Of a stretch of DNA of 64,000 bases, positions 1 to 64,000 are shown in pieces (position 1 is the stretch's first letter; each line of letters starts with the position of its first letter). The position numbers were made by a program, and so were the translations under genes. The notes under the pieces were generated by a model, which was not told where the DNA came from, searched no databases, and was given only the letters and a program-made list of their open reading frames with translations. Source of the stretch: Nitrospira sp. (GTDB lineage: Bacteria > Nitrospirota > Nitrospiria > Nitrospirales > Nitrospiraceae); contig BQWY01000001.1 in NCBI GenBank assembly GCA_036984305.1, positions 2,377,501 to 2,441,500 of the forward strand. Direction: 5' to 3'.

Positions 1-1321
1 GTTCCCGGTGCACGCGCAAGCGCCGGTCACTGCCTCAGCTGAGCCGCCTGGCCTCCGCATGTTGGAAGAAATCCAGACCGTTATTACCGATCTCGCCGAG
101 CGTACGAAGCCCTCCGTGGTCAATATTTTCCCCATTCAGCAGGTCCCTGGCACCCAGGAGTTCCGGAGCGACCGAGGACAGAATTCGACCGGATCGGGTT
201 CGGGCGTCATCGTGGATGGGCAGGGCCATATCGTCACGAACAACCATGTGGTGGGAGATGCAGCCGAGGTAGAAGTCCGACTCTTCGATCGAACCAAGAT
301 GGTGGCCCAGGTGGTAGGGCGAGACCCGGATACGGACTTAGCCGTGCTCAAGGTCACCTCGTCTCGACCGCTCGCCCATGCCAGGATCGGCGATTCATCC
401 ACCGTGCGCGTCGGACAGTGGGTCTTGGCTGTCGGCAATCCGTTCGGCCTGGAGCAAACGGTTACCCTCGGGGTCGTCAGCGGAATTGGTCGCGAGAACA
501 TCAACCTGTCGCGCTATGAAAATTTTATTCAAACCGATGCGTCGATCAACCCCGGGAACTCCGGTGGACCGCTGTTCAACTTGCGCGGCGAGGTCATTGG
601 CATCAATACGGCCATTATCAATTTTGCTCAAGGGATCGGCTTTGCCATCCCCTCGAACATGGCCAAACAAGTGGTCAACCAACTCCTCACCAAAGGCCGA
701 GTCGTTCGTGCCTGGTTGGGCGTCGGGATTCAACCGTTGACACCGGAGTTGGCCAAGAAGTTCGGCGTTGACGATGCCGCGGGCGTTCTGGTGAATGAAG
801 TCTTCGAAGGCGATCCGGCGTCGGAATTCGGCATTCACCCGGGGGACGTCATCACGAAGGTAGATGGAAAGCCCGTCGATTCACCCAATCGCTTGTCGCG
901 AATGGTCGCGACGATGGATCCGGGTACCTGGACGCAGGTGGAAGTCGTCCGGGACGGCAACCGCGTCGAGTTCAAGGTGGCATTATCGGAACGGCGCGAT
1001 CAGGCAGTCGTCGCGTCTCTGCCAATGACCCATACGGACGGGAAGCTTGGCCTCGACGTGCAGGATCTGAATGCCGCCCTCGCCGAAAAGTTTAAACTGA
1101 AGGAGACGCGCGGCGTGCTGGTCTCGAAAGTCGATCCGGGCACACTCGCCTACGCCGAAGGACTGCGTGCCGGAGATTTGATCACCGAAGTCAATCGGGT
1201 CGACGTGCATTCGACAGGCGAGTTCTCCGCTGCGGTAGGAAAAACCCGACGCGGCGATTCGCTGCTGCTCCGCGTGATTCGCGAGAGTCGCGCCTTCTAC
1301 GTCGTGCTGAAAACGGGCTAG
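1..1321 (+). CDS. HtrA/DegP-family periplasmic serine protease, 5' end cut by window edge
   Basis: Trypsin-like serine protease with two PDZ domains, acting in periplasmic protein quality control. Counting from the GTG at position 8, the catalytic triad is His80 (in TNNHVV), Asp110 (in DTDLAVLKV) and Ser185 (in GNSGGPLF). The first PDZ follows at about residues 235-325 and a second at about 345-430. The reading frame is open to the first base of the window and gives FPVHAQAP before the protease domain. This looks like the end of a signal peptide with an AXA-type cleavage site, so the true start is upstream and the GTG at 8 is not the start. It is convergent with the next gene. Family assignment is firm; which HtrA paralogue (DegP, DegQ or MucD type) cannot be decided from the fragment. 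Confidence 0.93.
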   Translation, partial: FPVHAQAPVTASAEPPGLRMLEEIQTVITDLAERTKPSVVNIFPIQQVPGTQEFRSDRGQNSTGSGSGVIVDGQGHIVTNNHVVGDAAEVEVRLFDRTKMVAQVVGRDPDTDLAVLKVTSSRPLAHARIGDSSTVRVGQWVLAVGNPFGLEQTVTLGVVSGIGRENINLSRYENFIQTDASINPGNSGGPLFNLRGEVIGINTAIINFAQGIGFAIPSNMAKQVVNQLLTKGRVVRAWLGVGIQPLTPELAKKFGVDDAAGVLVNEVFEGDPASEFGIHPGDVITKVDGKPVDSPNRLSRMVATMDPGTWTQVEVVRDGNRVEFKVALSERRDQAVVASLPMTHTDGKLGLDVQDLNAALAEKFKLKETRGVLVSKVDPGTLAYAEGLRAGDLITEVNRVDVHSTGEFSAAVGKTRRGDSLLLRVIRESRAFYVVLKTG

Positions 1322-1387
1322 ATCGCCGTAACACCGCTTTCGATGTCCGCTCCCTGGTCCGGGTCTTCCCCTGCCCTTTCGATCGTC

Positions 1388-3490
1388 CTATACCGATGTG
1401 GTCATGGCCTTCCCGGCGCGCGCTTCTTCAATCACCTTCGCGGCCAGATCTCTCGGCACCTCTTCGTAGGAGGAAAATTCCATGCTGTACTCACCCCGGC
1501 CTCCCGTCAGCGCATTCAGCGTCGGAGCGTACTTGAGCATTTCAGCGAGCGGCACGACGGCCTGAATGCTTTCCATATGCCCTCTGGCCGTGACGGTGGT
1601 GATGCGGCCTCGCCGCGAGTTCAGATCTCCAATGACCGCCCCGACGTAATCGTCCGGACAGGATACCTCCACCTGCATCAACGGCTCCAACAGCACCGGA
1701 TGCGCCGCCTCCATGGCCTTCTTGAATGCCATCGAACCCGCGATTTTGAAGGCCATCTCGGAGGAGTCCACGACGTGATACGACCCGTCGTACACCGTCG
1801 CCTGCACGTCCACGACGGGAAAGCCAGCGAGAATGCCCTCGCGCATGGCTTCCACCACGCCCTTCTCCACCGCCGGAATGAAATTTCTCGGGATCGTCCC
1901 TCCGACGATCTTGTTTTCGAACGTGAACCCCTGCCCATGCGGAAGCGGTGCAAGCTGAAGCCAGCAATCGCCGTATTGGCCGTGCCCGCCGGTTTGCTTC
2001 TTGTATTTCCCCTGAGCGCTGGCCCCCTGCCGAATGGTTTCTTTGTAAGGAACCCGTGGCGTATGAAGGGCGACCTCTGCTCCGTACTTACGCCGGAGCC
2101 GTTCAACCGCCACATCCAAATGCAATTGCCCCAACCCGCTGAGGACCAACTCCTTCGTTTCGTCATCTCGCGTCACGCCCAGTGTCGGATCCTCTTCGAC
2201 GATCTTATGCAATCCGAGGCTGACCTTTTCGATATCGGTCTTGGACTTGGGATCGATCGCCACCGAGAGAACCGGCCTCGGCAGCGCCAACGGGGTGAAT
2301 ATGATCGGATGATGTTCATCGCATAGGGTATCGCCGGTTTGCGTCTCTTTGAGTTTGGCGATGGCACCGATTTCACCTGCAGCGAGCGATGCGATCGGCG
2401 TGAATTTCTTGCCGAGGACGGAGAACAGATGCCCGCCTTTCTCGCGTGTGGATCGCGTCGCGTTATAGAGGTGCGTATCCGCGGTGAGCGCGCCCGAACA
2501 CACCCGGAGAAAACTCATGCGCCCCATGAACGGATCGATCGTGGTCTTGAAGACCAGCGCGGACATGGGCTCGGTTGAGTCGGCGCTTCGGTGCAGCGAG
2601 ACCCCATCCCGCGGGTCGGTCCCTTGCCACCCCGCCCCTCCTGCCTCTGCCGGCGACGGAAGGAGCGCGACAATGGCATCCAGCAGGGATGCCACTCCAA
2701 GATTCGCCAATGCCGATCCGCTTAGCGCGAGAAGCAAGACCCCGCGGTGTACGGCCTCGACCAGACCGCGCCGTATCTCGTCGGTCGGCAATTCCCCGTC
2801 CGCCAAATACTGCTCCAGCAGCGAGTCATCGACTTCGGCGGCGGCTTCGATCAGCGGTTTCTTGGCCTCGGCCACGAGTTCCGTGAGGGTAGCGGGTACC
2901 GGACTCACCTGGACCTTTGGAAGATCCGGGCTCGAACTCACCAGGACGTGATTAAGGAGATCGACAACCGAGTCGCCTGCGGAACTCCGTCCGCCCAATA
3001 CCGTCAGCGGAAGAATTTGTACGTCCTCCAGAATCTCGCGGCAGGACGAGAGCGTTCGTTCGAACGACACGCCGTCTTTGTCCAGGTCGGTCACGAACAG
3101 AAGGCCGGGAAGGCCAAGCTCCTTGGCAGTCGACCATACGCGCCCCAGGTCCGCGCGAACTCCCGATCCCGCACTGACCACAAGAATGACCGCGTCGACG
3201 GCTCGAAGAGCGGCCAGCGTGTCTCCCTGGAAACTGCGATCGCCGGGGGTGTCAATGACGGTCATGCGCGTTCCCTTCCAGTCGAATTGCAGCACCGATG
3301 CATTCAATGAATGATGCCGATGCTGCTCCTCGGCATCGTAATCGGATGCGGTGGATCCCTGTGCCACCGTTCCTCTGACTGGAATGGATCCCGCGGCAAA
3401 GAGCATGGCTTCCACGAGCGAGGTCTTGCCCGCTCCCACCGAGGACACCACGGCAACGTTTCGGATTGGGGTTCCGGATGGACCGCTCAT
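1388..3490 (-). CDS. Elongation factor G-like GTPase (EF-G homologue)
   Basis: A 700-residue protein with the full EF-G domain order: GTPase, beta barrel, then the EF-G III/IV/V fold (domain IV with TGGHGQYGDCWLQ at about 485-500). The P-loop SSVGAGKTS lies at residues 16-24 and the G3 motif DTPGD at 80-84. The region corresponding to the canonical EF-G switch motif RGITI is replaced by HHSLN, and the guanine-specificity motif NKxD reads TDLD at 134-137. These deviations are typical of the EF-G-like paralogue group rather than of the housekeeping translocase, whose gene normally lies with rpsL/rpsG and tufA. The role is therefore uncertain: an accessory ribosome-associated GTPase is likely. 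The ATG is preceded by AGGAGG-type bases (on plus, cctacctcctc at about 3492-3502). Confidence 0.88.
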   Translation of the reverse strand: MSGPSGTPIRNVAVVSSVGAGKTSLVEAMLFAAGSIPVRGTVAQGSTASDYDAEEQHRHHSLNASVLQFDWKGTRMTVIDTPGDRSFQGDTLAALRAVDAVILVVSAGSGVRADLGRVWSTAKELGLPGLLFVTDLDKDGVSFERTLSSCREILEDVQILPLTVLGGRSSAGDSVVDLLNHVLVSSSPDLPKVQVSPVPATLTELVAEAKKPLIEAAAEVDDSLLEQYLADGELPTDEIRRGLVEAVHRGVLLLALSGSALANLGVASLLDAIVALLPSPAEAGGAGWQGTDPRDGVSLHRSADSTEPMSALVFKTTIDPFMGRMSFLRVCSGALTADTHLYNATRSTREKGGHLFSVLGKKFTPIASLAAGEIGAIAKLKETQTGDTLCDEHHPIIFTPLALPRPVLSVAIDPKSKTDIEKVSLGLHKIVEEDPTLGVTRDDETKELVLSGLGQLHLDVAVERLRRKYGAEVALHTPRVPYKETIRQGASAQGKYKKQTGGHGQYGDCWLQLAPLPHGQGFTFENKIVGGTIPRNFIPAVEKGVVEAMREGILAGFPVVDVQATVYDGSYHVVDSSEMAFKIAGSMAFKKAMEAAHPVLLEPLMQVEVSCPDDYVGAVIGDLNSRRGRITTVTARGHMESIQAVVPLAEMLKYAPTLNALTGGRGEYSMEFSSYEEVPRDLAAKVIEEARAGKAMTTSV

Positions 3491-3520
3491 ACCTACCTCC
3501 TCTCGTCCGAGATGAGTGAG

Positions 3521-4243
3521 TTATGACGCCTGAGTGTGTACGGGGCCGCACCAACCTTGATCGGCGAAGCTGACGTATCGTCCATCGCCGATGATGAGAT
3601 GATCCAACAGAGGGATACCCAAGAGCTCGCCCGCTTCCTGAAGACGGGTGGTCAACAGGCGATCCTCTTGACTCGGAGTGGGATCGCCACTGGGATGATT
3701 GTGCAAACAGAGCACGGCGGCCGCCGATTCGCGAACGGCGGTGGTGAAGACTTCACGCGGATGAACCAAGCTGGCCGTAAGGCTGCCCTTGGAGACGATC
3801 GCATCCTTGATGACCGTATGTTTGGCATCGAGGAGGAGAAGATAAAAGACCTCATGACGGAGGTCGCGCAGCAATGGATAGTAGGCTGCATACACCTCGG
3901 CGCTGGATCGGATTGGCTTCCCCGTGGTCAACGGAGCGGCGAGAGCCCGCTTGCCGACTTCCACCGCCGCTAAGAGCTGCGCGGCCTTCGCCGGGCCGAT
4001 ACCCGAGGTACGACACAATTCATCTGTGCCCAATTGACTGAGTCGTTGGAGTCCACCGATCTGGTGGAGCAATTCGAGGGCTACGTGAACCGCTGAGGCG
4101 TCGGGACGACCGATTCGAAGGAGAATAGCCAGAAGTTGCGCATCGGAGAGAGCAGCCGGCCCTTCACGAAACATCCGCTCGCGAGGACGTTCATCAGACG
4201 GCCAATCCCGAATGGTGGTAAGGCGCCTCGGTGTTGTCCCCAT
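3521..4243 (-). CDS. radC: RadC/DUF2466 family JAB-domain protein
   Basis: RadC-family protein of about 240 residues. It has an N-terminal helix-hairpin-helix-like region (SGIGPAKAAQLLAA) and a C-terminal JAMM/MPN metalloprotease-like domain with the signature HNHPSGDPTPSQED. The family was named for DNA repair, but its biochemical role is unproven. The longest frame begins at a GTG at 4270. I chose the ATG at 4243 because it is preceded by GGGA at a sensible distance and gives a length close to the family norm (about 225-235). A short inverted repeat lies about 45 bp upstream. It stands alone, divergent from the small zinc-ribbon gene. Confidence 0.88.
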   Translation of the reverse strand: MGTTPRRLTTIRDWPSDERPRERMFREGPAALSDAQLLAILLRIGRPDASAVHVALELLHQIGGLQRLSQLGTDELCRTSGIGPAKAAQLLAAVEVGKRALAAPLTTGKPIRSSAEVYAAYYPLLRDLRHEVFYLLLLDAKHTVIKDAIVSKGSLTASLVHPREVFTTAVRESAAAVLCLHNHPSGDPTPSQEDRLLTTRLQEAGELLGIPLLDHLIIGDGRYVSFADQGWCGPVHTQAS

Positions 4244-4285
4244 AAAATTCCCAAACAACCCACAGGCCACAGGATCGCAACGAGC

Positions 4286-4303
4286 GAACGTTTTTGTACG
4301 TTC
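4286..4303. promoter_or_regulatory. Inverted repeat upstream of radC
   Basis: GAACGT and ACGTTC form a perfect 6-bp inverted repeat with a 6-nt T-rich spacer, 43 bp upstream of the radC ATG. It resembles the half-sites of LexA-type operators, but the spacing between GAAC and GTTC is 10 rather than the 4 of the Gram-positive SOS box. An operator function is only a possibility. Confidence 0.3.
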
Positions 4304-4449
4304 TGCTTATTTCACACTGATCAATAATGTACAACGACTATGGTCAACATGACCTAAGTATATGAAATACCAATATCCTCACCTGTGGTTCATGATTTGC
4401 TTTGTGACGACACTCGTCGCGCAACGCACCCGGCTTTGAGGAGGCTACC

Positions 4450-4623
4450 ATGGAATGTCCGAAGTGTAAGGGGCTGATGATGCTCGAGCGGTTCTCAGAT
4501 TTCTTTCTCATTTTCTACGCCTGGAAGTGTATCAATTGCGGTGCCATCATCGATCGCACCATCTCGGCAAATCGCAAGAAGAGCATGACCCTTCGCGAAG
4601 TACAACCGGCTGTCACTCGTTAG
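4450..4623 (+). CDS. Small zinc-ribbon protein (57 aa)
   Basis: A 57-residue protein starting MECPKCKGLMMLERF with two CxxC knuckles, CPKC near the N terminus and CINC near residue 31, giving a four-cysteine zinc ribbon. The middle is hydrophobic (FFLIFYAWK) and the tail basic. A strong ribosome binding site (GAGGAGG) lies about 5 bases before the ATG. No enzymatic domain is visible. Zinc ribbons of this size usually bind nucleic acid or protein, and no specific function can be assigned. It is short but supported by start signal, codon use and the cysteine pattern. Confidence 0.75.
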   Translation: MECPKCKGLMMLERFSDFFLIFYAWKCINCGAIIDRTISANRKKSMTLREVQPAVTR

Positions 4624-4881
4624 TCCGCCGTCTGCGCGCAGATCGTCTGCCTTCCGAACGACTCCATCGGCACGCCATCCCTCGCGCACGAGGATCGCAC
4701 GCAGAGGCCGGACTTGAGGAAGGGATTATAGTCAATCCCTTCCCAGGCCGTCAAAAGGGCGTGCGGCGGTATGCGACCTGCAGAACCGGGCGTCCGCTGC
4801 TGAGGTTTCTCCTCCGCCTCCTTACCTTGACCCTCAAAAAATCCGTATGTTAGAGTTCGCCGAGACAATGCAGCTGGGCTC

Positions 4882-5448
4882 ATGCGTGTCATTGCCGGGC
4901 ATCTGAAGGGTCGGCAGCTCAAGGCTCCCGATGGGGCACAAGTCAGGCCGACCGCCGACCGGGTAAAGGAAGCTCTCTTCTCCATCATCGGTTCACGCGT
5001 GGTGGGAGCCCGTGTGTTGGACTTGTACGCGGGAACCGGGTCCTTGGGTATTGAAGCGCTCAGTCGTGGCGCGATCGCCGTGACATTCGTGGAACATCAT
5101 CCTCAAGCTCTCCTCGCGCTTCGGCGCAACCTTCGCGAATGCGGTGTGCAGCATCAGAGCGATATCCGACCCTGTCGCGTGGATACGTTTTTCGCAAGAC
5201 CGCCAGCCGGCCCCCCGTACGATGTCGTGTTCGCTGATCCGCCCTACCAGGAACTCGGCACCATCGAACAGTGGAGCCGACACTTGCCGGAAGGATTGCT
5301 GGCTCAAGAGGCCGTGATCGTCGTGGAGCACGCTCGCAAAGACCTTCCCGCATCCTCAATTGGTCGGCTATCCATTGCCCGCACCTACGCGTACGGCGAT
5401 ACCGCGCTGTCGATCTATCGAGCCTCCGAAGTGGAGCCGATCGCATGA
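4882..5448 (+). CDS. rsmD: 16S rRNA (guanine(966)-N(2))-methyltransferase RsmD
   Basis: SAM-dependent methyltransferase of 188 residues that modifies G966 of 16S rRNA in the 30S subunit. It opens with the family hallmark MRVIAGHLKGRQL. The SAM-binding loop VLDLYAGTGSLGIEALSRG is at about residues 44-62 and the catalytic N-methyltransferase motif DPPY at about 118-121. The stop codon overlaps the start of coaD (ATGA), a pairing common in bacteria, so the two are translationally coupled. The 258 bp between the zinc-ribbon gene and this start contain no other recognisable gene. Confidence 0.95.
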   Translation: MRVIAGHLKGRQLKAPDGAQVRPTADRVKEALFSIIGSRVVGARVLDLYAGTGSLGIEALSRGAIAVTFVEHHPQALLALRRNLRECGVQHQSDIRPCRVDTFFARPPAGPPYDVVFADPPYQELGTIEQWSRHLPEGLLAQEAVIVVEHARKDLPASSIGRLSIARTYAYGDTALSIYRASEVEPIA

Positions 5449-5927
5449 GGATCGGACTGTATCCCGGAACGTTCGATCCGATCACACACGGGCATACTGA
5501 CATCATTCGGCGGAGTCTGCGCATCTTTGAACGCGTCATCGTGGCCGTAGCCCCTAATCCCACCAAGCATCCCATGTTCGACTTGGACGAGCGATTGGAG
5601 ATGGTCAAAGTCGCCACGAAGGACATTCCCCATGTGGAGGTCACGCCATTCAAAGGACTCCTGGTGTCCTTCGTTCGACGGGTCGGCGCCCATGCGGTCA
5701 TTCGCGGGCTTCGAGCGTTGTCTGACTTTGAGCATGAGTTTCAGATGGCGTTGGTGAATCGAAAGCTGGCGGAAACCATTGAAACGGTGTTTCTGATGCC
5801 GAGTGAAGAGTATTCGTATCTCTCATCCACGATTATCAAGGAAGTCGCGAGCCACGGGGGCGACCTCACGGAATTCCTGCACCCCGAAGTCGCCCGTCGG
5901 CTCCATGACCGGATCCGGAGTCTGTAG
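5445..5927 (+). CDS. coaD: Phosphopantetheine adenylyltransferase
   Basis: Catalyses the penultimate step of coenzyme A synthesis, transfer of AMP from ATP to 4'-phosphopantetheine. The 160-residue protein has the nucleotidyltransferase signature GTFDPITHGH near the N terminus (T/HxGH) and the C-terminal SYLSSTIIKEV motif equivalent to the ISSTxVRE loop. The ATG overlaps the rsmD stop codon by four bases (ATGA). A longer open frame begins at 5271, but that is rsmD sequence read in another frame. Length is exactly that of the family. Confidence 0.96.
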   Translation: MRIGLYPGTFDPITHGHTDIIRRSLRIFERVIVAVAPNPTKHPMFDLDERLEMVKVATKDIPHVEVTPFKGLLVSFVRRVGAHAVIRGLRALSDFEHEFQMALVNRKLAETIETVFLMPSEEYSYLSSTIIKEVASHGGDLTEFLHPEVARRLHDRIRSL

Positions 5928-5929
5928 AG

Positions 5930-7123
5930 ATGAAGCTGGCAGCCCGCGCGGGACGCGTCGTTCCCTCCCCGACCCTGAGTATCACGGCGACCGCCAAGGC
6001 CATGAAGGCACAGGGAATTGACGTCGTCGATTTCGCTTCCGGTGAACCGGACTTCGATACCCCGCACGTGGTCAAGGACGCCGGGATGGCCGCCATTCAA
6101 AGCGGATTCACGAAGTACACCTCGTCATCGGGCATCGACGAACTCCGGGATGCGATCATCGAAAAGCTGCGCGTCGAACAGGAGCTCCGATTCGAACGTG
6201 CTCAGATCCTCGTCTCCTGCGGCGCCAAGCACTCGCTCTATAATATCTTCGAGGCGCTGGTCGAAGCGGGGGACGAAGTGGTCATCCCGACCCCATTCTG
6301 GGTCTCCTATCAGGACCAAGTGCTCTTGAACGACGGGATACCGGTGTTGCTGCCGACGGACGAGCGCAAGGGATTTGCCATCGATCGGACAGCCTTGGAG
6401 GGAGTGATGACACCCCGAACGAAGGCCATCGTCCTGAACTCGCCGTGCAACCCGACCGGGGCTACCTATGATCGGTCGACGCTCGAAGCGATTGCCGAGG
6501 TGGCCTGCCGCCATGATGTCCTGGTCATCTCCGATGAGATTTACGAAAAGATCATTTATGACGGCGTGCAACATGTCGGCATCGCGACGTTGTCACCGGA
6601 AATTGCGAAAAGGACGGTGATCGTCAATGGGGTGTCCAAGACCTACGCGATGACCGGATGGCGGATTGGGTACGCGGCCGGCCCGAAGGACCTGCTAACG
6701 GCAATGGCCAATATTCAGAGCCAGAGCACGTCGAACCCCACGTCAATTTCGCAGAGGGCTGCCGTCGCGGCACTCAAACTCGACGAGTCGATCGTCGGGC
6801 AGATGGTGAAGGAGTTCGACCGTCGACGTCGAGCCATGGTAGCCAAGCTGAACACCATGCCTGGTATCGAGTGCCGAATGCCGACCGGAGCATTTTATGC
6901 GTTTCCTAACGTCAGCCGCCTGCTGGGCAAGCAGGTCGGCTCTCAACGAATTGGAACTCCGGCTGATCTCGCTCGATACCTCCTCACCCATGCCAACATC
7001 GCGGTCGTTCCCGGGGAACCCTTTGGGAGCGAAGCTCACATCCGGCTTTCGTACGCCACAAGCCTTGACGCAATTGCCCGGGGCCTCGATCGTATGGATA
7101 CGGCGCTACGCCAGCTGCACTAG
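5930..7123 (+). CDS. Class I pyridoxal-phosphate aminotransferase (aspartate aminotransferase type)
   Basis: A 397-residue fold-type I aminotransferase. The PLP lysine is Lys237 in the motif VSKTYAMTGWRIGY. SPCNPTGATY at about 171-180 and SDEIYEK at about 201-207 supply cofactor contacts, and the C-terminal arginine that binds the substrate carboxylate is in HIRLSYATS. It is most like aspartate aminotransferases of subgroup I-gamma (AspB/AspC), which pass amino groups between glutamate and oxaloacetate, though prephenate or alanine activity cannot be excluded by sequence alone. It starts two bases after coaD and is probably cotranscribed. Confidence 0.92.
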   Translation: MKLAARAGRVVPSPTLSITATAKAMKAQGIDVVDFASGEPDFDTPHVVKDAGMAAIQSGFTKYTSSSGIDELRDAIIEKLRVEQELRFERAQILVSCGAKHSLYNIFEALVEAGDEVVIPTPFWVSYQDQVLLNDGIPVLLPTDERKGFAIDRTALEGVMTPRTKAIVLNSPCNPTGATYDRSTLEAIAEVACRHDVLVISDEIYEKIIYDGVQHVGIATLSPEIAKRTVIVNGVSKTYAMTGWRIGYAAGPKDLLTAMANIQSQSTSNPTSISQRAAVAALKLDESIVGQMVKEFDRRRRAMVAKLNTMPGIECRMPTGAFYAFPNVSRLLGKQVGSQRIGTPADLARYLLTHANIAVVPGEPFGSEAHIRLSYATSLDAIARGLDRMDTALRQLH

Positions 7124-7164
7124 CCCGAACGAATCGATACCATTCAGCCAAGAGGACTGTCGCC

Positions 7165-7557
7165 ATGCCAATTTATGAGTACGTGTGCCAAGGGTGCGAG
7201 ACCAGAATCGAGGTCAAGCAGAAGCTGTCGGACCCGCCGCTCACCACCTGCGAACGCTGCGGAAAGGCGTTGAACAAAATCATTTCCGCGCCCGGTATCA
7301 TGTTCAAGGGGAGCGGCTGGTACATTACTGACTATTCGGACAAGATGAAACCGCCCAGTGGCAGTGACACCGCTCAAACTGACGGTGGCGGCTCGAAAAC
7401 CGATGCCAAGCCCGATCAGAAAACACCAGAGTCCAAACCGGCATCCGGAACGACGCCGGCTGCTCCGGCGCCAGCGACCGCGGGCTCCAGTTCGGCGGGC
7501 AGCACCGGAAACTCCGGATCAACGCCTTCAAAGGCCCCTTCCGGGACAAGCTCCTGA
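7165..7557 (+). CDS. FmdB-family zinc-ribbon protein with low-complexity tail
   Basis: A 130-residue protein. The first 60 or so residues are the FmdB/CxxC_CXXC_SSSS putative regulatory domain, starting MPIYEYVCQGC with a second CxxC pair (CERC) at about 29-32 and the family's GSGWYITDY segment. The remaining half is low-complexity, rich in Ser, Thr, Pro, Ala and Gly, and probably disordered. The family was named after a regulator of formamidase in methylotrophs, but its function is unclear. It follows the aminotransferase by about 40 bp in the same direction. Confidence 0.85.
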   Translation: MPIYEYVCQGCETRIEVKQKLSDPPLTTCERCGKALNKIISAPGIMFKGSGWYITDYSDKMKPPSGSDTAQTDGGGSKTDAKPDQKTPESKPASGTTPAAPAPATAGSSSAGSTGNSGSTPSKAPSGTSS

Positions 7558-7582
7558 CCTCCCCGCACCGCGAATTCACGCG

Positions 7583-8035
7583 TCAGCGAATGGTCTTGCT
7601 GGAGGTTCCCTTCGACGGTTTCTTTTTTGTCGTCGTGCGGGACGCTTTCTTTTTGGTCGCCGACTTACCGGCGTGCATCGAGGATTTCTTCTTGGTCGCG
7701 GAGAGTGTCGTACGGCCGACCGGCTTGGACGCGCGCGCGACCTTGAGCGACCGCTGCAACTCAGCGATGGTCGAGGCCCGTTCCCGATTAGCTCGGGTCA
7801 ACTGGTCAATCTGCCCCTGCATGTCGTCCCGCGCGTGCGAAAGGGTGATGACTTGCTGCTCTAGTCGCGCGCGCTCGGCCGTCAATGTTTGCAAGTCCGC
7901 CTTGAGCTGCTCGATCTGCGTCTGCAACGCCGGCGGCCAATAATCGCAGCCGGTCAACGTCGCCAGCATCAGTCCTGCCACAAACAGAGTCATGCGGCGG
8001 CCGAATGGACCATCCAAAGCGCGGATGCGTGTCAT
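7583..8035 (-). CDS. Putative lipoprotein with coiled coil and Lys/Ser/Thr-rich histone-like tail
   Basis: A 150-residue protein. A basic N terminus and hydrophobic stretch end in a lipobox LATLTGC, with Cys29 as the predicted lipidated residue. Residues about 35-100 form a heptad-patterned coiled coil (leucine and glutamine rich). The last 45 residues are a repetitive Lys/Ser/Thr run with several KKK motifs, similar in composition to histone H1-like tails. A strong site GGAAGGAG precedes the ATG. The function is unknown: a basic tail outside the cytoplasm might bind peptidoglycan or acidic envelope polymers, but that is inference. It is convergent with the FmdB gene. Confidence 0.75.
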   Translation of the reverse strand: MTRIRALDGPFGRRMTLFVAGLMLATLTGCDYWPPALQTQIEQLKADLQTLTAERARLEQQVITLSHARDDMQGQIDQLTRANRERASTIAELQRSLKVARASKPVGRTTLSATKKKSSMHAGKSATKKKASRTTTKKKPSKGTSSKTIR

Positions 8036-8116
8036 GGTGTCTCCTTCCGTAAATGTGCGCGACGGTGGATTTCTAGAACGAGTCTACAATTCGGCCTTGC
8101 GTTCGAAGCCGGATGT

Positions 8117-8764
8117 TCAGACCAATGTAAATCCCGATGCGGCCAAGCAGATCCTGAGATGCGCTCGGCTGATGGGGCCCTCTCGAACAAGGGAAACGGA
8201 TTGGTTTTGGACCGCAATCACGGTACTGGCTGGATTTCCCCCGGCGGCGCCAAGATCGAGCACGGCGTCGATATCGTCCCCAAAGGTCCGAACGACCGCC
8301 TCGGCGGTCATCAGAGGTGGTTCTCCCGATCGGTTGGCGCTGGTTCCCGTCAGCGGGCCGACCGCGCCCAGGACCGGGACCAAGGGCTCGAAGGCAGAAA
8401 GCCGAACTCCGATGGTCCCAGTGCCCGCCGTCAACCGACCCGGCAGTGAGGCATGAGCCGGCAACACCATCGTCAATGGCCCTGGCCAATACCGATCCAT
8501 TAAAAGCTCGGCGGGCGGTGGGATAACCTCCACAAGGTCCTTCAGTTGTAAGCGATCCCCTATCAACACCAAAATAGGCTTCTGATCGCGTCCTCCTTTG
8601 AGTGCACAGACACGATCCACGGCGGCTGCGTGAAAGGGTGACACACACAAGGCATACGAGCTTTCCGTTGGAATGGCCAGCAAACCTCCGGTTCGAATCA
8701 GTTCAGTTGCTTCGTGAAGGAGGGAGGAGGAGAGGCCGATGCGGCTTGTCAACAGCCGAACCAT
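8117..8764 (-). CDS. Sua5/YciO/YrdC-family protein (threonylcarbamoyl-AMP synthase-like)
   Basis: About 215 residues with the YrdC fold, which in TsaC/Sua5 makes threonylcarbamoyl-AMP for the t6A37 modification of tRNA. Visible motifs are the nucleotide-binding loop around PTESSYAL, the basic KGGRDQKPI segment (family KxRPxxxP), WPGPLTMVL, and TSANRSGEPP, whose Ser/Asn are conserved. The first motif is more diverged than the usual PTDTVYGLG, so this could be a paralogue. I start at the ATG at 8764, 7 bases after the purD stop codon; the longer frame to 8854 lies inside purD. It is probably cotranscribed with purD. Confidence 0.82.
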   Translation of the reverse strand: MVRLLTSRIGLSSSLLHEATELIRTGGLLAIPTESSYALCVSPFHAAAVDRVCALKGGRDQKPILVLIGDRLQLKDLVEVIPPPAELLMDRYWPGPLTMVLPAHASLPGRLTAGTGTIGVRLSAFEPLVPVLGAVGPLTGTSANRSGEPPLMTAEAVVRTFGDDIDAVLDLGAAGGNPASTVIAVQNQSVSLVREGPISRAHLRICLAASGFTLV

Positions 8765-8771
8765 ACGACGG

Positions 8772-10052
8772 CTAGGCAAGGGACAAGCGAAGCGCGCGCA
8801 GAGCGATATCGGTGCGGAAGTGGCACCCCTCGAAGTGGATCCCGCGCACGGCATGATAGACCCGCTCTCGTGCGTCGGCGATGGAAGTCCCCACGGCGGT
8901 GACGCCCAACACGCGCCCGCCGCTCGTCACGAGTTCTGTATCCCGTTGCTTCGTGCCAGCGTGGAACACCGTCACAGCTCCCGCCGCACCCATGAGCGGG
9001 AGTCCACGAATCGGCGCCCCGCTCGGATATGTTCCCGGGTATCCCGGTGCGGTCATCACGACGCACACAGCAGCTCCAGGGTGCCACTCGACCTGAATCT
9101 GATCGAGCCGATGTTCAACGACCGCCTCCACGATGTCCAGGAGATCGGTTTTTAACAACGGAAGCACCGCCTGAGTTTCAGGATCTCCCATTCGAGCGTT
9201 GAACTCCAGCACGTAGGGTGTTCCGTTCACGACCATCAATCCGGCATACAGCACACCTTGGAAGGGGCGACCCATCCGAGAGAGCGCAGCGACGGTTGGG
9301 TGCAGCACGGTTCGGGTAACCCGATCCAGAAGATCACGGTTACCCAGAGGCGCCGGGGCATACGCTCCCATCCCACCCGTGTTGGGGCCCTCGTCCCCGT
9401 CTCCCACTCGCTTATGATCCTGTGCCGGAATCAGAGGAATGACGGTCTTTCCGTCGGTGAACGCCATCACGGTCAATTCTTCCCCGTCGAGAAATTCCTC
9501 GATGAGCACGCGCGCTCCTGCCGAGCCGAATACGTGTTTCTCAAGCACATCCCGCACGGCCTCCTCGGCCTGCGCATCGGTCGTCGCCACGACCACGCCT
9601 TTCCCCTGGGCCAGTCCATCCGCTTTGATGACGATAGGAGCCCGATTTGCCTGGAGGTACTCGAGCGCCGCCTCGAGTCGATCGAACGACGCAGCCCGCG
9701 CGGTCGCGACGCCAGTGGCCCGCAACAGCTCTTTGGTGAAAATCTTGCTCGCCTCGACTTGGGCCGCGGCCCGCGTCGGACCAAAGATCTTCAACTTCGC
9801 CTTTCGAAATTCATCGACGATTCCGGCCGCCAACGGCGCTTCAGGCCCCACGACCGTCAGGTCAATCCCCTCACGTTGGACGAATGCCTGTAATCCTGCG
9901 ACATCGTCCGCCGGAAGAGGCACACAGGTGGCGTGCGCGGCAATTCCGCCGTTACCTGGGGCACAATAGACTTGGGAGACGCGCGGGCTTTGAGCGAGCT
10001 TCCATGCGATAGTATGCTCTCGCCCCCCACTGCCAACGACCAGCACTTTCAT
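8772..10052 (-). CDS. purD: Phosphoribosylamine--glycine ligase (GAR synthetase)
   Basis: Second committed step of purine synthesis: joins glycine to phosphoribosylamine using ATP. The protein of 426 residues begins MKVLVVGSGGREHTIAWKL, the GARS N-terminal signature. It continues with the ATP-grasp domain (KADGLAQGKGVVVA at about 137-150, EEFLDGEELTVMAF, EFNARMGDPETQ) and the C-terminal GARS domain. The ATG at 10052 is chosen; a TTG one codon earlier is less likely. A Nitrospira-type hairpin repeat separates it from purH, which lies upstream in the same direction. Confidence 0.96.
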   Translation of the reverse strand: MKVLVVGSGGREHTIAWKLAQSPRVSQVYCAPGNGGIAAHATCVPLPADDVAGLQAFVQREGIDLTVVGPEAPLAAGIVDEFRKAKLKIFGPTRAAAQVEASKIFTKELLRATGVATARAASFDRLEAALEYLQANRAPIVIKADGLAQGKGVVVATTDAQAEEAVRDVLEKHVFGSAGARVLIEEFLDGEELTVMAFTDGKTVIPLIPAQDHKRVGDGDEGPNTGGMGAYAPAPLGNRDLLDRVTRTVLHPTVAALSRMGRPFQGVLYAGLMVVNGTPYVLEFNARMGDPETQAVLPLLKTDLLDIVEAVVEHRLDQIQVEWHPGAAVCVVMTAPGYPGTYPSGAPIRGLPLMGAAGAVTVFHAGTKQRDTELVTSGGRVLGVTAVGTSIADARERVYHAVRGIHFEGCHFRTDIALRALRLSLA

Positions 10053-10149
10053 CAATGGACACTCATGTTGCTCGTGATCGTATAAGGAGGATGCTCACAA
10101 CCCTCGAGCGAGGCGGCGTGGCAGCCCCTATGAAGGCTGCTCCAACGGA

Positions 10150-10270
10150 GGATGTTCAAACGGCGTCTTCAGCAAGGCCGCAATGAGCGGGGAGCAGAGG
10201 CGTACGGTGTCATGTACGTCGCAGGCTCCCCGCGGCATGAGAACAAAGCTGGAGCGTCGTTTCAACATCC
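10150..10270. repeat. Intergenic hairpin repeat (imperfect inverted-repeat element)
   Basis: A 121-bp element bounded by near-complementary ends: it opens GGATGTTCAAACGGCG and closes CGTCGTTTCAACATCC, which is almost the reverse complement. An inner dyad (CGTAC ... GTACG) and the phrase AGCAAGGCCGCAATGAG lie between. From memory this matches a dispersed intergenic element seen many times in Nitrospira genomes. It begins two bases after the purH stop codon, filling the purH-purD gap, so the transcript would fold into a long hairpin there. The right end is sharp at 10270. The longer frames crossing it are not real genes. Confidence 0.7.
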
Positions 10271-10272
10271 GA

Positions 10273-11826
10273 CTAATGGCGGAAATGGCGCATGCCCGTC
10301 AGTATCATCGCCATTCCATGCTCATCCACGGCTTTGACCACTTCCGCGTCACGAATAGAACCGCCAGGCTGAATGACACACGTGATCCCGGCCTGCGCTG
10401 CGGCATCAATACCATCTCGGAAAGGGAAAAACGCATCCGAGGCCATCACGCAGCCTTTTACCGATGACTGCGCCTTCATCCCGGCGAGCTTCACCGAATC
10501 GACGCGGCTCATTTGCCCCGCCCCAATCCCGACGATTTGCCCCGGCCGTCCATAGATGATCGCGTTCGACTTCACGTGCTTGCAGACGATCCAGGTAAAG
10601 GCGCAGGCGGCATACTCCTCGTCGGTCGGCTTGCGCACCGTCGGCACCTGGAGGGATCTCATGTCTGGCAAACGCCCGAGGTCACGATCCTGGACGATGA
10701 GTCCGCCGACCAGTTTCTTGAGGTCGAAGCCCTCGGGTCCCGCCTTCGTCAAGGGCCCGACGTCAAGCAATCGAATGTCTTTTTTCCGTCGCAGCTCAGC
10801 CAACGCATCCTCGGCGAACCCCGGCGCGATCACCACCTCGACGAACGTCGAGGTGATTTCCTTGGCCGCAGCCAGGTCCACGGGACGATTGAAGGCGATG
10901 ACGCCGCCGAAAGCCGAAACGGGATCCGTCTCGCGCGCCTTGACATAGGCCTCGACCGGAGTCGCGCCCAAGGCCACCCCGCAGGGGTTGTTATGTTTGA
11001 TGATGGCAACCGCCGTGTCGTCGAACTCCTTGACCAACTCCAAGGCCGAATTGGCGTCCAGAAAATTGTTATACGACATGGCCTTCCCATGCAGGATGCG
11101 CCCGCGGGACACCGACGGTTCCTTGGAGTCAAAGTCCCGGTAAAACGCGCCCTGCTGGTGCGGATTTTCTCCATAGCGAAGAATGTCCACTCGCTCGAAC
11201 TGCATGGAGAGGATCGTCGGAAATTTTGTGTCGGCCCCCTGCGTCTGCTTTTCCAGATACCCTGCGATCAGGCTATCGTAGCGAGCCGTGTGCTGAAAGA
11301 CCTTCATCGCCAATTCACGACGGAGTATGGGCGTGACGGTGTTGTCCCTGGCGGCATCCAGTACGCGGGTGTAGTCCTTGGGATCAACCACCACGAGCAC
11401 GTCCTCATGATTCTTGGCTGCGGACCGCAGCATGGACGGGCCGCCGATGTCGATATGTTCGATGGCATCTTCAAAGGAGCAGTTCGGCTTTGAGATGGTG
11501 GCCTCGAAGGGATACAGATTCACCACCACCACGTCAATCGGTCCGATGTTGTGCTGCGACATCTGCTGAACGTGTGCGGGAACGCTCCGGCGGCCGAGCA
11601 AGCCGCCATGAATTTTCGGATGCAACGTCTTCACACGACCGTCGAGAATTTCAGGCGAGCCGGTGTACGCCGCAACATCTGTGACCTTCAGACCCGCATC
11701 GCGCAGTGATTTGGCCGTTCCGCCGGTGGACAGAATCTCCGCGCCAAGCGCCGCCAGTCCCTTGGCCATGTCCACCACGCCCGTTTTGTCCGACACACTG
11801 ACAAGTGCCCGCTTGATGCCGGCCAT
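10273..11826 (-). CDS. purH: Bifunctional AICAR transformylase/IMP cyclohydrolase
   Basis: Last two steps of de novo purine synthesis. The 517-residue protein has an N-terminal MGS-like cyclohydrolase domain ([18 protein letters not shown], with STGGTAKSL) and a C-terminal AICARFT domain with KHNNPCGVA and [12 protein letters not shown]. Length matches the family. An AAGGAG site sits just before the ATG. It is divergent from uup and followed by the hairpin repeat and then purD and the YrdC gene, so the three are probably one transcription unit. Confidence 0.97.
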
Positions 11827-11948
11827 ATGAAACTCCTTCTGCGGATGTCGATCAGGTAGAAAGAAAGCGGTTGTGAAAAGCTCGGGAAGAATACCAGATG
11901 GGTCGTGAGTCCTGCAAGGCGAGGCTAGCGATCAGGAGATCCCTCTCG

Positions 11949-11954
11949 TATACT
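11949..11954 (+). promoter_or_regulatory. Candidate -10 element for uup
   Basis: TATACT lies 33 bp before the uup ATG. No good -35 hexamer is seen at 16-18 bp, so this is a tentative call based on the -10 alone. Confidence 0.3.
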
Positions 11955-11986
11955 GATTGTTTTTGTCGTTATGCTGCGAGGTGTCC

Positions 11987-13810
11987 ATGCCACCGACCCT
12001 GCTCCTGAGCGCTGACTCGATATCCAAACGTTACGGCGTCAAGGTTCTTTTTCATAACCTCTCGCTGGCCATATCGGAAGGCGATCGAATCGGCGTGATC
12101 GGGCCGAACGGATCCGGGAAATCGACGCTGTTGAAGATCTTGGCCGCCCTCGAGACCCCGGACACCGGATCACGGACCGTTCGGCGTCAGACGCGCATCG
12201 GGTACGTCCCTCAGACATCGCAGTTGAACACCCAGACCATCGAGGGCACCTTGGTGCAGACGCTTCGCGACCATGGGCTGGATCCGCACGAACACGGCGG
12301 GCGTCTCGCCCGGGCGCTCAGCATCGGCCAATTTCCCGACATCGAACAGCCGGTGGACAACCTTTCGGGCGGGTGGCGAAAGCGCCTCACCATCACACAG
12401 GCCTTATTGCTCGAGCCCGACGTGGTATTGATGGACGAGCCAACCAACCACCTGGACATCGAGGGAATTCTATGGCTGGAAGCGCTTTTGAACCATTATC
12501 CGAAAGCTTACATGGTGATCAGCCATGACCGCCGGTTTCTCGAGAATGTGGCCAGTCGGGTGATCGAGCTCAATCGGCGCTACCCCGACGGCCTCTTCGC
12601 AGTCAAGGGCCGCTACAGTGATTTTCTTGAACAACGGGATGCGGCGAGACATGTGCAGGCCGACTATCAATCTTCGCTCGCCAATCGGGTTCGTCGTGAG
12701 GTCGAGTGGCTGCGACGGGGACCCAAAGCCAGAACGACCAAAGCCAAGGCGCGCGTCGAGGCTGCGGAATCGTTGATCCAGGAATTGGCCGACACGACGG
12801 CCCGATCAGTCCAGTCCACCGCGGATATCGACTTCACGGCTTCCGGGCGGCGGTCCAAACAATTGCTGGTGGGGCGCGGCCTATCGATGACTCTCGGCGG
12901 GAAACTGATCGTCGCCAATCTGGACATCGATCTGGGACCCGGGGAACGGATCGGGTTGCTCGGTCCCAACGGCAGCGGCAAAACCAGCTTGTTGCGCCTG
13001 CTAGCGGGAACGGTTGCGCCCGCCTCAGGCAGTCTTGTTCGGGCTGATGCACTTCGCATCGTGTCGTTCCACCAGCACCGCGACTCATTGGATCCGCACC
13101 AAAGCTTGCGTCGAGCCCTGGCCCCGGCCGGCGATGCGGTCATTGTGCATGATCGATCGATCCATGTCGTCTCGTGGGCGAAGCGGTTCCTCTTCCGCCC
13201 TGAACAGCTGGACCTCCCGGTGGGTCGGCTCTCTGGCGGTGAACAGGCCCGACTCCTGATGGCGCGACTCATGCTCCAACCGGCCGATCTCCTGATCCTG
13301 GACGAGCCGACCAACGATCTCGACATCCCGACCCTCGATGTCCTGGAGGAGAATCTGATCGACTTCGCAGGCGCACTGCTGCTCGTGACGCACGACCGAT
13401 GGTTGCTCGATCGGATCTCGACCAAGTTGCTCGTCCTTGATGGTACCGGAAGAGCGGAATGGTATGCCGACTATGCGCAATGGGAGACCGCCCAGACGAA
13501 GGCAACCTCCGTTTTGCCACTCGAGTCAGGAACGAATGAACTCGCGACCCGCAGCCACACGCGTGGCCGCCCGAAACCCAAGACGAAGAAACTCACATAT
13601 CGCGAGCAGCAGGAGTGGGATCGAATCGAGGCCGACATCGTGCAGGCTGAATCGCTCGTCACCGCCTGCGAGGCGGCCATACATGAACCCTCTGTCGTTG
13701 CGGACGCAACCGAATTGCAGATTCGATGCGGGGCCCTGGACAGTGCGCGGCTCGACGTCGAGCGACTCTATACCCGCTGGGCAGAACTCGAACGTAAACA
13801 AGCCTCCTAG
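11987..13810 (+). CDS. uup: ABC-F family ATPase (Uup type)
   Basis: A 607-residue soluble protein with two ABC ATPase cassettes and no membrane domain. The first has GPNGSGKST, LSGGWRKR and DEPTNHLD; the second has GPNGSGKTS, LSGGEQAR and DEPTNDLD. Between them is the ABC-F linker. The C terminus (about 530-607) is basic and then helical (KLTYREQQEWDRIEADI), the coiled-coil domain that defines Uup. Family members act on ribosomes or, for Uup, influence transposon excision and replication-related DNA metabolism. I start at the ATG at 11987, preceded by GCGAGGTG; the upstream ATG at 11957 lacks a binding site. It is convergent with the sigma-54 regulator, the stops being 11 bp apart. Confidence 0.9.
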   Translation: MPPTLLLSADSISKRYGVKVLFHNLSLAISEGDRIGVIGPNGSGKSTLLKILAALETPDTGSRTVRRQTRIGYVPQTSQLNTQTIEGTLVQTLRDHGLDPHEHGGRLARALSIGQFPDIEQPVDNLSGGWRKRLTITQALLLEPDVVLMDEPTNHLDIEGILWLEALLNHYPKAYMVISHDRRFLENVASRVIELNRRYPDGLFAVKGRYSDFLEQRDAARHVQADYQSSLANRVRREVEWLRRGPKARTTKAKARVEAAESLIQELADTTARSVQSTADIDFTASGRRSKQLLVGRGLSMTLGGKLIVANLDIDLGPGERIGLLGPNGSGKTSLLRLLAGTVAPASGSLVRADALRIVSFHQHRDSLDPHQSLRRALAPAGDAVIVHDRSIHVVSWAKRFLFRPEQLDLPVGRLSGGEQARLLMARLMLQPADLLILDEPTNDLDIPTLDVLEENLIDFAGALLLVTHDRWLLDRISTKLLVLDGTGRAEWYADYAQWETAQTKATSVLPLESGTNELATRSHTRGRPKPKTKKLTYREQQEWDRIEADIVQAESLVTACEAAIHEPSVVADATELQIRCGALDSARLDVERLYTRWAELERKQAS

Positions 13811-13821
13811 GCGCGGCTGGG

Positions 13822-15372
13822 CTATGAGAGCGGTAGGTTGAGCGGTAGGTTGAGCGGCCGGCTCAGACCCAGCTTCTTCATACGGCTGCGAAGCGTGCTG
13901 GGATTCAGACCCAATCGTTCCGCCGCACCGTAGGGACCATAGATCCGCCAGTGTGATGATTCCAGTGCGCTGAGAATGTGAGCACGTTCCATTTCCACCA
14001 AGCTCGGAGGGATGGCTGCCGAAGAGGTCGCGGTATGCTGTCCGTCCACCAGCGCATCGGGGCTGATCGTGACTGTACGGGAACGAGACAAGATGACCGC
14101 CCGTTCGATAACGTTCTGAAGTTGTCTGACGTTCCCTGGCCATGGACTATTGATGAGACGCTCCATCGATTCCTCGTTGAGTTCGAGGCTCGGACGTTTG
14201 AGTTTGATCCGATAGGACTCCAGGAAGTGACGGACGAGGAGCGGGATATCTTCCCGTCGATCACGGAGCGGAGGGATCACAATGGGGAATACGCTCAACC
14301 GGTAGTACAGATCGGACCGGAATCGTCCAGCCGATACCGCCGCACCCAAATCGGCATTCGTGGCGGCAATGATCCGCACATCGACAGGTACTGGCTGCAT
14401 CCCGCCAACACGGTCGACCATGCCTTCCTCGAGCACCCGAAGTAGCTTGGCTTGAGCTTCAAAGGGCATTTCACCGATCTCGTCGAGGAACAGCGTGCCG
14501 GAATCGGCCAATTCAAATCGGCCCAATCGTCGCTGACTGGCTCCGGTGAAGGCGCCCCGTTCATGTCCGAAGAGCTCGCTTTCAACCAATCCCATGGGGA
14601 GCGAGGCACAGTTCAGGCGCACGAACGGCTTTTCGGCGCGGGCGCTGTACGTGTGAATGGCTCTGGCCATCAACTCCTTCCCGGTGCCGGTCTCCCCCGT
14701 GACCAGGACGGTTGTTGACGTGGGGCCGACCGCCTCGACTTTGGCCAAGGCGGATCGAAATGCCGCACTTTGACCCACCATGGGCCCGCAACTTCTCGTG
14801 AGGCGCAACTCCTCCGCAAGATAGGCATTTTCCTGCGCCAGGAGTTGGCGGAGTTGATCGATTTGCTCGTAGGCTTGCACGTGGGCAATGGCGTAGGCGA
14901 CTTGGGTCGCGACCAGTTGTAGGAATTCGAGATCTTCCGGATCTGGAGAGCCGCCTTGCGTGCTGCCTATGTTCAGCGTCCCGATACACGAATCGCCGAC
15001 CAGGAGCGGCGCATTGATCATCCGCGCCAGGCCTTCGCGAACGTAAAAGCTATCCTCGATAAACAGTCGTTCGCGTTGCAGGTCCGGCCGAACATGAATG
15101 GTGCGGTGCTCGTACACCCATCCGACAGCACTCCCTTCCCGGGGAATGACCGCATCACGTTTGAGGCGGGGGATCGAAAACGTCGTCTCGACGGCGTAAA
15201 AACGAAACGAGTCGGTCTCGGAGTCGTAGAGGGTGACCCCGGCCCGCTCCCATGGAATGACCTTCTGAATCTGCGCGGTGATCGCACGCCAGAGGCTGTC
15301 CGTATCACGAAGCGAATTCAAGACATTGGTGACGGCCAGCAAGGCGCGATAGCGCCCTTCGTGTTCCTGCAT
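13822..15372 (-). CDS. Sigma-54-dependent activator, GAF-AAA-Fis type (copy 1, downstream of the nxr locus)
   Basis: A bacterial enhancer-binding protein of 516 residues. It has an N-terminal GAF sensor (about 5-170), a central AAA+ domain with Walker A GETGTGKE, the sigma-54 contact loop GAFTGA and Walker B GTLFLDEIGE, and a C-terminal Fis-type helix-turn-helix (YGAAERLGLNPSTLRSRMKK). It is an obvious paralogue of the activator at 22080-23684: most of the GAF and AAA+ domains can be aligned by eye without gaps. The ATG at 15372 follows GGAAGG; the longer frame to 15684 has no start support. No receiver domain, so the signal is presumably a small molecule sensed by GAF. The protein ends in a short LPLN repeat. 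Confidence 0.92.
   Translation of the reverse strand: MQEHEGRYRALLAVTNVLNSLRDTDSLWRAITAQIQKVIPWERAGVTLYDSETDSFRFYAVETTFSIPRLKRDAVIPREGSAVGWVYEHRTIHVRPDLQRERLFIEDSFYVREGLARMINAPLLVGDSCIGTLNIGSTQGGSPDPEDLEFLQLVATQVAYAIAHVQAYEQIDQLRQLLAQENAYLAEELRLTRSCGPMVGQSAAFRSALAKVEAVGPTSTTVLVTGETGTGKELMARAIHTYSARAEKPFVRLNCASLPMGLVESELFGHERGAFTGASQRRLGRFELADSGTLFLDEIGEMPFEAQAKLLRVLEEGMVDRVGGMQPVPVDVRIIAATNADLGAAVSAGRFRSDLYYRLSVFPIVIPPLRDRREDIPLLVRHFLESYRIKLKRPSLELNEESMERLINSPWPGNVRQLQNVIERAVILSRSRTVTISPDALVDGQHTATSSAAIPPSLVEMERAHILSALESSHWRIYGPYGAAERLGLNPSTLRSRMKKLGLSRPLNLPLNLPLS
13828..13863. repeat. 12-bp tandem repeat in the 3' end of activator copy 1
   Basis: GAGCGGTAGGTT occurs twice exactly and a third time diverged, immediately before the stop codon. 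It encodes the C-terminal LPLNLPLNLPLS and looks like recent slippage. Confidence 0.7.
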
Positions 15373-15573
15373 CGAAGGTCCTTCCGGCGACGTCGTCCGA
15401 CAGGAGCACCCTGGACCATCGAGGTCCCAAGACGGCCCGATCGGGAGGCTCAGGCAAGTCCATTTTAAGGATAAAGAGAGAATACGGGATTGACCAATTC
15501 CGGCGCAAGTCGGGCGGCTACGAGTCTGGCGGTCGTCTTCGGAAACCGAGATGAGATGAACGATGGTGGGGAA

Positions 15574-15609
15574 CCCTTGCGCCAGCCACTTTTCACGCCG
15601 GCGCAAGGG
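15574..15609. promoter_or_regulatory. Perfect 10-bp inverted repeat between activator copy 1 and the nxrA relic
   Basis: CCCTTGCGCC and GGCGCAAGGG are exact reverse complements separated by 16 bases. The dyad lies 202 bp upstream of the activator start and 118 bp downstream of the nxrA-like relic. It could be an operator or enhancer, or a hairpin ending transcription from the relic side; there is no T-run to prove the latter. Nothing else is recognisable in the 355-bp gap 15373-15727. Confidence 0.45.
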
Positions 15610-15727
15610 CCCACATCGGAAAGGAACCGCCCCCGTTCCCGTAAAAGAGGCCTTTCCCTTCCCGTGCGCGAGAGTCATGCTCACGATTTCGTCTCACCAC
15701 GTGCAATACCCACTAACTGGTTGCCCG

Positions 15728-15910
15728 TCACACTTTGATGCTAATGGCCTCCTCTTTGAGCCTCTTGGTCCTGAATTCATTCTCATGGCCGGGTGTGAGG
15801 CCGGTCCTGACAGGTTCCCAGGATCCATACGCGCTCGTACCGCCGTCTCCAGTCACAGTGAGCGACATGGAGCCATCTTTCGAGACCGTGTTATGTGTGT
15901 CGTTGTCCAT
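15728..15910 (-). pseudogene. Relic (or stand-alone copy) of the NxrA C terminus
   Basis: A 60-residue open frame whose last half, WEPVRTGLTPGHENEF through the terminal ISIKV, is plainly homologous to the end of NxrA in this window (WEPVRTGFTPGQENEF ... IKIKV). The similarity continues back to the start, where MDNDTHNTV corresponds to QIDHHAVNTV. The DNA also aligns with the nxrA 3' end at 18355-18540 with many silent differences, so the duplication is old. Nothing of the other 1,085 or so NxrA residues is visible upstream. The ATG has AAGGGA before it, so expression as a small protein is possible; I call it a pseudogene because the catalytic parts are missing. It lies between the CHASE3 gene and activator copy 1, on the nxr strand. 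Confidence 0.75.
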
Positions 15911-16254
15911 GGAAAATTCCCTTGCGAACGTGTCCCGCGCAATTGACGATCCAGAGATGAGCGCCGAGTGCCTTGAGCCCGGTATCTGACCCGGCACGCT
16001 ACTGTCACCAACGTCCCTGACGATACCTTCACACCTGCCTTTGCGAAAACACCCTGACTCTAAGCAACAGATGTGCCCCCTCCTGACTATCGATGTACCA
16101 CGGCAGATCAAGGGCTTGTGGCGAAGTGATGAGTGCCGTAACCTGCCACCCTCGACCAACCCGTCAACACAACGGTAAGGAACGGAAAATCCGTCATCAT
16201 AAGTGGCTTGGAGGCACGGAAGAGATGATCATGAAGCGGATCGAACCAGCACCG
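15911..16254. other. Intergenic region without recognised gene
   Basis: 344 bp between the CHASE3 gene and the nxrA-like relic. No convincing coding frame, hairpin terminator or -24/-12 site was found on either strand. If the relic was once a full gene, its missing 5' part is not detectable here. Confidence 0.5.
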
Positions 16255-16914
16255 CTATGCGCGCTGATGCGGCGACTGGGGAACTTCCCTCACCCGTCCT
16301 GTCAAAAGCCATCGCGCGCGTCCCAGATTGACTCCGACCGCAAGCGCTCCCAGCGTCGTCGCGGCGAGCCCTGTCCTGATCCGTAGACGCCGATCCTCGC
16401 GCTGACCCTCGCGAATGCGCTCTCGTTCCTCGATCTTGCGATCGAAATCCTGAAAGGCCAATGCGAGGGTCGCGGCCAGCGCGAGCCCTTCGCCGGAGCG
16501 AATGTATTGCAGGACTCCTTCGTCCATTCCCTCGTCAAGCCGCTTCGTGAGGTTACGCTTGAGACTCACAAATTCTTTAACCCGGGGGGCCAAGATGCGC
16601 ATCCGCCCACGGAATTCAGCTTGTTGGGCCGTGAGGGTCCCTAGCCGGTCGAGCGTCTCCGTAATCGCCCCCTCTGCCGCGGCCATTGGTTCCAAAAATT
16701 GTGGTTGGCGGACCAACACGTACCCTCGGAACGCCAGGTCCACGTCGGCGACCAGACGCTCCAGCCGGAGCAGCTCGTGTCGGATCTGCCCGTAGGCAGC
16801 CCGCTCCTCGTGGGACTTCTCCGCATACCCCAACAACCACAGCTCTCCGCCTACCAAGCCGGCGAGTCCGAGGACGGCCAGCAGCAGGACGGTGATACGG
16901 CGCGTGAGTGCCAT
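16255..16914 (-). CDS. Orphan CHASE3-domain membrane protein downstream of nxrB
   Basis: A 219-residue protein with a transmembrane helix at about 8-28, a helical extracytoplasmic domain at about 32-175 with CHASE3 features (RLVADVDLAFRGYVLVRQPQFLEP), and a second membrane helix at about 182-200. Only a short cytoplasmic tail follows. CHASE3 normally senses periplasmic signals for histidine kinases, cyclases or chemoreceptors; here no output domain follows. It is the next gene after nxrB in the same direction (75-bp gap), so it may be cotranscribed with nitrite oxidoreductase. Possible roles are a sensor passing its signal to a partner, or a membrane accessory of the Nxr complex; neither is shown by the sequence. 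Confidence 0.8.
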   Translation of the reverse strand: MALTRRITVLLLAVLGLAGLVGGELWLLGYAEKSHEERAAYGQIRHELLRLERLVADVDLAFRGYVLVRQPQFLEPMAAAEGAITETLDRLGTLTAQQAEFRGRMRILAPRVKEFVSLKRNLTKRLDEGMDEGVLQYIRSGEGLALAATLALAFQDFDRKIEERERIREGQREDRRLRIRTGLAATTLGALAVGVNLGRARWLLTGRVREVPQSPHQRA

Positions 16915-16947
16915 GAAGGAGTCGGGACACGGACTCGTGGTGAGTGT

Positions 16948-16974
16948 GGGGGGAGCGGCTGGGCCGCTCCCCCC
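16948..16974 (-). terminator. Perfect GC-rich hairpin after nxrB
   Basis: A 12-bp perfect stem (GGGGGGAGCGGC with GCCGCTCCCCCC) around a 3-nt loop, beginning 16 bp after the nxrB stop codon. There is no T-run, so rather than a full terminator it may stabilise the nxrAB mRNA end or attenuate readthrough into the CHASE3 gene. Confidence 0.6.
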
Positions 16975-16989
16975 GGGCTGCGACCGACC

Positions 16990-18279
16990 TTACAACCAGG
17001 TGACCCGCTCGGCGGGCCGGATGTAAATCGGCTCTTCGACCTGAATGCGGGCCACTTCCTTGCCCGACTTGTTGAAGCCCAGCACGGTGTCGTTGTACAT
17101 CTCGAACCGCTTGCCGTGAATCTGGGTCTCGAACACCTTCGGCCCCGGAATCACGTCGTAGCGGAAGATGATCTGCTGGCTGGCTCTCCAGAGTTGGAGG
17201 ACCGCCAACAGCTCCCGGCTCGGCACCAGGTACTTCTCAATGGCATTGTCCACCCCCGGCCCGAACATCTGCCGGTTGTAGCCGCGCGGCGCATGCCGCG
17301 GCGGAATGTAGTAGCCATTGGGCTCCGTGCCCCACTGCGGATACAGCGGCAGGGCCACCTGCTCCACGCGAATCGCGTAGTACAAGGGGTGCCACCGATC
17401 CTCGGCCCACAAGCCGTCCTCGCCGATGCGCACCAGGCTCTGCATGCGGATCTTGCCCACGCAGGCCGCCATACAGCGCGTCTCCATCGGCTCGCCGCCC
17501 GTCAAGGGGTCCTTCCCCTCGATACGCGGATAGCACGCAATGCACTTCTCCGACACCCGGGTCGTCCCCCGGTACATCGGCTTCTTGTACGGACACTGCT
17601 CCACGCACTTCTTGTACCCCCGGCAGCGGTTCTGGTCGATCAACACGATGCCGTCTTCCGGCCGCTTGTAGATCGCCTTGCGCGGACAGGCCGCCAAGCA
17701 GCCCGGGTACGTGCAGTGGTTACAGATCCGCTGCAGGTAGAAGAAGAACGTCTCATGCTCGGGGAGCGAGCTGCCCGTCATCTTCCACGGTTCATCCCGC
17801 GAGAACCCCGTCTTGTCGATGCCCTCCACGATGGCGCGCATCGAGGTCGCCGTGTCCTCGTAGATGTTGACGAACCGCCACTCCTGGTCCGTCGGGATGT
17901 AGCCGATCGCCGCCTGGCCCACCTTGGCCCCCGCGTCGAAAATCGTCATCCCTTCGAACACCCCATAGGGCGCATGGTGCTTGCGGCCCACCCGCACGTT
18001 CCACACCTGCCCCCCGGGGTTCACCTGCTCGACCAACTGCGTGATCTTCACGTCGTAGAACTGCGGGTACCCGCCGTAGGGCTTGGTCTCCACGTTGTTC
18101 CACCACATGTACTCCTGGCCCTTCGAGAACAGCCAGGTCGACTTGTCCGCCATCGAACAGGTCTGACACGCCAAACACCGATTGATGTTGAACACAAAGG
18201 CAAACTGCCACTTCGGATGCCGCTCCTCGTACGGGTACAGCATCTTCCGTCCCAGATGCCAGTTATACACTTCAGGCAT
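16990..18279 (-). CDS. nxrB: Nitrite oxidoreductase beta subunit
   Basis: Iron-sulfur electron-transfer subunit of nitrite oxidoreductase, 429 residues, the usual length in Nitrospira. It carries electrons from the molybdenum site of NxrA toward the membrane. Four cysteine clusters are visible: CLACQTC at 35-41, CNHCTYPGCLAAC, CRGYKKCVEQC, and CIACYPR with CMAACVGK, enough for four [Fe-S] clusters as in NarH. There is no signal peptide, so it is expected to be exported bound to NxrA, whose twin-arginine signal would carry the pair to the periplasm. A strong AAGGAGGAG site precedes the ATG. It lies 75 bp after nxrA, forming an nxrAB operon. Confidence 0.98.
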   Translation of the reverse strand: MPEVYNWHLGRKMLYPYEERHPKWQFAFVFNINRCLACQTCSMADKSTWLFSKGQEYMWWNNVETKPYGGYPQFYDVKITQLVEQVNPGGQVWNVRVGRKHHAPYGVFEGMTIFDAGAKVGQAAIGYIPTDQEWRFVNIYEDTATSMRAIVEGIDKTGFSRDEPWKMTGSSLPEHETFFFYLQRICNHCTYPGCLAACPRKAIYKRPEDGIVLIDQNRCRGYKKCVEQCPYKKPMYRGTTRVSEKCIACYPRIEGKDPLTGGEPMETRCMAACVGKIRMQSLVRIGEDGLWAEDRWHPLYYAIRVEQVALPLYPQWGTEPNGYYIPPRHAPRGYNRQMFGPGVDNAIEKYLVPSRELLAVLQLWRASQQIIFRYDVIPGPKVFETQIHGKRFEMYNDTVLGFNKSGKEVARIQVEEPIYIRPAERVTWL

Positions 18280-18354
18280 TGGATCTCCTCCTTCTCATGA
18301 TCAAATGGTGGATAGGTCGTCTCATCGGCGGTGGCGACATCGCGCTCGCCGTCC

Positions 18355-21300
18355 TTAGACTTTGATCTTGATGTGCTCGCCTTTGAGCCACTTGATCATG
18401 AACTCGTTCTCCTGGCCCGGCGTAAAGCCCGTCCGGACCGGCTCCCACGGCCCACGCGCCCCGATGCCGCCGTCCTCCGCCTTGGTGATGCGGATCAAGC
18501 ATTCCTTCGGCACCGTGTTGACCGCGTGGTGGTCGATTTGGAATCCCCACTTGAACCGGAGTGCGTTGGCATCTTTACCTGGCAACGAATCGGTTTGGTG
18601 CATCGGCATCAACCAGCTCCGGGTAAAGGACTGCTGGGCGCCATACCGGAAGTTCGACTGATAGCCGGTATCCAGCGCGATCGCGCGTCCGTCCGGACGG
18701 GTCTCGTGCCCCTTGACCGACTTCGCCGTCGACACGTACGGGGCGTGCTTCGCCATCGTCACGTGGTACGGGAAAGAGGGATTGTACTTGGCCCGGATCA
18801 TCAACCGCGCCACCTTGTAGTACGGATCACTCGGCCGCCAGCCGCGATACGGCCGGTCCACCGGGTTCCCGTCCACATAGACGTAGTCGCCGTCGTTGAT
18901 CCCGCGGTCCTTCGCCGCCTGTGGGTTGATGTGCAACTGGTGCTCGCCGACCCCCGGCGTCCGCTTGTCCATCCGGTACGGATCGCCGAAATTCGACTCG
19001 TAAATCTGCACCCAGTCGTTCACCGACCACTGGCTGTGCACCCGGTGCCGGGTCTTCGGGGTCACGCAGTAGAACTGATACCCCTTCTCCCACAACGGGT
19101 TGCTATGGCGCTTGATGTCCGACCACGGCAGCTTGACGTTACGGACCGTCTTGTCGTCGTGGTGCTGCGCCGTGATGGGAATCCCGTAGTCGTCCGGCCG
19201 GACGTACGGGTTGGTGGAGAAGATCGCGTTTGGCAGATACGGTGTCGCTTCCGGTCCCTCGCGGTGGACAATGAAGTTTTCGCCGTATTCGATCGCTTCC
19301 GGCTCGATGCGGTAGGTTTCCAACCGACCGCTACGCGTCCAATGCGGCTTGCTCTCCTGCGTTTCTTCCCACAACGGATGGCGCGGATAGGTCCGCACCA
19401 TGACCATCCAGCCCTTTTCCGACTTCAGCAACACGTCGGCGCTGTAGCCGTAGAAGGTCGAGGAGGCGTCCAGCACGCGTTGCGCGTAGACGTCGACTCG
19501 GTTGTTATAAACGAAATGGAACGTCTGCCGCATGCGATCCTCACCCGTGACTTCCGCCATCTTGGCCGAAACCCCGGCAAAGGTATCAAGGTCGTTGCGG
19601 GTGTCGTACAGCGGCCGGATGCCGCCCTTCCAGAGCTGTAGCCATGGATTGGAGACCGTCGCGGTCATTTCCGGATAGGTGAACTCCATCCAGGAATTGA
19701 CCGCAAAGGCTACGTCGGCATGGTTAACGTCCGAGGTCATTTCGATATCTTGAGTCACCAGCATCTCGATGTTCGGATCGACGTTCTTCACCATGTCGTA
19801 GTGGTGCTTTGAATTATTCAGAATATTCACGTTGACGACCCAGCGTACCTTCGAGGGTGTCGGCATGTGGGTCTTGCCGGTGAACACCTTGCGGCCGTAC
19901 TTCGGCGTGTTGACGATCAAGGCCGTATCGCCGTGGTTCCAATATCCAGGTTCTTCACCGTAGTAGTATTTGCGGTACTTGATGTTTTTCCCGTGGGCAC
20001 TGGCATCGAGATTCATGCTCCAGGGGTCCTCGGACAGATGCACGGCAGCGCCGACCCCGGACCACGGCGTTGCATTCCAGATACCCACCTTATAGTTCCC
20101 CGACCAGGTATGACAGCCGGTGCCAAACTTCCCGACATTGCCCGTCAAAATCAGGACCAGGGCCGCGGCGCGTCCATTCTGCGTCATGTGAAAGTAGTGA
20201 CAGACGCCTTCGCCGTTGTGGATCGCCGCCGGCTTGATCGTGCCCGAATCGCGCGCCCAACGGACCAGCAGGTCCTTCGGCGTGCGGGCAATCTGGTGCA
20301 CCGTATCGAGATCGTAGTCTTGCAGGTGAATCATGTAGAGCTGGTAAATCGGCATCGCGTCGACCTCACGGCCGTTGAGCAATTTGACCCGGTAGGTCCC
20401 GGTCAGCGCCGCATCGATGCCGCTTTGGTCGTAGTGCCGGCCCACTTGCTCGCGGTGCAACGGCACCGCCTGGCCCTTGACCAAGTCCCACACCATCATG
20501 CCGCCCAACCGTTCCACGTACTCGGGCTTGAGTCCCTGCACGCGTCCGGAGTAGGACTGTGAAAAATCCGGCAAGCGATAGTTCTCGATGACATCACGCG
20601 GATCCAAATACTGCAACGTGTCCGTACGCACCAGCAGCGGCATGTCGCTGAACTGTTTGAGGAAGTCGATGTCCTGCATGCCCTCGTCGAGAATGATCCG
20701 GCACGCGCCCAAGAAAATCGCGCTGTCCGACTCGGGTCGTAACGGCACCCAATAATCGGCCCGGCTCGCCGTCGGATTGTATTCCGGTGTGATGACCGCA
20801 ATGCGACCGCCACGCTCGATCGATTCAAGCTTCCAGTGCGCTTCCGGCATCTTGTTCTCGACGAAGTTCTTGCCCCAACTGGTGTTGAACTTCGTGAAAC
20901 GCATGTCGTTCAGATCGACGTCGCAATTCTGCGTGCCATTCCACCACGGCTGCGACGGATCCTGGTCACCGTGCCACGTGTAATTGTTCCAGTAGCGACC
21001 ACCTTGCGCCTGATCGGGGCCCACCTTCCGGATGTAGTTATCGAGCAGCGGCAGAATGCAGTTGTTGAAGCGAGTATTGCCATGCTTGCCCAGCAAGCCG
21101 AGAATCGGCATGCCGGCGCGGTGCTTGAAGCAGCGGGTCCCCGCGCCCTTCATCATCTCAATCATCTCCGGCGGATAGCCCTGCTCGCGCAACCGCCGCG
21201 CGCCCGCTTCGCCGCTGTACCGGGTTCCGATGACGATCATGCCCTTGGCCACGTAGGTGAAGGCCGTGTCCCAGGACACGCGCATCATGTCGTCCAGATA

Positions 21301-21792
21301 GCGGCTGTCGAATTTGTACTTGTGCTTGGTCTCCGGCGTGAGTTCCGGCGAGCCGGCGTCCATCCACGCCTTCCAGCCCTTGCGCATCAACGGGCCCTTC
21401 AACCGATACGGGCCGTAGACACGGCGATGAAAGGTAAACCCCTTCAAGCACATGCGCGGGTTGTGCGCGAACGTCCCGCGGTTGCCGTAGAGGTCTTCGT
21501 AGGTCTGGTGATCGTAGTTCTGCTCGACGCGCATGACGACGCCGTTGCGCACGAAGGCGCGGATCCGGCAGGCGTGGGTGTCATTCGGCGAGCAGACCCA
21601 CGTGAATGAACTATCGTATCGGTACTGATCGTGGTAGACGCGCTCCCACGACCGGTCCGGATAGTCGCCAAGCGGATTCTCCACTTCGATGACCGGCTGC
21701 AAGGCCGTCAACGCCAGCGCCGGATCGGCCACGGCCACGGCGGCCACCGTGCCCGCCGATGCCTTCATAAATTGCCTCCGCGAAAGTAACAT
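18355..21792 (-). CDS. nxrA: Nitrite oxidoreductase alpha (catalytic) subunit
   Basis: Molybdopterin enzyme of the type II DMSO reductase family, oxidising nitrite to nitrate in the periplasm; the energy-generating enzyme of nitrite oxidisers. 1,145 residues from the ATG at 21792. The N terminus has a twin-arginine signal (SRRQFMK at 4-10, then an Ala-rich hydrophobic stretch). Residues 67-115 carry the [Fe-S] site (Cys67, Cys75, Cys115 in CSPNDTHAC ... NPRMCLKG). The rest is the molybdopterin-binding fold. The ATG is chosen over one seven codons upstream because GGAGGGAGG precedes it. Upstream lie a -24/-12 promoter, an IHF-type site and a palindrome, indicating sigma-54 control. Its C-terminal end has a diverged duplicate at 15728-15910. 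Confidence 0.98.
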   Translation of the reverse strand: MLLSRRQFMKASAGTVAAVAVADPALALTALQPVIEVENPLGDYPDRSWERVYHDQYRYDSSFTWVCSPNDTHACRIRAFVRNGVVMRVEQNYDHQTYEDLYGNRGTFAHNPRMCLKGFTFHRRVYGPYRLKGPLMRKGWKAWMDAGSPELTPETKHKYKFDSRYLDDMMRVSWDTAFTYVAKGMIVIGTRYSGEAGARRLREQGYPPEMIEMMKGAGTRCFKHRAGMPILGLLGKHGNTRFNNCILPLLDNYIRKVGPDQAQGGRYWNNYTWHGDQDPSQPWWNGTQNCDVDLNDMRFTKFNTSWGKNFVENKMPEAHWKLESIERGGRIAVITPEYNPTASRADYWVPLRPESDSAIFLGACRIILDEGMQDIDFLKQFSDMPLLVRTDTLQYLDPRDVIENYRLPDFSQSYSGRVQGLKPEYVERLGGMMVWDLVKGQAVPLHREQVGRHYDQSGIDAALTGTYRVKLLNGREVDAMPIYQLYMIHLQDYDLDTVHQIARTPKDLLVRWARDSGTIKPAAIHNGEGVCHYFHMTQNGRAAALVLILTGNVGKFGTGCHTWSGNYKVGIWNATPWSGVGAAVHLSEDPWSMNLDASAHGKNIKYRKYYYGEEPGYWNHGDTALIVNTPKYGRKVFTGKTHMPTPSKVRWVVNVNILNNSKHHYDMVKNVDPNIEMLVTQDIEMTSDVNHADVAFAVNSWMEFTYPEMTATVSNPWLQLWKGGIRPLYDTRNDLDTFAGVSAKMAEVTGEDRMRQTFHFVYNNRVDVYAQRVLDASSTFYGYSADVLLKSEKGWMVMVRTYPRHPLWEETQESKPHWTRSGRLETYRIEPEAIEYGENFIVHREGPEATPYLPNAIFSTNPYVRPDDYGIPITAQHHDDKTVRNVKLPWSDIKRHSNPLWEKGYQFYCVTPKTRHRVHSQWSVNDWVQIYESNFGDPYRMDKRTPGVGEHQLHINPQAAKDRGINDGDYVYVDGNPVDRPYRGWRPSDPYYKVARLMIRAKYNPSFPYHVTMAKHAPYVSTAKSVKGHETRPDGRAIALDTGYQSNFRYGAQQSFTRSWLMPMHQTDSLPGKDANALRFKWGFQIDHHAVNTVPKECLIRITKAEDGGIGARGPWEPVRTGFTPGQENEFMIKWLKGEHIKIKV

Positions 21793-21916
21793 GATGCCTC
21801 CCTCCTGCATCAATGAAGTGAGGTGCCCGACGCCCGCGCTGCGACCGCGGTATGTGCCTATGCGTAAAATCCACTGCCTTCTTCACAGCCGGCGTACGAA
21901 AATGACCGATACAAGT

Positions 21917-21932
21917 TGCAACTGATATGCCA
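21917..21932 (-). promoter_or_regulatory. Sigma-54 (-24/-12) promoter of nxrAB
   Basis: On the minus strand the site reads TGGCATATCAGTTGCA, matching the consensus TGGCAC-N5-TTGCA at every conserved base except C to T at the sixth. The invariant GG and GC are exactly 10 bases apart. Transcription would start near 21905, giving a leader of about 113 nt before the nxrA ATG. Confidence 0.75.
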
Positions 21933-21956
21933 CCGGTTTGTGTACGAGCACTTTCA

Positions 21957-21969
21957 CAATTGTTTGATT
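21957..21969 (-). promoter_or_regulatory. IHF-consensus site upstream of nxrA
   Basis: On the minus strand AATCAAACAATTG fits the IHF consensus WATCAANNNNTTR at every position. It lies between the -24/-12 promoter and the upstream palindromes, where a DNA bend would be needed for an enhancer-bound activator to touch sigma-54 polymerase. Confidence 0.55.
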
Positions 21970-21994
21970 TTGGAGGAGAGAGGACGAATGGCGC

Positions 21995-22007
21995 GGTGCG
22001 GCGCACC
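21995..22007. promoter_or_regulatory. Short dyad upstream of nxrA
   Basis: GGTGCG and CGCACC flank a single central G, a perfect 13-bp dyad about 70 bp upstream of the -24 element. It is a candidate activator half-site pair, weaker than the palindrome at 22043-22064. Confidence 0.3.
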
Positions 22008-22040
22008 CGTCAGACCACGAAGGCAGACGGTTTGAAACGG

Positions 22041-22064
22041 AAAAGCCGTCACAAACGACGGCTT
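22041..22064 (-). terminator. Hairpin after activator copy 2; also candidate nxrA enhancer
   Basis: AAGCCGTC and GACGGCTT form a perfect 8-bp stem with a 6-nt loop, 15 bp after the stop codon of the upstream activator and running into TTTTCC on the minus strand, so it is a plausible Rho-independent terminator. Its centre is also about 121 bp upstream of the nxrA -24 element, the usual distance for an upstream activating sequence, so it may have both roles. Confidence 0.65.
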
Positions 22065-22079
22065 GGCGGCTCGGGCAGT

Positions 22080-23684
22080 TTACGACACCAACGGGGGGCG
22101 AGTGATTCGCAGTCTGCGCAATCGTCCGCGAAGCGTACTTGGATGAAGCCCCAGTCGAGCAGCGGCTCCCCACGGGCCTTCGATCCGCCAGCGCGTCTGA
22201 TCCAAAATGGCGAGAATATGTTGCCGTTCGACTTCATCGAGCTTCGACGGACACTCCCCGCCGTGGTTCGCGTCCCCCTCGAAATTCATCGCTCCCGTGG
22301 TGGCTGGGAAGGAGGACCGTTCCTGAGACGACGCCGGGCGAGCGGGGTGTTCGTGCCAGAGCTGCAAGCTGTGTGTCAGCTCCAAGATCGGCCCTTCGCT
22401 CAGAATGACGGCTCGCTCGATCACGTTTTGGAGTTCGCGAACGTTCCCGGGCCACGGATACCGCAGAAATTGATCCATCGTCGTGGGACCAACTCCATCC
22501 AATCCCTTTTTCAACTTCCGCGAGCAAAGCTGGAGGAAATGCGCCGCGAGCAACTCGATATCCCGCGGTCGTTCGCGTAGCGCCGGTATATGGATCGGGA
22601 AAACGTGTAGACGAAAGAAGAGATCGGAGCGAAACCGCCCGTCCCGCACTGCAACCTGGAGATCCGCGTTCGTCGCGGCGATGATCCGCACATCGACTGG
22701 AATAGAGTGCGTCCCTCCGACCCGATCGACATAGCCGTCTTGTAGCACCCTCAAGAGTTTCGCTTGAGCCTCTAGCGGGAGTTCCCCAATCTCATCCAAA
22801 AACAGGGTGCCGCCATGCGCTAACTCGAAGCGCCCGGGCCGCCGCTGATCCGCGCCGGTGAAGGCACCCCGCTCATGCCCGAACAGTTCACTTTCGACCA
22901 GTCCGGCCGGCAGCGCCGCGCAGTTCATCCGAATGAGCGGCTTCGCCCGACGACCGCTCCAGTCATGGATCGCTCTGGCCAGCAGTTCCTTTCCGGTTCC
23001 CGTTTCACCGGTGATCAACACGGTCGACTGCGTCGCCGCCACAGCTCTCGCAAGGCCCAGCATATGTTGAAAGGACTCACTCGCGCCGACCATGGCGCCG
23101 AGGTTGTGGTTGCCGTTGATCTCCTCGACGAGATAAGCGTTCTCGCGAGCGAGTTGTTGGCTCAATTGACTGATGGTTTCGTAGGCCTGGACGTTATCGA
23201 TCGCGATCGCCAGCTGTGTGCCTATTTGCTCCAGAAACGCCAGATCATCCGTATCGGGCGTGCCCTCCTCGATGCTGCCGATGTTGAGCGTTCCCAGGCA
23301 CGCGTCCCTGACAATCAACGGGACATTGATCATCCGGCCGAGCCCCTCTTGGTGATAGTAGGTATCTTCCAAGAAGACACGCTGGCGTTTGAGAAAAGGA
23401 CGGATGTGCGGACGGTGATGGTCGTAGACCCATCCGATCGCGCTGCCTCGGCGAGGGATCACCGCGTCGCGCTGCAGAACCCGTTCGTGCAGTGAGGTTT
23501 CGAGGGCGTAGAAGCGGAAAGCGTCGCTCTCGCGATGATACAGGGTGATCCCCGCCCGCTCCCATGGCACCACCTTTCGAATCTGTTGGGTGACGGCCTT
23601 CCACAAACTCACGCTGTCCCGTTGCGAGTTCAGGACGTTGGTGACCGCCAAGAGGGCCCGAAAGCTCTGTTCAATGTCCCGCAT
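22080..23684 (-). CDS. Sigma-54-dependent activator, GAF-AAA-Fis type (copy 2, directly upstream of nxrA)
   Basis: Enhancer-binding protein of 534 residues: GAF domain at about 5-170, AAA+ domain with Walker A GETGTGKE, the sigma-54 loop GAFTGA and Walker B GTLFLDEIGE, and a Fis-type helix-turn-helix (GAAARLGLHPSTLRGRLRR). It is immediately upstream of nxrA, codirectional and separated by a hairpin, so it is the natural candidate to activate the nxrA promoter. It is paralogous to the protein at 13822-15372, including the segment LGTLNIGS in the GAF domain. GGAGGAA precedes the ATG and lies in a 12-bp palindrome (23692-23703). Confidence 0.93.
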   Translation of the reverse strand: MRDIEQSFRALLAVTNVLNSQRDSVSLWKAVTQQIRKVVPWERAGITLYHRESDAFRFYALETSLHERVLQRDAVIPRRGSAIGWVYDHHRPHIRPFLKRQRVFLEDTYYHQEGLGRMINVPLIVRDACLGTLNIGSIEEGTPDTDDLAFLEQIGTQLAIAIDNVQAYETISQLSQQLARENAYLVEEINGNHNLGAMVGASESFQHMLGLARAVAATQSTVLITGETGTGKELLARAIHDWSGRRAKPLIRMNCAALPAGLVESELFGHERGAFTGADQRRPGRFELAHGGTLFLDEIGELPLEAQAKLLRVLQDGYVDRVGGTHSIPVDVRIIAATNADLQVAVRDGRFRSDLFFRLHVFPIHIPALRERPRDIELLAAHFLQLCSRKLKKGLDGVGPTTMDQFLRYPWPGNVRELQNVIERAVILSEGPILELTHSLQLWHEHPARPASSQERSSFPATTGAMNFEGDANHGGECPSKLDEVERQHILAILDQTRWRIEGPWGAAARLGLHPSTLRGRLRRLRITRPPLVS

Positions 23685-23782
23685 CGAGATTCCTCCATGG
23701 AGGCCACACCGCTACTCATCTGCAGCGGCTACCGCACCAGAGAGGGCGGCTTGCATGGGGACATCTCCCTCTCCTGTCACGC

Positions 23783-23944
23783 TCATCCCCCCACCTGCAC
23801 GAGGCCTCCGTTCACGCGCAGGGTTGCGACAAGCGAGGGGAACTGATCCGTCTTGGCGACGCGTTCGGACATGGGGATACCCCAACCTCCTTCACCCGAC
23901 CCGTTGGTTGCCAGCGCACGCACCCGAAACGTCCGTGCCCGCAT
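23783..23944 (-). CDS. Possible small protein (53 aa)
   Basis: An open frame starting MRARTFRVRALATNGSGE. GGGAGG lies about 10 bases before the ATG, and a sigma-54-like site is about 110 bp upstream. No known domain and no membrane segment. It is listed because start signals and spacing are reasonable, but codon evidence is thin and it may be spurious. Confidence 0.3.
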   Translation of the reverse strand: MRARTFRVRALATNGSGEGGWGIPMSERVAKTDQFPSLVATLRVNGGLVQVGG

Positions 23945-24054
23945 TGTGTCGGCACCTCCCTTCTTGTCTTGTCTCTGCGAGTACAGAGACGTGAATCTGC
24001 TTTCGGGACGAAACGCACACATGGCGACGCATCTGTATTTCGAAATTCCTGTTT

Positions 24055-24071
24055 CGCAATTCCTGTTCCCA
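24055..24071 (-). promoter_or_regulatory. Possible second sigma-54 promoter
   Basis: Minus strand GGGAACAGGAATTGCG has GG and GC exactly 10 bases apart and an intact TTGC, but a poorer -24 element (GGGAAC for TGGCAC). It would drive the small frame at 23783-23944 and the activator at 22080-23684. Confidence 0.4.
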
Positions 24072-24176
24072 TAGGTGCACCAACGTACAAGTTGCTTAAG
24101 TCATTGCTTTATGTTGCTTTTCTCGGAGCGAGCGATGTGAGCGAATGTGCTCGCCCCCCACGCCGATGGTGATATT

Positions 24177-24203
24177 TCGCGATAGTCGTCACGATTGTCG
24201 CGA
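24177..24203. promoter_or_regulatory. 27-bp near-perfect palindrome
   Basis: Two 13-base arms around a central C: the left arm reads TCGCGATAGTCGT and the right arm ACGATTGTCGCGA; 11 of 13 positions pair. Its centre is about 119 bp upstream of the possible -24/-12 site at 24055-24071, a typical enhancer distance. It shares the core CGTCAC with the palindrome upstream of nxrA. Confidence 0.5.
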
Positions 24204-24547
24204 CAGGTCGTACCAACCGAGGCAGTCAGACCTCGCTCGCGGGCACCGATGCATCGCAACGACACCGTCTTCGGTCCCCTAGGGTGTCCGGCTGTAGGGA
24301 TGGGGACGACAATCGGCCACGCGCCATACGGCAGTGGCATCGCCAGTAAGACCGGTTCTAACCTCCCCGGCGCCTCGCGCTCGACTGACCGGTGGAATTG
24401 GATGAACGAGGAGCGTATTCTACACAATAGGAGAGGACGCCCTGATTGAGTATGGTTCTCTGATGACACTCATGCCGGTATCTGCGACATCCGCCCTCCG
24501 TCGCTACATCGTGTCGCTTGCCTCATCCGAAGAAAGGTGATCACATC

Positions 24548-25087
24548 ATGAAACCTCACGGCGTAACCGCCGAAACCGACACGTTACAGACTCAATCTCC
24601 GCGCCTCCTGGTCCCGATCGACGACTCCGATCATTCCAAGCGAGCATTGAAGTATGTGGGGGTCTTGCTTCGGCACGTGCCCGATGCCGCCATTACCCTC
24701 TTTCATGTCTTGAAGCCCATGCCTCGGGAGCTGTTAGAGCACGGAGGCTCCGAGGATCCGGCCGTCGAGAGCCGCCTCCGGGAGGAACTTCAAGAGGATC
24801 AGGACCGCTGGATGCGATCGGAGAGCGAGGCCGAGCGACCGATCCTGACACAGTCGCTCGCGGTGTTGCGTCAGCTCGGATTCCCCGAGAACCGCGTGAG
24901 CTTGAAATTCGGCAGCGAGGACGACGTCGCCGGCGGTATCCTCGACGAAGCGAAGCAAGGCCAGTACGACACCATCGTACTCACGAAACAGGCGTCGAGC
25001 GGAAGTACGCGCCTCTTCGGAAGCGGCGGGACCACGGAGCAGATCCTGCGCGGCGCCGCAGGGTATACGCTCTGGATCGTGGACTAG
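24548..25087 (+). CDS. Universal stress protein family (UspA-like)
   Basis: A 179-residue single-domain protein. After a 17-residue leader it has the Usp core: RLLVPIDDSDHSKRALKYV, a long helix, and the C-terminal nucleotide loop area GSGGTTEQILRGAAGYTLWIVD, matching the G-2x-G-9x-G-S/T region in diverged form. Usp proteins are cytoplasmic stress and starvation proteins, some of which bind ATP. The ATG at 24548 follows AAAGGTGAT. It is followed in the same direction by a histone-like gene. Confidence 0.85.
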   Translation: MKPHGVTAETDTLQTQSPRLLVPIDDSDHSKRALKYVGVLLRHVPDAAITLFHVLKPMPRELLEHGGSEDPAVESRLREELQEDQDRWMRSESEAERPILTQSLAVLRQLGFPENRVSLKFGSEDDVAGGILDEAKQGQYDTIVLTKQASSGSTRLFGSGGTTEQILRGAAGYTLWIVD

Positions 25088-25164
25088 GGTACGTGCGCTG
25101 CGTGCGAAGATGAATTCAAGAGCACGCAATGCCCTGTGAGACTACTAGGCGGGAGGGAAAGACT

Positions 25165-25464
25165 ATGGCCATGTCACGTAACGTCCAGCGGGTGAAATCT
25201 CAGGTTTCGAAGCGCACGGCTCGCGCGAAACGCGCGGTGGCGAAGAAGGGCCGTGTGATCATGAAAAAGGGTCGGAAGGCCCTTCAATCGTCGGCCAAGG
25301 CCGCTCGGAAGGTGGCCACGAAGGCAGGTCGTAAGACGACACTCGCATCCAAAACGGCCCGGACAAAGGCGCGAAAAGCCGGGGCGGCTATCGGCACCTT
25401 GCTGGGTAAAGCACAAGGTCTCGGGATCAAACTAGTGAAGCAGGCACGGACAAGGTTGGCGTAA
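25165..25464 (+). CDS. Histone H1-like Lys/Ala-rich protein
   Basis: A 99-residue, strongly basic protein with Lys, Ala and Arg making up most of the sequence and repeated motifs such as KRAVAKKG and ARKVATKAGRK. The composition resembles histone H1-like or AlgP-type bacterial DNA-binding proteins, so nucleoid binding is likely. The last 30 residues are less basic and could be helical (GAAIGTLLGKAQGLGIKLVKQ). GGGAGGG precedes the ATG. It lies 77 bp after the universal stress gene, suggesting a shared stress or stationary-phase role, which is inference. Confidence 0.7.
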   Translation: MAMSRNVQRVKSQVSKRTARAKRAVAKKGRVIMKKGRKALQSSAKAARKVATKAGRKTTLASKTARTKARKAGAAIGTLLGKAQGLGIKLVKQARTRLA

Positions 25465-25553
25465 GCGGATGGGCTCATGACGAGCGTCAACCACACTTTC
25501 CCGAAGTCTTGATCATGGTTCGCCCCCTACCGCCTTCGGACTCGGACAGTCCT

Positions 25554-26585
25554 CTAGGCCCTGGTGGGCAGAACTCTCGTTCCCGTTTCTCCTCTCGGCT
25601 GTGAAATCGGCAAGGCCTGGCGGCTATAGATCAGAAATACCAGCAGGACGAGCGTCAGGAACCACATGAATACATAGATGGTCATGGCGCGATGCGCCTT
25701 CTCCTTTTCATACCAGGTTCGTGGCCGAATGCCTTTGATAAAGAACACCACCTTGCTCGAGAGGTTGATGCACACCACATTGGTGACCAGTAACAATCCT
25801 GCGTTGATCCCGAGGTTGATCTCACCATGGCCCACCATAAGTCCCAGCGTCACGGCAGGCGGCAACAGCGCGACGGCGACCATCACACCCACCAGGACGC
25901 TCGACAGGCCCGTCGTAAGAGACAACGCCGCCGCAGCTCCGCTGGCCAGTGCGAGCGCAACGGAATCGAGCCCGGCGTGGGTGCGGGCGGCCAGCTCCGG
26001 CCCCGACACGTCAAACGGCCAGAGGGTTCCGATCATCGTCGATAGGCCGACGGCCAGCAGGATGCCGGTCGTGGTGGTAAGCGCCGCCTTCCGCATGAGG
26101 GACACGTCGCCCAACGCGGTGCTCAGACCAAAGGCCAAATTCGGACCCAGGAGGGGCGCGATAACCATCGCGCCAATCACGACCGCGACGTTGTTTTCAA
26201 TGAGACCAATCGCCGCCACGGCCGTGGACAGCACGACGAGGACGAGAAAGTTCGCGTCCAGGCGAGAGTTCTTGCTGACATTGTGATAAAGCGATTCCCG
26301 GGCCGCCGTCGCAGACGCTTCTTTCTTTCGCTCCTCTTCCGTAGCTTTGGGCAGAGCAATTTCCACCGGGAGGGTGACGATTCGTGCGCTTGGTTGCGCG
26401 CCGAGAATCGTTTGCAGGGCATCCAGAACGGACTGGACCTTGTCGTCGGCGACCAACAGGCGCATCGACTGCATGCCATCCTCGCCCACGGCGCCGAGTC
26501 GGACATCGAGCGCGTCACACTTGATCGCAACGCCTGACACCGTGCGGGCGCTCCCCGCATCCGCCACGACCTCCACGTATTTCAT
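25554..26585 (-). CDS. DUF389/TIGR00341 family membrane protein
   Basis: A 343-residue inner-membrane protein. The first 115 residues are a soluble ferredoxin-like region (KYVEVVADAGSARTVSG), and the rest is six or seven hydrophobic helices including the family's GAMVIAPLLGPNLAFGLSTALGD motif. The transport or signalling function of DUF389 is not known. I start at the ATG at 26585, preceded by AAGGAG; the upstream extension to 26672 has no support. It is divergent from dnaE. Confidence 0.85.
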   Translation of the reverse strand: MKYVEVVADAGSARTVSGVAIKCDALDVRLGAVGEDGMQSMRLLVADDKVQSVLDALQTILGAQPSARIVTLPVEIALPKATEEERKKEASATAARESLYHNVSKNSRLDANFLVLVVLSTAVAAIGLIENNVAVVIGAMVIAPLLGPNLAFGLSTALGDVSLMRKAALTTTTGILLAVGLSTMIGTLWPFDVSGPELAARTHAGLDSVALALASGAAAALSLTTGLSSVLVGVMVAVALLPPAVTLGLMVGHGEINLGINAGLLLVTNVVCINLSSKVVFFIKGIRPRTWYEKEKAHRAMTIYVFMWFLTLVLLVFLIYSRQALPISQPRGETGTRVLPTRA

Positions 26586-26805
26586 CAGCGGCTCCTTCCG
26601 CAGGAATGCTGCGAGCCCCCGCAAAGTATCAGGATTGCCGCGCCGAAACCATCGACGGGCGGGTGTATCCATTCACGCGTTGGGGGATCAAGCCTCTCAT
26701 AGGACGAGTGGAAAGAGTCGCCCGCCGTCGGTGCGAACGCCACACACCAACTCCAGCCCGCTTCGTTCACAATTCGACGTTCGCTGATTTTTCGCTCACT
26801 GCAGT

Positions 26806-26834
26806 TTGACTTCACTTGGTCGCCCTCCTACAAT
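26806..26834 (+). promoter_or_regulatory. Sigma-70-type promoter of dnaE
   Basis: TTGACT and TACAAT separated by 17 bp. Transcription would start near 26841, about 12 bases before the dnaE ATG, leaving a very short leader. Confidence 0.65.
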
Positions 26835-26852
26835 CCGATTACGCGTTCCATC

Positions 26853-29800
26853 ATGTCTTCCCAATTCGTCCACCTCCATCTCCACACCCAGTACAGCCTG
26901 CTCGACGGTGCCAATCAAATCGATCCGTTGATGAAGCGAGTCAAGAGCTTCGGCCAACCGGCGGTGGCCATGACCGATCACGGCAACATGTTTGGGGCCG
27001 TGGAATTCTATCGAAAGGCCAAGGACTACGGGCTCAAGCCCATCATCGGATGCGAAGCCTACATGGCCCCTGGAAGCCGCCTCGCCAAGGACAGTGGACT
27101 GGCACACAACGATTATTACCACCTGATCCTATTGGCCAGGAATCTCAAGGGCTATCAAAATCTGATCAAGCTGGTCAGCAAAGCGTACCTTGAAGGTTTT
27201 TATTATAAGCCACGGATGGACAAAGATATTCTCCAACAACATTCCGACGGCTTGATCGCACTCTCCGGCTGCCTCAGCGGCGAAGTCGCGTATCTGATCG
27301 GGCAGCACGACCTCGCAGGCGCCACACAGGTGGCGGGCGAATACCGCGAGATCTTCGGCAAAGACCACTACTATCTCGAGCTTCAGGCCAATGGGTTGGA
27401 ACACCAAAAGGTCGCCAACAAGGGGCTTCTGGAGATTCATAAGAAGCTCGAGATTCCGCTGGCGGGAACCAACGATTGCCACTACCTGAAGAAGGAAGAC
27501 TCCCGCCCTCACGACATGATGCTCTGCCTGCAAACCGGCAAGACCATCAGCGATCCGAACCGAATGAAATTCGATACGGATCAGCTGTATGTGAAATCGA
27601 CGGACGAAGTGCTGGTAGAATTCAAGGAATTGCCGGAAGCGGTCAGTAACACGGTGCGCATCGCCGAGCAGGTCGACCTCGACCTGACGCTCAACAAGAC
27701 CTATCTACCTCAGTACCAAGTCCCAGAAGGATTTACGCGCGAGAAGTACCTGGAGCACCTGGCAAATCAGGGAATGGCCGCGCGGCTCAAGGAACGACCC
27801 AGTTCTATTCAGGCCCTCCAATACTTTATGCGGCTACAGGAAGAGCTGGCGATCATCTGTTCAATGGGATTTGCCGGGTACTTCCTCATCGTCTGGGACA
27901 TCATCGCGTTTGCCCGATCCAAAGGTATCCCCGTCGGACCGGGCCGGGGATCGGCGGCTGGCAGCCTGGTGGCGTACGCCCTCAGAATTACGGACCTCGA
28001 TCCGCTCGTGTATAGCCTCCTCTTCGAACGGTTTCTCAATCCCGAGCGTGTATCCTTGCCCGACATCGATATGGACTTCTGCATGGACCGTCGCGGGGAA
28101 GTCATCGACTACGTGGTCGACAAGTACGGCTCGGATCATGTCGCGCAAATCATCACGTTCGGCACGCTGGGAGCCAAGGCAGCCATCCGCGACGTCGGCC
28201 GCGTGCTGGAAATCCCCTATGCCGAAGTCGACAAGGTCGCGAAGCTCGTGCCGAATCAGCTCAACATCACCTTGCAGCAGGCGCTCGACCAGGAACCCAA
28301 ACTCAAGGAGTTGGTCGAAACCGACGCCAAGTACAAGGAATTGATGAACATCGCGCAGTCGCTTGAAGGCCTGGCCCGACACGCGTCAACTCACGCGGCG
28401 GGCGTGGTCATCTCCGACGAACCACTCACGAACCACGTACCCCTCTACAAGGGAGCCAACGACGAAGTCGTGACGCAGTATTCAATGGGTGACGTCGAGA
28501 AAATCGGCCTGGTGAAGTTCGACTTTCTGGGGTTGAAGACGCTCACCATGATTCGCCACGCGGTCCGCCTGATTAATGAGAGGCGTTCCGCCGAGGGCCT
28601 GTTCGACATCGACCGGATTCCCTTCGACGACCTCAAGACGTTTGCCCTCCTCTCCTCAGGAAAGACGACCGGTCTGTTTCAGCTGGAGAGCACCGGTATG
28701 CGGGATCTCCTCACGGGGCTCAAGCCGGACCGTTTCGAGGACATCATCGCGATTATCGCGCTCTACAGGCCGGGACCGATGGACCTGATCCCCGACTTCA
28801 CCAAGCGCAAGCAGGGCAAGGTCCCCATCACCTACGAAACGCCCGAACTTGAGCCTATTCTCAGAGATACTTACGGGGTCATCGTCTACCAAGAACAGGT
28901 CATGGCCATCGCCAATCAGGTGGCCGGATTTTCCCTCGGGCAAGCGGACATTCTGCGGCGAGCGATGGGGAAGAAGAAGCCCGAAGAAATGGAGAAGCTC
29001 AAGACCAAGTTCCTGGATGGTGCCAAGAAGAACAGCATTTCGGACAAAAAGGCCGAGAAGCTGTACGAGCTGATTCAGAAATTCGCCGGATACGGCTTCA
29101 ACAAATCGCATGCGGCGGCCTACGCGGTCCTGTGCTATCAAACCGGCTATTTGAAAGCCCATTGCCCGACCGAATTCATGGCCGCGCTCATGACCAGCGA
29201 AATGGGGAATAACGACAAACTGGTGGGCTACTTCACGGAGTGTCGGGACTTAGGCATTCACGTCCTGCCGCCCGACGTGAACGAAAGCCAAAAGACGTTT
29301 GCGGTGGTCGATGGGGCCATTCGATTTGGATTGGCCGCCATCAAGAACGTGGGAGAAGGGGCAGTCGAATCGGTCATCGAGACACGCAACGAGTCTGGAC
29401 GGTTCCGCTCCTTCACTGAATTTTGTCGCCGCGTCGATCTCCACAAAGTCAACAAGCGCATGCTGGAAGGGCTGATCAAGACCGGCGCATTCGATTCCAC
29501 GGGAGGCCGCCGCGCGCAGCTCATGGCGGTCCTGGACCAGGCCGTGGAAGACGGGATCAACGCACAACGGGAACGCGCCATCGGCCAGACCAACATCTTC
29601 GGTGAAGCCATGGGGCATGACGCTGCGGCACAGCATCCCGAACCGATCCTGCCGAACGTTCCGGAATGGGATCACGCGCAGCGCCTGAAGTTCGAGCGAG
29701 AACTGACGGGTTTCTACATCACGGGGCATCCGCTCACACGGTACGAGGCGGCCCTGCGCACCTTCGCCACGAGCACCACGCAAACCCTCGGCGAGGTCGC

Positions 29801-30308
29801 CGACGGGAAGGAAGTGAAACTGGCCGGAATCATCGCGACCATCAAACAGCTCGTGACCAAGAAGGGCGACAAGATGGCCTATCTGACCCTGGAGGACCTC
29901 CAGGGTACGGCCGAGATCATCATTTTCCCTGACTTGTATAGGAGCGCAGGTGAATTGCTGGCTCCCGAGTGCGTCATCCGGGTGACAGGCACGGTCGACC
30001 GGGGTGACAAGGGTACGAAAGTCCGCGGGACCAAGATCGAATTGGTGGCAGAGCTACAAACAAAGGCGATAAGCCGAGTCAATATCAAGCTGTCCGATGT
30101 GGCCGACGCGACGCAGGCTGTTCCACGGCTCCAAGAGGTCTTCCATCGGCACCCCGGCCATACCGCTGTAACCCTGACCTTTCGAATCGGTGGAGAAGTC
30201 GAAGCCGTTACCGGCCCGCTTTCGGCCGTCAAAGTCACCCCCAGCGAGTACTTCGTGGCGGATGTTGAAGAAGTGCTAGGCAAAGGGGTGGTGGCTCTGG
30301 TATCCTAG
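26853..30308 (+). CDS. dnaE: DNA polymerase III alpha subunit
   Basis: Catalytic subunit of the replicative polymerase, 1,151 residues. The order is PHP domain (FVHLHLHTQYSLLDG at 6-20), polymerase core with PGRGSAAGSLVAY and the catalytic aspartates in PDIDMDFC, the tandem helix-hairpin-helix region (GFNKSHAAAYA), and a C-terminal OB fold (LAGIIATIKQLVTKKGDKM). Length is typical of DnaE1. No good Shine-Dalgarno sequence precedes the ATG, and the predicted promoter leaves only about 12 nt of leader. accA follows after 48 bp in the same direction, an arrangement also known in other bacteria. Confidence 0.97.
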   Translation: MSSQFVHLHLHTQYSLLDGANQIDPLMKRVKSFGQPAVAMTDHGNMFGAVEFYRKAKDYGLKPIIGCEAYMAPGSRLAKDSGLAHNDYYHLILLARNLKGYQNLIKLVSKAYLEGFYYKPRMDKDILQQHSDGLIALSGCLSGEVAYLIGQHDLAGATQVAGEYREIFGKDHYYLELQANGLEHQKVANKGLLEIHKKLEIPLAGTNDCHYLKKEDSRPHDMMLCLQTGKTISDPNRMKFDTDQLYVKSTDEVLVEFKELPEAVSNTVRIAEQVDLDLTLNKTYLPQYQVPEGFTREKYLEHLANQGMAARLKERPSSIQALQYFMRLQEELAIICSMGFAGYFLIVWDIIAFARSKGIPVGPGRGSAAGSLVAYALRITDLDPLVYSLLFERFLNPERVSLPDIDMDFCMDRRGEVIDYVVDKYGSDHVAQIITFGTLGAKAAIRDVGRVLEIPYAEVDKVAKLVPNQLNITLQQALDQEPKLKELVETDAKYKELMNIAQSLEGLARHASTHAAGVVISDEPLTNHVPLYKGANDEVVTQYSMGDVEKIGLVKFDFLGLKTLTMIRHAVRLINERRSAEGLFDIDRIPFDDLKTFALLSSGKTTGLFQLESTGMRDLLTGLKPDRFEDIIAIIALYRPGPMDLIPDFTKRKQGKVPITYETPELEPILRDTYGVIVYQEQVMAIANQVAGFSLGQADILRRAMGKKKPEEMEKLKTKFLDGAKKNSISDKKAEKLYELIQKFAGYGFNKSHAAAYAVLCYQTGYLKAHCPTEFMAALMTSEMGNNDKLVGYFTECRDLGIHVLPPDVNESQKTFAVVDGAIRFGLAAIKNVGEGAVESVIETRNESGRFRSFTEFCRRVDLHKVNKRMLEGLIKTGAFDSTGGRRAQLMAVLDQAVEDGINAQRERAIGQTNIFGEAMGHDAAAQHPEPILPNVPEWDHAQRLKFERELTGFYITGHPLTRYEAALRTFATSTTQTLGEVADGKEVKLAGIIATIKQLVTKKGDKMAYLTLEDLQGTAEIIIFPDLYRSAGELLAPECVIRVTGTVDRGDKGTKVRGTKIELVAELQTKAISRVNIKLSDVADATQAVPRLQEVFHRHPGHTAVTLTFRIGGEVEAVTGPLSAVKVTPSEYFVADVEEVLGKGVVALVS

Positions 30309-30356
30309 CTGATAAAAGTCGTCACACCACTACATCTCCCACCCCAGGGCTCCCCT

Positions 30357-31325
30357 ATGCGCGATTACTTGGATTTTGAAAAGCCGCTCAAAGAAATCGA
30401 AGAGAAGATCGAGAAGCTCACCGGGACTGGTGCCAAAGCCTCGAATCAGGAGGAGGTCCGGAAGCTCCGGGCGAAACTGGCCCAGACCGAGCACGAACTT
30501 TATGAGAAGCTCACGCCCTGGCAACGCACTCTCGTCGCGAGGCATCCCCAGCGCCCCTCTATGCTCGAGTACGTCTCTCAATTCTGCCAGGAATTCGTAG
30601 AACTGCACGGAGATCGCCTGTACGGAGATGATCGCGCCATCATTGGTGGATTCGCCCGATTTGAGGGTCAATCGGTTATGGTCATCGGTCATCAGAAGGG
30701 GAAGACTCTCAAGGAGCGCATGCAGCGCAACTTCGGGATGCCCAATCCAGAAGGATACCGGAAGGCGCTGCGGCTCATGAACCTCGCCGCTAAGTTCAAA
30801 CGCCCGATCCTAACCTTTATTGACACGCCGGGAGCCTACCCGGGAATCGGCGCCGAAGAACGCGGCCAAGCCGAAGCAATTGCCCGCAACCTACTCGTCA
30901 TGGCGAGACTACCGGTACCGATCATTTCCGTGGTGATCGGTGAAGGCGGAAGCGGCGGTGCACTGGCGCTCGGGGTCGCCGACAAGATCCTCATGCTGGA
31001 GCACGCAGTCTACTCGGTGATCTCTCCGGAGGGATGCGCCGCGATACTGTGGGATAATCCTGCCAAAGTCCCGGATGCAGCCGTGTCGCTCCGCATGACG
31101 GCAACGGATCTGGTCGAGATGGGTATCGCGGACGAAATCATTCCCGAGCCGGTTGGGGGTGCACATCGCGACCCCTCAATGATGGGGGCACGACTCGGAA
31201 AAGCCCTGGCGGCGCGGCTCCATGAGTTCGAAGGTAGCCCTTTCGACGCGCTTCCCGTTTCACGCGAGAAAAAGTTCCGGGCGATTGGTGCCATTGCCGG
31301 CCTTTCAAAAGCCTCCTCGGCCTAG
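30357..31325 (+). CDS. accA: Acetyl-CoA carboxylase carboxyltransferase alpha subunit
   Basis: A 322-residue subunit of the carboxyltransferase that makes malonyl-CoA for fatty acid synthesis, acting with AccD, which is not in this window. The N-terminal helical part begins YLDFEKPLKEIEEKIEKL. The crotonase-like core carries GDRAIIGG-type sequence (GDDRAIIGGFA), TFIDTPGAYPGIGAEERGQ and IGEGGSGGALALG, and the oxyanion-hole glycines are present. It is probably cotranscribed with dnaE. Confidence 0.97.
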   Translation: MRDYLDFEKPLKEIEEKIEKLTGTGAKASNQEEVRKLRAKLAQTEHELYEKLTPWQRTLVARHPQRPSMLEYVSQFCQEFVELHGDRLYGDDRAIIGGFARFEGQSVMVIGHQKGKTLKERMQRNFGMPNPEGYRKALRLMNLAAKFKRPILTFIDTPGAYPGIGAEERGQAEAIARNLLVMARLPVPIISVVIGEGGSGGALALGVADKILMLEHAVYSVISPEGCAAILWDNPAKVPDAAVSLRMTATDLVEMGIADEIIPEPVGGAHRDPSMMGARLGKALAARLHEFEGSPFDALPVSREKKFRAIGAIAGLSKASSA

Positions 31326-31409
31326 CACGCCATCCTTCCCTTCACCAAGCGTCTTGTACTCTGCACGCCGCACGAACGCCAGCGCCGCGTCCATCGTCCG
31401 CTTTCGCCG

Positions 31410-31685
31410 CTAAGGGTTGTGCCACCGCGCCCCTTCATAACTGAAATTCGCCTGATAGGTCAGCTTGACCACGTCGCCGTCCTTTAGCGTTGACTCAAGT
31501 GTGCTGATCTTCTTATTCACCGTCACCATCAACTGCCCACTTATCGCGAACGAGCCGACGACACCCAGGGCGTCCTCATTGGCCTCGAGGAGTCCCTTGA
31601 CGGTCGGGTTGGACGGCAGTTCGAGTTCCAGCTGCGGCTCATCGACATGTTGCTGCAACTGCCCAATGATCATGACTGTCACCAT
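31410..31685 (-). CDS. MoaD/ThiS-like ubiquitin-fold protein
   Basis: About 91 residues with a beta-grasp pattern: VTVMIIGQLQQHV, TVKGLLEANE, FAISGQLMVTVNKKI and LKDGDVVKLTYQA. In MoaD and ThiS the C terminus is Gly-Gly; here the chain continues past the beta grasp to GARWHNP, so the classical sulfur-carrier tail is absent. It may be a non-carrier relative or need processing. I start at the ATG at 31685 because the beta-grasp fold begins there; the frame to 31790 has no added conserved sequence. It is the last gene after the cytochrome and flavoprotein genes. Confidence 0.65.
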   Translation of the reverse strand: MVTVMIIGQLQQHVDEPQLELELPSNPTVKGLLEANEDALGVVGSFAISGQLMVTVNKKISTLESTLKDGDVVKLTYQANFSYEGARWHNP

Positions 31686-31704
31686 CTGAGATCCCAGGCC
31701 TCCG

Positions 31705-31947
31705 TTATGATGTGGTCCGATGACATTGTAAGCAGTCCTGTCGTTTGGGATGCGGCGGAATTGCCAAGGGGCGGATACCGCGGGCTCCATGACAGCTCAG
31801 GCATTCCTGGTCAATCCGTATACCCTGATGCGAGAATGTGCTCGGCACAGGCGGATTCCGGTCTTTCGGCGACGGCAGCAGCGACACACCGACCACCACG
31901 AGCACGGCCGCGCCCGCAGAGATCACGTCGGCTTTCCGGATCGTCAT
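31705..31947 (-). CDS. Small membrane-anchored dihaem c-type cytochrome
   Basis: An 80-residue protein with one N-terminal hydrophobic helix (about 8-24, a membrane anchor or uncleaved signal) and two haem c motifs, CLSCH at 49-53 and CLQCH at 72-76. Its ATG overlaps the stop codon of the upstream flavo-iron-sulfur protein (4-base ATGA overlap), so the two are translationally coupled. It is likely the electron acceptor of that dehydrogenase, passing electrons toward the quinone or cytochrome pool. Confidence 0.8.
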   Translation of the reverse strand: MTIRKADVISAGAAVLVVVGVSLLPSPKDRNPPVPSTFSHQGIRIDQECLSCHGARGIRPLAIPPHPKRQDCLQCHRTTS

Positions 31948-34781
31948 GTCGAGGTGTCCCGCCCGGAAGGGTCCATACCTGCCTGTCCAGCCAACGCCTC
32001 TTGGGCCAGTTGGGCAATATGCTTGACTGTGGTGCCTTCCCGCAACCCATTGCTCAATTGAATCATGCAGGCAGGACAGCTCGTCGCCACGATTTGAGCT
32101 CCTGTTCGTGCAATGGCCTCGCGCTTTCGCGCAAAGATCGCTTGCGACGTCGTGTAGTCCTTGAGCACATAGGTTCCAGCTCCTCCTGCACAGCGGTCCG
32201 CATCCTCCATCTCCACGTAGTCGGTCCCGGGAAGGGCTGCGAGGACCGCGCGTGGCTCACGGGTGACGCCTGCAGCCCGTAGATGACATGACGAGTGGTA
32301 CGTGACCCTGCGTCCGGTCTGTCCCGAATGCGCCTTCGGCATCACGGCACCGGACTCGGCCAGTACCTCGGCAATGTGTTTGACTTTTTTCGCCAATGCC
32401 TTCGCATCCCGTTCCTCGGGTTGTCCGGCGAAGAGCCGAGAATAATCCTTCAGCATGAGCGTGCAAGAAGCGCATCCCGTGACGACAGTGTCATAAGGTA
32501 GCAAGGATCGCAAATTGTCCCTCGCACCGTGCTTCGCCAACTCTCGATGCCCATAGGTCTCGATCGGCGTGCCCGAGCACCGCTGGGTGGGCAAATCCGG
32601 CTCCTGATTCACTCGTCGAAGTATGTCAATCACCGCATCGCCGACGCCGTCGTCGAAATAGTTGGCCGCACATCCATGGAAGTAGGCCGTCGGTCGGAGG
32701 GATAGGCCATCGGGTGGAACGAGATCGGCATGCCGATCGCGAAGGTGGTTCCTGGCCAGGCGTGGCAACAGCAGTTCCTTCGGTAGACGGGCCGTTTCGG
32801 CAACCTTCCGGAGCAAGGGCCGCGTCAGCCGCTCGATGAATCCCCGAATCGACGGGCGGTCCCAAAGCCCTTGTGTGGCGCCCAACAATTTGAGCAAGGG
32901 CTCGAAGAGCCAGGCACGCGCGTGCAACTGGAACAGAAGGCCAGCCGCCTGGTTCGGTTGCTCGGCCCGTCGTGCCAGGATCAACTCCGACACATCGACG
33001 CCCGCCGGACAGACCGCCCGACAGGACTTGCAGTTGGTGCAGGCCTCCACGACCCGCTTGGAATCGAGATAGCTATAATCCTTGTCCGTGACGATTTCGT
33101 ACCACCCGCGGGAACTCATGTCTTCGGATTCGAACACGTCGTACACGGGACACACCGCATTGCATTTGGCACAGGTGGCGCACGACTTTGCAAACCGCGG
33201 GTAATCGATGTGCTCCGTGAACGGCCGGTCGCTCAGCTTGATGCCGGGGTTCAGGACCCCACTTGGATCGAAGGTACGCTTGACGCGGACGAACAGGTCG
33301 TAGAGATCGTCGCCGAACATCCTCCGAACGTATTGCGCCCGCACGCGGCCATCTCCGTGCTCGCCGCAGATCGAACCATCGAACCGTTCCAGAACCGTCT
33401 GGTGCACCTCGTGATAAGTGCGCACCATACGCTCGAAGTCGCTCGGATCGTTGACATCCAGCAACGGAACGATATGCGCGTTCCCGTTTCCGATATGACC
33501 GAAGATAGCCACGGGAACGGGCGGATCCGCGAACACGCCGTCCAGATACTGCACCAATTCACCCAGACGTTCCGCGCGAACGACGACATCGTCCACATAG
33601 TTGATCGGCCGCCTCTTGGCATCGAATCGATATAAAGTAGGATAGAGCGCCTTGCGGGCCTTCCACAGTTGCTCCCGTTGCTCACGGTCGTGTGCCAGAA
33701 CAACATCGGTCGCCAGACGAAATCTCCGTGCGATGTGCAGCAGTCGATCCACGCGAGGTCGCAGTGCGTTCGACTCTACGACGTCGTCAAGCTCGATCAG
33801 CAGGGTTGCGGCGGCATCGGGCGGGATCGCGTGACGGCTTCGGCCGATCAGGTCGAGCGTGTGGCGATCCATGATTTCGAGCGCGCTCGGCTCGAGCGTC
33901 AGTAACTGCGGGACCGCTTCCCCCACCTCCTCTAGCCGAATGAAATGGATCAGGGCCGCCACGGTCGCCTGCGGTCGTGGGACTAAACGCAGGGTCGCTT
34001 CGCTCACCACACCCAGCGTCCCTTCGCTCCCCACGAACAGCTTGGGAAGATCGAAACATCCTCTGGCCAGCCCATCCGCCATGCCGAACAGATTGTACCC
34101 GCAACTATTCTTGGAGACACGCGGTGCTTTGCTTCGGATCAAATCGAGATGATCGTTGAGCAACGTCTTCAGGGCGGCAAGCGAGGCGTGCCGGTCGAGC
34201 ACGCCCGCCAGGCTGGCGTCCAGAGGGTAGGCTCTGACGTCCAACCAGCTTCCGGTGGCGAGACATACACGCAATGCCGTCACGTTATCCTTGACACTGC
34301 CGTACCGGAGCGTATGGGGACCAGACGAGTTATTCGCCACCATGCCTCCAAGCTTGCACATGTCCCCGCTCGATGGATCCGGCCCAAACATGAGGCCATG
34401 AGGGCCTATCCGCTTATTGAACTCGTTCAAAACCAAGCCGGGTTGCACGCGCGCCCAGCGCTCCTCTCGGTTGAGCTCTAGAATTCTGGTGAGACGTGAC
34501 ACATCAAGAATAATCCCGGACCCAACGGCGGACCCTGTGAGATTCGTACCCGCCGCCCGAGGCGTCACGGGTATCCCTCGCTCCACCGCATAGTTCATAA
34601 CCCTCTGAATATCCCCCTCGCTTTCGACGAGCACGATGGCGGTGGGCTCTACGCGGTAGAGACTCGCATCAACCGAGTAGGCCTTGCGGGATGGAACGTC
34701 GTCGAGGACCAGAGATTCGCTTAGTCGGTGACGGAGATCGCTGGCGATAGTGTTCGCTTTTTGAGGCAGAATGAGCGTCAT
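31944..34781 (-). CDS. FAD- and Fe-S-containing D-lactate/glycolate dehydrogenase-type protein
   Basis: About 945 residues. The first half is a GlcD-like FAD oxidase (FAD-binding around TPRAAGTNLTGSAVGSG and KLGGMVANNSSG; C-terminal FAD-oxidase domain). The second half has two [4Fe-4S] motifs, CATCAKCNAVCP and CTNCKSCRAVCP, then cysteine-rich CCG-type segments (FHGCAANY, CASCTLML, YHSSCHL). This matches respiratory D-lactate dehydrogenases with a fused iron-sulfur half, also called Dld-II type; glycolate or another 2-hydroxyacid is possible. The start is uncertain: an ATG at 34820 is also open, and I prefer 34781. It is coupled to the dihaem cytochrome and divergent from a 2-hydroxyacid dehydrogenase. 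Confidence 0.85.
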   Translation of the reverse strand: MTLILPQKANTIASDLRHRLSESLVLDDVPSRKAYSVDASLYRVEPTAIVLVESEGDIQRVMNYAVERGIPVTPRAAGTNLTGSAVGSGIILDVSRLTRILELNREERWARVQPGLVLNEFNKRIGPHGLMFGPDPSSGDMCKLGGMVANNSSGPHTLRYGSVKDNVTALRVCLATGSWLDVRAYPLDASLAGVLDRHASLAALKTLLNDHLDLIRSKAPRVSKNSCGYNLFGMADGLARGCFDLPKLFVGSEGTLGVVSEATLRLVPRPQATVAALIHFIRLEEVGEAVPQLLTLEPSALEIMDRHTLDLIGRSRHAIPPDAAATLLIELDDVVESNALRPRVDRLLHIARRFRLATDVVLAHDREQREQLWKARKALYPTLYRFDAKRRPINYVDDVVVRAERLGELVQYLDGVFADPPVPVAIFGHIGNGNAHIVPLLDVNDPSDFERMVRTYHEVHQTVLERFDGSICGEHGDGRVRAQYVRRMFGDDLYDLFVRVKRTFDPSGVLNPGIKLSDRPFTEHIDYPRFAKSCATCAKCNAVCPVYDVFESEDMSSRGWYEIVTDKDYSYLDSKRVVEACTNCKSCRAVCPAGVDVSELILARRAEQPNQAAGLLFQLHARAWLFEPLLKLLGATQGLWDRPSIRGFIERLTRPLLRKVAETARLPKELLLPRLARNHLRDRHADLVPPDGLSLRPTAYFHGCAANYFDDGVGDAVIDILRRVNQEPDLPTQRCSGTPIETYGHRELAKHGARDNLRSLLPYDTVVTGCASCTLMLKDYSRLFAGQPEERDAKALAKKVKHIAEVLAESGAVMPKAHSGQTGRRVTYHSSCHLRAAGVTREPRAVLAALPGTDYVEMEDADRCAGGAGTYVLKDYTTSQAIFARKREAIARTGAQIVATSCPACMIQLSNGLREGTTVKHIAQLAQEALAGQAGMDPSGRDTST

Positions 34782-34928
34782 AACTCGTAAGCCAATAGTG
34801 TCGACGACGTGCTGCTGCATTGTAGACGGGCGGCTTTTGGGAGAACAAGTCACCGGCGGCAGGCGTCGGGGGCTCTTGTGCAGGGCAGGACGACCGGGTA
34901 GTCTGCGGCCAATCATGAGGAAGGTGGC

Positions 34929-35885
34929 ATGACCCGTCCACGCGTCTTCGTCACTCGCCTGCTGGCCGGCCCGGTCATGGCGCGCCTTCACGAAGTGTAT
35001 GACCTTACGCAACGCTCCGGTGAATCAGCCCCAGACCGAAGGACGCTCCTGGAGGGAATCCGGACGGCCGACGCCGTCATATGCACGTTGACCGAACGGA
35101 TCGACGAGCAGATGTTACAGGAGGCGCCCCGCCTCAAGGTGGTCGCCAATTACGCCGTCGGCTACAACAACATCGATCTGGACGCGGCACGACGACGCGG
35201 CATCGTCGTGACCAATACACCCGACGTGCTGACCGACGCGACCGCCGATCTCACGTGGGCCTTGCTCTGCGCCGTCGCCCGGCGTGTCCCGGAAGGACAT
35301 GCCCTGGTCCAAGGAGGAGGATGGACCGGGTGGACTCCGACGGAACTGTTGGGGAGCGACATCAGCGGACAGACGCTCGGGATCGTTGGGATGGGTCGAA
35401 TCGGCCGAGGCGTGGCAGAGCGCGCACGTGGCTTTCGCATGCGCGTCTTGTATACCGGCGGGTCATCCGCTCCCGTGCCCGCGGATCCTTTGTGGCGTCA
35501 GACCGCACTAGTGGATCTCTTACGAGGATCGGATTTCGTGAGCCTTCACGTTCCACTTACAGCCGCGACGCACCACCTGATCGGTCGGCACGAGCTGTCC
35601 TTGATGCGGACGACTGCGTATCTGATCAATACCTCGCGCGGCCCCGTTGTCGATGAAGCAGCACTCGTTGAGGCACTTCAAGGAGATCGGCTGGCCGGTG
35701 CCGCATTGGACGTCTACGAGAACGAGCCGACCGTGCACGACGGCCTACGATCGTGCTCGAAGGTGGTGACCCTCCCGCATCTCGGATCGGCAACGCTTCA
35801 TACGCGCATCCGGATGGGACTCGTCTGCTTGGCCAACATCGACGCGGTGCTCCAAGGGAACCCGGCTCCGAATCGGGTGGTGTGA
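34929..35885 (+). CDS. D-2-hydroxyacid dehydrogenase (glyoxylate/hydroxypyruvate reductase type)
   Basis: A 318-residue NAD(P)-dependent dehydrogenase of the D-isomer-specific family. It has the nucleotide-binding motif GIVGMGRIGRGVA at about 151-163, the catalytic arginine in NTSRGPVVDE, the glutamate in DVYENEP and the histidine in LPHLGSAT. It resembles glyoxylate reductase/GyaR and glycerate dehydrogenase. GAGGAAGGTGG precedes the ATG. It is divergently arranged with the flavo-iron-sulfur dehydrogenase, which may oxidise the product of this enzyme; that link is inference. Confidence 0.9.
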   Translation: MTRPRVFVTRLLAGPVMARLHEVYDLTQRSGESAPDRRTLLEGIRTADAVICTLTERIDEQMLQEAPRLKVVANYAVGYNNIDLDAARRRGIVVTNTPDVLTDATADLTWALLCAVARRVPEGHALVQGGGWTGWTPTELLGSDISGQTLGIVGMGRIGRGVAERARGFRMRVLYTGGSSAPVPADPLWRQTALVDLLRGSDFVSLHVPLTAATHHLIGRHELSLMRTTAYLINTSRGPVVDEAALVEALQGDRLAGAALDVYENEPTVHDGLRSCSKVVTLPHLGSATLHTRIRMGLVCLANIDAVLQGNPAPNRVV

Positions 35886-35910
35886 CAAGCAGGGTTGAGT
35901 CGGACCGATG

Positions 35911-37716
35911 CTACTGTACGGGAGCGGATTGCGGTGCTCGGAGCTCGGCAATGTGCTCGCGCGCATCCTGATAGTCGGCGATCTCGTCAAACACGCGAAG
36001 AGCCTTCTCATGTGCATCGCTGGCCTTGTACAAGAGCGCCAGTTCGTATTGAATGGGTCTGGACTTGTCCCCGGTTGTCTGGGGATGTCGGCAGGCTTCT
36101 TCGAGCCGTTCAATCGCCGACGCTAACTGTCCCAGATCCTTCAGACACAGGGCAATCGCCACGGACGAATCCAACCAAAGGTCCGCTTGCTGCTCCGCCA
36201 CTTTGAGCTCGTCAATAGCTTCCTCGTAAATTCCCATGTTCCGGAACGCAATCCCGAGCGCGTACCGCGTGGCTGGATCAGGCTCCTGTGAAGGAACATG
36301 CACGGCATGAGTGGCAAGAGTTGGATTGGCAGTCTCCGGTCCTTCCGCCGAGATACCAAGCGAGGAGCTGTTGACCAAGGAAAGCGGCTTGGTGAAGGAT
36401 GTGGGCGACGATGCGGACAGAATGGAGGCATGGCTTGGAGCGGAGGTCTCGGCGGAGGCCGCCTCCGGCGCCAGGGCATTGCACCCCGAGCCCACCTCGG
36501 TCGTCGGGAGACTCGATGGTGCGGCCGAAGCCGCGGCAGGCTCGAAGTCGGCGGCCAACTGCATGCGGATTTGACCGTGGGGGTCTAGCACCTTAATGCG
36601 ATCGTACAGCTCGGCCGGCAAAGCCGGAAGATGAGGGTCGGGGCGCTCCTGCAGAATTGCGATCGCCTTCCCCAAATGCATCGCCGCCGTAGCCCCGTCA
36701 CCCTTCTCTTCGTAGAGATCTCCCAGCAACTCCAGCAACGGCACGGACTGTGGCTCCACGGTGAGGAATTCGTTGATGAGGGATTCGGCGAGCTCATAAT
36801 CCTGCGAGCGCAACGCGGTTCCCGCCAAGAACCGATACTCGTTCAGGGCCACGTTCACCTGGCCCTGTTTGAGATGCAGCTGCGCCAAAAGCCGGCAAAT
36901 TTCTGGATTGCCAGGGTCTCGCGAGAGCAGCTGCGACAACATCGCTTCCGCTCCCTCGTATTGACCGGCGGACAAGCGCCGGCGCGCTTCCCCGAGCATG
37001 TCGGCCGGCTGCGACAGCGCGCCACGGGTTCCATCCGAGACACTACCGTCACGAAGCCTCGGCGGCCCGCCTCCGGTCACCTGCTTTTCGGCGTTGACGA
37101 ATTGCTCGGCCTCCCGATTGGCCGGGTCCAGCTTCAGAACGGCGGCATAGGCTTCCCGCGCCTCACTCGTACGGCCCTGCGCCGACCGCTCGCGTCCGAT
37201 CTGCAAATAGACTCGCACAGCCTCCTCAGGCAAGTTTTCCTGTAAGCAGAGTTCGGCCACCCGCTCCTGAGCATCCAAATTGGAGGGATCCTGAGCGACG
37301 ATCACGCGATAGGTTTCAAGCGCCTCTTTCGTTTTCTTTTCCTTCAGGTAGTGCTTGGCAAGCGTCAGGTAATCCGAGACGGCGCTGCTCAGGAGCCCAC
37401 GCTCGGCATTGAGATCGCCCAAATAGCGGTAAATGTCGTACCGCTGTGGATCAATCTTGAGAATTTTCTTATACGCCGCAATAGCTTTGAGCGGAGCGCC
37501 CTCGTCACGGAAGGACTTGGCAGCTTGCAGATAGGCGGCAATGGCCTCCCCCTTGGCATTGCGTTTCAGGTGGAGGTCGCCGATGGAATTGTGAAGGGTG
37601 CCGTCGTTGGGAGAATCCTGGACGAGCTTTTTCCACTCAACCAGAGCGCCGTCCAGGTTGCCTTTGGAGGCCAGCAGTTGGGCGTGCTGAAGGATCGAGG
37701 TTCGGTCGGAGGCCAA
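35911..37716 (-). CDS. Tetratricopeptide-repeat protein
   Basis: A 601-residue soluble protein made largely of TPR units, clear in residues 5-215 (for example GNLDGALVEWKKLVQDSPNDG and GAPLKAIAAYKKILKIDPQRY), at about 235-350 and again near the C terminus at about 490-590. A low-complexity Ala/Ser/Pro linker lies at about 385-480. No signal peptide or enzyme domain. TPR proteins are scaffolds, so the partner cannot be named. The ATG is near 37716, and a hairpin separates it from the cold-shock gene upstream. Confidence 0.85.
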   Translation of the reverse strand: MASDRTSILQHAQLLASKGNLDGALVEWKKLVQDSPNDGTLHNSIGDLHLKRNAKGEAIAAYLQAAKSFRDEGAPLKAIAAYKKILKIDPQRYDIYRYLGDLNAERGLLSSAVSDYLTLAKHYLKEKKTKEALETYRVIVAQDPSNLDAQERVAELCLQENLPEEAVRVYLQIGRERSAQGRTSEAREAYAAVLKLDPANREAEQFVNAEKQVTGGGPPRLRDGSVSDGTRGALSQPADMLGEARRRLSAGQYEGAEAMLSQLLSRDPGNPEICRLLAQLHLKQGQVNVALNEYRFLAGTALRSQDYELAESLINEFLTVEPQSVPLLELLGDLYEEKGDGATAAMHLGKAIAILQERPDPHLPALPAELYDRIKVLDPHGQIRMQLAADFEPAAASAAPSSLPTTEVGSGCNALAPEAASAETSAPSHASILSASSPTSFTKPLSLVNSSSLGISAEGPETANPTLATHAVHVPSQEPDPATRYALGIAFRNMGIYEEAIDELKVAEQQADLWLDSSVAIALCLKDLGQLASAIERLEEACRHPQTTGDKSRPIQYELALLYKASDAHEKALRVFDEIADYQDAREHIAELRAPQSAPVQ

Positions 37717-37857
37717 CGATATTACTCCGCAATGATTGCCTCCTCACCGTATCCCCCGATCGAAATTCTGTCAATGAATTGCCCGCTTTCTGCGAAATGA
37801 AACTCTCTGTAGCGGCGGCGATGGCAGGCAGGAGGAGATGCGGAAAACTCACAAGCA

Positions 37858-37890
37858 GACGGGGCGCCGGGCAGAGCCTGGCGCCCCGTC
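37858..37890 (-). terminator. Hairpin downstream of the cold-shock gene
   Basis: An 11-bp perfect stem (GACGGGGCGCC with GGCGCCCCGTC) and an 11-nt loop, 24 bp after the cold-shock stop codon. The following bases are only moderately T-rich, so it is a likely but not classical terminator. Confidence 0.6.
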
Positions 37891-37914
37891 AAATTGCCAA
37901 ACGATTTTCCTGTG

Positions 37915-38130
37915 TTAGGCGTTCAAAGCCGCTTTGAGGACGTTGGCGGCCTGCGGCCCCTTTGCACCTTGAACGATCTCGAATTCGACGCTTTCGCCTT
38001 CCTTCAGAGTCTTGAACCCATCCCCGAGCAGTGCGGAGTAATGCACGAACACATCCTCCCCATTGTCGAGGCGGATGAATCCGAAGCCCTTGCGGTCGTT
38101 GAACCACTTCACTGTGCCTTTGCTTTTCAC
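37915..38130 (-). CDS. Cold-shock domain protein (CspA family)
   Basis: A 71-residue single cold-shock domain that binds single-stranded nucleic acid and acts as an RNA chaperone. The RNP1 motif KGFGFI and RNP2 motif VFVHYSAL are intact within [15 protein letters not shown]. The start is a GTG at 38130, chosen because AGGAGG lies 5 bases upstream and the product then has the family length; the longer open frame to 38364 is the leader. The predicted promoter is about 160 bases upstream, a long leader as in E. coli cspA. Confidence 0.93.
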
Positions 38131-38296
38131 ACAGTCCTCCTTTCCTAAGTAGCCACGCGACAGAGGGCTGTCTGGGCTGGTAGCGACATGACGAACGTTG
38201 ACAAATGGAAAAAAAACCGCAATGTCGGTATTGGGGGGATTGGAACGACGCTGCAAGGACAAGCGTTCATGACACCCTGTGAGAAAACCGGGTGCC

Positions 38297-38325
38297 ATGT
38301 AACATAGCATTTTGCACCTTGTCAA
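38297..38325 (-). promoter_or_regulatory. Promoter of the cold-shock gene
   Basis: Minus strand TTGACA and TTACAT separated by 17 bp. Transcription would begin near 38290, leaving a leader of about 160 nt before the GTG. The 38131-38463 gap otherwise holds only this leader and the lptF promoter. Confidence 0.5.
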
Positions 38326-38402
38326 GGCTGGCAGCGCCACTGAGAAATGAGCGAGCACCTGCAACCCTATGACTTAGAGCCTGCCACGATCCCATCGCTC
38401 CG

Positions 38403-38434
38403 TTGCCATCGCGCCTAAAGTGCACTATAGTGCA
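38403..38434 (+). promoter_or_regulatory. lptF promoter overlapped by a 14-bp palindrome
   Basis: TTGCCA (38403) and TATAGT (38427) are 18 bp apart. The -10 lies inside a perfect 14-bp palindrome TGCACTATAGTGCA (38421-38434), placed where a bound repressor would block polymerase. The lptF GTG is 30 bp downstream. Confidence 0.55.
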
Positions 38435-38463
38435 GCATTCATCCCCACCAAGGGCTCCGACCC

Positions 38464-39552
38464 GTGTTCCTCCGCACGTTGCTCGATCGGTACATATTCG
38501 CCGAATTACTCTCCCCGTTCTCGGTCAGTTTGGGAGCGCTCTGTTTCGTCTTTGTGACGCGGGAACTGTTGCGCCTCGTCGAATTGCTCGTGTCAAAAGG
38601 CGTCGGGCTGATGGCCGTTCTCAAGGTATTTGTGCATTTGTTGCCCTCATTCCTCATTTTGACCCTTCCTATTGCCGCCATCATTGCCTCGATCACCGCC
38701 TTTGGTCGGCTTTCATACGATAGCGAGCTGATTGCCATGCGGGCCTCCGGCCTCAGCTTGATGCGCTTAGCCCAACCCGTCATGCTGTTTGCCCTGCTCG
38801 TCTTCTCGATGACGATGGCGCTGGCGCAGTGGGGCGAACCATGGACCAACTTCAATCTCAAGAAGGTTGCGCTGGGTCTGCTACGCGACCAGCTGGTGTT
38901 CGCGCTGGATCGCGGTGTGTTCAACGAACCCATTCCCAAAATGACGGTCTACGTGCCGGCACCGACGGAGGACGGCTCCGCGGAGGGCATTTTCGTATCG
39001 GACGAACGCAATGAGGACGATCCCCGGGTCATCGTCGCCCGTGGTTTTTCGGTCCTGACCGATCCCGTCACCCGGCAATTGTCCCTCCGCCTCCACAATG
39101 GCGTCCTCCACAGTCGGCCGCATGGGGACGACCAGTACAATCATGTCTCATTCGCCCAATATGACATCCGGCTACACATCGATCAGGCAGGCTACGTACC
39201 CGATGAGAGGCCCTCGTATGAAGAGGTCGTACGGACACTCGATGAGTCGCAGTGGAAGGACCCCATCGCGCTGCGGCGGCTTGTGGAGTTCCACAAAGAT
39301 CTGGCGTTTCCCACCGCAACGCTGATCCTGTGTCTTTTGGGCGTCCCGGCCGGTATCGTGTCGAAACGATCGGGACGTATCGGGGGCTTCGTGGTCGGAG
39401 TCGTCATCGTGGTGGTCTATTACATGCTCAATATGTTTTGTGAGTTTCTGGTCACCACGCTCGTGGCGCCGCCCGTCGTCGGCGCCTGGCTGCCAAATGC
39501 CGTCTTCGCCGTCGTGACCGTGGTGGCCTTCTATCGGGTCAGTCGGCGATGA
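38464..39552 (+). CDS. lptF: LPS export permease LptF
   Basis: A 362-residue YjgP/YjgQ-family inner-membrane protein, one half of the LptB2FG transporter that extracts lipopolysaccharide from the inner membrane. It begins FLRTLLDRYIFAELLSPF and has three N-terminal and three C-terminal membrane helices flanking a beta-jellyroll periplasmic domain (about 115-260). The start is a GTG. It is the first gene of an envelope operon. The assignment as LptF rather than LptG rests on order and N-terminal sequence. Confidence 0.88.
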   Translation: MFLRTLLDRYIFAELLSPFSVSLGALCFVFVTRELLRLVELLVSKGVGLMAVLKVFVHLLPSFLILTLPIAAIIASITAFGRLSYDSELIAMRASGLSLMRLAQPVMLFALLVFSMTMALAQWGEPWTNFNLKKVALGLLRDQLVFALDRGVFNEPIPKMTVYVPAPTEDGSAEGIFVSDERNEDDPRVIVARGFSVLTDPVTRQLSLRLHNGVLHSRPHGDDQYNHVSFAQYDIRLHIDQAGYVPDERPSYEEVVRTLDESQWKDPIALRRLVEFHKDLAFPTATLILCLLGVPAGIVSKRSGRIGGFVVGVVIVVVYYMLNMFCEFLVTTLVAPPVVGAWLPNAVFAVVTVVAFYRVSRR

Positions 39553-39562
39553 GGACCTTGCG

Positions 39563-40648
39563 ATGATCTTGTTCCGCTACCTCTGGGGAGAATTTGCAAA
39601 GGTGTTTGGCATGTGCTTCGCCGGTCTGATGACTATCTACCTCGTCATCGACTTCTTCGAAAAGCTCAGGCGATTCATGAAATTTGATGCTCAATTATTT
39701 GATGTACTGCATTATTTTGTTCTCAGGACTCCGCATATCACGTTTCAGATCGCCCCCTTGGCTGTCTTAATGGCCACCCTGCTCTCGCTCGGCGTGCTCT
39801 CACGGAACCGTGAAATCACTGCCATGCGTGCGTGCGGGGTCAGCCTGATGAGAATTGCAACGCCGTTCCTGGTTTTCGGCGCCCTCGTCTCCGCTCTCTT
39901 GCTGGCACTGAGTTGGGTGATTATTCCGTCGGCAACCGCATCAGCAGAGAACGTTCGGAACGTGAATATTGAAAAAAAGCCGGTGCTGGCCGTGAAAGCC
40001 GAACGGGCTTGGATGCAGATACGAGGACAGTCCTTGATGAATGTGGACATGGTCGCTCCGGGCGGACATGTGCTGCGCGGTATCCGCGTCTACCAATTAA
40101 GTACGGATTTTCGACTGACGGGCATTACGGAGGCCACGCAAGCTGCATACGGAACCGACGGATGGAGGCTCCAGGAAGGAATCGAGCGCCGGTTTCTTCC
40201 CGACGGCAGCGTGGTCTCACGAAATTTCCACGAGGAACCGCTGGCGCTCTCACAAGTTCCACAAGATTTCGAACGCTGGCTGTCGGTCGAATCGGAACTG
40301 CTCACGCTGCACGACCTGCGCGCCTACATCCAACGACTGCAACGGGACGGCTACGGTTTCGCACGATTGTTGACCGACTATCATGCGAGGATCGCCTTTC
40401 CGCTGGTCAGTCTTATTATGGTCTGCGTGGGCGTCGCGTTGAGTCTGCGTCGGATGGGCACACGGGGAGCCGGCATCGCCGTCGGAGTCGGCCAGGCCCT
40501 GCTCGTAGGTTTCTTCTATTGGGTTACGCATTCGGTATCCATCGCGCTCGGGCGTAGCGGCGTGCTCATGCCTATCTTGGCCGGTTGGATGGCCAATCTC
40601 GTATTTTTCTCGCTTGGCCTCTACCTGCTGCTGAAGGTACGATATTGA
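39563..40648 (+). CDS. lptG: LPS export permease LptG
   Basis: The partner permease of 361 residues in the same YjgP/YjgQ family, starting ILFRYLWGEFAKVFGMCF, with six predicted membrane helices around a periplasmic domain (about 135-260). It starts 10 bp after lptF. LptF and LptG pair with the ATPase LptB, encoded elsewhere. Confidence 0.88.
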   Translation: MILFRYLWGEFAKVFGMCFAGLMTIYLVIDFFEKLRRFMKFDAQLFDVLHYFVLRTPHITFQIAPLAVLMATLLSLGVLSRNREITAMRACGVSLMRIATPFLVFGALVSALLLALSWVIIPSATASAENVRNVNIEKKPVLAVKAERAWMQIRGQSLMNVDMVAPGGHVLRGIRVYQLSTDFRLTGITEATQAAYGTDGWRLQEGIERRFLPDGSVVSRNFHEEPLALSQVPQDFERWLSVESELLTLHDLRAYIQRLQRDGYGFARLLTDYHARIAFPLVSLIMVCVGVALSLRRMGTRGAGIAVGVGQALLVGFFYWVTHSVSIALGRSGVLMPILAGWMANLVFFSLGLYLLLKVRY

Positions 40649-40704
40649 TCGGGACGCATTGACTGAATGCCGTCCTTCAGGTACAAACTCAAGGCCTCAC
40701 CGCA

Positions 40705-41976
40705 ATGCCCTCTCCATCGAAGCATGCTCGAGTTGTTGTAACCGGTCTGGGGATCGTCTCCCCGATAGGGATCGGAATTGATGCATTCTGGAAAGCCGCT
40801 TTGACCGGCCGCTCGGGGGTCACGTCTGTACGGGCGTTTGAGCCGTTTCCTATGGATCAATACCGCTGTCGAGTGGCCGCCCAAGTCGAGAATTTCATGC
40901 CCTCTCAATACCTCGAGGGCCCGCTCGTCGATCGTGTTGATCGATACGCGCAATTTGCGCTGGTCGCTGCCAAGGAAGCCCTGAGAGACTCCGGGCTTCG
41001 AATGACTCCTGCCTTCAGTCCCCGCGTGGGTGTGATGATGGGGGCAGGAATGGGCGGCATGGTCATGGGGGAGCGAGAAATCACTCAACTCTACGAAGCA
41101 CGCCGTCCTCATCGCGTGCATCCCAACTTTATCCCGACTATCACGTTGAATTCGGCTTCCGGTGCCGTCGCCATGGCCACCGGCGCCAAGGGACCGAACA
41201 TGACAATTTCCACCGCCTGCTCGTCGAGTGCCCATGCAGTGGGACAGGCCCTGGGTGTGATTCGCGCCGGTCAGGCCGACGCGGTGATTGCGGTGGGTGC
41301 TGATTCCAGTATTACCCCCCTGGTCTTCGCAGGATTCTGTTCACTTCGCGCTTTATCGACTGCCTTCAACGACGATCCTGGTCGGGCGAGTCGTCCCTTC
41401 GACGCCCATCGCGACGGGTTCGTCATGGGAGAGGGCGCGGCAGCGCTGATTCTCGAGTCCCTAGCCCATGCCAAGAAACGGCGTGCACGCATCTACGCCG
41501 AAGTCGCCGGGTACGCGGCTACGAGCGAAGCCTATCATATGGTCATCCCGAAGGAGGATGGCATCGAAGTGGCACGCACAATGAAATTGGCCTTGGATGA
41601 TGCCCAAGTCGCGCCGGCACACGTTGACTACATCAATGCGCACGCGACGTCGACCGTCGTTGGGGATGCGGTGGAAGTGAAGGCGATTCGACAGTTGTTC
41701 AGAACGCGAGCCGACCAGCTCGTCATCAATGCCACCAAATCACTCGTCGGGCATACCTTGGGCGCCGCCGGCGCAATCGGTTCCGTTGCCTGCGTACTCT
41801 CGATGCGGGACGGCGTGATCCATCCTACGGCCAATCTAGAGGATCCTGATCCCGCCTGCCGCCTGGACGGCCTTTCAACCCAGCCGCAGGAACGAACCAT
41901 CAAGGTTGCGCTCCTCAATGCGTTTGGATTCGGCAGCAACAATGCTGCCGTCGTCTTCAAACGGTATGCGGCCTAA
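40705..41976 (+). CDS. fabF: Beta-ketoacyl-ACP synthase II (FabF type)
   Basis: A 423-residue condensing enzyme that extends acyl chains on acyl carrier protein. The catalytic Cys172 is in STACSSSAHA, with the two histidines His313 (NAHATSTVVGD) and His350 (SLVGHTLGAAG). It lies 56 bp after lptG and directly before its own ACP gene. Placed between the LPS permeases and lpxD, it may be a dedicated enzyme supplying the acyl chains of lipid A rather than the bulk membrane synthase. That is inferred from context only. Confidence 0.9.
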   Translation: MPSPSKHARVVVTGLGIVSPIGIGIDAFWKAALTGRSGVTSVRAFEPFPMDQYRCRVAAQVENFMPSQYLEGPLVDRVDRYAQFALVAAKEALRDSGLRMTPAFSPRVGVMMGAGMGGMVMGEREITQLYEARRPHRVHPNFIPTITLNSASGAVAMATGAKGPNMTISTACSSSAHAVGQALGVIRAGQADAVIAVGADSSITPLVFAGFCSLRALSTAFNDDPGRASRPFDAHRDGFVMGEGAAALILESLAHAKKRRARIYAEVAGYAATSEAYHMVIPKEDGIEVARTMKLALDDAQVAPAHVDYINAHATSTVVGDAVEVKAIRQLFRTRADQLVINATKSLVGHTLGAAGAIGSVACVLSMRDGVIHPTANLEDPDPACRLDGLSTQPQERTIKVALLNAFGFGSNNAAVVFKRYAA

Positions 41977-41986
41977 CAGGACATCT

Positions 41987-42322
41987 ATGACCCCCACCAC
42001 CGAAGCACGCGTGCTGCAGGCGCTTGGCAACTACCTGAAACGCGACCCCGCAACCATACCCGTCGATGCCGTGTTACGCGACGACCTTGGATTGGACTCT
42101 ATGGCCACGATCGAGCTGCTGTACCAGGTCGAAGAGGCGTTCGACCTCCAGATACCGGATGAAGATTTGCAGGGACTTCAGTCCGTGCGAGACGTCGTCG
42201 CTTACGTCAACGGGCGGTTATCCTCCTCCCCACCGGCAAATCCTGACAAATCGGCGAAAGGCGTCACGTCGCCTAGACCAACGACCAAATCAACCAAAGC
42301 CGTCAAAAAGAAGAGGCGGTAA
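41987..42322 (+). CDS. Acyl carrier protein with basic C-terminal tail
   Basis: A 111-residue protein. Residues 1-78 are a standard ACP four-helix domain with phosphopantetheine attachment Ser38 in [11 protein letters not shown]. Unlike housekeeping ACP it has a 33-residue extension ending in a Lys/Arg run ([10 protein letters not shown]). It starts 10 bp after fabF and ends 7 bp before lpxD, so it is likely the ACP partner of these two enzymes. The tail is unusual for an ACP and might help bind anionic membrane or partner proteins. Confidence 0.85.
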
Positions 42323-42329
42323 GCGCATC

Positions 42330-43406
42330 GTGGCAACACCCATACGACCTGTATCGCTTGGCGAGATCGCCGCCTTCTGCGGCGGGCGACTGACCACCGG
42401 CACAGAAGTCACGATCGCCGGACTGTCCAGCCTGGAAGACGCCGCGGAAGGCGATCTGAGTTTCGTGGTCAATGACCGGCATCACCAGGCGGCCCAGCGT
42501 TCCAGGGCCGCCGCCTTCGTGGTGGCCCGTCCCATCCCCAAGCTTTCCAAACCGCAAATCGTGGCGGCTCACCCCGCGCTAGCATTTGCACGCGTAGCTC
42601 AGGAGTTCTTCTGCCGTCCATACCGCGCCCGAGGCATCATGCAGCCCATCGTACAGGGCACGGGTGTCAAACTCGGATCGGACCTCAGTGTCGGCCCGTT
42701 TGTCACCCTGGGAGATCGCGTGAGCATCGGCAACCGTGTGACGCTCTCTCCTGGAGTCTTCATCGGAGCCGATGTCCAGATCGGAGACGACTGCCATCTC
42801 CACCCCAATGTCGTGGTGGCAGACGGATGCCGCCTGGGGTCACGTGTCGTGATTCACAGTGGCACGGTGATTGGAAGCGACGGTTTTGGATACGTGCAGC
42901 ACGAAGGACGGCACGTGAAGGTGCCCCAACTTGGAATCGTTGCCATTGAGGACGACGTGGAGGTGGGCGCCAATGTGACCATCGACCGAGCCACCTTTGG
43001 CGAAACTCGAATCGGGTGCGGCACAAAGATCGACAACCTTGTGCAAATCGCCCACAACGTGCGCATCGGTGAACATTGCATCATCGTTGCACAAGTGGGG
43101 ATCGCCGGAAGCACCACGGTGGGCATGCACGTCATGATCGGCGGACAGGCAGGATTGGCCGATCATCTGAACATCGGAGATCGGGTTATGGTGGCCGCGC
43201 GTTCCGGCGTGAACCGATCACTCACTTCCGATCAGATCGTGTCCGGTGCCCCGGCCATGCCCCATGAAACGGCACTCCGTGCCCAGGCCCTGCTGCCTCA
43301 TTTGCCGGAGTTGCGTCATCAGATCCGGGATCTGCAAAGGCGCCTGGAGGCCACAGAGGCCTCCGTCAAAAACAGCGGGCGCCCTCGAGCAAAGCGAACC
43401 AAATAG
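42330..43406 (+). CDS. lpxD: UDP-3-O-(3-hydroxyacyl)glucosamine N-acyltransferase
   Basis: Third step of lipid A synthesis: transfers a hydroxyacyl chain from ACP to UDP-3-O-acylglucosamine. The protein is 358 residues from a GTG at 42330, which I chose because the conserved N-terminal domain starts there and GAGG lies just before it. It has the LpxD uridine-binding domain, then many hexapeptide repeats of a left-handed beta helix, the catalytic His in IAHNVRIG, and a C-terminal helix. It is the final gene of the lptF-lptG-fabF-acp-lpxD operon. Confidence 0.94.
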
Positions 43407-43426
43407 CCACGCAAGTTCGCTATTTG
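43400..43426. terminator. Hairpin between convergent lpxD and the membrane protein gene
   Basis: CAAATAGC and GCTATTTG form an 8-bp stem with an 11-nt loop, overlapping the lpxD stop codon and lying at the 3' ends of two convergent genes. It could serve both directions, but it is AT-rich and not a strong call. Confidence 0.4.
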
Positions 43427-43953
43427 ATTGGCGCCGGCCTCCAGAGCTCCTTCCAAGCGTAGACACGCGAGCAGTAAAATCCTGCCCAGGGAAGCAGATA
43501 GGCCGCGACTGCGTATACAGAGCCCCATGCAGCTGCTAAAAACGAGAGCCCCAATAGAACGGCCGTCCCTAAGACGTACCAGAGGGGAATCCAGTTTCGA
43601 CCCCGATGACGGGCCTCGGCAAAGACTCCGTCACGACGATGCTTGCCGCGCGACTTACGGGCGAATGTCTGCATGCGGCTCGCCAGGTATTCGGGCATCT
43701 GCATCAGCAGATAACGATGATACCGGGATTGGCCCCATCCAGCGATCGCCCCGGCCAATGCAAGCCCAGTACTTTGCCAAAATGTATTACCCTCGTATTG
43801 ATCCGCCAAATACTGGTAGGCAAGCCCCATCGTCCCTGCCAATAACAGCATGAGTCCGAGGAGCGCCGAAGGAAACACAATATGCGTGCGCACGTATTCT
43901 TGAGCTCTGCTGAGGACATTTTCTTCCCGACGAGACGAGACCAATTTGGCCAT
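43420..43953 (-). CDS. Membrane protein of unknown function
   Basis: A 177-residue protein with a cytoplasmic N terminus (about 1-25) and about four hydrophobic segments (about 28-48, 60-75, 120-142, 146-165), and a polar, Arg-rich loop at about 76-118. No known domain was recognised and no transport motif is clear. It is convergent with lpxD. GGAGG lies about 11 bases before the ATG. Confidence 0.7.
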   Translation of the reverse strand: MAKLVSSRREENVLSRAQEYVRTHIVFPSALLGLMLLLAGTMGLAYQYLADQYEGNTFWQSTGLALAGAIAGWGQSRYHRYLLMQMPEYLASRMQTFARKSRGKHRRDGVFAEARHRGRNWIPLWYVLGTAVLLGLSFLAAAWGSVYAVAAYLLPWAGFYCSRVYAWKELWRPAPIK

Positions 43954-44471
43954 GTACGCTCATACCTCCACGACTCTACATGTTGACGACCTGGTCGGTG
44001 CCGGTAAGGCATGGATCACGTGCAACATTATACCCATCACGAGCATGAGGTTCATGCATGGATTCGCTTCTCTCAGGATCGAACACTCTGAGATCGGCTC
44101 GTTCCGAGTATGGCCCTCGAATCTTGGAAGACGTGTCCGCATGCGCCTTTGCTACCCGTACGCAGGCAGCGGCCCGACGACGTCACGTGATCGTTGTCGT
44201 TCGGACGGTGGACTGCATGGGCACCTGCGATTCGCCGTGTGCAGGTTGACGCGCTCCCGTTTGCCGGAGGCTCCTATCCACAGAATCTGTGCGACACGTA
44301 TGGATAACAATGTGAATCGTGCGAGCACAGCCCCATGGAGCGCGCGATTGCCGTCGGTGCCTCCCATTTGGGCAACATTCGATCGAGCGAGGATTTGGTC
44401 ACTCAAACATGATTGCCATCATGGCCGGGGACGGAAGGAGTGGACGCCGCGTGGCGGGAGAGACGGTTCGT
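43954..44471. other. Intergenic region downstream of the chemosensory operon
   Basis: 518 bp without a supported gene. It holds the candidate -10 above and two inverted 8-of-9 matches to the DnaA box (CTATCCACA at 44274-44282 and TATGGATAA at 44299-44307). No tRNA or hairpin terminator was seen. Confidence 0.5.
44027..44032 (-). promoter_or_regulatory. Candidate -10 element of the membrane protein gene
   Basis: Minus strand TATAAT, a perfect -10 hexamer, about 75 bp before the gene at 43420-43953. The -35 is weak (ATGAAC at 18 bp). Confidence 0.4.
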
Positions 44472-45551
44472 TCAGACTTCGTCGGTCGAGGGCATAGAAG
44501 CCGTGCTGCCGCTGTGTGAATCCATTGCTTCTTGAATGGTGGACGCAATTTCATCCAAACTATCGAGCAACGAGGCAAATTCGTCCGTATAGAGTTTCGG
44601 AGGAGACGTGGTGGGCGCCTCCTCGGAAGCCCGTTTCGACTGCAGAGGTTCAGAGCGCACCGAGCTGGTCGCCGGAGACGCTCCAGGCGCTTTCAGCGTG
44701 TCGGTAATATACGACGCGGGAGTCGACGACAGATCCATCACGGCGGAGGCGAGCGCACCCATCGCACCGAGCCCTGGCTCCAACTGCACAACCGGACGCA
44801 GCGGGTATCGAGAATTGAGGGCCACCACAATTGCACTCTCTCCGGTATTCAAACGAACGCGGGTTCCCAGCGGATAGACGGACAACTGTTCGACGAGCGC
44901 CTTGAGTATCTCCCGCGGGAAGGACGTCCGTTCATTCTGGAACAACTCCGAGATCGCCTCATGCGGCAGGAGTCGCCGCCGGTAGGGGCGATGACACACG
45001 AGGGCGTCGAAAATATCGCAAATCCCGATGACGTGCGCGAACTCGTGAATGGCTCGCCCACGAAGCCGGAGGGGGTATCCCTGCCCGGCCCATCGTTCGT
45101 GCGCCTGACGGATCACCAATGCCAACCAATCGTACTTCGCGCCCAGGCGTGAAATCATGTCATGGCCAGCAATCGGATGCTGCTCAAGGAGCGCGCGTTC
45201 CTGAGGTGAGAGTCTTCCCGACTGGGAAAGGAGCGTGGGCGGTAGTGTGAAGATACCGATATCGTGCAGCAAACCCGCCAGGGTGAGTTGTTCGAGTTCC
45301 TCACCCGCGAAGTTGAGCCCAATGCCGAGCTTGGTGCCTAAAATGCCCACATGGACGAGGTTGCTGATGACAGGATCGCCCGAGGGTGCTGACAGCGCCG
45401 TAACGACCAACTCGTCTGACGTCGTGAGTGATCCGGCCATCCCTCTGCTGATCCACTCCAGCTCGGTGATGTTGATAGGCTGCCGGTTCCGCGCCGCCTC
45501 GCCGATTTTGAGAAGTTCCTCGGTGGCGAGTTGATACCAATCCGGGCTCAT
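44472..45551 (-). CDS. HD-GYP-type phosphodiesterase domain protein with altered metal site
   Basis: A 359-residue protein whose middle (about 60-230) is an HD-GYP domain: LLHDIG with His96-Asp97, EQHPIAG, the GYP triplet at 158-160, and ICDIFDAL. HD-GYP proteins usually hydrolyse c-di-GMP. In place of the usual HHExxDGxGYP it has AHERWAGQGYP, so one histidine metal ligand and the aspartate are missing, which may alter or abolish activity. The C-terminal 90 residues are Ser/Pro-rich. It is the last gene of the chemosensory operon and may be its output. Confidence 0.82.
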   Translation of the reverse strand: MSPDWYQLATEELLKIGEAARNRQPINITELEWISRGMAGSLTTSDELVVTALSAPSGDPVISNLVHVGILGTKLGIGLNFAGEELEQLTLAGLLHDIGIFTLPPTLLSQSGRLSPQERALLEQHPIAGHDMISRLGAKYDWLALVIRQAHERWAGQGYPLRLRGRAIHEFAHVIGICDIFDALVCHRPYRRRLLPHEAISELFQNERTSFPREILKALVEQLSVYPLGTRVRLNTGESAIVVALNSRYPLRPVVQLEPGLGAMGALASAVMDLSSTPASYITDTLKAPGASPATSSVRSEPLQSKRASEEAPTTSPPKLYTDEFASLLDSLDEIASTIQEAMDSHSGSTASMPSTDEV

Positions 45552-45591
45552 TGGAGTCCTTCTTCAATTGCTGCACAACCAGAACGGCACG

Positions 45592-46527
45592 TCATGCATG
45601 CACCAATCCGCCGATGGCCTCCCGTTCCACACGACCGGCCTCTTCCCACGCCTGAACCATACCGGTCACGGCCTGGATGCGGTTCTCGACAAGTTCCCAC
45701 CGCTGTGGTGTGATGACCATCCGACGATCTGTCACGATTCTCACGAACGTTGATAGCCCCTGGAAAAAATGCATGATCGGTACAGACTGGCGCTGCCGGG
45801 CCAATTCCCCTACTTGATCCAGCGTATCCTGAAGGGATTTCCACTGGCTACCGGCCGTCTCGGTCGGTTGCAGCGCCGTAGTCTTCAATGCGCTGATTGC
45901 ACTGGCAATGGCCGGCACTGCCACCCGAATTCGTCCCAAGAAATCCTCGTCTGCCTTTGACACGTCCTCAAAGTATTGCCGTATCCCTTGGCCGTCCACC
46001 TGGGACATACCACGCTCCAAATCCTTCTGTACTCGCTTCATTACGGTGTCGATCATGTGGCGATACATCGGGCTTTGACGCCGTTGCGCACTACGCAGTT
46101 CCTGAAGAGCCTGCAGGAAGTCCTTGGCCCGCCGTAGGTCGGTCGTGGGGGCATCAAAGGACACCGTAGCGGGACTGCCGGTGCTCTCGGCGACAGAGAC
46201 CGTGATCTGGGCCAGGGTCTGCCGAAGGCGGGGCAGCACATCGCCAGCGGCGGCACCATCGCCGCCTCGGAGTTGCTCGACAATGGGGAGTAGCCCGAAG
46301 ACGGATTCCTGAATGCCCGGCAGATCGACGGTCGCAGCAGATCCCCCTAAGCTGGTGAGTCCGCGGACGATCGCGTCCAGCGCATCGGTCGCCGCCGCCG
46401 GTTCAGCGACCTCCTCGAGGCGGACTAATGCCGTGAGGATCTGCCCAAGCCACTCATAAGCCTCCATTGCAAAGAGACCGAGTAGTTCTTTTTGAAAATC
46501 GTCTTCGGGGGCAATGTCATCTGGCAT
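45592..46527 (-). CDS. Hpt-like protein lacking the phosphorylatable histidine
   Basis: A 311-residue protein. Its first 110 residues follow an Hpt four-helix pattern, but the segment that would be HTLKGSA reads TSLGGSA, so the histidine is Thr58. The middle and C terminus are helical with no recognised domain. It lies between the receiver/coiled-coil gene and the HD-GYP gene. It cannot accept phosphate by the usual chemistry and may be a docking or regulatory partner. Family assignment is by pattern and is moderate. Confidence 0.65.
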   Translation of the reverse strand: MPDDIAPEDDFQKELLGLFAMEAYEWLGQILTALVRLEEVAEPAAATDALDAIVRGLTSLGGSAATVDLPGIQESVFGLLPIVEQLRGGDGAAAGDVLPRLRQTLAQITVSVAESTGSPATVSFDAPTTDLRRAKDFLQALQELRSAQRRQSPMYRHMIDTVMKRVQKDLERGMSQVDGQGIRQYFEDVSKADEDFLGRIRVAVPAIASAISALKTTALQPTETAGSQWKSLQDTLDQVGELARQRQSVPIMHFFQGLSTFVRIVTDRRMVITPQRWELVENRIQAVTGMVQAWEEAGRVEREAIGGLVHA

Positions 46528-46573
46528 ACCACGCTCCGGTCCGGCCCACCGCCACGGGCACGGCGATGTTGGA

Positions 46574-48163
46574 CTACCGATCGGCTGGGCCAGACCCGAG
46601 TTTCGAGGCCAGGCCCGCGATCTGGCTTAATTTCCTGGCCATGTCTTCAAGACGGCGATTGGCTTGCTCCGCGGCGCGCTCCGCCTCGGAGACACGCTTG
46701 CCAAGTTCATCCGCCCGTTCGTTGGCAGCGTGTAGGGACTCTTGCAGCTCGGGAATGCGAGACAGTTCCGACCTCGCCTTGTCGAGTTCCGCCGTCAGGT
46801 CGGCGACTCGCTCACGTTCTTCCTTTTCCTTTTCCTGCAGGCCAGACAGATCAGATTTGAGACCATTGACGCGGTCACGCTCCGAAGCCAGGAGCGCTTG
46901 GACACCGGCCAGTTCTGCTTTCAGTTGTGCAATTTCCGGCAGCCGCTGCTCTAATTCGGCCACCTTGCCTTGTTCGTCCTTCAGCGAAGCCTGCGCGTGC
47001 TTCAGGGAATCCTCGGCCGTATCCAGCGACGAGGTTAATTCGGTCACGCGTTGTTCCAAATCTGACACTTTACCTTTCTCTGTCTTGAGCGACGCCTCGG
47101 TCGATTTGAGGGATGATTCCAGTCCCTGAAGTCGGGAGATGCGTTGCTCCAGGTCGGTTACCTGCTGTACCAGGACGGCCTCCGCCGAACGCTCCGCCGT
47201 GAGCGCAGCTTCCAGGTCCTTAACCTTCTTTGCCGTCTCCTGAGCAGCCGCCAATGATGCGGTTATCGTGGCGGTGCGCTCTCGTTCGACCTCCAGAGCC
47301 TTCTCGGCCTCCCGACCCTGCTGAGCTTCTTCGCGCACCGATGTTAACGCCTCGGTCAGCTCAGAGATGCGTTGGCGTTCCGAAGCAAGCATCGACTCCA
47401 ACTCCGCCACTCGCTGGGTAGCCGACACGGCCACTGCGTGCTGCTCCTCAAGCGCCTTGAACTTGGCCCGTTCGCTCTCGAGTGCGGCTTCCAGTTCGGA
47501 CGTTCGGCGCGCCCCTTCCCGAACTTCCTCGAGTTCGCGAACCTGCCGAGTATTGCGTTCCCGCTCGGAGGCTAGCTCAGCTTCCAGTTCTTTCACGCGA
47601 CTCGCGGCAAGCCGATATGATTCAAGCTCCTCGTCGGTCGATGCCGCCGGCTTAGACGGCGCAGGTGATGGCGGCGAGACAGGTGCAGGAGAGGGGGCAT
47701 CGGCCAGTTTGAATGGAGCGGCAGTGCTCTGGCCTTGGAATGCCGATGGTGCTGCGGTGGCCTGAGGCGCAGCCGACGGACCCGCTTCGACTCGCTTCCC
47801 GAGAAGTGCCGCGACACGATCCTGAAGGGACGTGCCTTGAAACGGTTTCTTCAACACCCCGTCCGCACGGCAAGATTCCGCCTGTTTGGTCACGTCGTCG
47901 TTGACAATCCCAGAAATGAGGAGCACGGGAATCGAGGCAATCTTCGCATGCCCGCGGATATATCCGCACACTTCATACCCACTCTTGTCCGGCATGATGA
48001 CATCCGACACCACGACGTCCGGCGGATCTTTTTCCAAGAGAGCAATCGCTTCTTCGGCATTGGCAGCCAAGGTGACCGTCAAGCCGGCTTCTTTTAATAG
48101 GCGCTCAGCCACCTTGCGGACGGCGATGCTGTCATCGGCAACTAGGACGCGCGGCATAGTCAT
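46574..48163 (-). CDS. Response regulator receiver fused to a long coiled coil
   Basis: A 529-residue protein. Residues 3-125 are a receiver with the phospho-acceptor Asp54 (VVSDVIMPD), the acidic pair in VADDS and Lys in VLKKPF. After a Pro/Ala linker, about 170-510 is an almost uninterrupted coiled coil of Glu/Ala/Leu/Arg heptads. No DNA-binding or enzymatic output domain follows. Such proteins can act as polymerising or polar-targeting scaffolds. It is cotranscribed with the CheA hybrid, which could phosphorylate it. Confidence 0.85.
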   Translation of the reverse strand: MTMPRVLVADDSIAVRKVAERLLKEAGLTVTLAANAEEAIALLEKDPPDVVVSDVIMPDKSGYEVCGYIRGHAKIASIPVLLISGIVNDDVTKQAESCRADGVLKKPFQGTSLQDRVAALLGKRVEAGPSAAPQATAAPSAFQGQSTAAPFKLADAPSPAPVSPPSPAPSKPAASTDEELESYRLAASRVKELEAELASERERNTRQVRELEEVREGARRTSELEAALESERAKFKALEEQHAVAVSATQRVAELESMLASERQRISELTEALTSVREEAQQGREAEKALEVERERTATITASLAAAQETAKKVKDLEAALTAERSAEAVLVQQVTDLEQRISRLQGLESSLKSTEASLKTEKGKVSDLEQRVTELTSSLDTAEDSLKHAQASLKDEQGKVAELEQRLPEIAQLKAELAGVQALLASERDRVNGLKSDLSGLQEKEKEERERVADLTAELDKARSELSRIPELQESLHAANERADELGKRVSEAERAAEQANRRLEDMARKLSQIAGLASKLGSGPADR

Positions 48164-48193
48164 GCTCCCCCTCTTGCCATCAGGACTCGCGAC

Positions 48194-48655
48194 TTAGGCG
48201 GCCCGCCGGAGGTGTTCGTCCAGATGTGCAAACGACACGACCGGAACGTCCTGCCCCTGGTGTGTCCACCGTCCGATCAAGCCCGGTTGTAAGTCGGTCA
48301 CCGGTCGAATCATATCAACCTCTGCAGTTTCTAGCGATGGAATTTGCGAATCGACCCGAATCGCCACCTCGATCGTACCCCATTTCACCATCATACACAG
48401 GGTGGTCGCCTTATCTGGGGTCAGTGACCATTGACCGGCCAGATCATACACCGCATAGACGCTCTCCCCACGCCGAACGAGTTCGCGCAGATGAGGTGTC
48501 GTCCCGGGCATGGGCATTGACACCGGCCATGGCTCGACCCCCCCCACTTCGTGGGCTTTCATCGCAAAGGGCCGTCCACCAACCGAGAACAGGATCAGCG
48601 GGACGACGCGACGCGCCGCGACCTTCGCGATGAATTGTTTCGCGCCTCTCAGCAT
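48194..48655 (-). CDS. CheW-domain protein
   Basis: A 153-residue single CheW adaptor domain, beginning at VVPLILFSVGGRPFAMKAHEV and including ELVRRGESVYAVYDLA, which resembles the receptor/CheA-coupling interface. It is one of three CheW proteins in the operon and is distinct from the one next to it. It couples a receptor to the CheA kinase or stabilises the array. A start with Met at 48655 is plausible because it is 22 bp from the preceding gene. Confidence 0.85.
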   Translation of the reverse strand: MLRGAKQFIAKVAARRVVPLILFSVGGRPFAMKAHEVGGVEPWPVSMPMPGTTPHLRELVRRGESVYAVYDLAGQWSLTPDKATTLCMMVKWGTIEVAIRVDSQIPSLETAEVDMIRPVTDLQPGLIGRWTHQGQDVPVVSFAHLDEHLRRAA

Positions 48656-48677
48656 GGGATTGCCAATGCCACGTGTG

Positions 48678-49151
48678 TCACGAGGTCAGAGCGACCACCT
48701 GACTGGCCGATTCGGCTTCGTGCAGCAACCAGTCGGGATTAAGCACCAACGCCAAACCGTCCTGAAAAAGAAAGATCCCCCGGTACCAGAGCCGCTCATT
48801 CCCTTGGAGCATGGCTGGGAGCGGAAGAATGTCCTGGCGACGGATGTCCGTCAATCCGAGTACGCGGTCGACGGGGACCACGCAACGCGCTTGACCGTGG
48901 GCACATAACACATACCGGGAGTCGACCGTGACACCTTGCTCACGTAAGTGAAGCCTGGCGGCCAATTGCGAGTGCTCGTACGATTCTCCCAGGAGCACCA
49001 CGCTCGAACCCGGTTGGACGTCTGCCGTCGTCAGGACGCCCCGCACGGTCTCTGCCCAGATCGCCAAGATTGTAGATTGAAGCTGAACGACCAGAAATCT
49101 GGCGCCGAGCTTCTCGGCGGAGGGGGCAGCCACTCGCTGTCGAAATGCCAT
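48678..49151 (-). CDS. CheW-domain protein (diverged)
   Basis: A 157-residue CheW-like protein with the SH3-like strand pattern (ARFLVVQLQSTILAIWAETVRGV) and a conserved RCVVPVDRVLGL segment. It lies 19 bp after the hybrid CheA and 22 bp before another CheW gene. It is more diverged than the other two, so its pairing with a receptor is uncertain. Confidence 0.78.
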   Translation of the reverse strand: MAFRQRVAAPSAEKLGARFLVVQLQSTILAIWAETVRGVLTTADVQPGSSVVLLGESYEHSQLAARLHLREQGVTVDSRYVLCAHGQARCVVPVDRVLGLTDIRRQDILPLPAMLQGNERLWYRGIFLFQDGLALVLNPDWLLHEAESASQVVALTS

Positions 49152-49170
49152 GGGTCGTCACTCGGGGCGA

Positions 49171-52100
49171 TTAGCCTTGACGGGCGGACGAGGGCGTCCC
49201 CACCCAACGTTCGACCTCGGCAATCAACGCACGTTCTTCGACCGGTTTTGCGATGTAGCCGCTCGCGCCGATATTGAGCGCCAATTGCTTGTGTTTGTCT
49301 CCGGCCCGTGTCGTCATCACGACGATCGGAACGGTCTGGGTCTGCGGACGAGCGCGTAGGGCTTGAATCACCTCATACCCGTTCAACTTCGGCATTTCGA
49401 GGTCCGTAATAATCATGCGATACGCAGTCGTCGAAGCCTTCCGCACTCCTTCCTCACCATCCACCGCAGTATCGACGGTGTACCCGGCGTTTTCCAACAT
49501 GCGAGCCACAAATTTCCGAATGCTCAGGGAATCGTCGACCAATAACACGACCGGACCGACATGTCCGTGTCGCGCCTCCTCTTGCCCGTCCCCGGCTTCC
49601 CCCGACTCCAGGTTCGTCGGGGCTTCCAGTTGGACGGCGGCTTGCTCGGTGGCACCAATCCGTGCCACATCCACGACAAGGATGACGCGTCCCTCGGGAT
49701 CGATGGTCGCCCCGCTAAAATAGGACCGTTCAAGGACTTTGAGCGCGCCCAACGGCTTCACGACAATTTCCTGTCGCCCCAACAACTCGTCGACGGCTAA
49801 TCCCAACGTGCCCTGCGCGCCGCGCACGACCACGACCGGCGATCCGCCGGCGATCTCCCCACCCGGTGCGCCCGTGAGGGCATGACCCAGCGTTTGAATG
49901 GGTACCGCTTCCTCACCCATCTGAAGAATCGTTTGTCCGGCTATCGGCTGCAACGAGCTGGACGACGGAAGCGTCACTTCGCGGACACTGGATAAGGGAA
50001 TCGCATAGTGCAGCGGTCCGACGCGAACCATTAAGGCAGTGGTAATCAAGAGGGTAAGCGGCAAATTCAGCGTAAACTTGGTGCCCACGCCCTTCGCCGT
50101 TTCGATTTCGATGAACCCGTTCATGCTTTCGATCGTCTTCTTGACCGCGTCAAGCCCAACGCCCCGTCCGGCTTGATCGCCGATCGTTTCGGCGGTCGAA
50201 AACCCGGGCAAGAAGATCAGCTTGTACGCTTCGGCATCCGACATGGACTTGGCTGCCTGCTGGGTGATCAGACCCCGGGAGACAGCCTTGCTTTTAAGCT
50301 TTTCGACGTCCATTCCCGCGCCGTCGTCTTCGACCTCAATGAGAATTGAATTTCCGCGGTGAGCCGCGTGCAGATAGATCGTGCCCACCGCCGGCTTACA
50401 CAGCGCGACCCGTGAGCCGGTTGGTTCGATGCCGTGGTACACGGCATTCCGGACAAGATGGACGAGCGGATCGACAAGGCGCTCCACGATGCTGGTGTCG
50501 ACCTCGGTGTGTTCGCCGCTCGTCACGAGCGTCACCTCCTTACCTGTAGCACGCGCCATTTCCCGCACGGCACGACGGAATCGCGTAAATGGTGTACCGA
50601 CGGCCACCATGCGCGCACGGGCAATTTCGTCTCGCATGCCTAAGGTCAGATGGTGCAATTGGCTCATATCCTCTCGGGCACTCCGAATCGATGACGACAA
50701 CTGAGCCATAGACTCGGTCACATCCGCCGTCACTTCCGAGATTCGTCGTGCGAGGATGTTGAAATCGTCATACTTGTCGAATTCGAGCGCTCCGAAATCC
50801 TGAAGCCCTGGAATGGCGGGGCCTGGACTGTGACCGCTTGACTGCGAGGGTAACGTGAACGCATGCTTTTCCTCGAAGCCCCTGACCGTTTCCAGCATCT
50901 TGCCTTTGAAGGCCTGCACTTGGTTGGTCAACTGTTCGAGCGCCAAGAGACGTTGTTCGAGGCGACCGCGGCCGATCACCAACTCACCGACCAGATTGAG
51001 GAGATTCTCTAACCGCTCGCGGTTGACTCGGATGACGTCCGAACCTTGTGCGCCGCCTTGGTCTTCCGCCTGCGGTGCTTCCTTCGTGGCCCCCTCCATG
51101 ACGGGGGGTATCCCGACCGCGGACGGAACCGTAGTCCCTTCGATCATCGGCGACCCGTCCAGCCACCGCTTCAAATCCGCCACGACGGTTCGATACCGAT
51201 TCCGAACCTGTGGAATCATGCTCGCATCGCGACGCATCAGGAGTCGCACAACATCCACCGATTTCAGAATCGCATCGGTCATGCCGGCTACGAAGTGCGT
51301 CCGATTTTCTCGAATAGCGCCCATGAGGTCCTCCACGTGATGGACCAGGTCGCCAATCGGAGTGAAGCCCACAGTAAACGCGGACCCCTTCAGTGTGTGA
51401 GCGCTTCGGAACAATTGATTGATGAGTTCGGTACTCCTCGGATCCTTCTCGAGCTTGAGCAGAAACGATTCCAGAGCTTCGAGGTGTTCTTGCGCTTCGG
51501 GTACAAAGTACGACAGGACCTCCGGGTCAAGTTCCGGCAGGAAGTAGGCGTCCGGAAGATCCGTCGACTGTTCGACGCTGACAGTTTCCGCGTCCGGGCT
51601 CACAACGGGCGGAGGCCCGTCGACGGCCGACACGTGTGCAACCGGCACATGGGGCGGAAGGGCATGGACCGGATCGTCCGTTGGCGTCAATGAGGGCGGC
51701 ACCGTGGTCGACGCCGTGGGCGCCGGCTCGCACGCCTTCCTCAGATCATCCATGAGGACCGGGATGTCTCGCTGCAATTCGGCAACCTGCTCGGGTTTGC
51801 GCTGTATCAGTTGTCGGATGATACCCAGCGCACGAATTGTCAATTGGTGAAGCGACGCCGGCAGCGCCTCGCGTCGATCGCGGATGCCGCGCAGTTGATC
51901 TTCCAAAGGCAACGCCACATCGCCGATCGCTTGGTACCCGACCGTGTATGACGATCCTTTGATGGTATGCACCGCGCGGAAGAGATGGTGGATTCGATCG
52001 GGATCGTTGAGATTCCTCGACAGTTCGCCTGTATGCTCTTCCGCCGTAGCCAGGAGATCCATGATCTCCGGGACGAAATACTCTAGGATTTCCGCGTCGA

Positions 52101-52584
52101 CCGAGGGCAGCACCATGTCGGTCGTCCAGACTTTGTCGCCGTCCTCGCTCTCGGGATGGATGTGACTACTTCCGCAGGATGGCTCGATTGGAGACGAAAG
52201 AATGGACTGGTAACGGTGTTGCCAGGCATCAGCATTGAACGGTAATTCCCTCCCTGCGGACGACAGCGAATGGAGCTGCTCCCTGAGTGCCGCGGTCAAG
52301 TCCCGAAGCAATGTGACGACCTGAGGCCAAATGACCGCGGGTGTGGCCTTGGCATGTTCCAACACACGCTCGATGAGGTCGCCGAGTGAGGCAATACCGA
52401 CAAATTGATAGAGCGCGGCAGCCCCCTTGAGCTTGTGCCCCACGCGATAGTGCTCGTAGAGAGCATCAGCTGACGGCATCGAACCGTCCAGCGTGCGCAG
52501 GGTGGTCTCTAGGATCTGCAGGCCTTCGTTGCCCTCTGCGACGAAGACTTCAATCAAGTTGTCTCTAATGGAGTCGTCGCTCAT
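49171..52584 (-). CDS. CheA-type hybrid histidine kinase with three Hpt domains (ChpA/PilL type)
   Basis: A 1,137-residue kinase. Three Hpt domains carry His50 (HKLKGAA), His206 (HTIKGSS) and His396 (HTLKGSA). Then come the dimerisation helices (ENLLNLVGELVIGRGR), the HATPase domain with N-box RNAVYHGIEP, G1 DDGAGMD and G2 GRGVGLD, a CheW-like domain, and a C-terminal receiver with Asp in IITDLEMP. This order is that of type IV pilus ChpA/PilL kinases. It autophosphorylates an Hpt histidine and passes phosphate to CheY-like partners, and its own receiver probably acts as a sink. It is the core of the operon. Confidence 0.94.
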   Translation of the reverse strand: MSDDSIRDNLIEVFVAEGNEGLQILETTLRTLDGSMPSADALYEHYRVGHKLKGAAALYQFVGIASLGDLIERVLEHAKATPAVIWPQVVTLLRDLTAALREQLHSLSSAGRELPFNADAWQHRYQSILSSPIEPSCGSSHIHPESEDGDKVWTTDMVLPSVDAEILEYFVPEIMDLLATAEEHTGELSRNLNDPDRIHHLFRAVHTIKGSSYTVGYQAIGDVALPLEDQLRGIRDRREALPASLHQLTIRALGIIRQLIQRKPEQVAELQRDIPVLMDDLRKACEPAPTASTTVPPSLTPTDDPVHALPPHVPVAHVSAVDGPPPVVSPDAETVSVEQSTDLPDAYFLPELDPEVLSYFVPEAQEHLEALESFLLKLEKDPRSTELINQLFRSAHTLKGSAFTVGFTPIGDLVHHVEDLMGAIRENRTHFVAGMTDAILKSVDVVRLLMRRDASMIPQVRNRYRTVVADLKRWLDGSPMIEGTTVPSAVGIPPVMEGATKEAPQAEDQGGAQGSDVIRVNRERLENLLNLVGELVIGRGRLEQRLLALEQLTNQVQAFKGKMLETVRGFEEKHAFTLPSQSSGHSPGPAIPGLQDFGALEFDKYDDFNILARRISEVTADVTESMAQLSSSIRSAREDMSQLHHLTLGMRDEIARARMVAVGTPFTRFRRAVREMARATGKEVTLVTSGEHTEVDTSIVERLVDPLVHLVRNAVYHGIEPTGSRVALCKPAVGTIYLHAAHRGNSILIEVEDDGAGMDVEKLKSKAVSRGLITQQAAKSMSDAEAYKLIFLPGFSTAETIGDQAGRGVGLDAVKKTIESMNGFIEIETAKGVGTKFTLNLPLTLLITTALMVRVGPLHYAIPLSSVREVTLPSSSSLQPIAGQTILQMGEEAVPIQTLGHALTGAPGGEIAGGSPVVVVRGAQGTLGLAVDELLGRQEIVVKPLGALKVLERSYFSGATIDPEGRVILVVDVARIGATEQAAVQLEAPTNLESGEAGDGQEEARHGHVGPVVLLVDDSLSIRKFVARMLENAGYTVDTAVDGEEGVRKASTTAYRMIITDLEMPKLNGYEVIQALRARPQTQTVPIVVMTTRAGDKHKQLALNIGASGYIAKPVEERALIAEVERWVGTPSSARQG

Positions 52585-52654
52585 CCCGGCTCCTTGTCCC
52601 AGTCGGCCGACGGCGCCCGCGGAACACCTCTGGCTCCGCAGGTCCTCGTCGTCG

Positions 52655-54544
52655 TTACGCGAGCTTGAATTGACCGACTTGACCGCTCAATCCTTCAGCG
52701 AGCTTGGCCATTTCTTCGATGGTTTGACGCGTTGATTCCGTGGCTCTCTGAGTGGCAACAGCGCCGCCCGTGAATTCCTTGAGCGACCGCCCCACCTTTT
52801 CCGTCGAACTCGATTGCTCCGTCGCGGACGTCGCAATCGCAATGGCTAGCTCCGCGGAACGCTTCGCGATCGTTGAGATCTCTCCAAACACTTCACCGGT
52901 CTTCATGGCGGAAGCCGATCCCGCCTCCACAGCCTGCGTTTCGTGCTCCATCGCGACGACCGCGTCCTGTGTTTCGGTCTGAATGGTTTTGACGAGTTCG
53001 GCGATCTCACGCGTCGCCTGCGTAGAACTTTCCGCCAGCTTTCTCACTTGGTCGGCGACGACGGCGAATCGAGCACCGGCCTCACCTGCGCCGGCCGCCT
53101 CGATGGCCGCGTTCAACGCGAGCAGGTTGGTCTGGCTGGCGATATCGCGAATGGTAGACACGATCTGCGAGATTTCCAACGATCGATCGCCAAGAGATTT
53201 GATCTGTTTCGACATGCGTTGCACCGCGGCCCGGATTTCCTGCATGTCGTGCACGGTTTCTTGCACGGCTTGTCGTCCCCGTTCCGTCGCAACCAACACC
53301 TGCTTCGCACTCTCAGAGGAGGAATTCGCCGTGTCCGCCACCTGCTTCATGCTGGTGGTCAATTGTTCGACCGCGCCGAGTGTCCGGACCGACTCTTCTG
53401 CCTGGTGACGTGCGGTTCCCGACATTTGGGTGGCCGTGTCGCGCAAGGTTCCAGCGGACTTGTTCACCCGGTCGGCAGCATCACGGACCTGCCCGAGTAG
53501 CTTGCCAAACCGCGCCAACATGAGGTTCAGACCGTCGGCGAGGTTTCCGAACATGTCGGCCGTGACTTCGCCACGTTTCGTCAAGTCGCCCTTACCGACC
53601 TCGGAGACCATGACCAGGAAGGCCATCAGGCGCTTTTGCATTTGATCGCGCTCGTCTTCCGTTTGCACGAGACTGGTCAGGCGGTCCAACATCGCGTTAA
53701 ATGACTTGGCCATCTGGCCGAACTCGTCGTGCGTTTCGACCTTGGCGCGCGCCTGGAAGTTGCCGTTGGCCGCCTGCGTGGCGACGTCGGCAATGTGAAT
53801 GACGTTGCGCGAGAAAAAGTGCGCCAAGCGATACCCGAACCACAACCCCAAGCAAACGGCGGCGATACCGCCCACGAGCATGAGGTTTTTGCCGTTATCG
53901 GCAATCGACTTGGCATCTTCGTTGAGGTCGTTGGCGACATCCGTCATCGTCTTGACCTGTTCGCTGTGTCGCAACACGGCAAGATCGAACGCCGGCGTCA
54001 AGTTCACGGTGAGCGCCAAGGCACCCAATTCACGGAGTTGCTCTGATTGGTCGGCTGAAAGCTTCTTACTAAAACTGTCCATGTAGGCTTGGACGGCGCC
54101 CTTGGCATCGGTGAAGTAGGCGTGCAGGGCAGGCTTCAGCTCCGCTAGGTCTTTGGCCTCGTCACGACCTGCACGGGACACGCGAAGGGTCGTGCTTTCA
54201 TACGCCGCGATTTTTTGATTAATGGTCTCCTCGTACTTCGCCAATTTACCAAGGTCGGCCTCGGCGTCGCTTTGGCGTGTGACGTTGGCGACTTGCAGCA
54301 GAATTTGGTGATGGTCGGTCAGAGCCGTACCCACTTCGTTAAAGTCAGCCAGCGGGGTCACGTAGTCCACGTACACGGTTTGGGACTGACTCGCGAGTTG
54401 TCGCAGCTTGAAGAACCCCAGTCCTGCGATAAGCACGATGATCAAGCTCACAAGGCCAAATCCCACGATCAGCTTGGTTTCCGTCCGTTGGTCGCGGAAC
54501 CACGGCATTGTTTCCAACGCCAAATAGGATGTCTGCTTCTTCAT
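52655..54544 (-). CDS. Methyl-accepting chemotaxis protein (PilJ-like)
   Basis: A 629-residue receptor with a membrane helix at about 25-48, a helical periplasmic domain (about 50-210), a second membrane helix (about 221-240), HAMP domains (one directly after the membrane and a probable second near 310-370), and a cytoplasmic signalling hairpin whose tip reads [20 protein letters not shown]. Methylation-region helices are present, but CheR and CheB are not encoded nearby. It resembles PilJ, consistent with the pilus-type CheA. Its ligand is unknown. Confidence 0.92.
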
Positions 54545-54646
54545 GACGCGGTCCTCCTTCTCACTGTGCTCGTCAAGCTGTATCGTGGTGCTGTGGATCC
54601 AATCGACTCTCTAGGGCCACGAACCGGTAGGATGACGGGGTCCATG

Positions 54647-55135
54647 TCACCCCCCTTCAACGCGTGCGAGAAGGGCGGGCACTTCCACCATGCCACCCAT
54701 ACGCCCTTCGACCGGGAGAATGCCGGAGATGAACGGACGTGCTGCGCGATCCGGCTGGCTCGGGGAGGCGAGAACTTCGTCCCGAGACACGGTACGAATT
54801 TCTGGCACCTCGTCCACGATCAGACCGACTTGCTGCGCGCCATGCCTGATCACCACGGCGAATTGCTCGTCGCTGACTGTACCGCCAAGCCCCAGCGCCG
54901 AGCGCACATCAACGAGCGGCATGATCGTGCCCCGAAGATTGGCGACTCCCACAATCACCGCCGGCATCTTGGGAACCGGTGTGGTGTGCTCCACTGGAAA
55001 GACCTCCCGCACATACCGCAAATCGATCGCGAACAACTCCGTTCCAATGGTCACAAGGCATACGCGCAACGTCGCCCCGGCCAACTGGGCCGACGGCATG
55101 TGCGCGGGGATGACAGGAACCTCGATGTGGCTCAT
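54647..55135 (-). CDS. CheW-domain protein (PilI-like)
   Basis: A 162-residue CheW adaptor with LRVCLVTIGTELFAIDLRYVREV, VANLRGTIMPLVDVRSALGL and FISGILPVEGRMGGMVEV. It lies directly upstream of the receptor gene, 102 bp apart, matching the PilI position in pilus chemosensory clusters. It couples the receptor to the kinase. Confidence 0.9.
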   Translation of the reverse strand: MSHIEVPVIPAHMPSAQLAGATLRVCLVTIGTELFAIDLRYVREVFPVEHTTPVPKMPAVIVGVANLRGTIMPLVDVRSALGLGGTVSDEQFAVVIRHGAQQVGLIVDEVPEIRTVSRDEVLASPSQPDRAARPFISGILPVEGRMGGMVEVPALLARVEGG

Positions 55136-55175
55136 GGTTGAACGTATCCAGCAGCGATGACCGGCAGCGAATTTC

Positions 55176-55538
55176 TCAGTGCAGGGCCCGCTTGACCGCT
55201 GTCAGGAGGTCCTCGGACTTGAAAGGCTTCACGACATAGCCGTTGGCGCCCTGTTGCTCGCCCCAGAATTTGTCGCTGTCGTTCCCCTTCGAGGTGCACA
55301 GGATGACGGGAATGCCTTTGACACGATCGTCGTTCTTGAGGTCACGACAGGCCTGAAAGCCGTTGCGGCCGGGCATCACCACATCCATGATGACCAGATC
55401 GGGCTTCTCAACCACTAACTTGTCCTCCAGTTTGTCGGTGTTGGAGTAGGTCACGACCGTATGATTGGCGGACTTCAGAAAGCCTTCGATCATTTGCGCC
55501 TCGGCGAACGAATCATCGACCACTACAATCTTGCTCAT
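55176..55538 (-). CDS. CheY-like response regulator (PilG-like)
   Basis: A 120-residue single receiver domain: VVVDDS at 5-10, phospho-acceptor Asp52 in LVIMDVVMP, Thr in ILCTSKG and Lys in VVKPFK. No output domain, so it acts by binding a partner, as PilG does. The ATG at 55538 follows GGGGGAGG; the longer frame begins with a weak upstream start. It precedes the CheW gene by 40 bp. Confidence 0.92.
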   Translation of the reverse strand: MSKIVVVDDSFAEAQMIEGFLKSANHTVVTYSNTDKLEDKLVVEKPDLVIMDVVMPGRNGFQACRDLKNDDRVKGIPVILCTSKGNDSDKFWGEQQGANGYVVKPFKSEDLLTAVKRALH

Positions 55539-55603
55539 CTGAACCTCCCCCTTCAGTTGACGATTGTCCAATTACGATACAGACTCCACCGCTGGCCCTC
55601 AGA

Positions 55604-56338
55604 CTACCGCATGGGGTAGACGATGCTGAGCGCGCCAGCCAACTCGCCTTCTTTCCACCCTTCCTTCCGCATCCCCGTGATGTCTCGCTCGCCGCGAGGC
55701 GCACCGTGGCAGTACAGGCAGGATGCGCTCGCATATTCGGGATCCATAAGTCGATAGACCGGCCTTCCGTTCAGCATCGTGGCCTTGGCATACTGCTGTC
55801 CTTTTGGATGACGACTATCCGAAAACAATTTCAATACGTCGGCTTCGAATTCATCCGGCCGGTTATTTGGGTTCCGGTAATCCACACCGGTGAGCTTGAT
55901 ACGAATTCCTGTCTTCTTGTAAAACTTTTCACCCGTCTTTCGGGCAAATACCGCCGGCAAGAAACCTTTAAAGCCGACCCCGGCCTTATTGATGACGACT
56001 TGTGCGTCATCCACCACTTCTTTTTCCGCCTCCAGGAGACTGAGCAGCACATTCCCTTGCGGTTGACCAGCTGCCCGGCCAAGATCGATTTTGGTTGCGC
56101 TCCGGAATCGCTCGGCGACCTGAGAGGCGAGGAAGTCGCCGGTAAATCCCTTGTTGGCTTTGGACGGATCGTTGATCAATTCCTGATGCTCGGAAACGAT
56201 GCCACGACCCAGCTTGACCAATTTGATGAGCAATTCGCTCGTCTCGGCCTCCTCCGAGGCGTAGACGGAGGCGGCGAATACCGGTACGCCGCTCGTGAGA
56301 CACAGGCATGCGATGGCCGCAACAACGCGAGCGTTCAT
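55604..56338 (-). CDS. Periplasmic haem-binding protein, Tll0287/DUF3365 type
   Basis: A 244-residue exported protein with a signal peptide (MNARVVAAIACLCLTSGVPVFA) and a mainly helical domain of the DUF3365 family, seen in sensor kinases and chemoreceptors. Near the C terminus it has one haem c motif, CLYCHG at 207-211. The ATG at 56338 follows GGGAGG. As the first gene of the chemosensory operon, it could be a redox or gas sensor, or relay a ligand to the receptor two genes later; no direct evidence for that. The family link is by signature features. Confidence 0.8.
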   Translation of the reverse strand: MNARVVAAIACLCLTSGVPVFAASVYASEEAETSELLIKLVKLGRGIVSEHQELINDPSKANKGFTGDFLASQVAERFRSATKIDLGRAAGQPQGNVLLSLLEAEKEVVDDAQVVINKAGVGFKGFLPAVFARKTGEKFYKKTGIRIKLTGVDYRNPNNRPDEFEADVLKLFSDSRHPKGQQYAKATMLNGRPVYRLMDPEYASASCLYCHGAPRGERDITGMRKEGWKEGELAGALSIVYPMR

Positions 56339-56643
56339 AAATTCCTCCCGGGAAAAACGACAGTAAGGAACCTGCTGGTCAACAAGTATAGCGCCGATAC
56401 GCAAATGCGCCAGTCCGGTCCCTGGACTCCACCGACGCACTCGCCCGCCTCGATTGCTCGGCAACGGGGCATGGACCCTCCACCTCCTTATGCACCGCTT
56501 GATGAAGTTCGCAAAGAAAAATCAGAAATGTCGACACGCACTGACAAGTGGCGGGACACCGGCCGCGAAGACATCGCCCATGACATTCGCCCATGGCGAC
56601 CTGAGGCGGTCCGACTAGGAAAAGTTGGAGAGGCCGACTGGAC
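56339..56643. other. Intergenic region between the chemosensory operon and the cobalamin block
   Basis: 305 bp with no supported gene on either strand. It must contain the promoter of the chemosensory operon. A TATACT at about 56386-56391 (minus strand) is a possible -10 element, but no matching -35 was found. Confidence 0.4.
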
Positions 56644-57273
56644 CTATGTGGGATTCCGTGTCCAGACACGCTCCGGCTCGCCCGCATGACGGGCAAGATA
56701 GCGGGCGTACACAAACAAGCTATCGCTGAGGCGGTTGAGAAACACGACAAGAGCCGGGTCGATCGCTTCGACCCGTCCGAGTCGCACGCATGCCCGTTCA
56801 GCACGGCGACAAACGGTCCGTGCAACGTGTAAGGCACTGCTAGCGACGCCTCCTCCCGGCAGGATGAATTCCTCGAGCGGCTTCAAGTCCCGCTGGCAGG
56901 TATCCATTTGCCTTTCCAGTCTCGCGACGTCGGACGCGATGACACGTGGCATATTCGGAAAGATCTGACCCGGCGCCGTCGCCAGGATCCCTCCGAGGTC
57001 GAAGAGCTTGTTTTGTATCCACCCGAGCTCGGTCACTAAGACCCGATGAGCAGACGTACGGGGCGTATCGGCCTGCAGAAGGGCCACCGTCAGTCCCAGC
57101 TGCGCGTTCAGTTCATCGACCGTGCCGTACGCTTCGACGCGGGGACTGTCTTTCCACACCGATTGACCGCCTGCCAGCCGCGTTCGGCCCTTGTCCCCGG
57201 TGCGTGTATACACCTTGGTAATGCGCAACCGCCGTGGTCGTGGTGGGGGATCGGAACGGCGACGTGCTGTCAT
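56644..57273 (-). CDS. Cob(I)alamin adenosyltransferase, PduO type
   Basis: A 209-residue enzyme that transfers the adenosyl group from ATP to cobalamin or its precursor. Conserved motifs are TRTGDKGRTRLAGG near residue 25, YGTVDELNAQLG, and RRAERACVRL. The ATG at 57273 overlaps the stop of cobQ (ATGA) and is preceded by GGAGGT; the more upstream ATG at 57291 lies inside cobQ and would put that binding site within the coding sequence. It is cotranscribed with cobQ and btuB, so it follows riboswitch control. Confidence 0.93.
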   Translation of the reverse strand: MTARRRSDPPPRPRRLRITKVYTRTGDKGRTRLAGGQSVWKDSPRVEAYGTVDELNAQLGLTVALLQADTPRTSAHRVLVTELGWIQNKLFDLGGILATAPGQIFPNMPRVIASDVARLERQMDTCQRDLKPLEEFILPGGGVASSALHVARTVCRRAERACVRLGRVEAIDPALVVFLNRLSDSLFVYARYLARHAGEPERVWTRNPT

Positions 57274-58811
57274 GGGATGACCTCCAGGCAAAGCGCACGT
57301 TCAATTGCGGTGAGATCGACATACCGTTCGAGGTGTTCGGCCCAACGATGGACGGTCCGCTCCAAGACGGATGATACCGCCACAGACGTATCCGCCTCCA
57401 ATAGCTGCAAGCCCTTGCGCAGACGGATCCGATTGAGCCACGCCCGCCGGAAGAGAGGCGCGTCGAAGAGGCCGTGCACCGTGGTGCCCCAGACACGACT
57501 CCCGTGGCCGACGGCTCCTTCCGAAAACAACGTCACACAGGCGCCGTCCACCTCGCCGGAGTTTGCCACTTGCGACATGATGCGCACACAGGCGCCGGCG
57601 CCCGTCGTGGTTCGACCCATGTGAATCTGATAGCCGGAAATTGCATAGCCGCCGAGTGTCTCGAGGCCGATTATTTCGCCGGCAACCTGTCGACAGATCT
57701 TGGGGGATTGCCAGACCGTATCGGCATCGAGAAATCCCAAGCCCGCGGAATGTCCGCCATGCTCCAGCGCCTCCGGATCGGACAAGCTGTTTCCCAGCAT
57801 TTGATAGCCGCCACACACACCGACCAACTCCCCGCCCCCGTCGACATGCGCCACCAATGGAGCCGGGAACCTCCGCTCCCTGAGATACGCAAGATCGGAC
57901 AACGTGTTTTTAGTGCCCGGCAGAATGACGACGTCGGCTCCGACGAGTTCGCGGGGAGTGCGGATGTAGCGGAGCGCCACGTCCGGCTCTGCCTCGAGTG
58001 GAAGAAAATCCGTCACGTTGCTCATCCACGGCAACAGGAGTACTCCGATGTTGACCGAGTCTCGAGTAAACGCCACCGGACGCCCGGCAGCGGCGGGCAG
58101 ACCGTCCTCCGGTTCGAACCGACATTCGAAGAGATACGGAACGACTCCCAAGATCGGCACACCGGTACGATCCCTCAAGAAACTGATGCCGTCATGAAAG
58201 AGTGCGGGATCACCACGGAACTTATTGATGACGACGCCCAGCACCCGAGCCCGTTCGTTCGGGGTCAACAGTTCCAGAGTCCCCACGATTTGCGCGAACA
58301 CGCCGCCGCGCTCAATATCCGCTACGAGAATAACCTTGGCATCGGCATGCTCGACCATACGCCAGTTCACCAAATCACGATCGCGAAGATTCACTTCCGC
58401 GGCACTCCCCGCTCCCTCGATGATCACCAGGTCGCTCGATTCCGACATGCGCCGGTAGGAGTCGGTAATGGCGTCCCACAATTCGACCTGGAAGGTCCGA
58501 AAGTCCGAGGCCTCGCGGGTGTACCGCGGGATCCCCTGCACAATGACCTGAGCGCGCGTGTCCGACTCCGGCTTGAGAAGGATAGGATTCATGTGCACAG
58601 AGGGGAGGAGGCCGCAGGCCAGGGCTTGGACGGCCTGGGCGCGTCCGATTTCGCCACCCTCGTGCGTCACAAACGAGTTCAGCGACATATTTTGCGCCTT
58701 GAAGGGCGCGACACGTCGTCCACGACGTGTGTAGATTCGACATAGTCCGGCCGCGACGACGCTCTTGCCGACATCCGAACCTGTCCCCAGCACCGCCAAT
58801 GTTGAACTCAC
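57270..58811 (-). CDS. cobQ: Cobyric acid synthase
   Basis: A 513-residue amidotransferase that amidates four side chains of adenosylcobyrinic a,c-diamide. The N-terminal domain has the ATP-binding GTGSDVGKS motif, with the rest of the dethiobiotin-synthetase-like fold. The C-terminal glutamine amidotransferase has the nucleophile Cys in GVCGGYQMLG and the His in TTVHGLF. It starts 62 bp after btuB and overlaps the adenosyltransferase start. Confidence 0.96.
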   Translation of the reverse strand: MSSTLAVLGTGSDVGKSVVAAGLCRIYTRRGRRVAPFKAQNMSLNSFVTHEGGEIGRAQAVQALACGLLPSVHMNPILLKPESDTRAQVIVQGIPRYTREASDFRTFQVELWDAITDSYRRMSESSDLVIIEGAGSAAEVNLRDRDLVNWRMVEHADAKVILVADIERGGVFAQIVGTLELLTPNERARVLGVVINKFRGDPALFHDGISFLRDRTGVPILGVVPYLFECRFEPEDGLPAAAGRPVAFTRDSVNIGVLLLPWMSNVTDFLPLEAEPDVALRYIRTPRELVGADVVILPGTKNTLSDLAYLRERRFPAPLVAHVDGGGELVGVCGGYQMLGNSLSDPEALEHGGHSAGLGFLDADTVWQSPKICRQVAGEIIGLETLGGYAISGYQIHMGRTTTGAGACVRIMSQVANSGEVDGACVTLFSEGAVGHGSRVWGTTVHGLFDAPLFRRAWLNRIRLRKGLQLLEADTSVAVSSVLERTVHRWAEHLERYVDLTAIERALCLEVIP

Positions 58812-58873
58812 GTCATCTACCTTGGCGACGCGAGCCGGACGCGTGTGCAGCGTCCGGCCGCACCTGCCCCGGT

Positions 58874-60883
58874 TCAGTAAGTGTATTTGACACCGGCAAA
58901 AATGGATCGGATCGGGATGCCAAACCCGTAGATTTCTTCGTAGTTCTCATTAAACAGGTTCTGAACGCGCGTGTACACGTGCCAGTGTTTTGTCACGTCG
59001 TAACTTGCGGCCAGGTTCACGACACCGAACGATCCGAGTTTTTGGGCCGGGGTGTTGGCAATATCGTTGTTCCGGGCGCCCACGAAGCGGTAGTCGATGT
59101 AAACACGGGCCTGTTCCACAGGTTGATAGGCGAGCCCCACCGAGGCCTGGTCGATTGGCCATCGCGGTAAACGGTTGCCGGTGGTCAGATCGCGCGTATG
59201 CGTATTGGTATATTGCGCCCTGACCTCAAGCGTCCGGGTTACCTGTGCCTTGACGGAAAATTCCCACCCCTGGCTCCGCGCCTGCGCGATATTTAAAGGA
59301 CAGAATCCGAATGTATCCGCAGGACACAAAGTGGGCGCGCCCAGTAAGGGAAACTGGATGAGATCGCGGAAGTGATTCCAAAAATAGATCCCGCTCAGGG
59401 TGATTCGCCCCTTCCAGAGAATCTGGTCCACTCCGACATCGAGACTCTGACTTCGCTCGGGCTTCAGGTTGGGATTGTTCACCGGGAACCCGTCAGCCAG
59501 GAAGTACAGGTCGTTCATCGTGGGGGCTTTGAATCCCGTCGAATAACCGCCGCGCAGTTTGGTATTTGTCTCCGATATCAGATATCCCGCCGTGGCCCGG
59601 TAGGTCGTCGCATCACCAAAGATGTTGTAGCTGTCCTGCCGCAAGCCGGCCGTGGCAAAGAACCGCTCCCAAAGGTTCAGCTGCGCCTCGATGAACCCGG
59701 CGTTGGACGACAGAATGCGCTGGGGGGGGGTTGACCCAAAGTTCTGGGTGTTCTCGCCGATATCCTCTCGGAATTGGTACCCAGCTGTGATCAACAACGG
59801 TTTGCCGATCTGAAAATTGTGCTGCCATTCCAGACGGTGATTCACCGTATTGATGTGGCTCGAAAACGGGAAAAAGCATGTACTGGGGTCGGCTGGGAAA
59901 CCACAGAAGGGGTCCGGCGTGATGAACTGCCCGGTCGTCAAATTGCGGCCGGACGGTCCGCTATGTGAGCGAATGCGTTCCATTCCTTGCGCCAGCGTCA
60001 GTCGCTGTGACCACCACGCCGTCAAGGGCTGCACGTACGTCCCGCTCAGCACCATATTTTGCTGCGTCAGTTTGCTTCCGTAAATATCCGCAGGTTGGCT
60101 GTTCCCATCGAAACCATCGAAGTCCGTGTCCGAATTCCACCATCGCAACGCGAACTCGAGACGCCCATCTTTCGGCAGCGCCACCCCCATCTTCGCCGAT
60201 GCCTGCCAGTTGTGAAATCCGTCGCGCTCCGTTGCGCCCCGCTTGTAGTTGACGGTCGAGAAGGCGCTGGTGTCCCATCGGGTCAGAGCGATGGCGAAAT
60301 CGAACGGTCCCGTAGCCCCCGACGTGGTCACTCCCTCACGAAGCGTTGCAAATGAGCCGAACTCCGCAAATGCGCTTGCCGTCGGGCGGCCATCGCCCCG
60401 CTTGGTCACAATGTTGATCACGCCACCGATGGCATCGGATCCGTACAACATGCTCTGCGCCCCGCGCAGGATTTCGATGCGCTCGATATTGTCCACCGTC
60501 AGCCCCCCGAAATCGAACAACCCGGACGTCGGACTATTGACAATGACACCATCGATCAGGACCATCGTATGGTTGCTTTTCGTCCCGCGCATCTGGACGG
60601 TGGCGAGATTGCCGGGGCCTCCGGCTTGAAACGCGGTGATCCCTTGCGCCAAGCGCAATCCGTCGAAGACGGTGTGCATTCTCTTGCGCGACAATTCCTC
60701 GCCCGAGATAACCTCAACCGAGCTGGTCAGGTGACTCACCGGAGTGGGTGTTTTGGTGGCACTGACGACCACTTCTTCGACCTTGACTGGTTCTTCCTCC
60801 TCCAAGGCGGCCTGAACCGGCGTGACATACCCTCCCGCAGCGGACACCACAATGCCCCACAGGGCCACGACAACGCGATACAT
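58874..60883 (-). CDS. btuB: TonB-dependent outer-membrane cobalamin receptor
   Basis: A 669-residue receptor. The signal peptide is MYRVVVALWGIVVSAAGGYV ending near VQA, the TonB box-like segment reads EEVVVSATK, the plug domain spans about 55-160 (RIEILRGAQSMLYGSDAIGGVINI), and the C-terminal beta barrel ends in an aromatic residue (GVKYTY). The assignment to B12 rests on the riboswitch immediately upstream and the cobQ, adenosyltransferase and btuFCD neighbours; sequence alone shows only a TonB-dependent receptor. Length and order match BtuB-like systems. Confidence 0.9.
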   Translation of the reverse strand: MYRVVVALWGIVVSAAGGYVTPVQAALEEEEPVKVEEVVVSATKTPTPVSHLTSSVEVISGEELSRKRMHTVFDGLRLAQGITAFQAGGPGNLATVQMRGTKSNHTMVLIDGVIVNSPTSGLFDFGGLTVDNIERIEILRGAQSMLYGSDAIGGVINIVTKRGDGRPTASAFAEFGSFATLREGVTTSGATGPFDFAIALTRWDTSAFSTVNYKRGATERDGFHNWQASAKMGVALPKDGRLEFALRWWNSDTDFDGFDGNSQPADIYGSKLTQQNMVLSGTYVQPLTAWWSQRLTLAQGMERIRSHSGPSGRNLTTGQFITPDPFCGFPADPSTCFFPFSSHINTVNHRLEWQHNFQIGKPLLITAGYQFREDIGENTQNFGSTPPQRILSSNAGFIEAQLNLWERFFATAGLRQDSYNIFGDATTYRATAGYLISETNTKLRGGYSTGFKAPTMNDLYFLADGFPVNNPNLKPERSQSLDVGVDQILWKGRITLSGIYFWNHFRDLIQFPLLGAPTLCPADTFGFCPLNIAQARSQGWEFSVKAQVTRTLEVRAQYTNTHTRDLTTGNRLPRWPIDQASVGLAYQPVEQARVYIDYRFVGARNNDIANTPAQKLGSFGVVNLAASYDVTKHWHVYTRVQNLFNENYEEIYGFGIPIRSIFAGVKYTY

Positions 60884-60919
60884 ACTCCACCTTCCCTTTG
60901 ACTCGAAGGGTGTTGTGGT

Positions 60920-61145
60920 CCGAAGCGACGGGTGGATCTCCTGACTCGCGGATCGTCACGTCCTCTGCGCCTTCCCAGTGACTCATGAGCGGTGAGGAGT
61001 GCACGGCGAGGCAATTGGATCACCCGCGCCGCCCGCTCTTCTCCTCATCCCTCACGGGCCGTACCAGTGGCTCGAAAGCAGAGTCACTCCCCGCTTACAG
61101 TGGCGGTACCGTGATGGTGTTGCACCATCTTTCCCACCCTGCCGC
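60920..61145 (-). ncRNA. Cobalamin riboswitch upstream of btuB
   Basis: On the minus strand the gap contains conserved adenosylcobalamin riboswitch pieces in order: GGTGGGAAAGATGGTGCAAC, CCACTGTAAGCGGGGAG, a GCCACTG box, CACTGGGAAGGC, and the terminal GAGTCAGGAGATCCACC (a form of the AGTCAGGAGACCTGCC element). It ends about 35 bp before the btuB ATG. Binding of cobalamin would be expected to lower expression of btuB, cobQ and the adenosyltransferase. Boundaries are approximate. The remaining 160 bp to btuD must hold its promoter. Confidence 0.9.
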
Positions 61146-61304
61146 ATGTACATGTGTCCACCATGGAGCGAGCCGCACCTACGGCCGCCCGACCTGGACA
61201 CTTGCTCGTTCCCTAAACGCTCCTCCCGGATTGTGAATACGGTTCCTTCCCTATCGGCGTGATCCGGTGGAACCGGGCCGACATCACGCAAGATGTGCAA
61301 CGAG

Positions 61305-62162
61305 TTAGTCCGTGGGTATTCGGAGCACCACACGCGGCGGATCGGCGCCGGACCGCCGTTCGACCGCAAGCGCCTTCCCATAGACTGATTCCAGGATGTC
61401 CTCCGCCAATACCTGTTCGGGTGGCCCGATTGCCACAACCTGCCCGGCCGCAAGGAGAAGCACCCGTGTACAGAGGAGTGCGGCCAGATTCAGATCGTGT
61501 GTGACCAACACAATGCCGAGACCGCAGGACCGATTCAAATAGCGGAGCCGGGCGGCCAACCCGGCAAGATGGTGGGCGTCCAAGTGCGTCGTGGGTTCGT
61601 CCAAAACGATCATGCGCGTCTGCTGCGCAAGAGCCCGCGCAAGATAGGCGCGCTGACGCTCGCCGCTTGACACCCGATCGATCGGATGATCCGCTAAATG
61701 GGCCACGTCCATGTCCTGCATTGCCCTCACGGCAACATCCCAATCCGCGCGCGTGTCCCACGCCCATCCAAAACCAAACCGACCCGCTCGTTGATGTGGG
61801 TACCTCCCCATGAGCACGATTTCCGAGACAGTAAATGGAAATCCAATCGGCGCCTCCGTGAACACCGCGGCGACGCGCCGTGCGACGTCGTGCGGAGGGA
61901 CCTCGGCAAGCAAACGATCGCCGAGATAGATCCTCCCCTCCTCAGGCGTCTGCAATCCCGCCATCAGCTTGACCAGCGTGGACTTGCCGGATCCGTTCGG
62001 ACCGATCACACCGAGTATTTCACCGGAGTGAATAGAAAACGAAACGTCGCGGAAGATCCACCTCGATTCGTTCTGACTGCCTCGAAAGACCGACCGTTCA
62101 TGGTATCGAAAACCGACACCGTCCAGACGGTACGCCGCATCCGGCTCCCGCGCCAAACTCAT
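61305..62162 (-). CDS. btuD: Cobalamin ABC transporter ATPase
   Basis: A 285-residue ABC ATPase with Walker A GPNGSGKST at about 54-62, signature VSSGERQR (the usual LSGGE has Val and Ser), and Walker B MIVLDEPTTHLD. It is of the FecE/BtuD class that pairs with FecCD permeases. It overlaps the permease stop by four bases (ATGA), completing a btuF-btuC-btuD operon. Assignment to cobalamin is based on the adjacent riboswitch and B12 genes; an iron-siderophore role is a less likely alternative. Confidence 0.9.
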   Translation of the reverse strand: MSLAREPDAAYRLDGVGFRYHERSVFRGSQNESRWIFRDVSFSIHSGEILGVIGPNGSGKSTLVKLMAGLQTPEEGRIYLGDRLLAEVPPHDVARRVAAVFTEAPIGFPFTVSEIVLMGRYPHQRAGRFGFGWAWDTRADWDVAVRAMQDMDVAHLADHPIDRVSSGERQRAYLARALAQQTRMIVLDEPTTHLDAHHLAGLAARLRYLNRSCGLGIVLVTHDLNLAALLCTRVLLLAAGQVVAIGPPEQVLAEDILESVYGKALAVERRSGADPPRVVLRIPTD

Positions 62163-63277
62163 GGCCGCGCTCCAATGGTTTCACGGTGACGATGCGTGAG
62201 CAGAATGTGAACGAAGAGCGGCCCTCCAAGAAGCGCGGTCACCACACCGACGGGAAGCTCAGAAGGAGCCAGCATCGTTCGGGCCATCGTATCCGCGCAC
62301 ATGAGAAATCCACCGCCGGCCAGCACGACTGCCGGCAGGAGCAGTCGATGGTCCGAGCCGATAAGGAGGCGCACCGCGTGCGGGACAACCATGCCGACGA
62401 ATCCAACCATCCCGCTGACGGCCACGGCCACGCCCGTGAGCGTGGCACACGTGAGAAAGAGCGTACGCTTGACACGCTCGACCGGAATGCCGATCGCCTG
62501 AGCGGTCTCGTCTCCGACCAATAGCCCGTTCAAATGGCGCGCATGGTGCATCGCGATTCCCATGCCGACCAGCAAGGACGCCGCGGTCAAAACCAGCCGC
62601 CATGAGTCTATGGCGGCAAGACTTCCCATTAACCAGGACAAGACACGCGCCAAATGCTCCGGAGAAAGAATGGAGGTGACAAACATGGCCATCGCCGAGA
62701 GGATCGCATTGATGACGACACCCAGGAGCAGCACGGTTGGCAGAGGCAACCGCCCATCTGAGGACGAAAGGCGATAGAGGACAATCATGACCGCAAGCCC
62801 CCCTCCCAACGCGCACAGCGTGACACCGAGCCCTCCCAGCACAGCGGACACCCCGCCTACAGTCAAGGCGAGCGTCGCCCCCAACGTCGCCCCACTGGAA
62901 ATACCAAGAACGTAGGGATCAGCGAGGGGGTTGCGCAGCAATCCTTGGAGGCAGGCTCCGACGAGGCTCAGAATTCCACCGACGCACAGTGCAAGGATGA
63001 GCCGCGGCACGCGGAGATGCACGACAATGAACGTGTCGGTATCGACCATGCGATCGATGACAACTCCTGGGTAGACTGCGTCGCCAAGGGCTCGCATCGT
63101 GCGGATAAACCCGATGGGCTCGGCGCCGAACTGCAGGCAGGTCACAAACGCGAGAACAACGGCGCCGGCGAGCCCGACCAGTACCAGAGCAGCGCGTTGG
63201 CGTTGCAGGCCACAATCGTGACGCCGAACGTCCGGTGACGGGATCGCGCTCTGCACCAGCAAATTCACGTCCGTCAT
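62159..63277 (-). CDS. btuC: Cobalamin ABC transporter permease
   Basis: A 372-residue FecCD-family permease with about ten membrane helices. The conserved segments include RLILALCVGGILSLVGACLQGLLRNPLADPYVLGISSGA, and the C-terminal GDETAQAIGIPVERVK cytoplasmic-loop motif that contacts the ATPase. It overlaps btuF upstream and btuD downstream by four bases each, consistent with one polycistron. Confidence 0.92.
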   Translation of the reverse strand: MTDVNLLVQSAIPSPDVRRHDCGLQRQRAALVLVGLAGAVVLAFVTCLQFGAEPIGFIRTMRALGDAVYPGVVIDRMVDTDTFIVVHLRVPRLILALCVGGILSLVGACLQGLLRNPLADPYVLGISSGATLGATLALTVGGVSAVLGGLGVTLCALGGGLAVMIVLYRLSSSDGRLPLPTVLLLGVVINAILSAMAMFVTSILSPEHLARVLSWLMGSLAAIDSWRLVLTAASLLVGMGIAMHHARHLNGLLVGDETAQAIGIPVERVKRTLFLTCATLTGVAVAVSGMVGFVGMVVPHAVRLLIGSDHRLLLPAVVLAGGGFLMCADTMARTMLAPSELPVGVVTALLGGPLFVHILLTHRHRETIGARP

Positions 63278-64000
63278 GGTTGTCCAGACAAGGTCGCCTC
63301 GGGGAACGCGTCGGGGTGCAGTGCCCGAGCCAGTCGTTCGAGCCCGTCCAACAGGCGTGGACCGGGCCGATCCAGCAGTACGCTCGGAATATCAATGAAC
63401 CGGCCGGATTGGACGGCACTCAGCGTGGGCCACCGGCGCCATGCAAGCCGATCACTCTCGGGAATGCCTTCGGTCTCTCCTGTTGGAAATACCAGCACGT
63501 CGGGGTTCCTGGCCAACACGGTTTCCATGGAGAGTCGAGGGTATTCCGTGACGGCATCACGCGCAATGTTGGAACCACCGGCCATTTCGATGACGTGTTG
63601 GATGAAGGTCCCCGGGCCAACCGTGATCAGTGGCTCCATATTGAGCACATAGAGCACCCGAGGGCTCGGTCGTCCTTGGGTGTTGGCCTTGATCCGTTTG
63701 AGCCGCGCGCGAAGCTCCGCGGCCAGTTCATTGGCCATTTTGGATTGATTTAAGAGGCGGCCGAGGGTGGTGATATGCCGAAAGATATCATCGACGCTTT
63801 GAGCTCGAAGGAGGAGGAGTGGCAGCTTCAAACGCTCAAACTGTTCAAGGACCTCCGCGCTGAGGAATCCATGCGGCGCGATGACGAGATCGGGCTGTAA
63901 CGCGACCAAGGTCTCGAGATTGGCCGAAAGCTGTCCGACCTTCGGTTTGGACGAAACTTCCAGAGGGAAATCGCAGAGGCCCGTGACCGCAACGACCTGA
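63274..64000 (-). CDS. btuF: Cobalamin ABC transporter substrate-binding protein, N terminus beyond window
   Basis: A periplasmic binding protein of the BtuF/FhuD class. The frame is open to the window edge; the part visible starts VVAVTGLCDFPLEVSSKPK, then VGQLSANLETLVALQPDLV, as in this class. Later segments include EFERLKLPLLLL-like helix regions and ARNPDVLVFPTG. The signal peptide and the beginning of the mature protein are missing. The apparent start at 63909 (a TTG) is internal. It is the first gene of the visible btuF-btuC-btuD operon. Confidence 0.9.
   Translation of the reverse strand, partial: QVVAVTGLCDFPLEVSSKPKVGQLSANLETLVALQPDLVIAPHGFLSAEVLEQFERLKLPLLLLRAQSVDDIFRHITTLGRLLNQSKMANELAAELRARLKRIKANTQGRPSPRVLYVLNMEPLITVGPGTFIQHVIEMAGGSNIARDAVTEYPRLSMETVLARNPDVLVFPTGETEGIPESDRLAWRRWPTLSAVQSGRFIDIPSVLLDRPGPRLLDGLERLARALHPDAFPEATLSGQP

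Follow-up and report, generated by a model that had tools for sequence, protein, structure and literature searches.

Organization of the nxr locus

The window, as the whole 64-kb stretch of Nitrospira DNA that was analysed is called here, contains on its minus strand, in this order, the regulator gene reg1, nxrA, nxrB, a gene for a CHASE3-domain protein, a short nxrA relic and a second regulator gene, reg2 (Table 1). Both nxrA and nxrB are intact. The relic comprises three pieces, which are homologous to the leader, the start and the 3' end of nxrA. The genome carries three nxrA genes besides the relic, the two outside the window encoding proteins 86% identical to the NxrA of the window.

Table 1. 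Features of the nxr locus in window coordinates
Feature	Position	Strand	Basis
reg2, 3' neighbour of the relic	13822..15372	minus	Pfam GAF, Sigma54_activat, HTH_8 (Fis-HTH)
nxrA C-terminal relic, codons 1087-1152 and stop, open frame	15728..15928	minus	tblastn E 6e-17, 53% identity
Hypothetical 60-aa ORF (ATG..TGA) within the relic	15728..15910	minus	Mechanical ORF
Approximate internal-deletion junction (nxrA codons ~43 to ~1080-1086 missing)	15929..15955	minus	Spacing of the pieces
Frameshifted nxrA start relic (Tat signal, ~codons 8-42)	15956..16057	minus	nhmmer and Smith-Waterman
Degraded terminator/leader copy (source after reg1 and before nxrA, 22074..22027)	16172..16219	minus	Smith-Waterman
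Gene for a CHASE3-domain protein, on the 5' side of the relic	16255..16914	minus	Pfam CHASE3 E 3.4e-11
nxrB, intact, 429 aa	16990..18279	minus	ORF; 96-99% identical to NxrB at orthologous loci of relatives
nxrA, intact, 1152 aa	18355..21813	minus	phmmer to NxrA of PDB 7b04, E 0
reg1, regulator upstream of nxrA	22080..23684	minus	ORF; 66% identical to reg2 over 379 aa

At least three genera share the order nxrA-nxrB-CHASE3-GAF/sigma-54 regulator (window 13822-21813; L156, L157, L158, L161), suggesting that the CHASE3 protein and the GAF/sigma-54 regulator belong with the nxr unit. The nxrA-nxrB-CHASE3 segment is also duplicated at a distant locus (window 16318-21792 versus L011 5139-10615, 90% DNA identity). 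At this third nxr locus, where the CHASE3 gene has a 92% identical copy, no counterpart of the relic is present. The listed NxrB sequences look identical across all three copies and NxrA differs by 14%, hinting that nxrB may have been homogenised among the copies. The third nxrA copy (L011 ~10420-10440; G000:C1 near 237340-237440) contains a 2-nt insertion, GAACTCTACGAT versus GAACTACGAT, which splits its frame near codon 100 and reflects either a genuine lesion or faulty assembly.

The C-terminal piece

The minus strand from 15928 to 15728 aligns with residues 1087-1152 of the NxrA of the window without gaps or stops, with 35 of the 66 residues identical, and the homology ends precisely on the NxrA stop codon. 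The translation is FAREFSMDNDTHNTVSKDGSMSLTVTGDGGTSAYGSWEPVRTGLTPGHENEFRTKRLKEEAISIKV, followed by the stop. In a gapped protein alignment the whole ORF scores 166, while none of 500 shuffles exceeds 55, which places the resemblance to the NxrA end, already recognized in the first-pass annotation, well above background. The homologous stretch is longer than the approximately 56 residues first proposed. Its frame is open as had been described, and both motifs named at that stage, WEPVRTG and TPG.ENEF, are conserved, as is IKV.

At the DNA level 130 of 198 positions are identical to nxrA of the window. The silent differences noted earlier are indeed there, in 16 codons, next to 31 codons in which the residue is changed. 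These 31 replacements fall on sites that are mostly invariant in NxrA, the NxrA proteins of the order being nearly invariant over this stretch. GC content at third positions is 67% in the relic versus 89% in intact nxrA. Conservation is uneven, with 22 of the last 30 codons conserved versus 13 of the first 36 (p 0.003), and the last 30 codons are also the most constrained part of working NxrA.

The 60-aa ORF that lies within this piece has a predicted product that includes LTVTGDGGTSAYGSWEPVR, and the ORF containing this frame has no Pfam match. Its ATG and the ribosome-binding sequence that was reported in front of it exist, but the alignment shows the ATG to be an nxrA codon ATC mutated to ATG, and the weak ribosome-binding-like AGGGA to be mutated nxrA coding sequence, so that neither is an added signal. 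A scan for promoters of the sigma-70-like type detected none near the relic.

Leader and N-terminal pieces upstream

The nxrA leader finds its top non-self match in the whole window at the 48-bp leader relic, with a Smith-Waterman score of 23 as compared to 10.9 +/- 1.5 for shuffled sequences (0 of 500 as high) and 15 for the runner-up. The source sequence folds into a strong terminator hairpin with an 8-bp stem (-14.9 kcal/mol), a stem that is disrupted in the relic (-7.1).

An nhmmer model made of 70 nxrA starts has only one second match in the window, at 16053..15997 (E 0.0089), which pairwise alignment extends to the limits given in Table 1 (Smith-Waterman 24 versus 13.5 +/- 2.2, 0 of 300 shuffles). 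Within its Tat-signal region this piece has lost 1 nt, which breaks the reading frame. The match to the start model is by itself modest, since a search of 1.65 Mb from other loci gives 11 bits at a few unrelated places too, and it becomes convincing because the strand, the order and the position inside the 325-bp gap fit.

The three pieces lie on one strand in the order of the intact operon, and the spacing between the N-terminal and C-terminal pieces is 27 nt versus more than 3.1 kb in nxrA. Since the leader and start pieces are collinear with the C-terminal piece, the three are best understood as one nxrA from which an interior of ~3.1 kb has been deleted. The initial description of the feature as a copy of the C terminus only is thus superseded, as degraded leader and N-terminal sequences sit just upstream.

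Distribution among relatives

Orthologues of reg2, 73-76% identical, directly follow the CHASE3 gene in six relatives examined (L156, L157, L158, L159, L161 and L163), among them N. japonica (L156), Nitrospira sp. KM1 (L157) and N. moscoviensis (L161). According to the alignments, the interval between the two genes is ~150-385 bp in these relatives versus ~880 bp here, and it contains no nxrA start or end sequence in any of the six. The stretch downstream of the relic gave short chance matches only when compared with these orthologous gaps. Most simply, these comparisons suggest that the relic was gained in this lineage and then decayed; a traceless loss in all other lineages could also have occurred but is the less simple reading.

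Among the matches listed for 236 genomes of the order, in which this genome alone represents its genus, there is no free-standing NxrA C terminus. The listed full-stretch matches to a 61-residue query are at most 57% identical and come nearly all from full-length nxrA, and none of those outside this genome is closer to the relic than NxrA itself. The order-wide list covers the stronger matches, and a true orthologue would be expected to outrank NxrA. The search for the same ORF in other Nitrospira, which had been proposed as a check, therefore yields no orthologue among the matches listed for the 236 genomes and a relic-free orthologous site in the six relatives.

Short-frame matches in seven genomes (G015, G023, G038, G060, G087, G151 and G169) were rejected as free-standing tails, being contig edges or frameshifted or gappy nxrA genes. 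In G151 (L119 3543-6587), nxrA is missing pieces around residues 955-982 and 1080-1108, possibly through assembly collapse or because it is another decaying copy. In the genome to which L108 and L122 belong, both nxrA and nxrB seem frameshifted in several places, for which sequencing errors are the likely cause.

Selection on the remaining frame

A single dN/dS fitted to the fragment branch is 0.09 (lnL -1391.44), and purely neutral evolution throughout the branch is rejected (lnL -1399.5 vs -1391.4). The low value, obtained by a test that had been suggested at the outset, is not proof of selection, because the branch must include a phase as functional nxrA. A two-phase branch, first functional with omega 0.018 and then fully neutral, fits equally well (lnL -1391.20, with synonymous sites saturated), and dN/dS was consequently dropped as a sign of selection. 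Because of the same saturation the source copy of the fragment cannot be placed. The position of the fragment in a tree is too long-branched for use.

Simulated neutral decay with 30-60 changes leaves the 66 codons without a stop in 25-45% of cases. That they also lack indels is the less expected outcome, the probability that no indel occurs during 37 neutral changes ranging from ~0.16 to 0.004 for assumed indel to substitution ratios of 0.05-0.15.

Origin of the relic

The feature is very probably an nxrA pseudogene that goes back to an nxr unit which was duplicated and then decayed. It is homologous to and collinear with nxrA, and it bears a ~3.1-kb deletion and a 1-nt frameshift. A functional nxrA would be expected to have an open frame of ~1150 codons with molybdopterin domains, and only codons ~8-42, which are broken, and 1087-1152 are left here. 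The suggestion that a second nxrA was lost and left this stretch as a scar is supported, and the leader and N-terminal relics together with the relic-free orthologous sites in relatives strengthen it. The disrupted terminator stem, the lowered third-position GC, the many replacements at nearly invariant NxrA sites, the fit of the two-phase branch and the loss of a tandem copy in N. moscoviensis (PMC6606698) also speak for a pseudogene. The counter-evidence is that the C-terminal 66 codons are free of indels though the start piece has one, that the last 30 codons are better conserved than the first 36, and that the relic is followed by no nxrB remnant. No report of this relic was found in the literature searched on truncated nxrA and nxrA pseudogenes in Nitrospira.

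In the proposed sequence of events, an nxr unit consisting of the leader, nxrA and probably nxrB and the CHASE3 gene would have been duplicated and inserted between the CHASE3 gene and reg2, after which the extra copy would have lost its function. About 3.1 kb would then have been deleted inside the extra nxrA and its nxrB removed, while the terminator/leader accumulated mutations and the Tat-signal start was frameshifted. What remains is ~490 bp, made up of the leader, the start in its broken form and the 66 terminal codons. The duplication would have been a tandem one, the deletions would have followed this order and the remainder would be devoid of function. Comparison of the stretch between the relic and reg2 with nxrB stays at the shuffle level and reveals no nxrB remnant. 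The regions upstream of reg2 and reg1 likewise resemble each other no more than shuffled sequences do. Such a remnant of nxrB being absent after the relic, the view that the full unit was duplicated is an inference.

An unlikely alternative is that the C-terminal ORF outlived the rest of nxrA as a 60-aa protein, one that might bind NxrB or a maturation factor in place of the NxrA tail, and it is just as doubtful that the 60-aa frame may still be translated into a partner of NxrB or of the NXR assembly machinery. If true, this would be a lineage-specific small protein born of a dying enzyme gene. The open and indel-free frame with its original stop, the conserved motifs, the better conservation of the last 30 codons, the greater divergence of third positions than of first and second ones and the rejected whole-branch neutrality are all in line with it. 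However, that rejection vanishes once the source nxrA is allowed a functional phase on the branch, the open frame is not improbable under neutral decay, the start codon and ribosome-binding-like site are mutated nxrA codons, and neither a sigma-70-like promoter nearby nor a free-standing homologue among the listed matches was detected. The idea of a retained protein that binds NxrB, put forward in the first-pass annotation, thus gains no positive support, selection after truncation not being required by the data.

Less probable still is that only a short 3' end of nxrA was copied by illegitimate recombination or gene conversion, so that a full second nxrA never existed here, an explanation which would account for a relic without an nxrB remnant after it but not for the leader and N-terminal relics that lie upstream in the correct order. 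Chance similarity or an assembly artefact hardly merits consideration, as the former is at odds with the tblastn E value of 6e-17 and a mis-joined nxrA copy with the relic DNA sharing, along the full stretch, only ~66% identity with any nxrA that was examined, and no weight was given to the genome being in 11 contigs and nxr repeats being hard to assemble (PMC12342949).

Comparison with known nxr systems

The copy number of nxrAB in Nitrospira varies, and its history has been described as puzzling (PMC12342949). The pseudogene provides sequence evidence for gain and loss of nxr units at this site. In all likelihood we are dealing with a gene fossil of an ordinary, mildly useful kind at a locus prone to changes in nxr copy number, and matches to the NxrA C terminus need a length check before nxrA copies are counted.

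The relic resembles NxrA of Nitrospirales, of which a solved relative is available (PDB code 7b04), in its leader, Tat-signal start and last 66 codons, which are homologous and collinear. It differs in lacking ~90% of the gene, in the frameshifted start and in the 31 of 66 residues that are changed.

Nitrospira normally have several nxrAB copies accompanied by sigma-54-type regulators (PMC7522533, PMC6606698). In a culture of N. moscoviensis, a tandem nxrAB copy with a regulator was lost between NITMOv2_4533 and 4537 through recombination between nxrB copies (PMC6606698). Going by gene order, the site of this deletion is probably the one next to the orthologue of reg2 in L051 and L161. The two cases share the type of locus, nxrAB flanked by sigma-54-type regulators, and the loss of a tandem copy, but the clean nxrB-nxrB recombination in N. 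moscoviensis left a fused, intact nxrB (PMC6606698), whereas the relic described here has undergone internal deletion and point decay.

Follow-up and report, generated by a model that had tools for sequence, protein, structure and literature searches.

Closest described systems

The Pil-Chp system of Pseudomonas aeruginosa, a member of the Tfp class, comprises a CheA with multiple Hpt domains and a C-terminal receiver, together with Hpt-like domains that lack a phosphorylatable His, in a genome that encodes pilus motors. Judging from the available part of its description, these features are shared by the ten-gene chemosensory cluster of Nitrospira sp. reported here. Unlike Pil-Chp, the Nitrospira receptor has a 4HB_MCP_1 sensor domain, PilK- and ChpB-like genes are absent, the pseudo-Hpt is encoded by a separate gene, and a haem protein and an HD-GYP-like protein are added. 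FrzS of Myxococcus xanthus consists of a receiver plus a coiled coil. The accessible part of its account (PMC1974792) describes a protein linked with pilus motility that contains a receiver domain, which is the point of likeness; the FrzS domain, however, is a pseudo-receiver, whereas the Nitrospira receiver-coiled-coil protein keeps its phospho-Asp. As far as the available portion of the source goes, the pilG-pilJ/pilL sets of Synechocystis (PMC7076178) have in common with the Nitrospira cluster a CheY-CheW-MCP row and a CheA; in contrast to those sets, the latter has no PatA-type gene and adds haem, coiled-coil, pseudo-Hpt and HD-GYP-like genes.

For the sCache_heme (DUF3365/Tll0287) family, the sole experimental study found (PMC12889525) ascribes to the domain the properties of an NO sensor or a redox protein and reports no stable complex with oxygen. 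A stand-alone member from P. putida bound NO weakly and showed redox-like behaviour rather than that of a sensor, and the reported rule is that stand-alone proteins serve in redox reactions, only the fused ones being sensors (PMC12889525). The Nitrospira protein shares with this family a PF11845 score over the cut-off, the CXXCH motif, export and Tll0287 as the nearest solved fold. It differs in that it is stand-alone yet heads a chemosensory operon, and in that it lacks a second Cys of the redox type.

Organization of the gene cluster

The window, a 64,000-nucleotide stretch of the Nitrospira sp. genome, contains a minus-strand run of ten genes (44472-56338). Spacers within the run measure 19-102 nt, while the flanking gaps are larger (305 nt upstream and 518 nt downstream), and it is therefore plausible that the ten chemosensory genes form one operon. 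From its position, the 305-nt gap before the operon (56339..56643, minus strand) is the probable promoter region; a sigma-70 scan of this gap gave no site on the operon strand, and the promoter and terminator scan returned fewer matches than were obtained in shuffles. The ORF map and Pfam analysis confirmed the ten genes, their order and their strand as listed in the initial annotation, including the ATG of the haem gene at 56338.

Its statement that CheR and CheB are absent was likewise upheld by the Pfam reading: no PilK/ChpB (CheR/CheB) partner was found among the ten genes, and the operon is without a dedicated CheR/CheB methylation loop. Such partners are not regarded as class-defining, and cyanobacterial sets are not known to carry them. 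When CheR, CheD and CheB of the same genome were used as queries against 80 loci around related CheAs, matches occurred in only four, namely L038, where the match represents an adjoining flagellar set, and the outgroup loci L075, L079 and L080, where it was to CheB. In several relatives, a gene for an AAA_22 ATPase lies inside the operon; we take this ATPase to be ExeA/MshM-like and tied to pili or secretion.

Conservation among relatives

The core of the operon, which runs from cheY through the degenerate Hpt gene, was kept in nearly every relative read, and its distribution among these sequences indicates that the pathway is old in Nitrospira. Rows were scored only where the locus encodes a receptor 560-740 aa long ("fused" meaning longer than 600 aa), and loci cut before cheY were left out of the haem-gene scoring. 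In the 54 rows thus scored, the haem gene was at the operon head in 40, an in-place wreck in seven and absent in seven. The HD-GYP gene was present in 46 of 51 rows and missing in five; L074, where the contig breaks off shortly past the pseudo-Hpt gene, was excluded from this count. The order DUF3365-CheY-CheW-MCP was found in all ten further same-family genomes, in each of which the best haem orthologue was read.

The initial annotation held that its interpretation would be refuted if the haem and HD-GYP genes proved to be variable neighbours in relatives. In part this is the case, to the extent of the 14/54 and 5/51 rows; however, the losses follow clades, and the wrecks sit at the original place in seven loci. 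The haem gene, too, is an old part of the operon. Since the rest of the operon was retained where the haem gene was lost or wrecked, the pathway does not depend on it. Tree support was by SH-aLRT only, and the row of the window has a long branch (0.43) and an unsure placement. A link of haem-gene loss to ammonia oxidation was considered and rejected. AMO, counted over 50 genomes, was present in 15, comprising 7 of the 14 that had lost the haem gene or kept only a wreck of it and 8 of the 36 in which it is intact; loss follows clades.

The haem protein and the receptor

The first gene (55604..56338) encodes a stand-alone periplasmic haem protein of 244 aa with a signal peptide and a CLYCH motif, which scored 89.6 bits against PF11845 (DUF3365/Tll0287, sCache_heme; gathering cut-off 24.1). 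CXXCH was present in 41/41 operon orthologues, window included. The best structural match of its predicted model was Tll0287 (5b82; Z 11.5, runner-up 7.0), which came clearly first solely in this second structural comparison and not in Foldseek; Foldseek alone gave no match at E < 0.001 for either this model or that of the pseudo-Hpt. In a search of solved chains, a 12-orthologue profile (E 0.019) performed more weakly than the single sequence (E 0.0016).

Oxygen sensing, suggested initially, was dropped as the first choice, since the family is reported to form no stable oxygen complex. Another reading would make the protein a periplasmic redox or electron-transfer protein that merely shares the transcript and has no part in signalling. 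The behaviour of the P. putida protein (PMC12889525) is in keeping with this, as are the nearness of the model to stand-alone Tll0287, the repeated loss of the gene while the pathway stays, and the nine PF11845 matches in the genome, several of them stand-alone. Against it, the haem gene directly precedes cheY in most scored rows and in all ten further relatives, and the mature part of the protein contains no second Cys in 41/41 orthologues (the test being complete in 39, as L022 and L060 are without a homologous N-terminal part), so that Cys/His ligation of the redox type is impossible. In six other CXXCH-bearing PF11845 proteins of the genome, inspection of the sequences likewise revealed no additional Cys within the haem domain; the missing Cys therefore does not distinguish the operon protein within the genome. 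A comparable pairing of haem protein and receptor is also found in L130, where a second stand-alone haem protein is flanked by two receptors, one haem-fused and the other without CXXCH in its sensor part. Taken with these observations, a purely redox function appears possible but rather unlikely.

The receptor (52655..54544) consists, according to Pfam, of a 4HB_MCP_1 sensor, HAMP and MCPsignal. It had been termed PilJ-like, a description that can apply only to its signalling part, if at all, the Pfam PilJ domain being absent. Only two chemoreceptors are encoded in the genome: the operon receptor, adjoined by the stand-alone haem protein, and a flagellar receptor, in which the same haem domain is fused (CISCH). 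As the only other receptor carries this domain in fused form, the operon haem protein is likely a trans-acting sensor subunit of its receptor, a role predicted from sequence comparison.

Kinase, coupling proteins and receivers

CheA (49171..52584) comprises, by Pfam and alignment, three Hpt domains with His, H-kinase_dim, HATPase_c, a CheW domain and a C-terminal receiver. The phospho-His was aligned in 60/60 sequences for Hpt1, 55/60 for Hpt2 (with five gaps) and 60/60 for Hpt3. The kinase shares with the Tfp class several Hpt domains, a C-terminal receiver and the absence of a P2 domain. According to the accessible part of PMC10542144, however, ∼93% of multi-Hpt CheAs belong to either ACF or Tfp, and the feature thus does not tell these two apart.

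Three CheW proteins accompany the kinase, one well conserved (54647..55135; 109.6 bits) and two divergent (48678..49151 and 48194..48655; 37.6 and 31.7 bits, respectively, with a cut-off of 23.5). CheY (55176..55538) is a single receiver (85.2 bits) whose phospho-Asp was kept in 55/55 sequences. In the second receiver protein, in which Pfam detected a receiver and which continues into a long coiled coil (46574..48163), this residue was kept in 64/64.

The pseudo-Hpt and the HD-GYP-like protein

The degenerate Hpt gene (45592..46527) gave a marginal Pfam match (24.7 bits, cut-off 24.6). Alignment and model revealed Thr58 at the phospho-His site and a helical C-terminal half. Among 61 sequences this site was occupied by Thr (55), Met (2), Ser (2), Ile (1) or Ala (1), and never by His. 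The model superimposed on the CheA P1 domain 1tqg with a TM of 0.81 on the target and an rmsd of 2.2 (Foldseek E 1.0). The P1 fold is hence present, and the phosphorylatable His is missing, as in certain Hpt domains of the P. aeruginosa pilus kinase ChpA, to judge from the part of its description available.

The last gene (44472..45551; HD_5, 91.1 bits) encodes an HD-GYP-like protein in which, by alignment, the HD pair, His125, His151, GYP and Asp179/182 are invariant in 53/53 sequences. Such retention might suggest that the protein is an unusual but active c-di-GMP phosphodiesterase. PmGH, which belongs to the same fold family and shares the GYP motif, provides the opposing evidence: in the available portion of PMC4159591, H189 and H276 are metal ligands and K225 is catalytic, and Ala at each essentially abolished activity. 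The equivalents of all three are missing in 53/53 sequences (no His at 59-66, Ala/Val150 and Leu/Ile/Val100). An active enzyme was rejected on these grounds and is very improbable; the protein is probably a pseudo-enzyme with no phosphodiesterase activity on c-di-GMP, as predicted from its residues, and a c-di-GMP-degrading end of the operon is not supported.

Output of the pathway

Receptors, flagellin, PilT and haem proteins were counted in 28 chosen genomes, not in all 80 loci. The operon receptor was found in 28/28 and was the sole receptor in ten. Flagellin was absent in eight, and all eight keep the operon receptor as their only receptor, which argues that the system is not flagellar. 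A PilT-family motor scored over the cut-off in 26/28. In the genome of the window itself, seven T2SSE matches were detected, two of them in reading frames 367 and 424 aa long, presumably the size of PilT/PilU. The pathway probably steers pili rather than flagella, although motors of this kind are common, so that PilT co-occurrence carries little weight. These distributions agree with the initial assignment to a conserved pathway of the pilus/alternative-function type.

An output other than pili, such as exopolysaccharide, cell contact or development, would define an alternative-function system. The operon encodes a multidomain response regulator, a typical feature of that family according to the accessible part of PMC3447774, and the two genomes without a PilT-family match over the cut-off (G001 and G016) still retain the operon. 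On the other side stand the motor in the remaining genomes, the CheY-CheW-MCP arrangement as in pilH-pilI-pilJ of Synechocystis (available part of PMC7076178) and the resemblance of the His-less pseudo-Hpt to ChpA, in what is available on that kinase. We consider such an output a serious possibility that nonetheless falls short of being probable.

Proposed function

The reading that we prefer, and to which we would give about an even chance, is a type IV pilus/alternative-function chemosensory pathway with haem input in trans, pilus output and a pseudo-enzyme tail. The exported c-type haem protein would respond in the periplasm to a shift in redox state or to a gas, for example nitric oxide, and would relay the signal in trans to the 4HB domain of its receptor, which would set CheA activity via the CheW proteins. 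Phosphoryl groups may then pass from CheA to CheY and to the receiver-coiled-coil protein, as the His and Asp residues that this requires are conserved. Judging from co-occurrence, the output would most likely be type IV pilus extension or retraction, not flagellar movement. Since they have lost active-site residues, the pseudo-Hpt and the HD-GYP-like product would probably serve as binding partners that dock or sequester the receivers; the pair could possibly form a ligand-binding brake. A more specific proposal, which we put forward tentatively and consider doubtful, is that the stand-alone c-type haem Cache protein is a detachable receptor subunit that binds periplasmic NO and signals in trans via the haem-less receptor, while the pseudo-enzyme tail tunes the receivers by a route that involves neither phosphotransfer nor c-di-GMP turnover.

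Nitrospira, a nitrite oxidiser, grows as flocs and biofilms beside ammonia oxidisers. If the haem protein is the input, the pathway would provide a direct link from a nitrogen-cycle gas or redox state to pilus behaviour, and the haem protein-receptor pair offers a case for deciding whether chemoreceptors borrow a separate haem subunit. Should the detachable NO-sensor proposal be true, it would be an exception to the reported rule, under which sensing is confined to fused proteins and stand-alone ones serve in redox reactions, and would imply NO- or redox-driven control of pili in Nitrospira.

Organization of the chemosensory operon

The initial annotation of a ten-gene set was correct in gene content, order and strand. 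The operon consists of ten co-directed genes on the minus strand (window positions 44472-56338). The first to be transcribed encodes an exported haem protein; genes for CheY, CheW, a receptor, CheA, two divergent CheW proteins and a receiver protein with a coiled coil follow in this order, and the last two encode a degenerate Hpt protein and, at the end, an HD-GYP-like protein. The CheA carries three Hpt domains and a C-terminal receiver. Intergenic gaps measure 19-102 nt within the operon, versus 305 nt on its upstream and 518 nt on its downstream side. Upstream in this 4.35-Mb genome (window positions 56644-60883) are cobalamin genes, which we take to be PduO-like, CobQ-like and BtuB-like; CobQ is a common neighbour of the operon in relatives.

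Conservation and history within Nitrospira

For comparison, 80 loci around related CheAs were retrieved, and the genomes carrying them were almost all Nitrospira. Throughout Nitrospira, the core genes (CheY through the degenerate Hpt) stay in the same order, often between a cobalamin gene upstream and, on the downstream side, a membrane-protein gene, lpxD and fabF. CheB immediately follows CheA in three outgroup clusters (L075, L079, L080), whereas the Nitrospira clusters contain no CheB. At one locus (L038:44-6243), the operon's haem gene is immediately preceded by flagellar cheR, cheD and cheB.

Gene gain and loss were mapped on a tree of 61 receptors, with the haem gene scored in 54 rows (loci with a receptor of 560-740 aa and not cut before cheY) and the HD-GYP-like gene in 51. 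The haem gene heads the operon in 40 of the 54 rows (window included), is wrecked in place in seven and is absent from seven, requiring four changes on the tree. The wrecks, which carry frame breaks and lie before cheY, were found at loci L028, L030, L032, L034, L052, L057 and L065; loci L029, L039 and L042 and the deep rows L056, L059, L062 and L077 showed no remnant of the gene. Because the wrecks occupy the expected place of the haem gene, the sequences indicate that it was formerly there and then decayed more than once within one branch. This branch contains many ammonia-oxidising Nitrospira. A tie between haem-gene loss and AMO was rejected, as loss does not follow AMO presence.

The HD-GYP-like gene occurs in 46 of the 51 rows, in a long form in 33 and a short one in 13; its distribution takes a single change on the tree, and the gene is missing from two loci that have the haem gene (L047, L070). 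The operon likely grew from its core by addition of the haem gene and, third, the HD-GYP-like gene, a direction that the tree leaves unproven.

A haem orthologue (E <= 1e-60) was detected in 10 of 18 further genomes of the same family, this genome not counted, and in none of 12 genomes from other families of the order. In all ten, CheY, CheW and the receptor follow it. The HD-GYP-like gene adjoins its operon neighbours in seven of these same-family genomes (L133-L139); other matches are paralogues located elsewhere.

Kinase, receivers and output

The phospho-accepting histidine of CheA is kept in the first (60/60), third (60/60) and second (55/60, gaps in the other five) Hpt domains. The phospho-Asp is likewise kept in CheY (55/55), the coiled-coil protein (64/64) and the CheA receiver (65/70, five gaps). 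According to the available text of PMC10542144, ∼93% of multi-Hpt CheAs belong to the alternative-function (ACF) or type IV pilus (Tfp) class, and the pilus kinase ChpA has His-less Hpt domains that are not phosphorylated in vitro; ChpA is described as having 8 Hpt/Spt/Tpt domains (PMC10896506).

Only two receptors occur in this genome, the other being located in a flagellar set with CheA, CheR, CheD and CheB (L100:12891-15611). Among 28 chosen relatives, mostly MAGs, so that absences are soft, the operon receptor was found in all 28 and was the sole receptor in 10; flagellin was missing from eight, all among these 10, and a PilT-family motor scored above cut-off in 26 (exceptions, G001 and G016). 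The operon is not flagellar, and these counts fit a pilus or alternative output, in agreement with the pilus-type reading proposed initially.

The degenerate Hpt and HD-GYP-like proteins

In the degenerate Hpt protein, the phospho-His position is occupied by Thr in 55 of 61 sequences (Met 2, Ser 2, Ile 1, Ala 1) and by His in none, while the S-A-A-T stretch that follows is fixed in 61/61. Among CheA P1 domains, 1tqg matches its model best (TM 0.81 on target). In the HD-GYP-like protein, H96, D97, H125, H151, D179 and the GYP motif are conserved in 53/53. A c-di-GMP-degrading end was not sustained, as the places of three residues of the HD-GYP phosphodiesterase PmGH are changed in every sequence: H189 (on the nearest reading, Asn64; His is absent from 59-66 and stands at 67 in only 2/53), H276 (Ala 50, Val 3) and K225 (Leu 34, Ile 18, Val 1). 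Substitution of each by Ala is described in PMC4159591, as far as its text was available, as essentially abolishing hydrolysis. Because the histidine and the PmGH-essential residues are replaced, both proteins seem to be kept for a purpose other than textbook chemistry.

Proteins of the long form carry a second pseudo-Hpt, fused to their HD-GYP part. An AAA_22 ATPase gene precedes the HD-GYP-like gene in several relatives, and a 1027-aa protein (L022:10921-14004) reads as an AAA_22-like ATPase part at its start, an HD-GYP-like part and a pseudo-Hpt in one chain.

The haem protein and sensing in trans

The haem protein matches PF11845, with CXXCH in 41/41 operon orthologues, and its model best fits the solved stand-alone haem protein Tll0287 (Z 11.5, 136 residues, 3.1 A; next match, Z 7.0). 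In the literature searched, DUF3365 and chemotaxis appear together in one paper, a 2026 preprint (PMC12889525) that names the family sCache_heme. The word Nitrospira (word-start search) does not occur in it; its available text gives Nitrospirota as rich in the domain. Judged by titles and abstract openings, no paper found in that literature on Nitrospira with CheA, chemotaxis and type IV pili, or with chemosensory and nitric oxide, treats the operon.

In the preprint's available text, NO-sensor behaviour is ascribed to a member that has HAMP and two membrane helices but no axial Cys, and redox-protein behaviour to a stand-alone member having this Cys; in neither case was the oxygen complex stable (PMC12889525). 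The suggested oxygen sensing is thus disfavoured; with it and the c-di-GMP-degrading end set aside, the initial interpretation is half right, its pilus-type and haem-linked parts standing. The operon protein is stand-alone, like the redox-type member, yet lacks its axial Cys (PMC12889525): no Cys outside CXXCH was found in the mature protein of 41 orthologues (39 full tests). Besides CXXCH, none of the Cys, His or Met positions is the same in all 41 (His177 38/41, Met198 37/41, Met188 33/41). For these two reasons, the haem iron is predicted to have a sixth place that may be open or water-filled, as in the NO-binding member, a feature that does not distinguish the operon protein from the other PF11845 proteins of this genome. 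Nine PF11845 matches occur in the genome, some of them within frames as long as those of kinases or receptors.

The flagellar receptor carries a fused haem domain (CISCH), plus PAS and HAMP domains. By analogy, the strongest hint of a sensory role is that one receptor of this genome is haem-fused and the other has a haem protein next door. At another locus (L130:1-3672), a stand-alone PF11845 protein is flanked by a haem-fused receptor on one side and, on the other, by a receptor whose sensor part lacks CXXCH, giving a second instance of a stand-alone haem protein adjoining a receptor. The sharp question raised is whether a stand-alone haem protein can serve as a receptor's sensor in trans.
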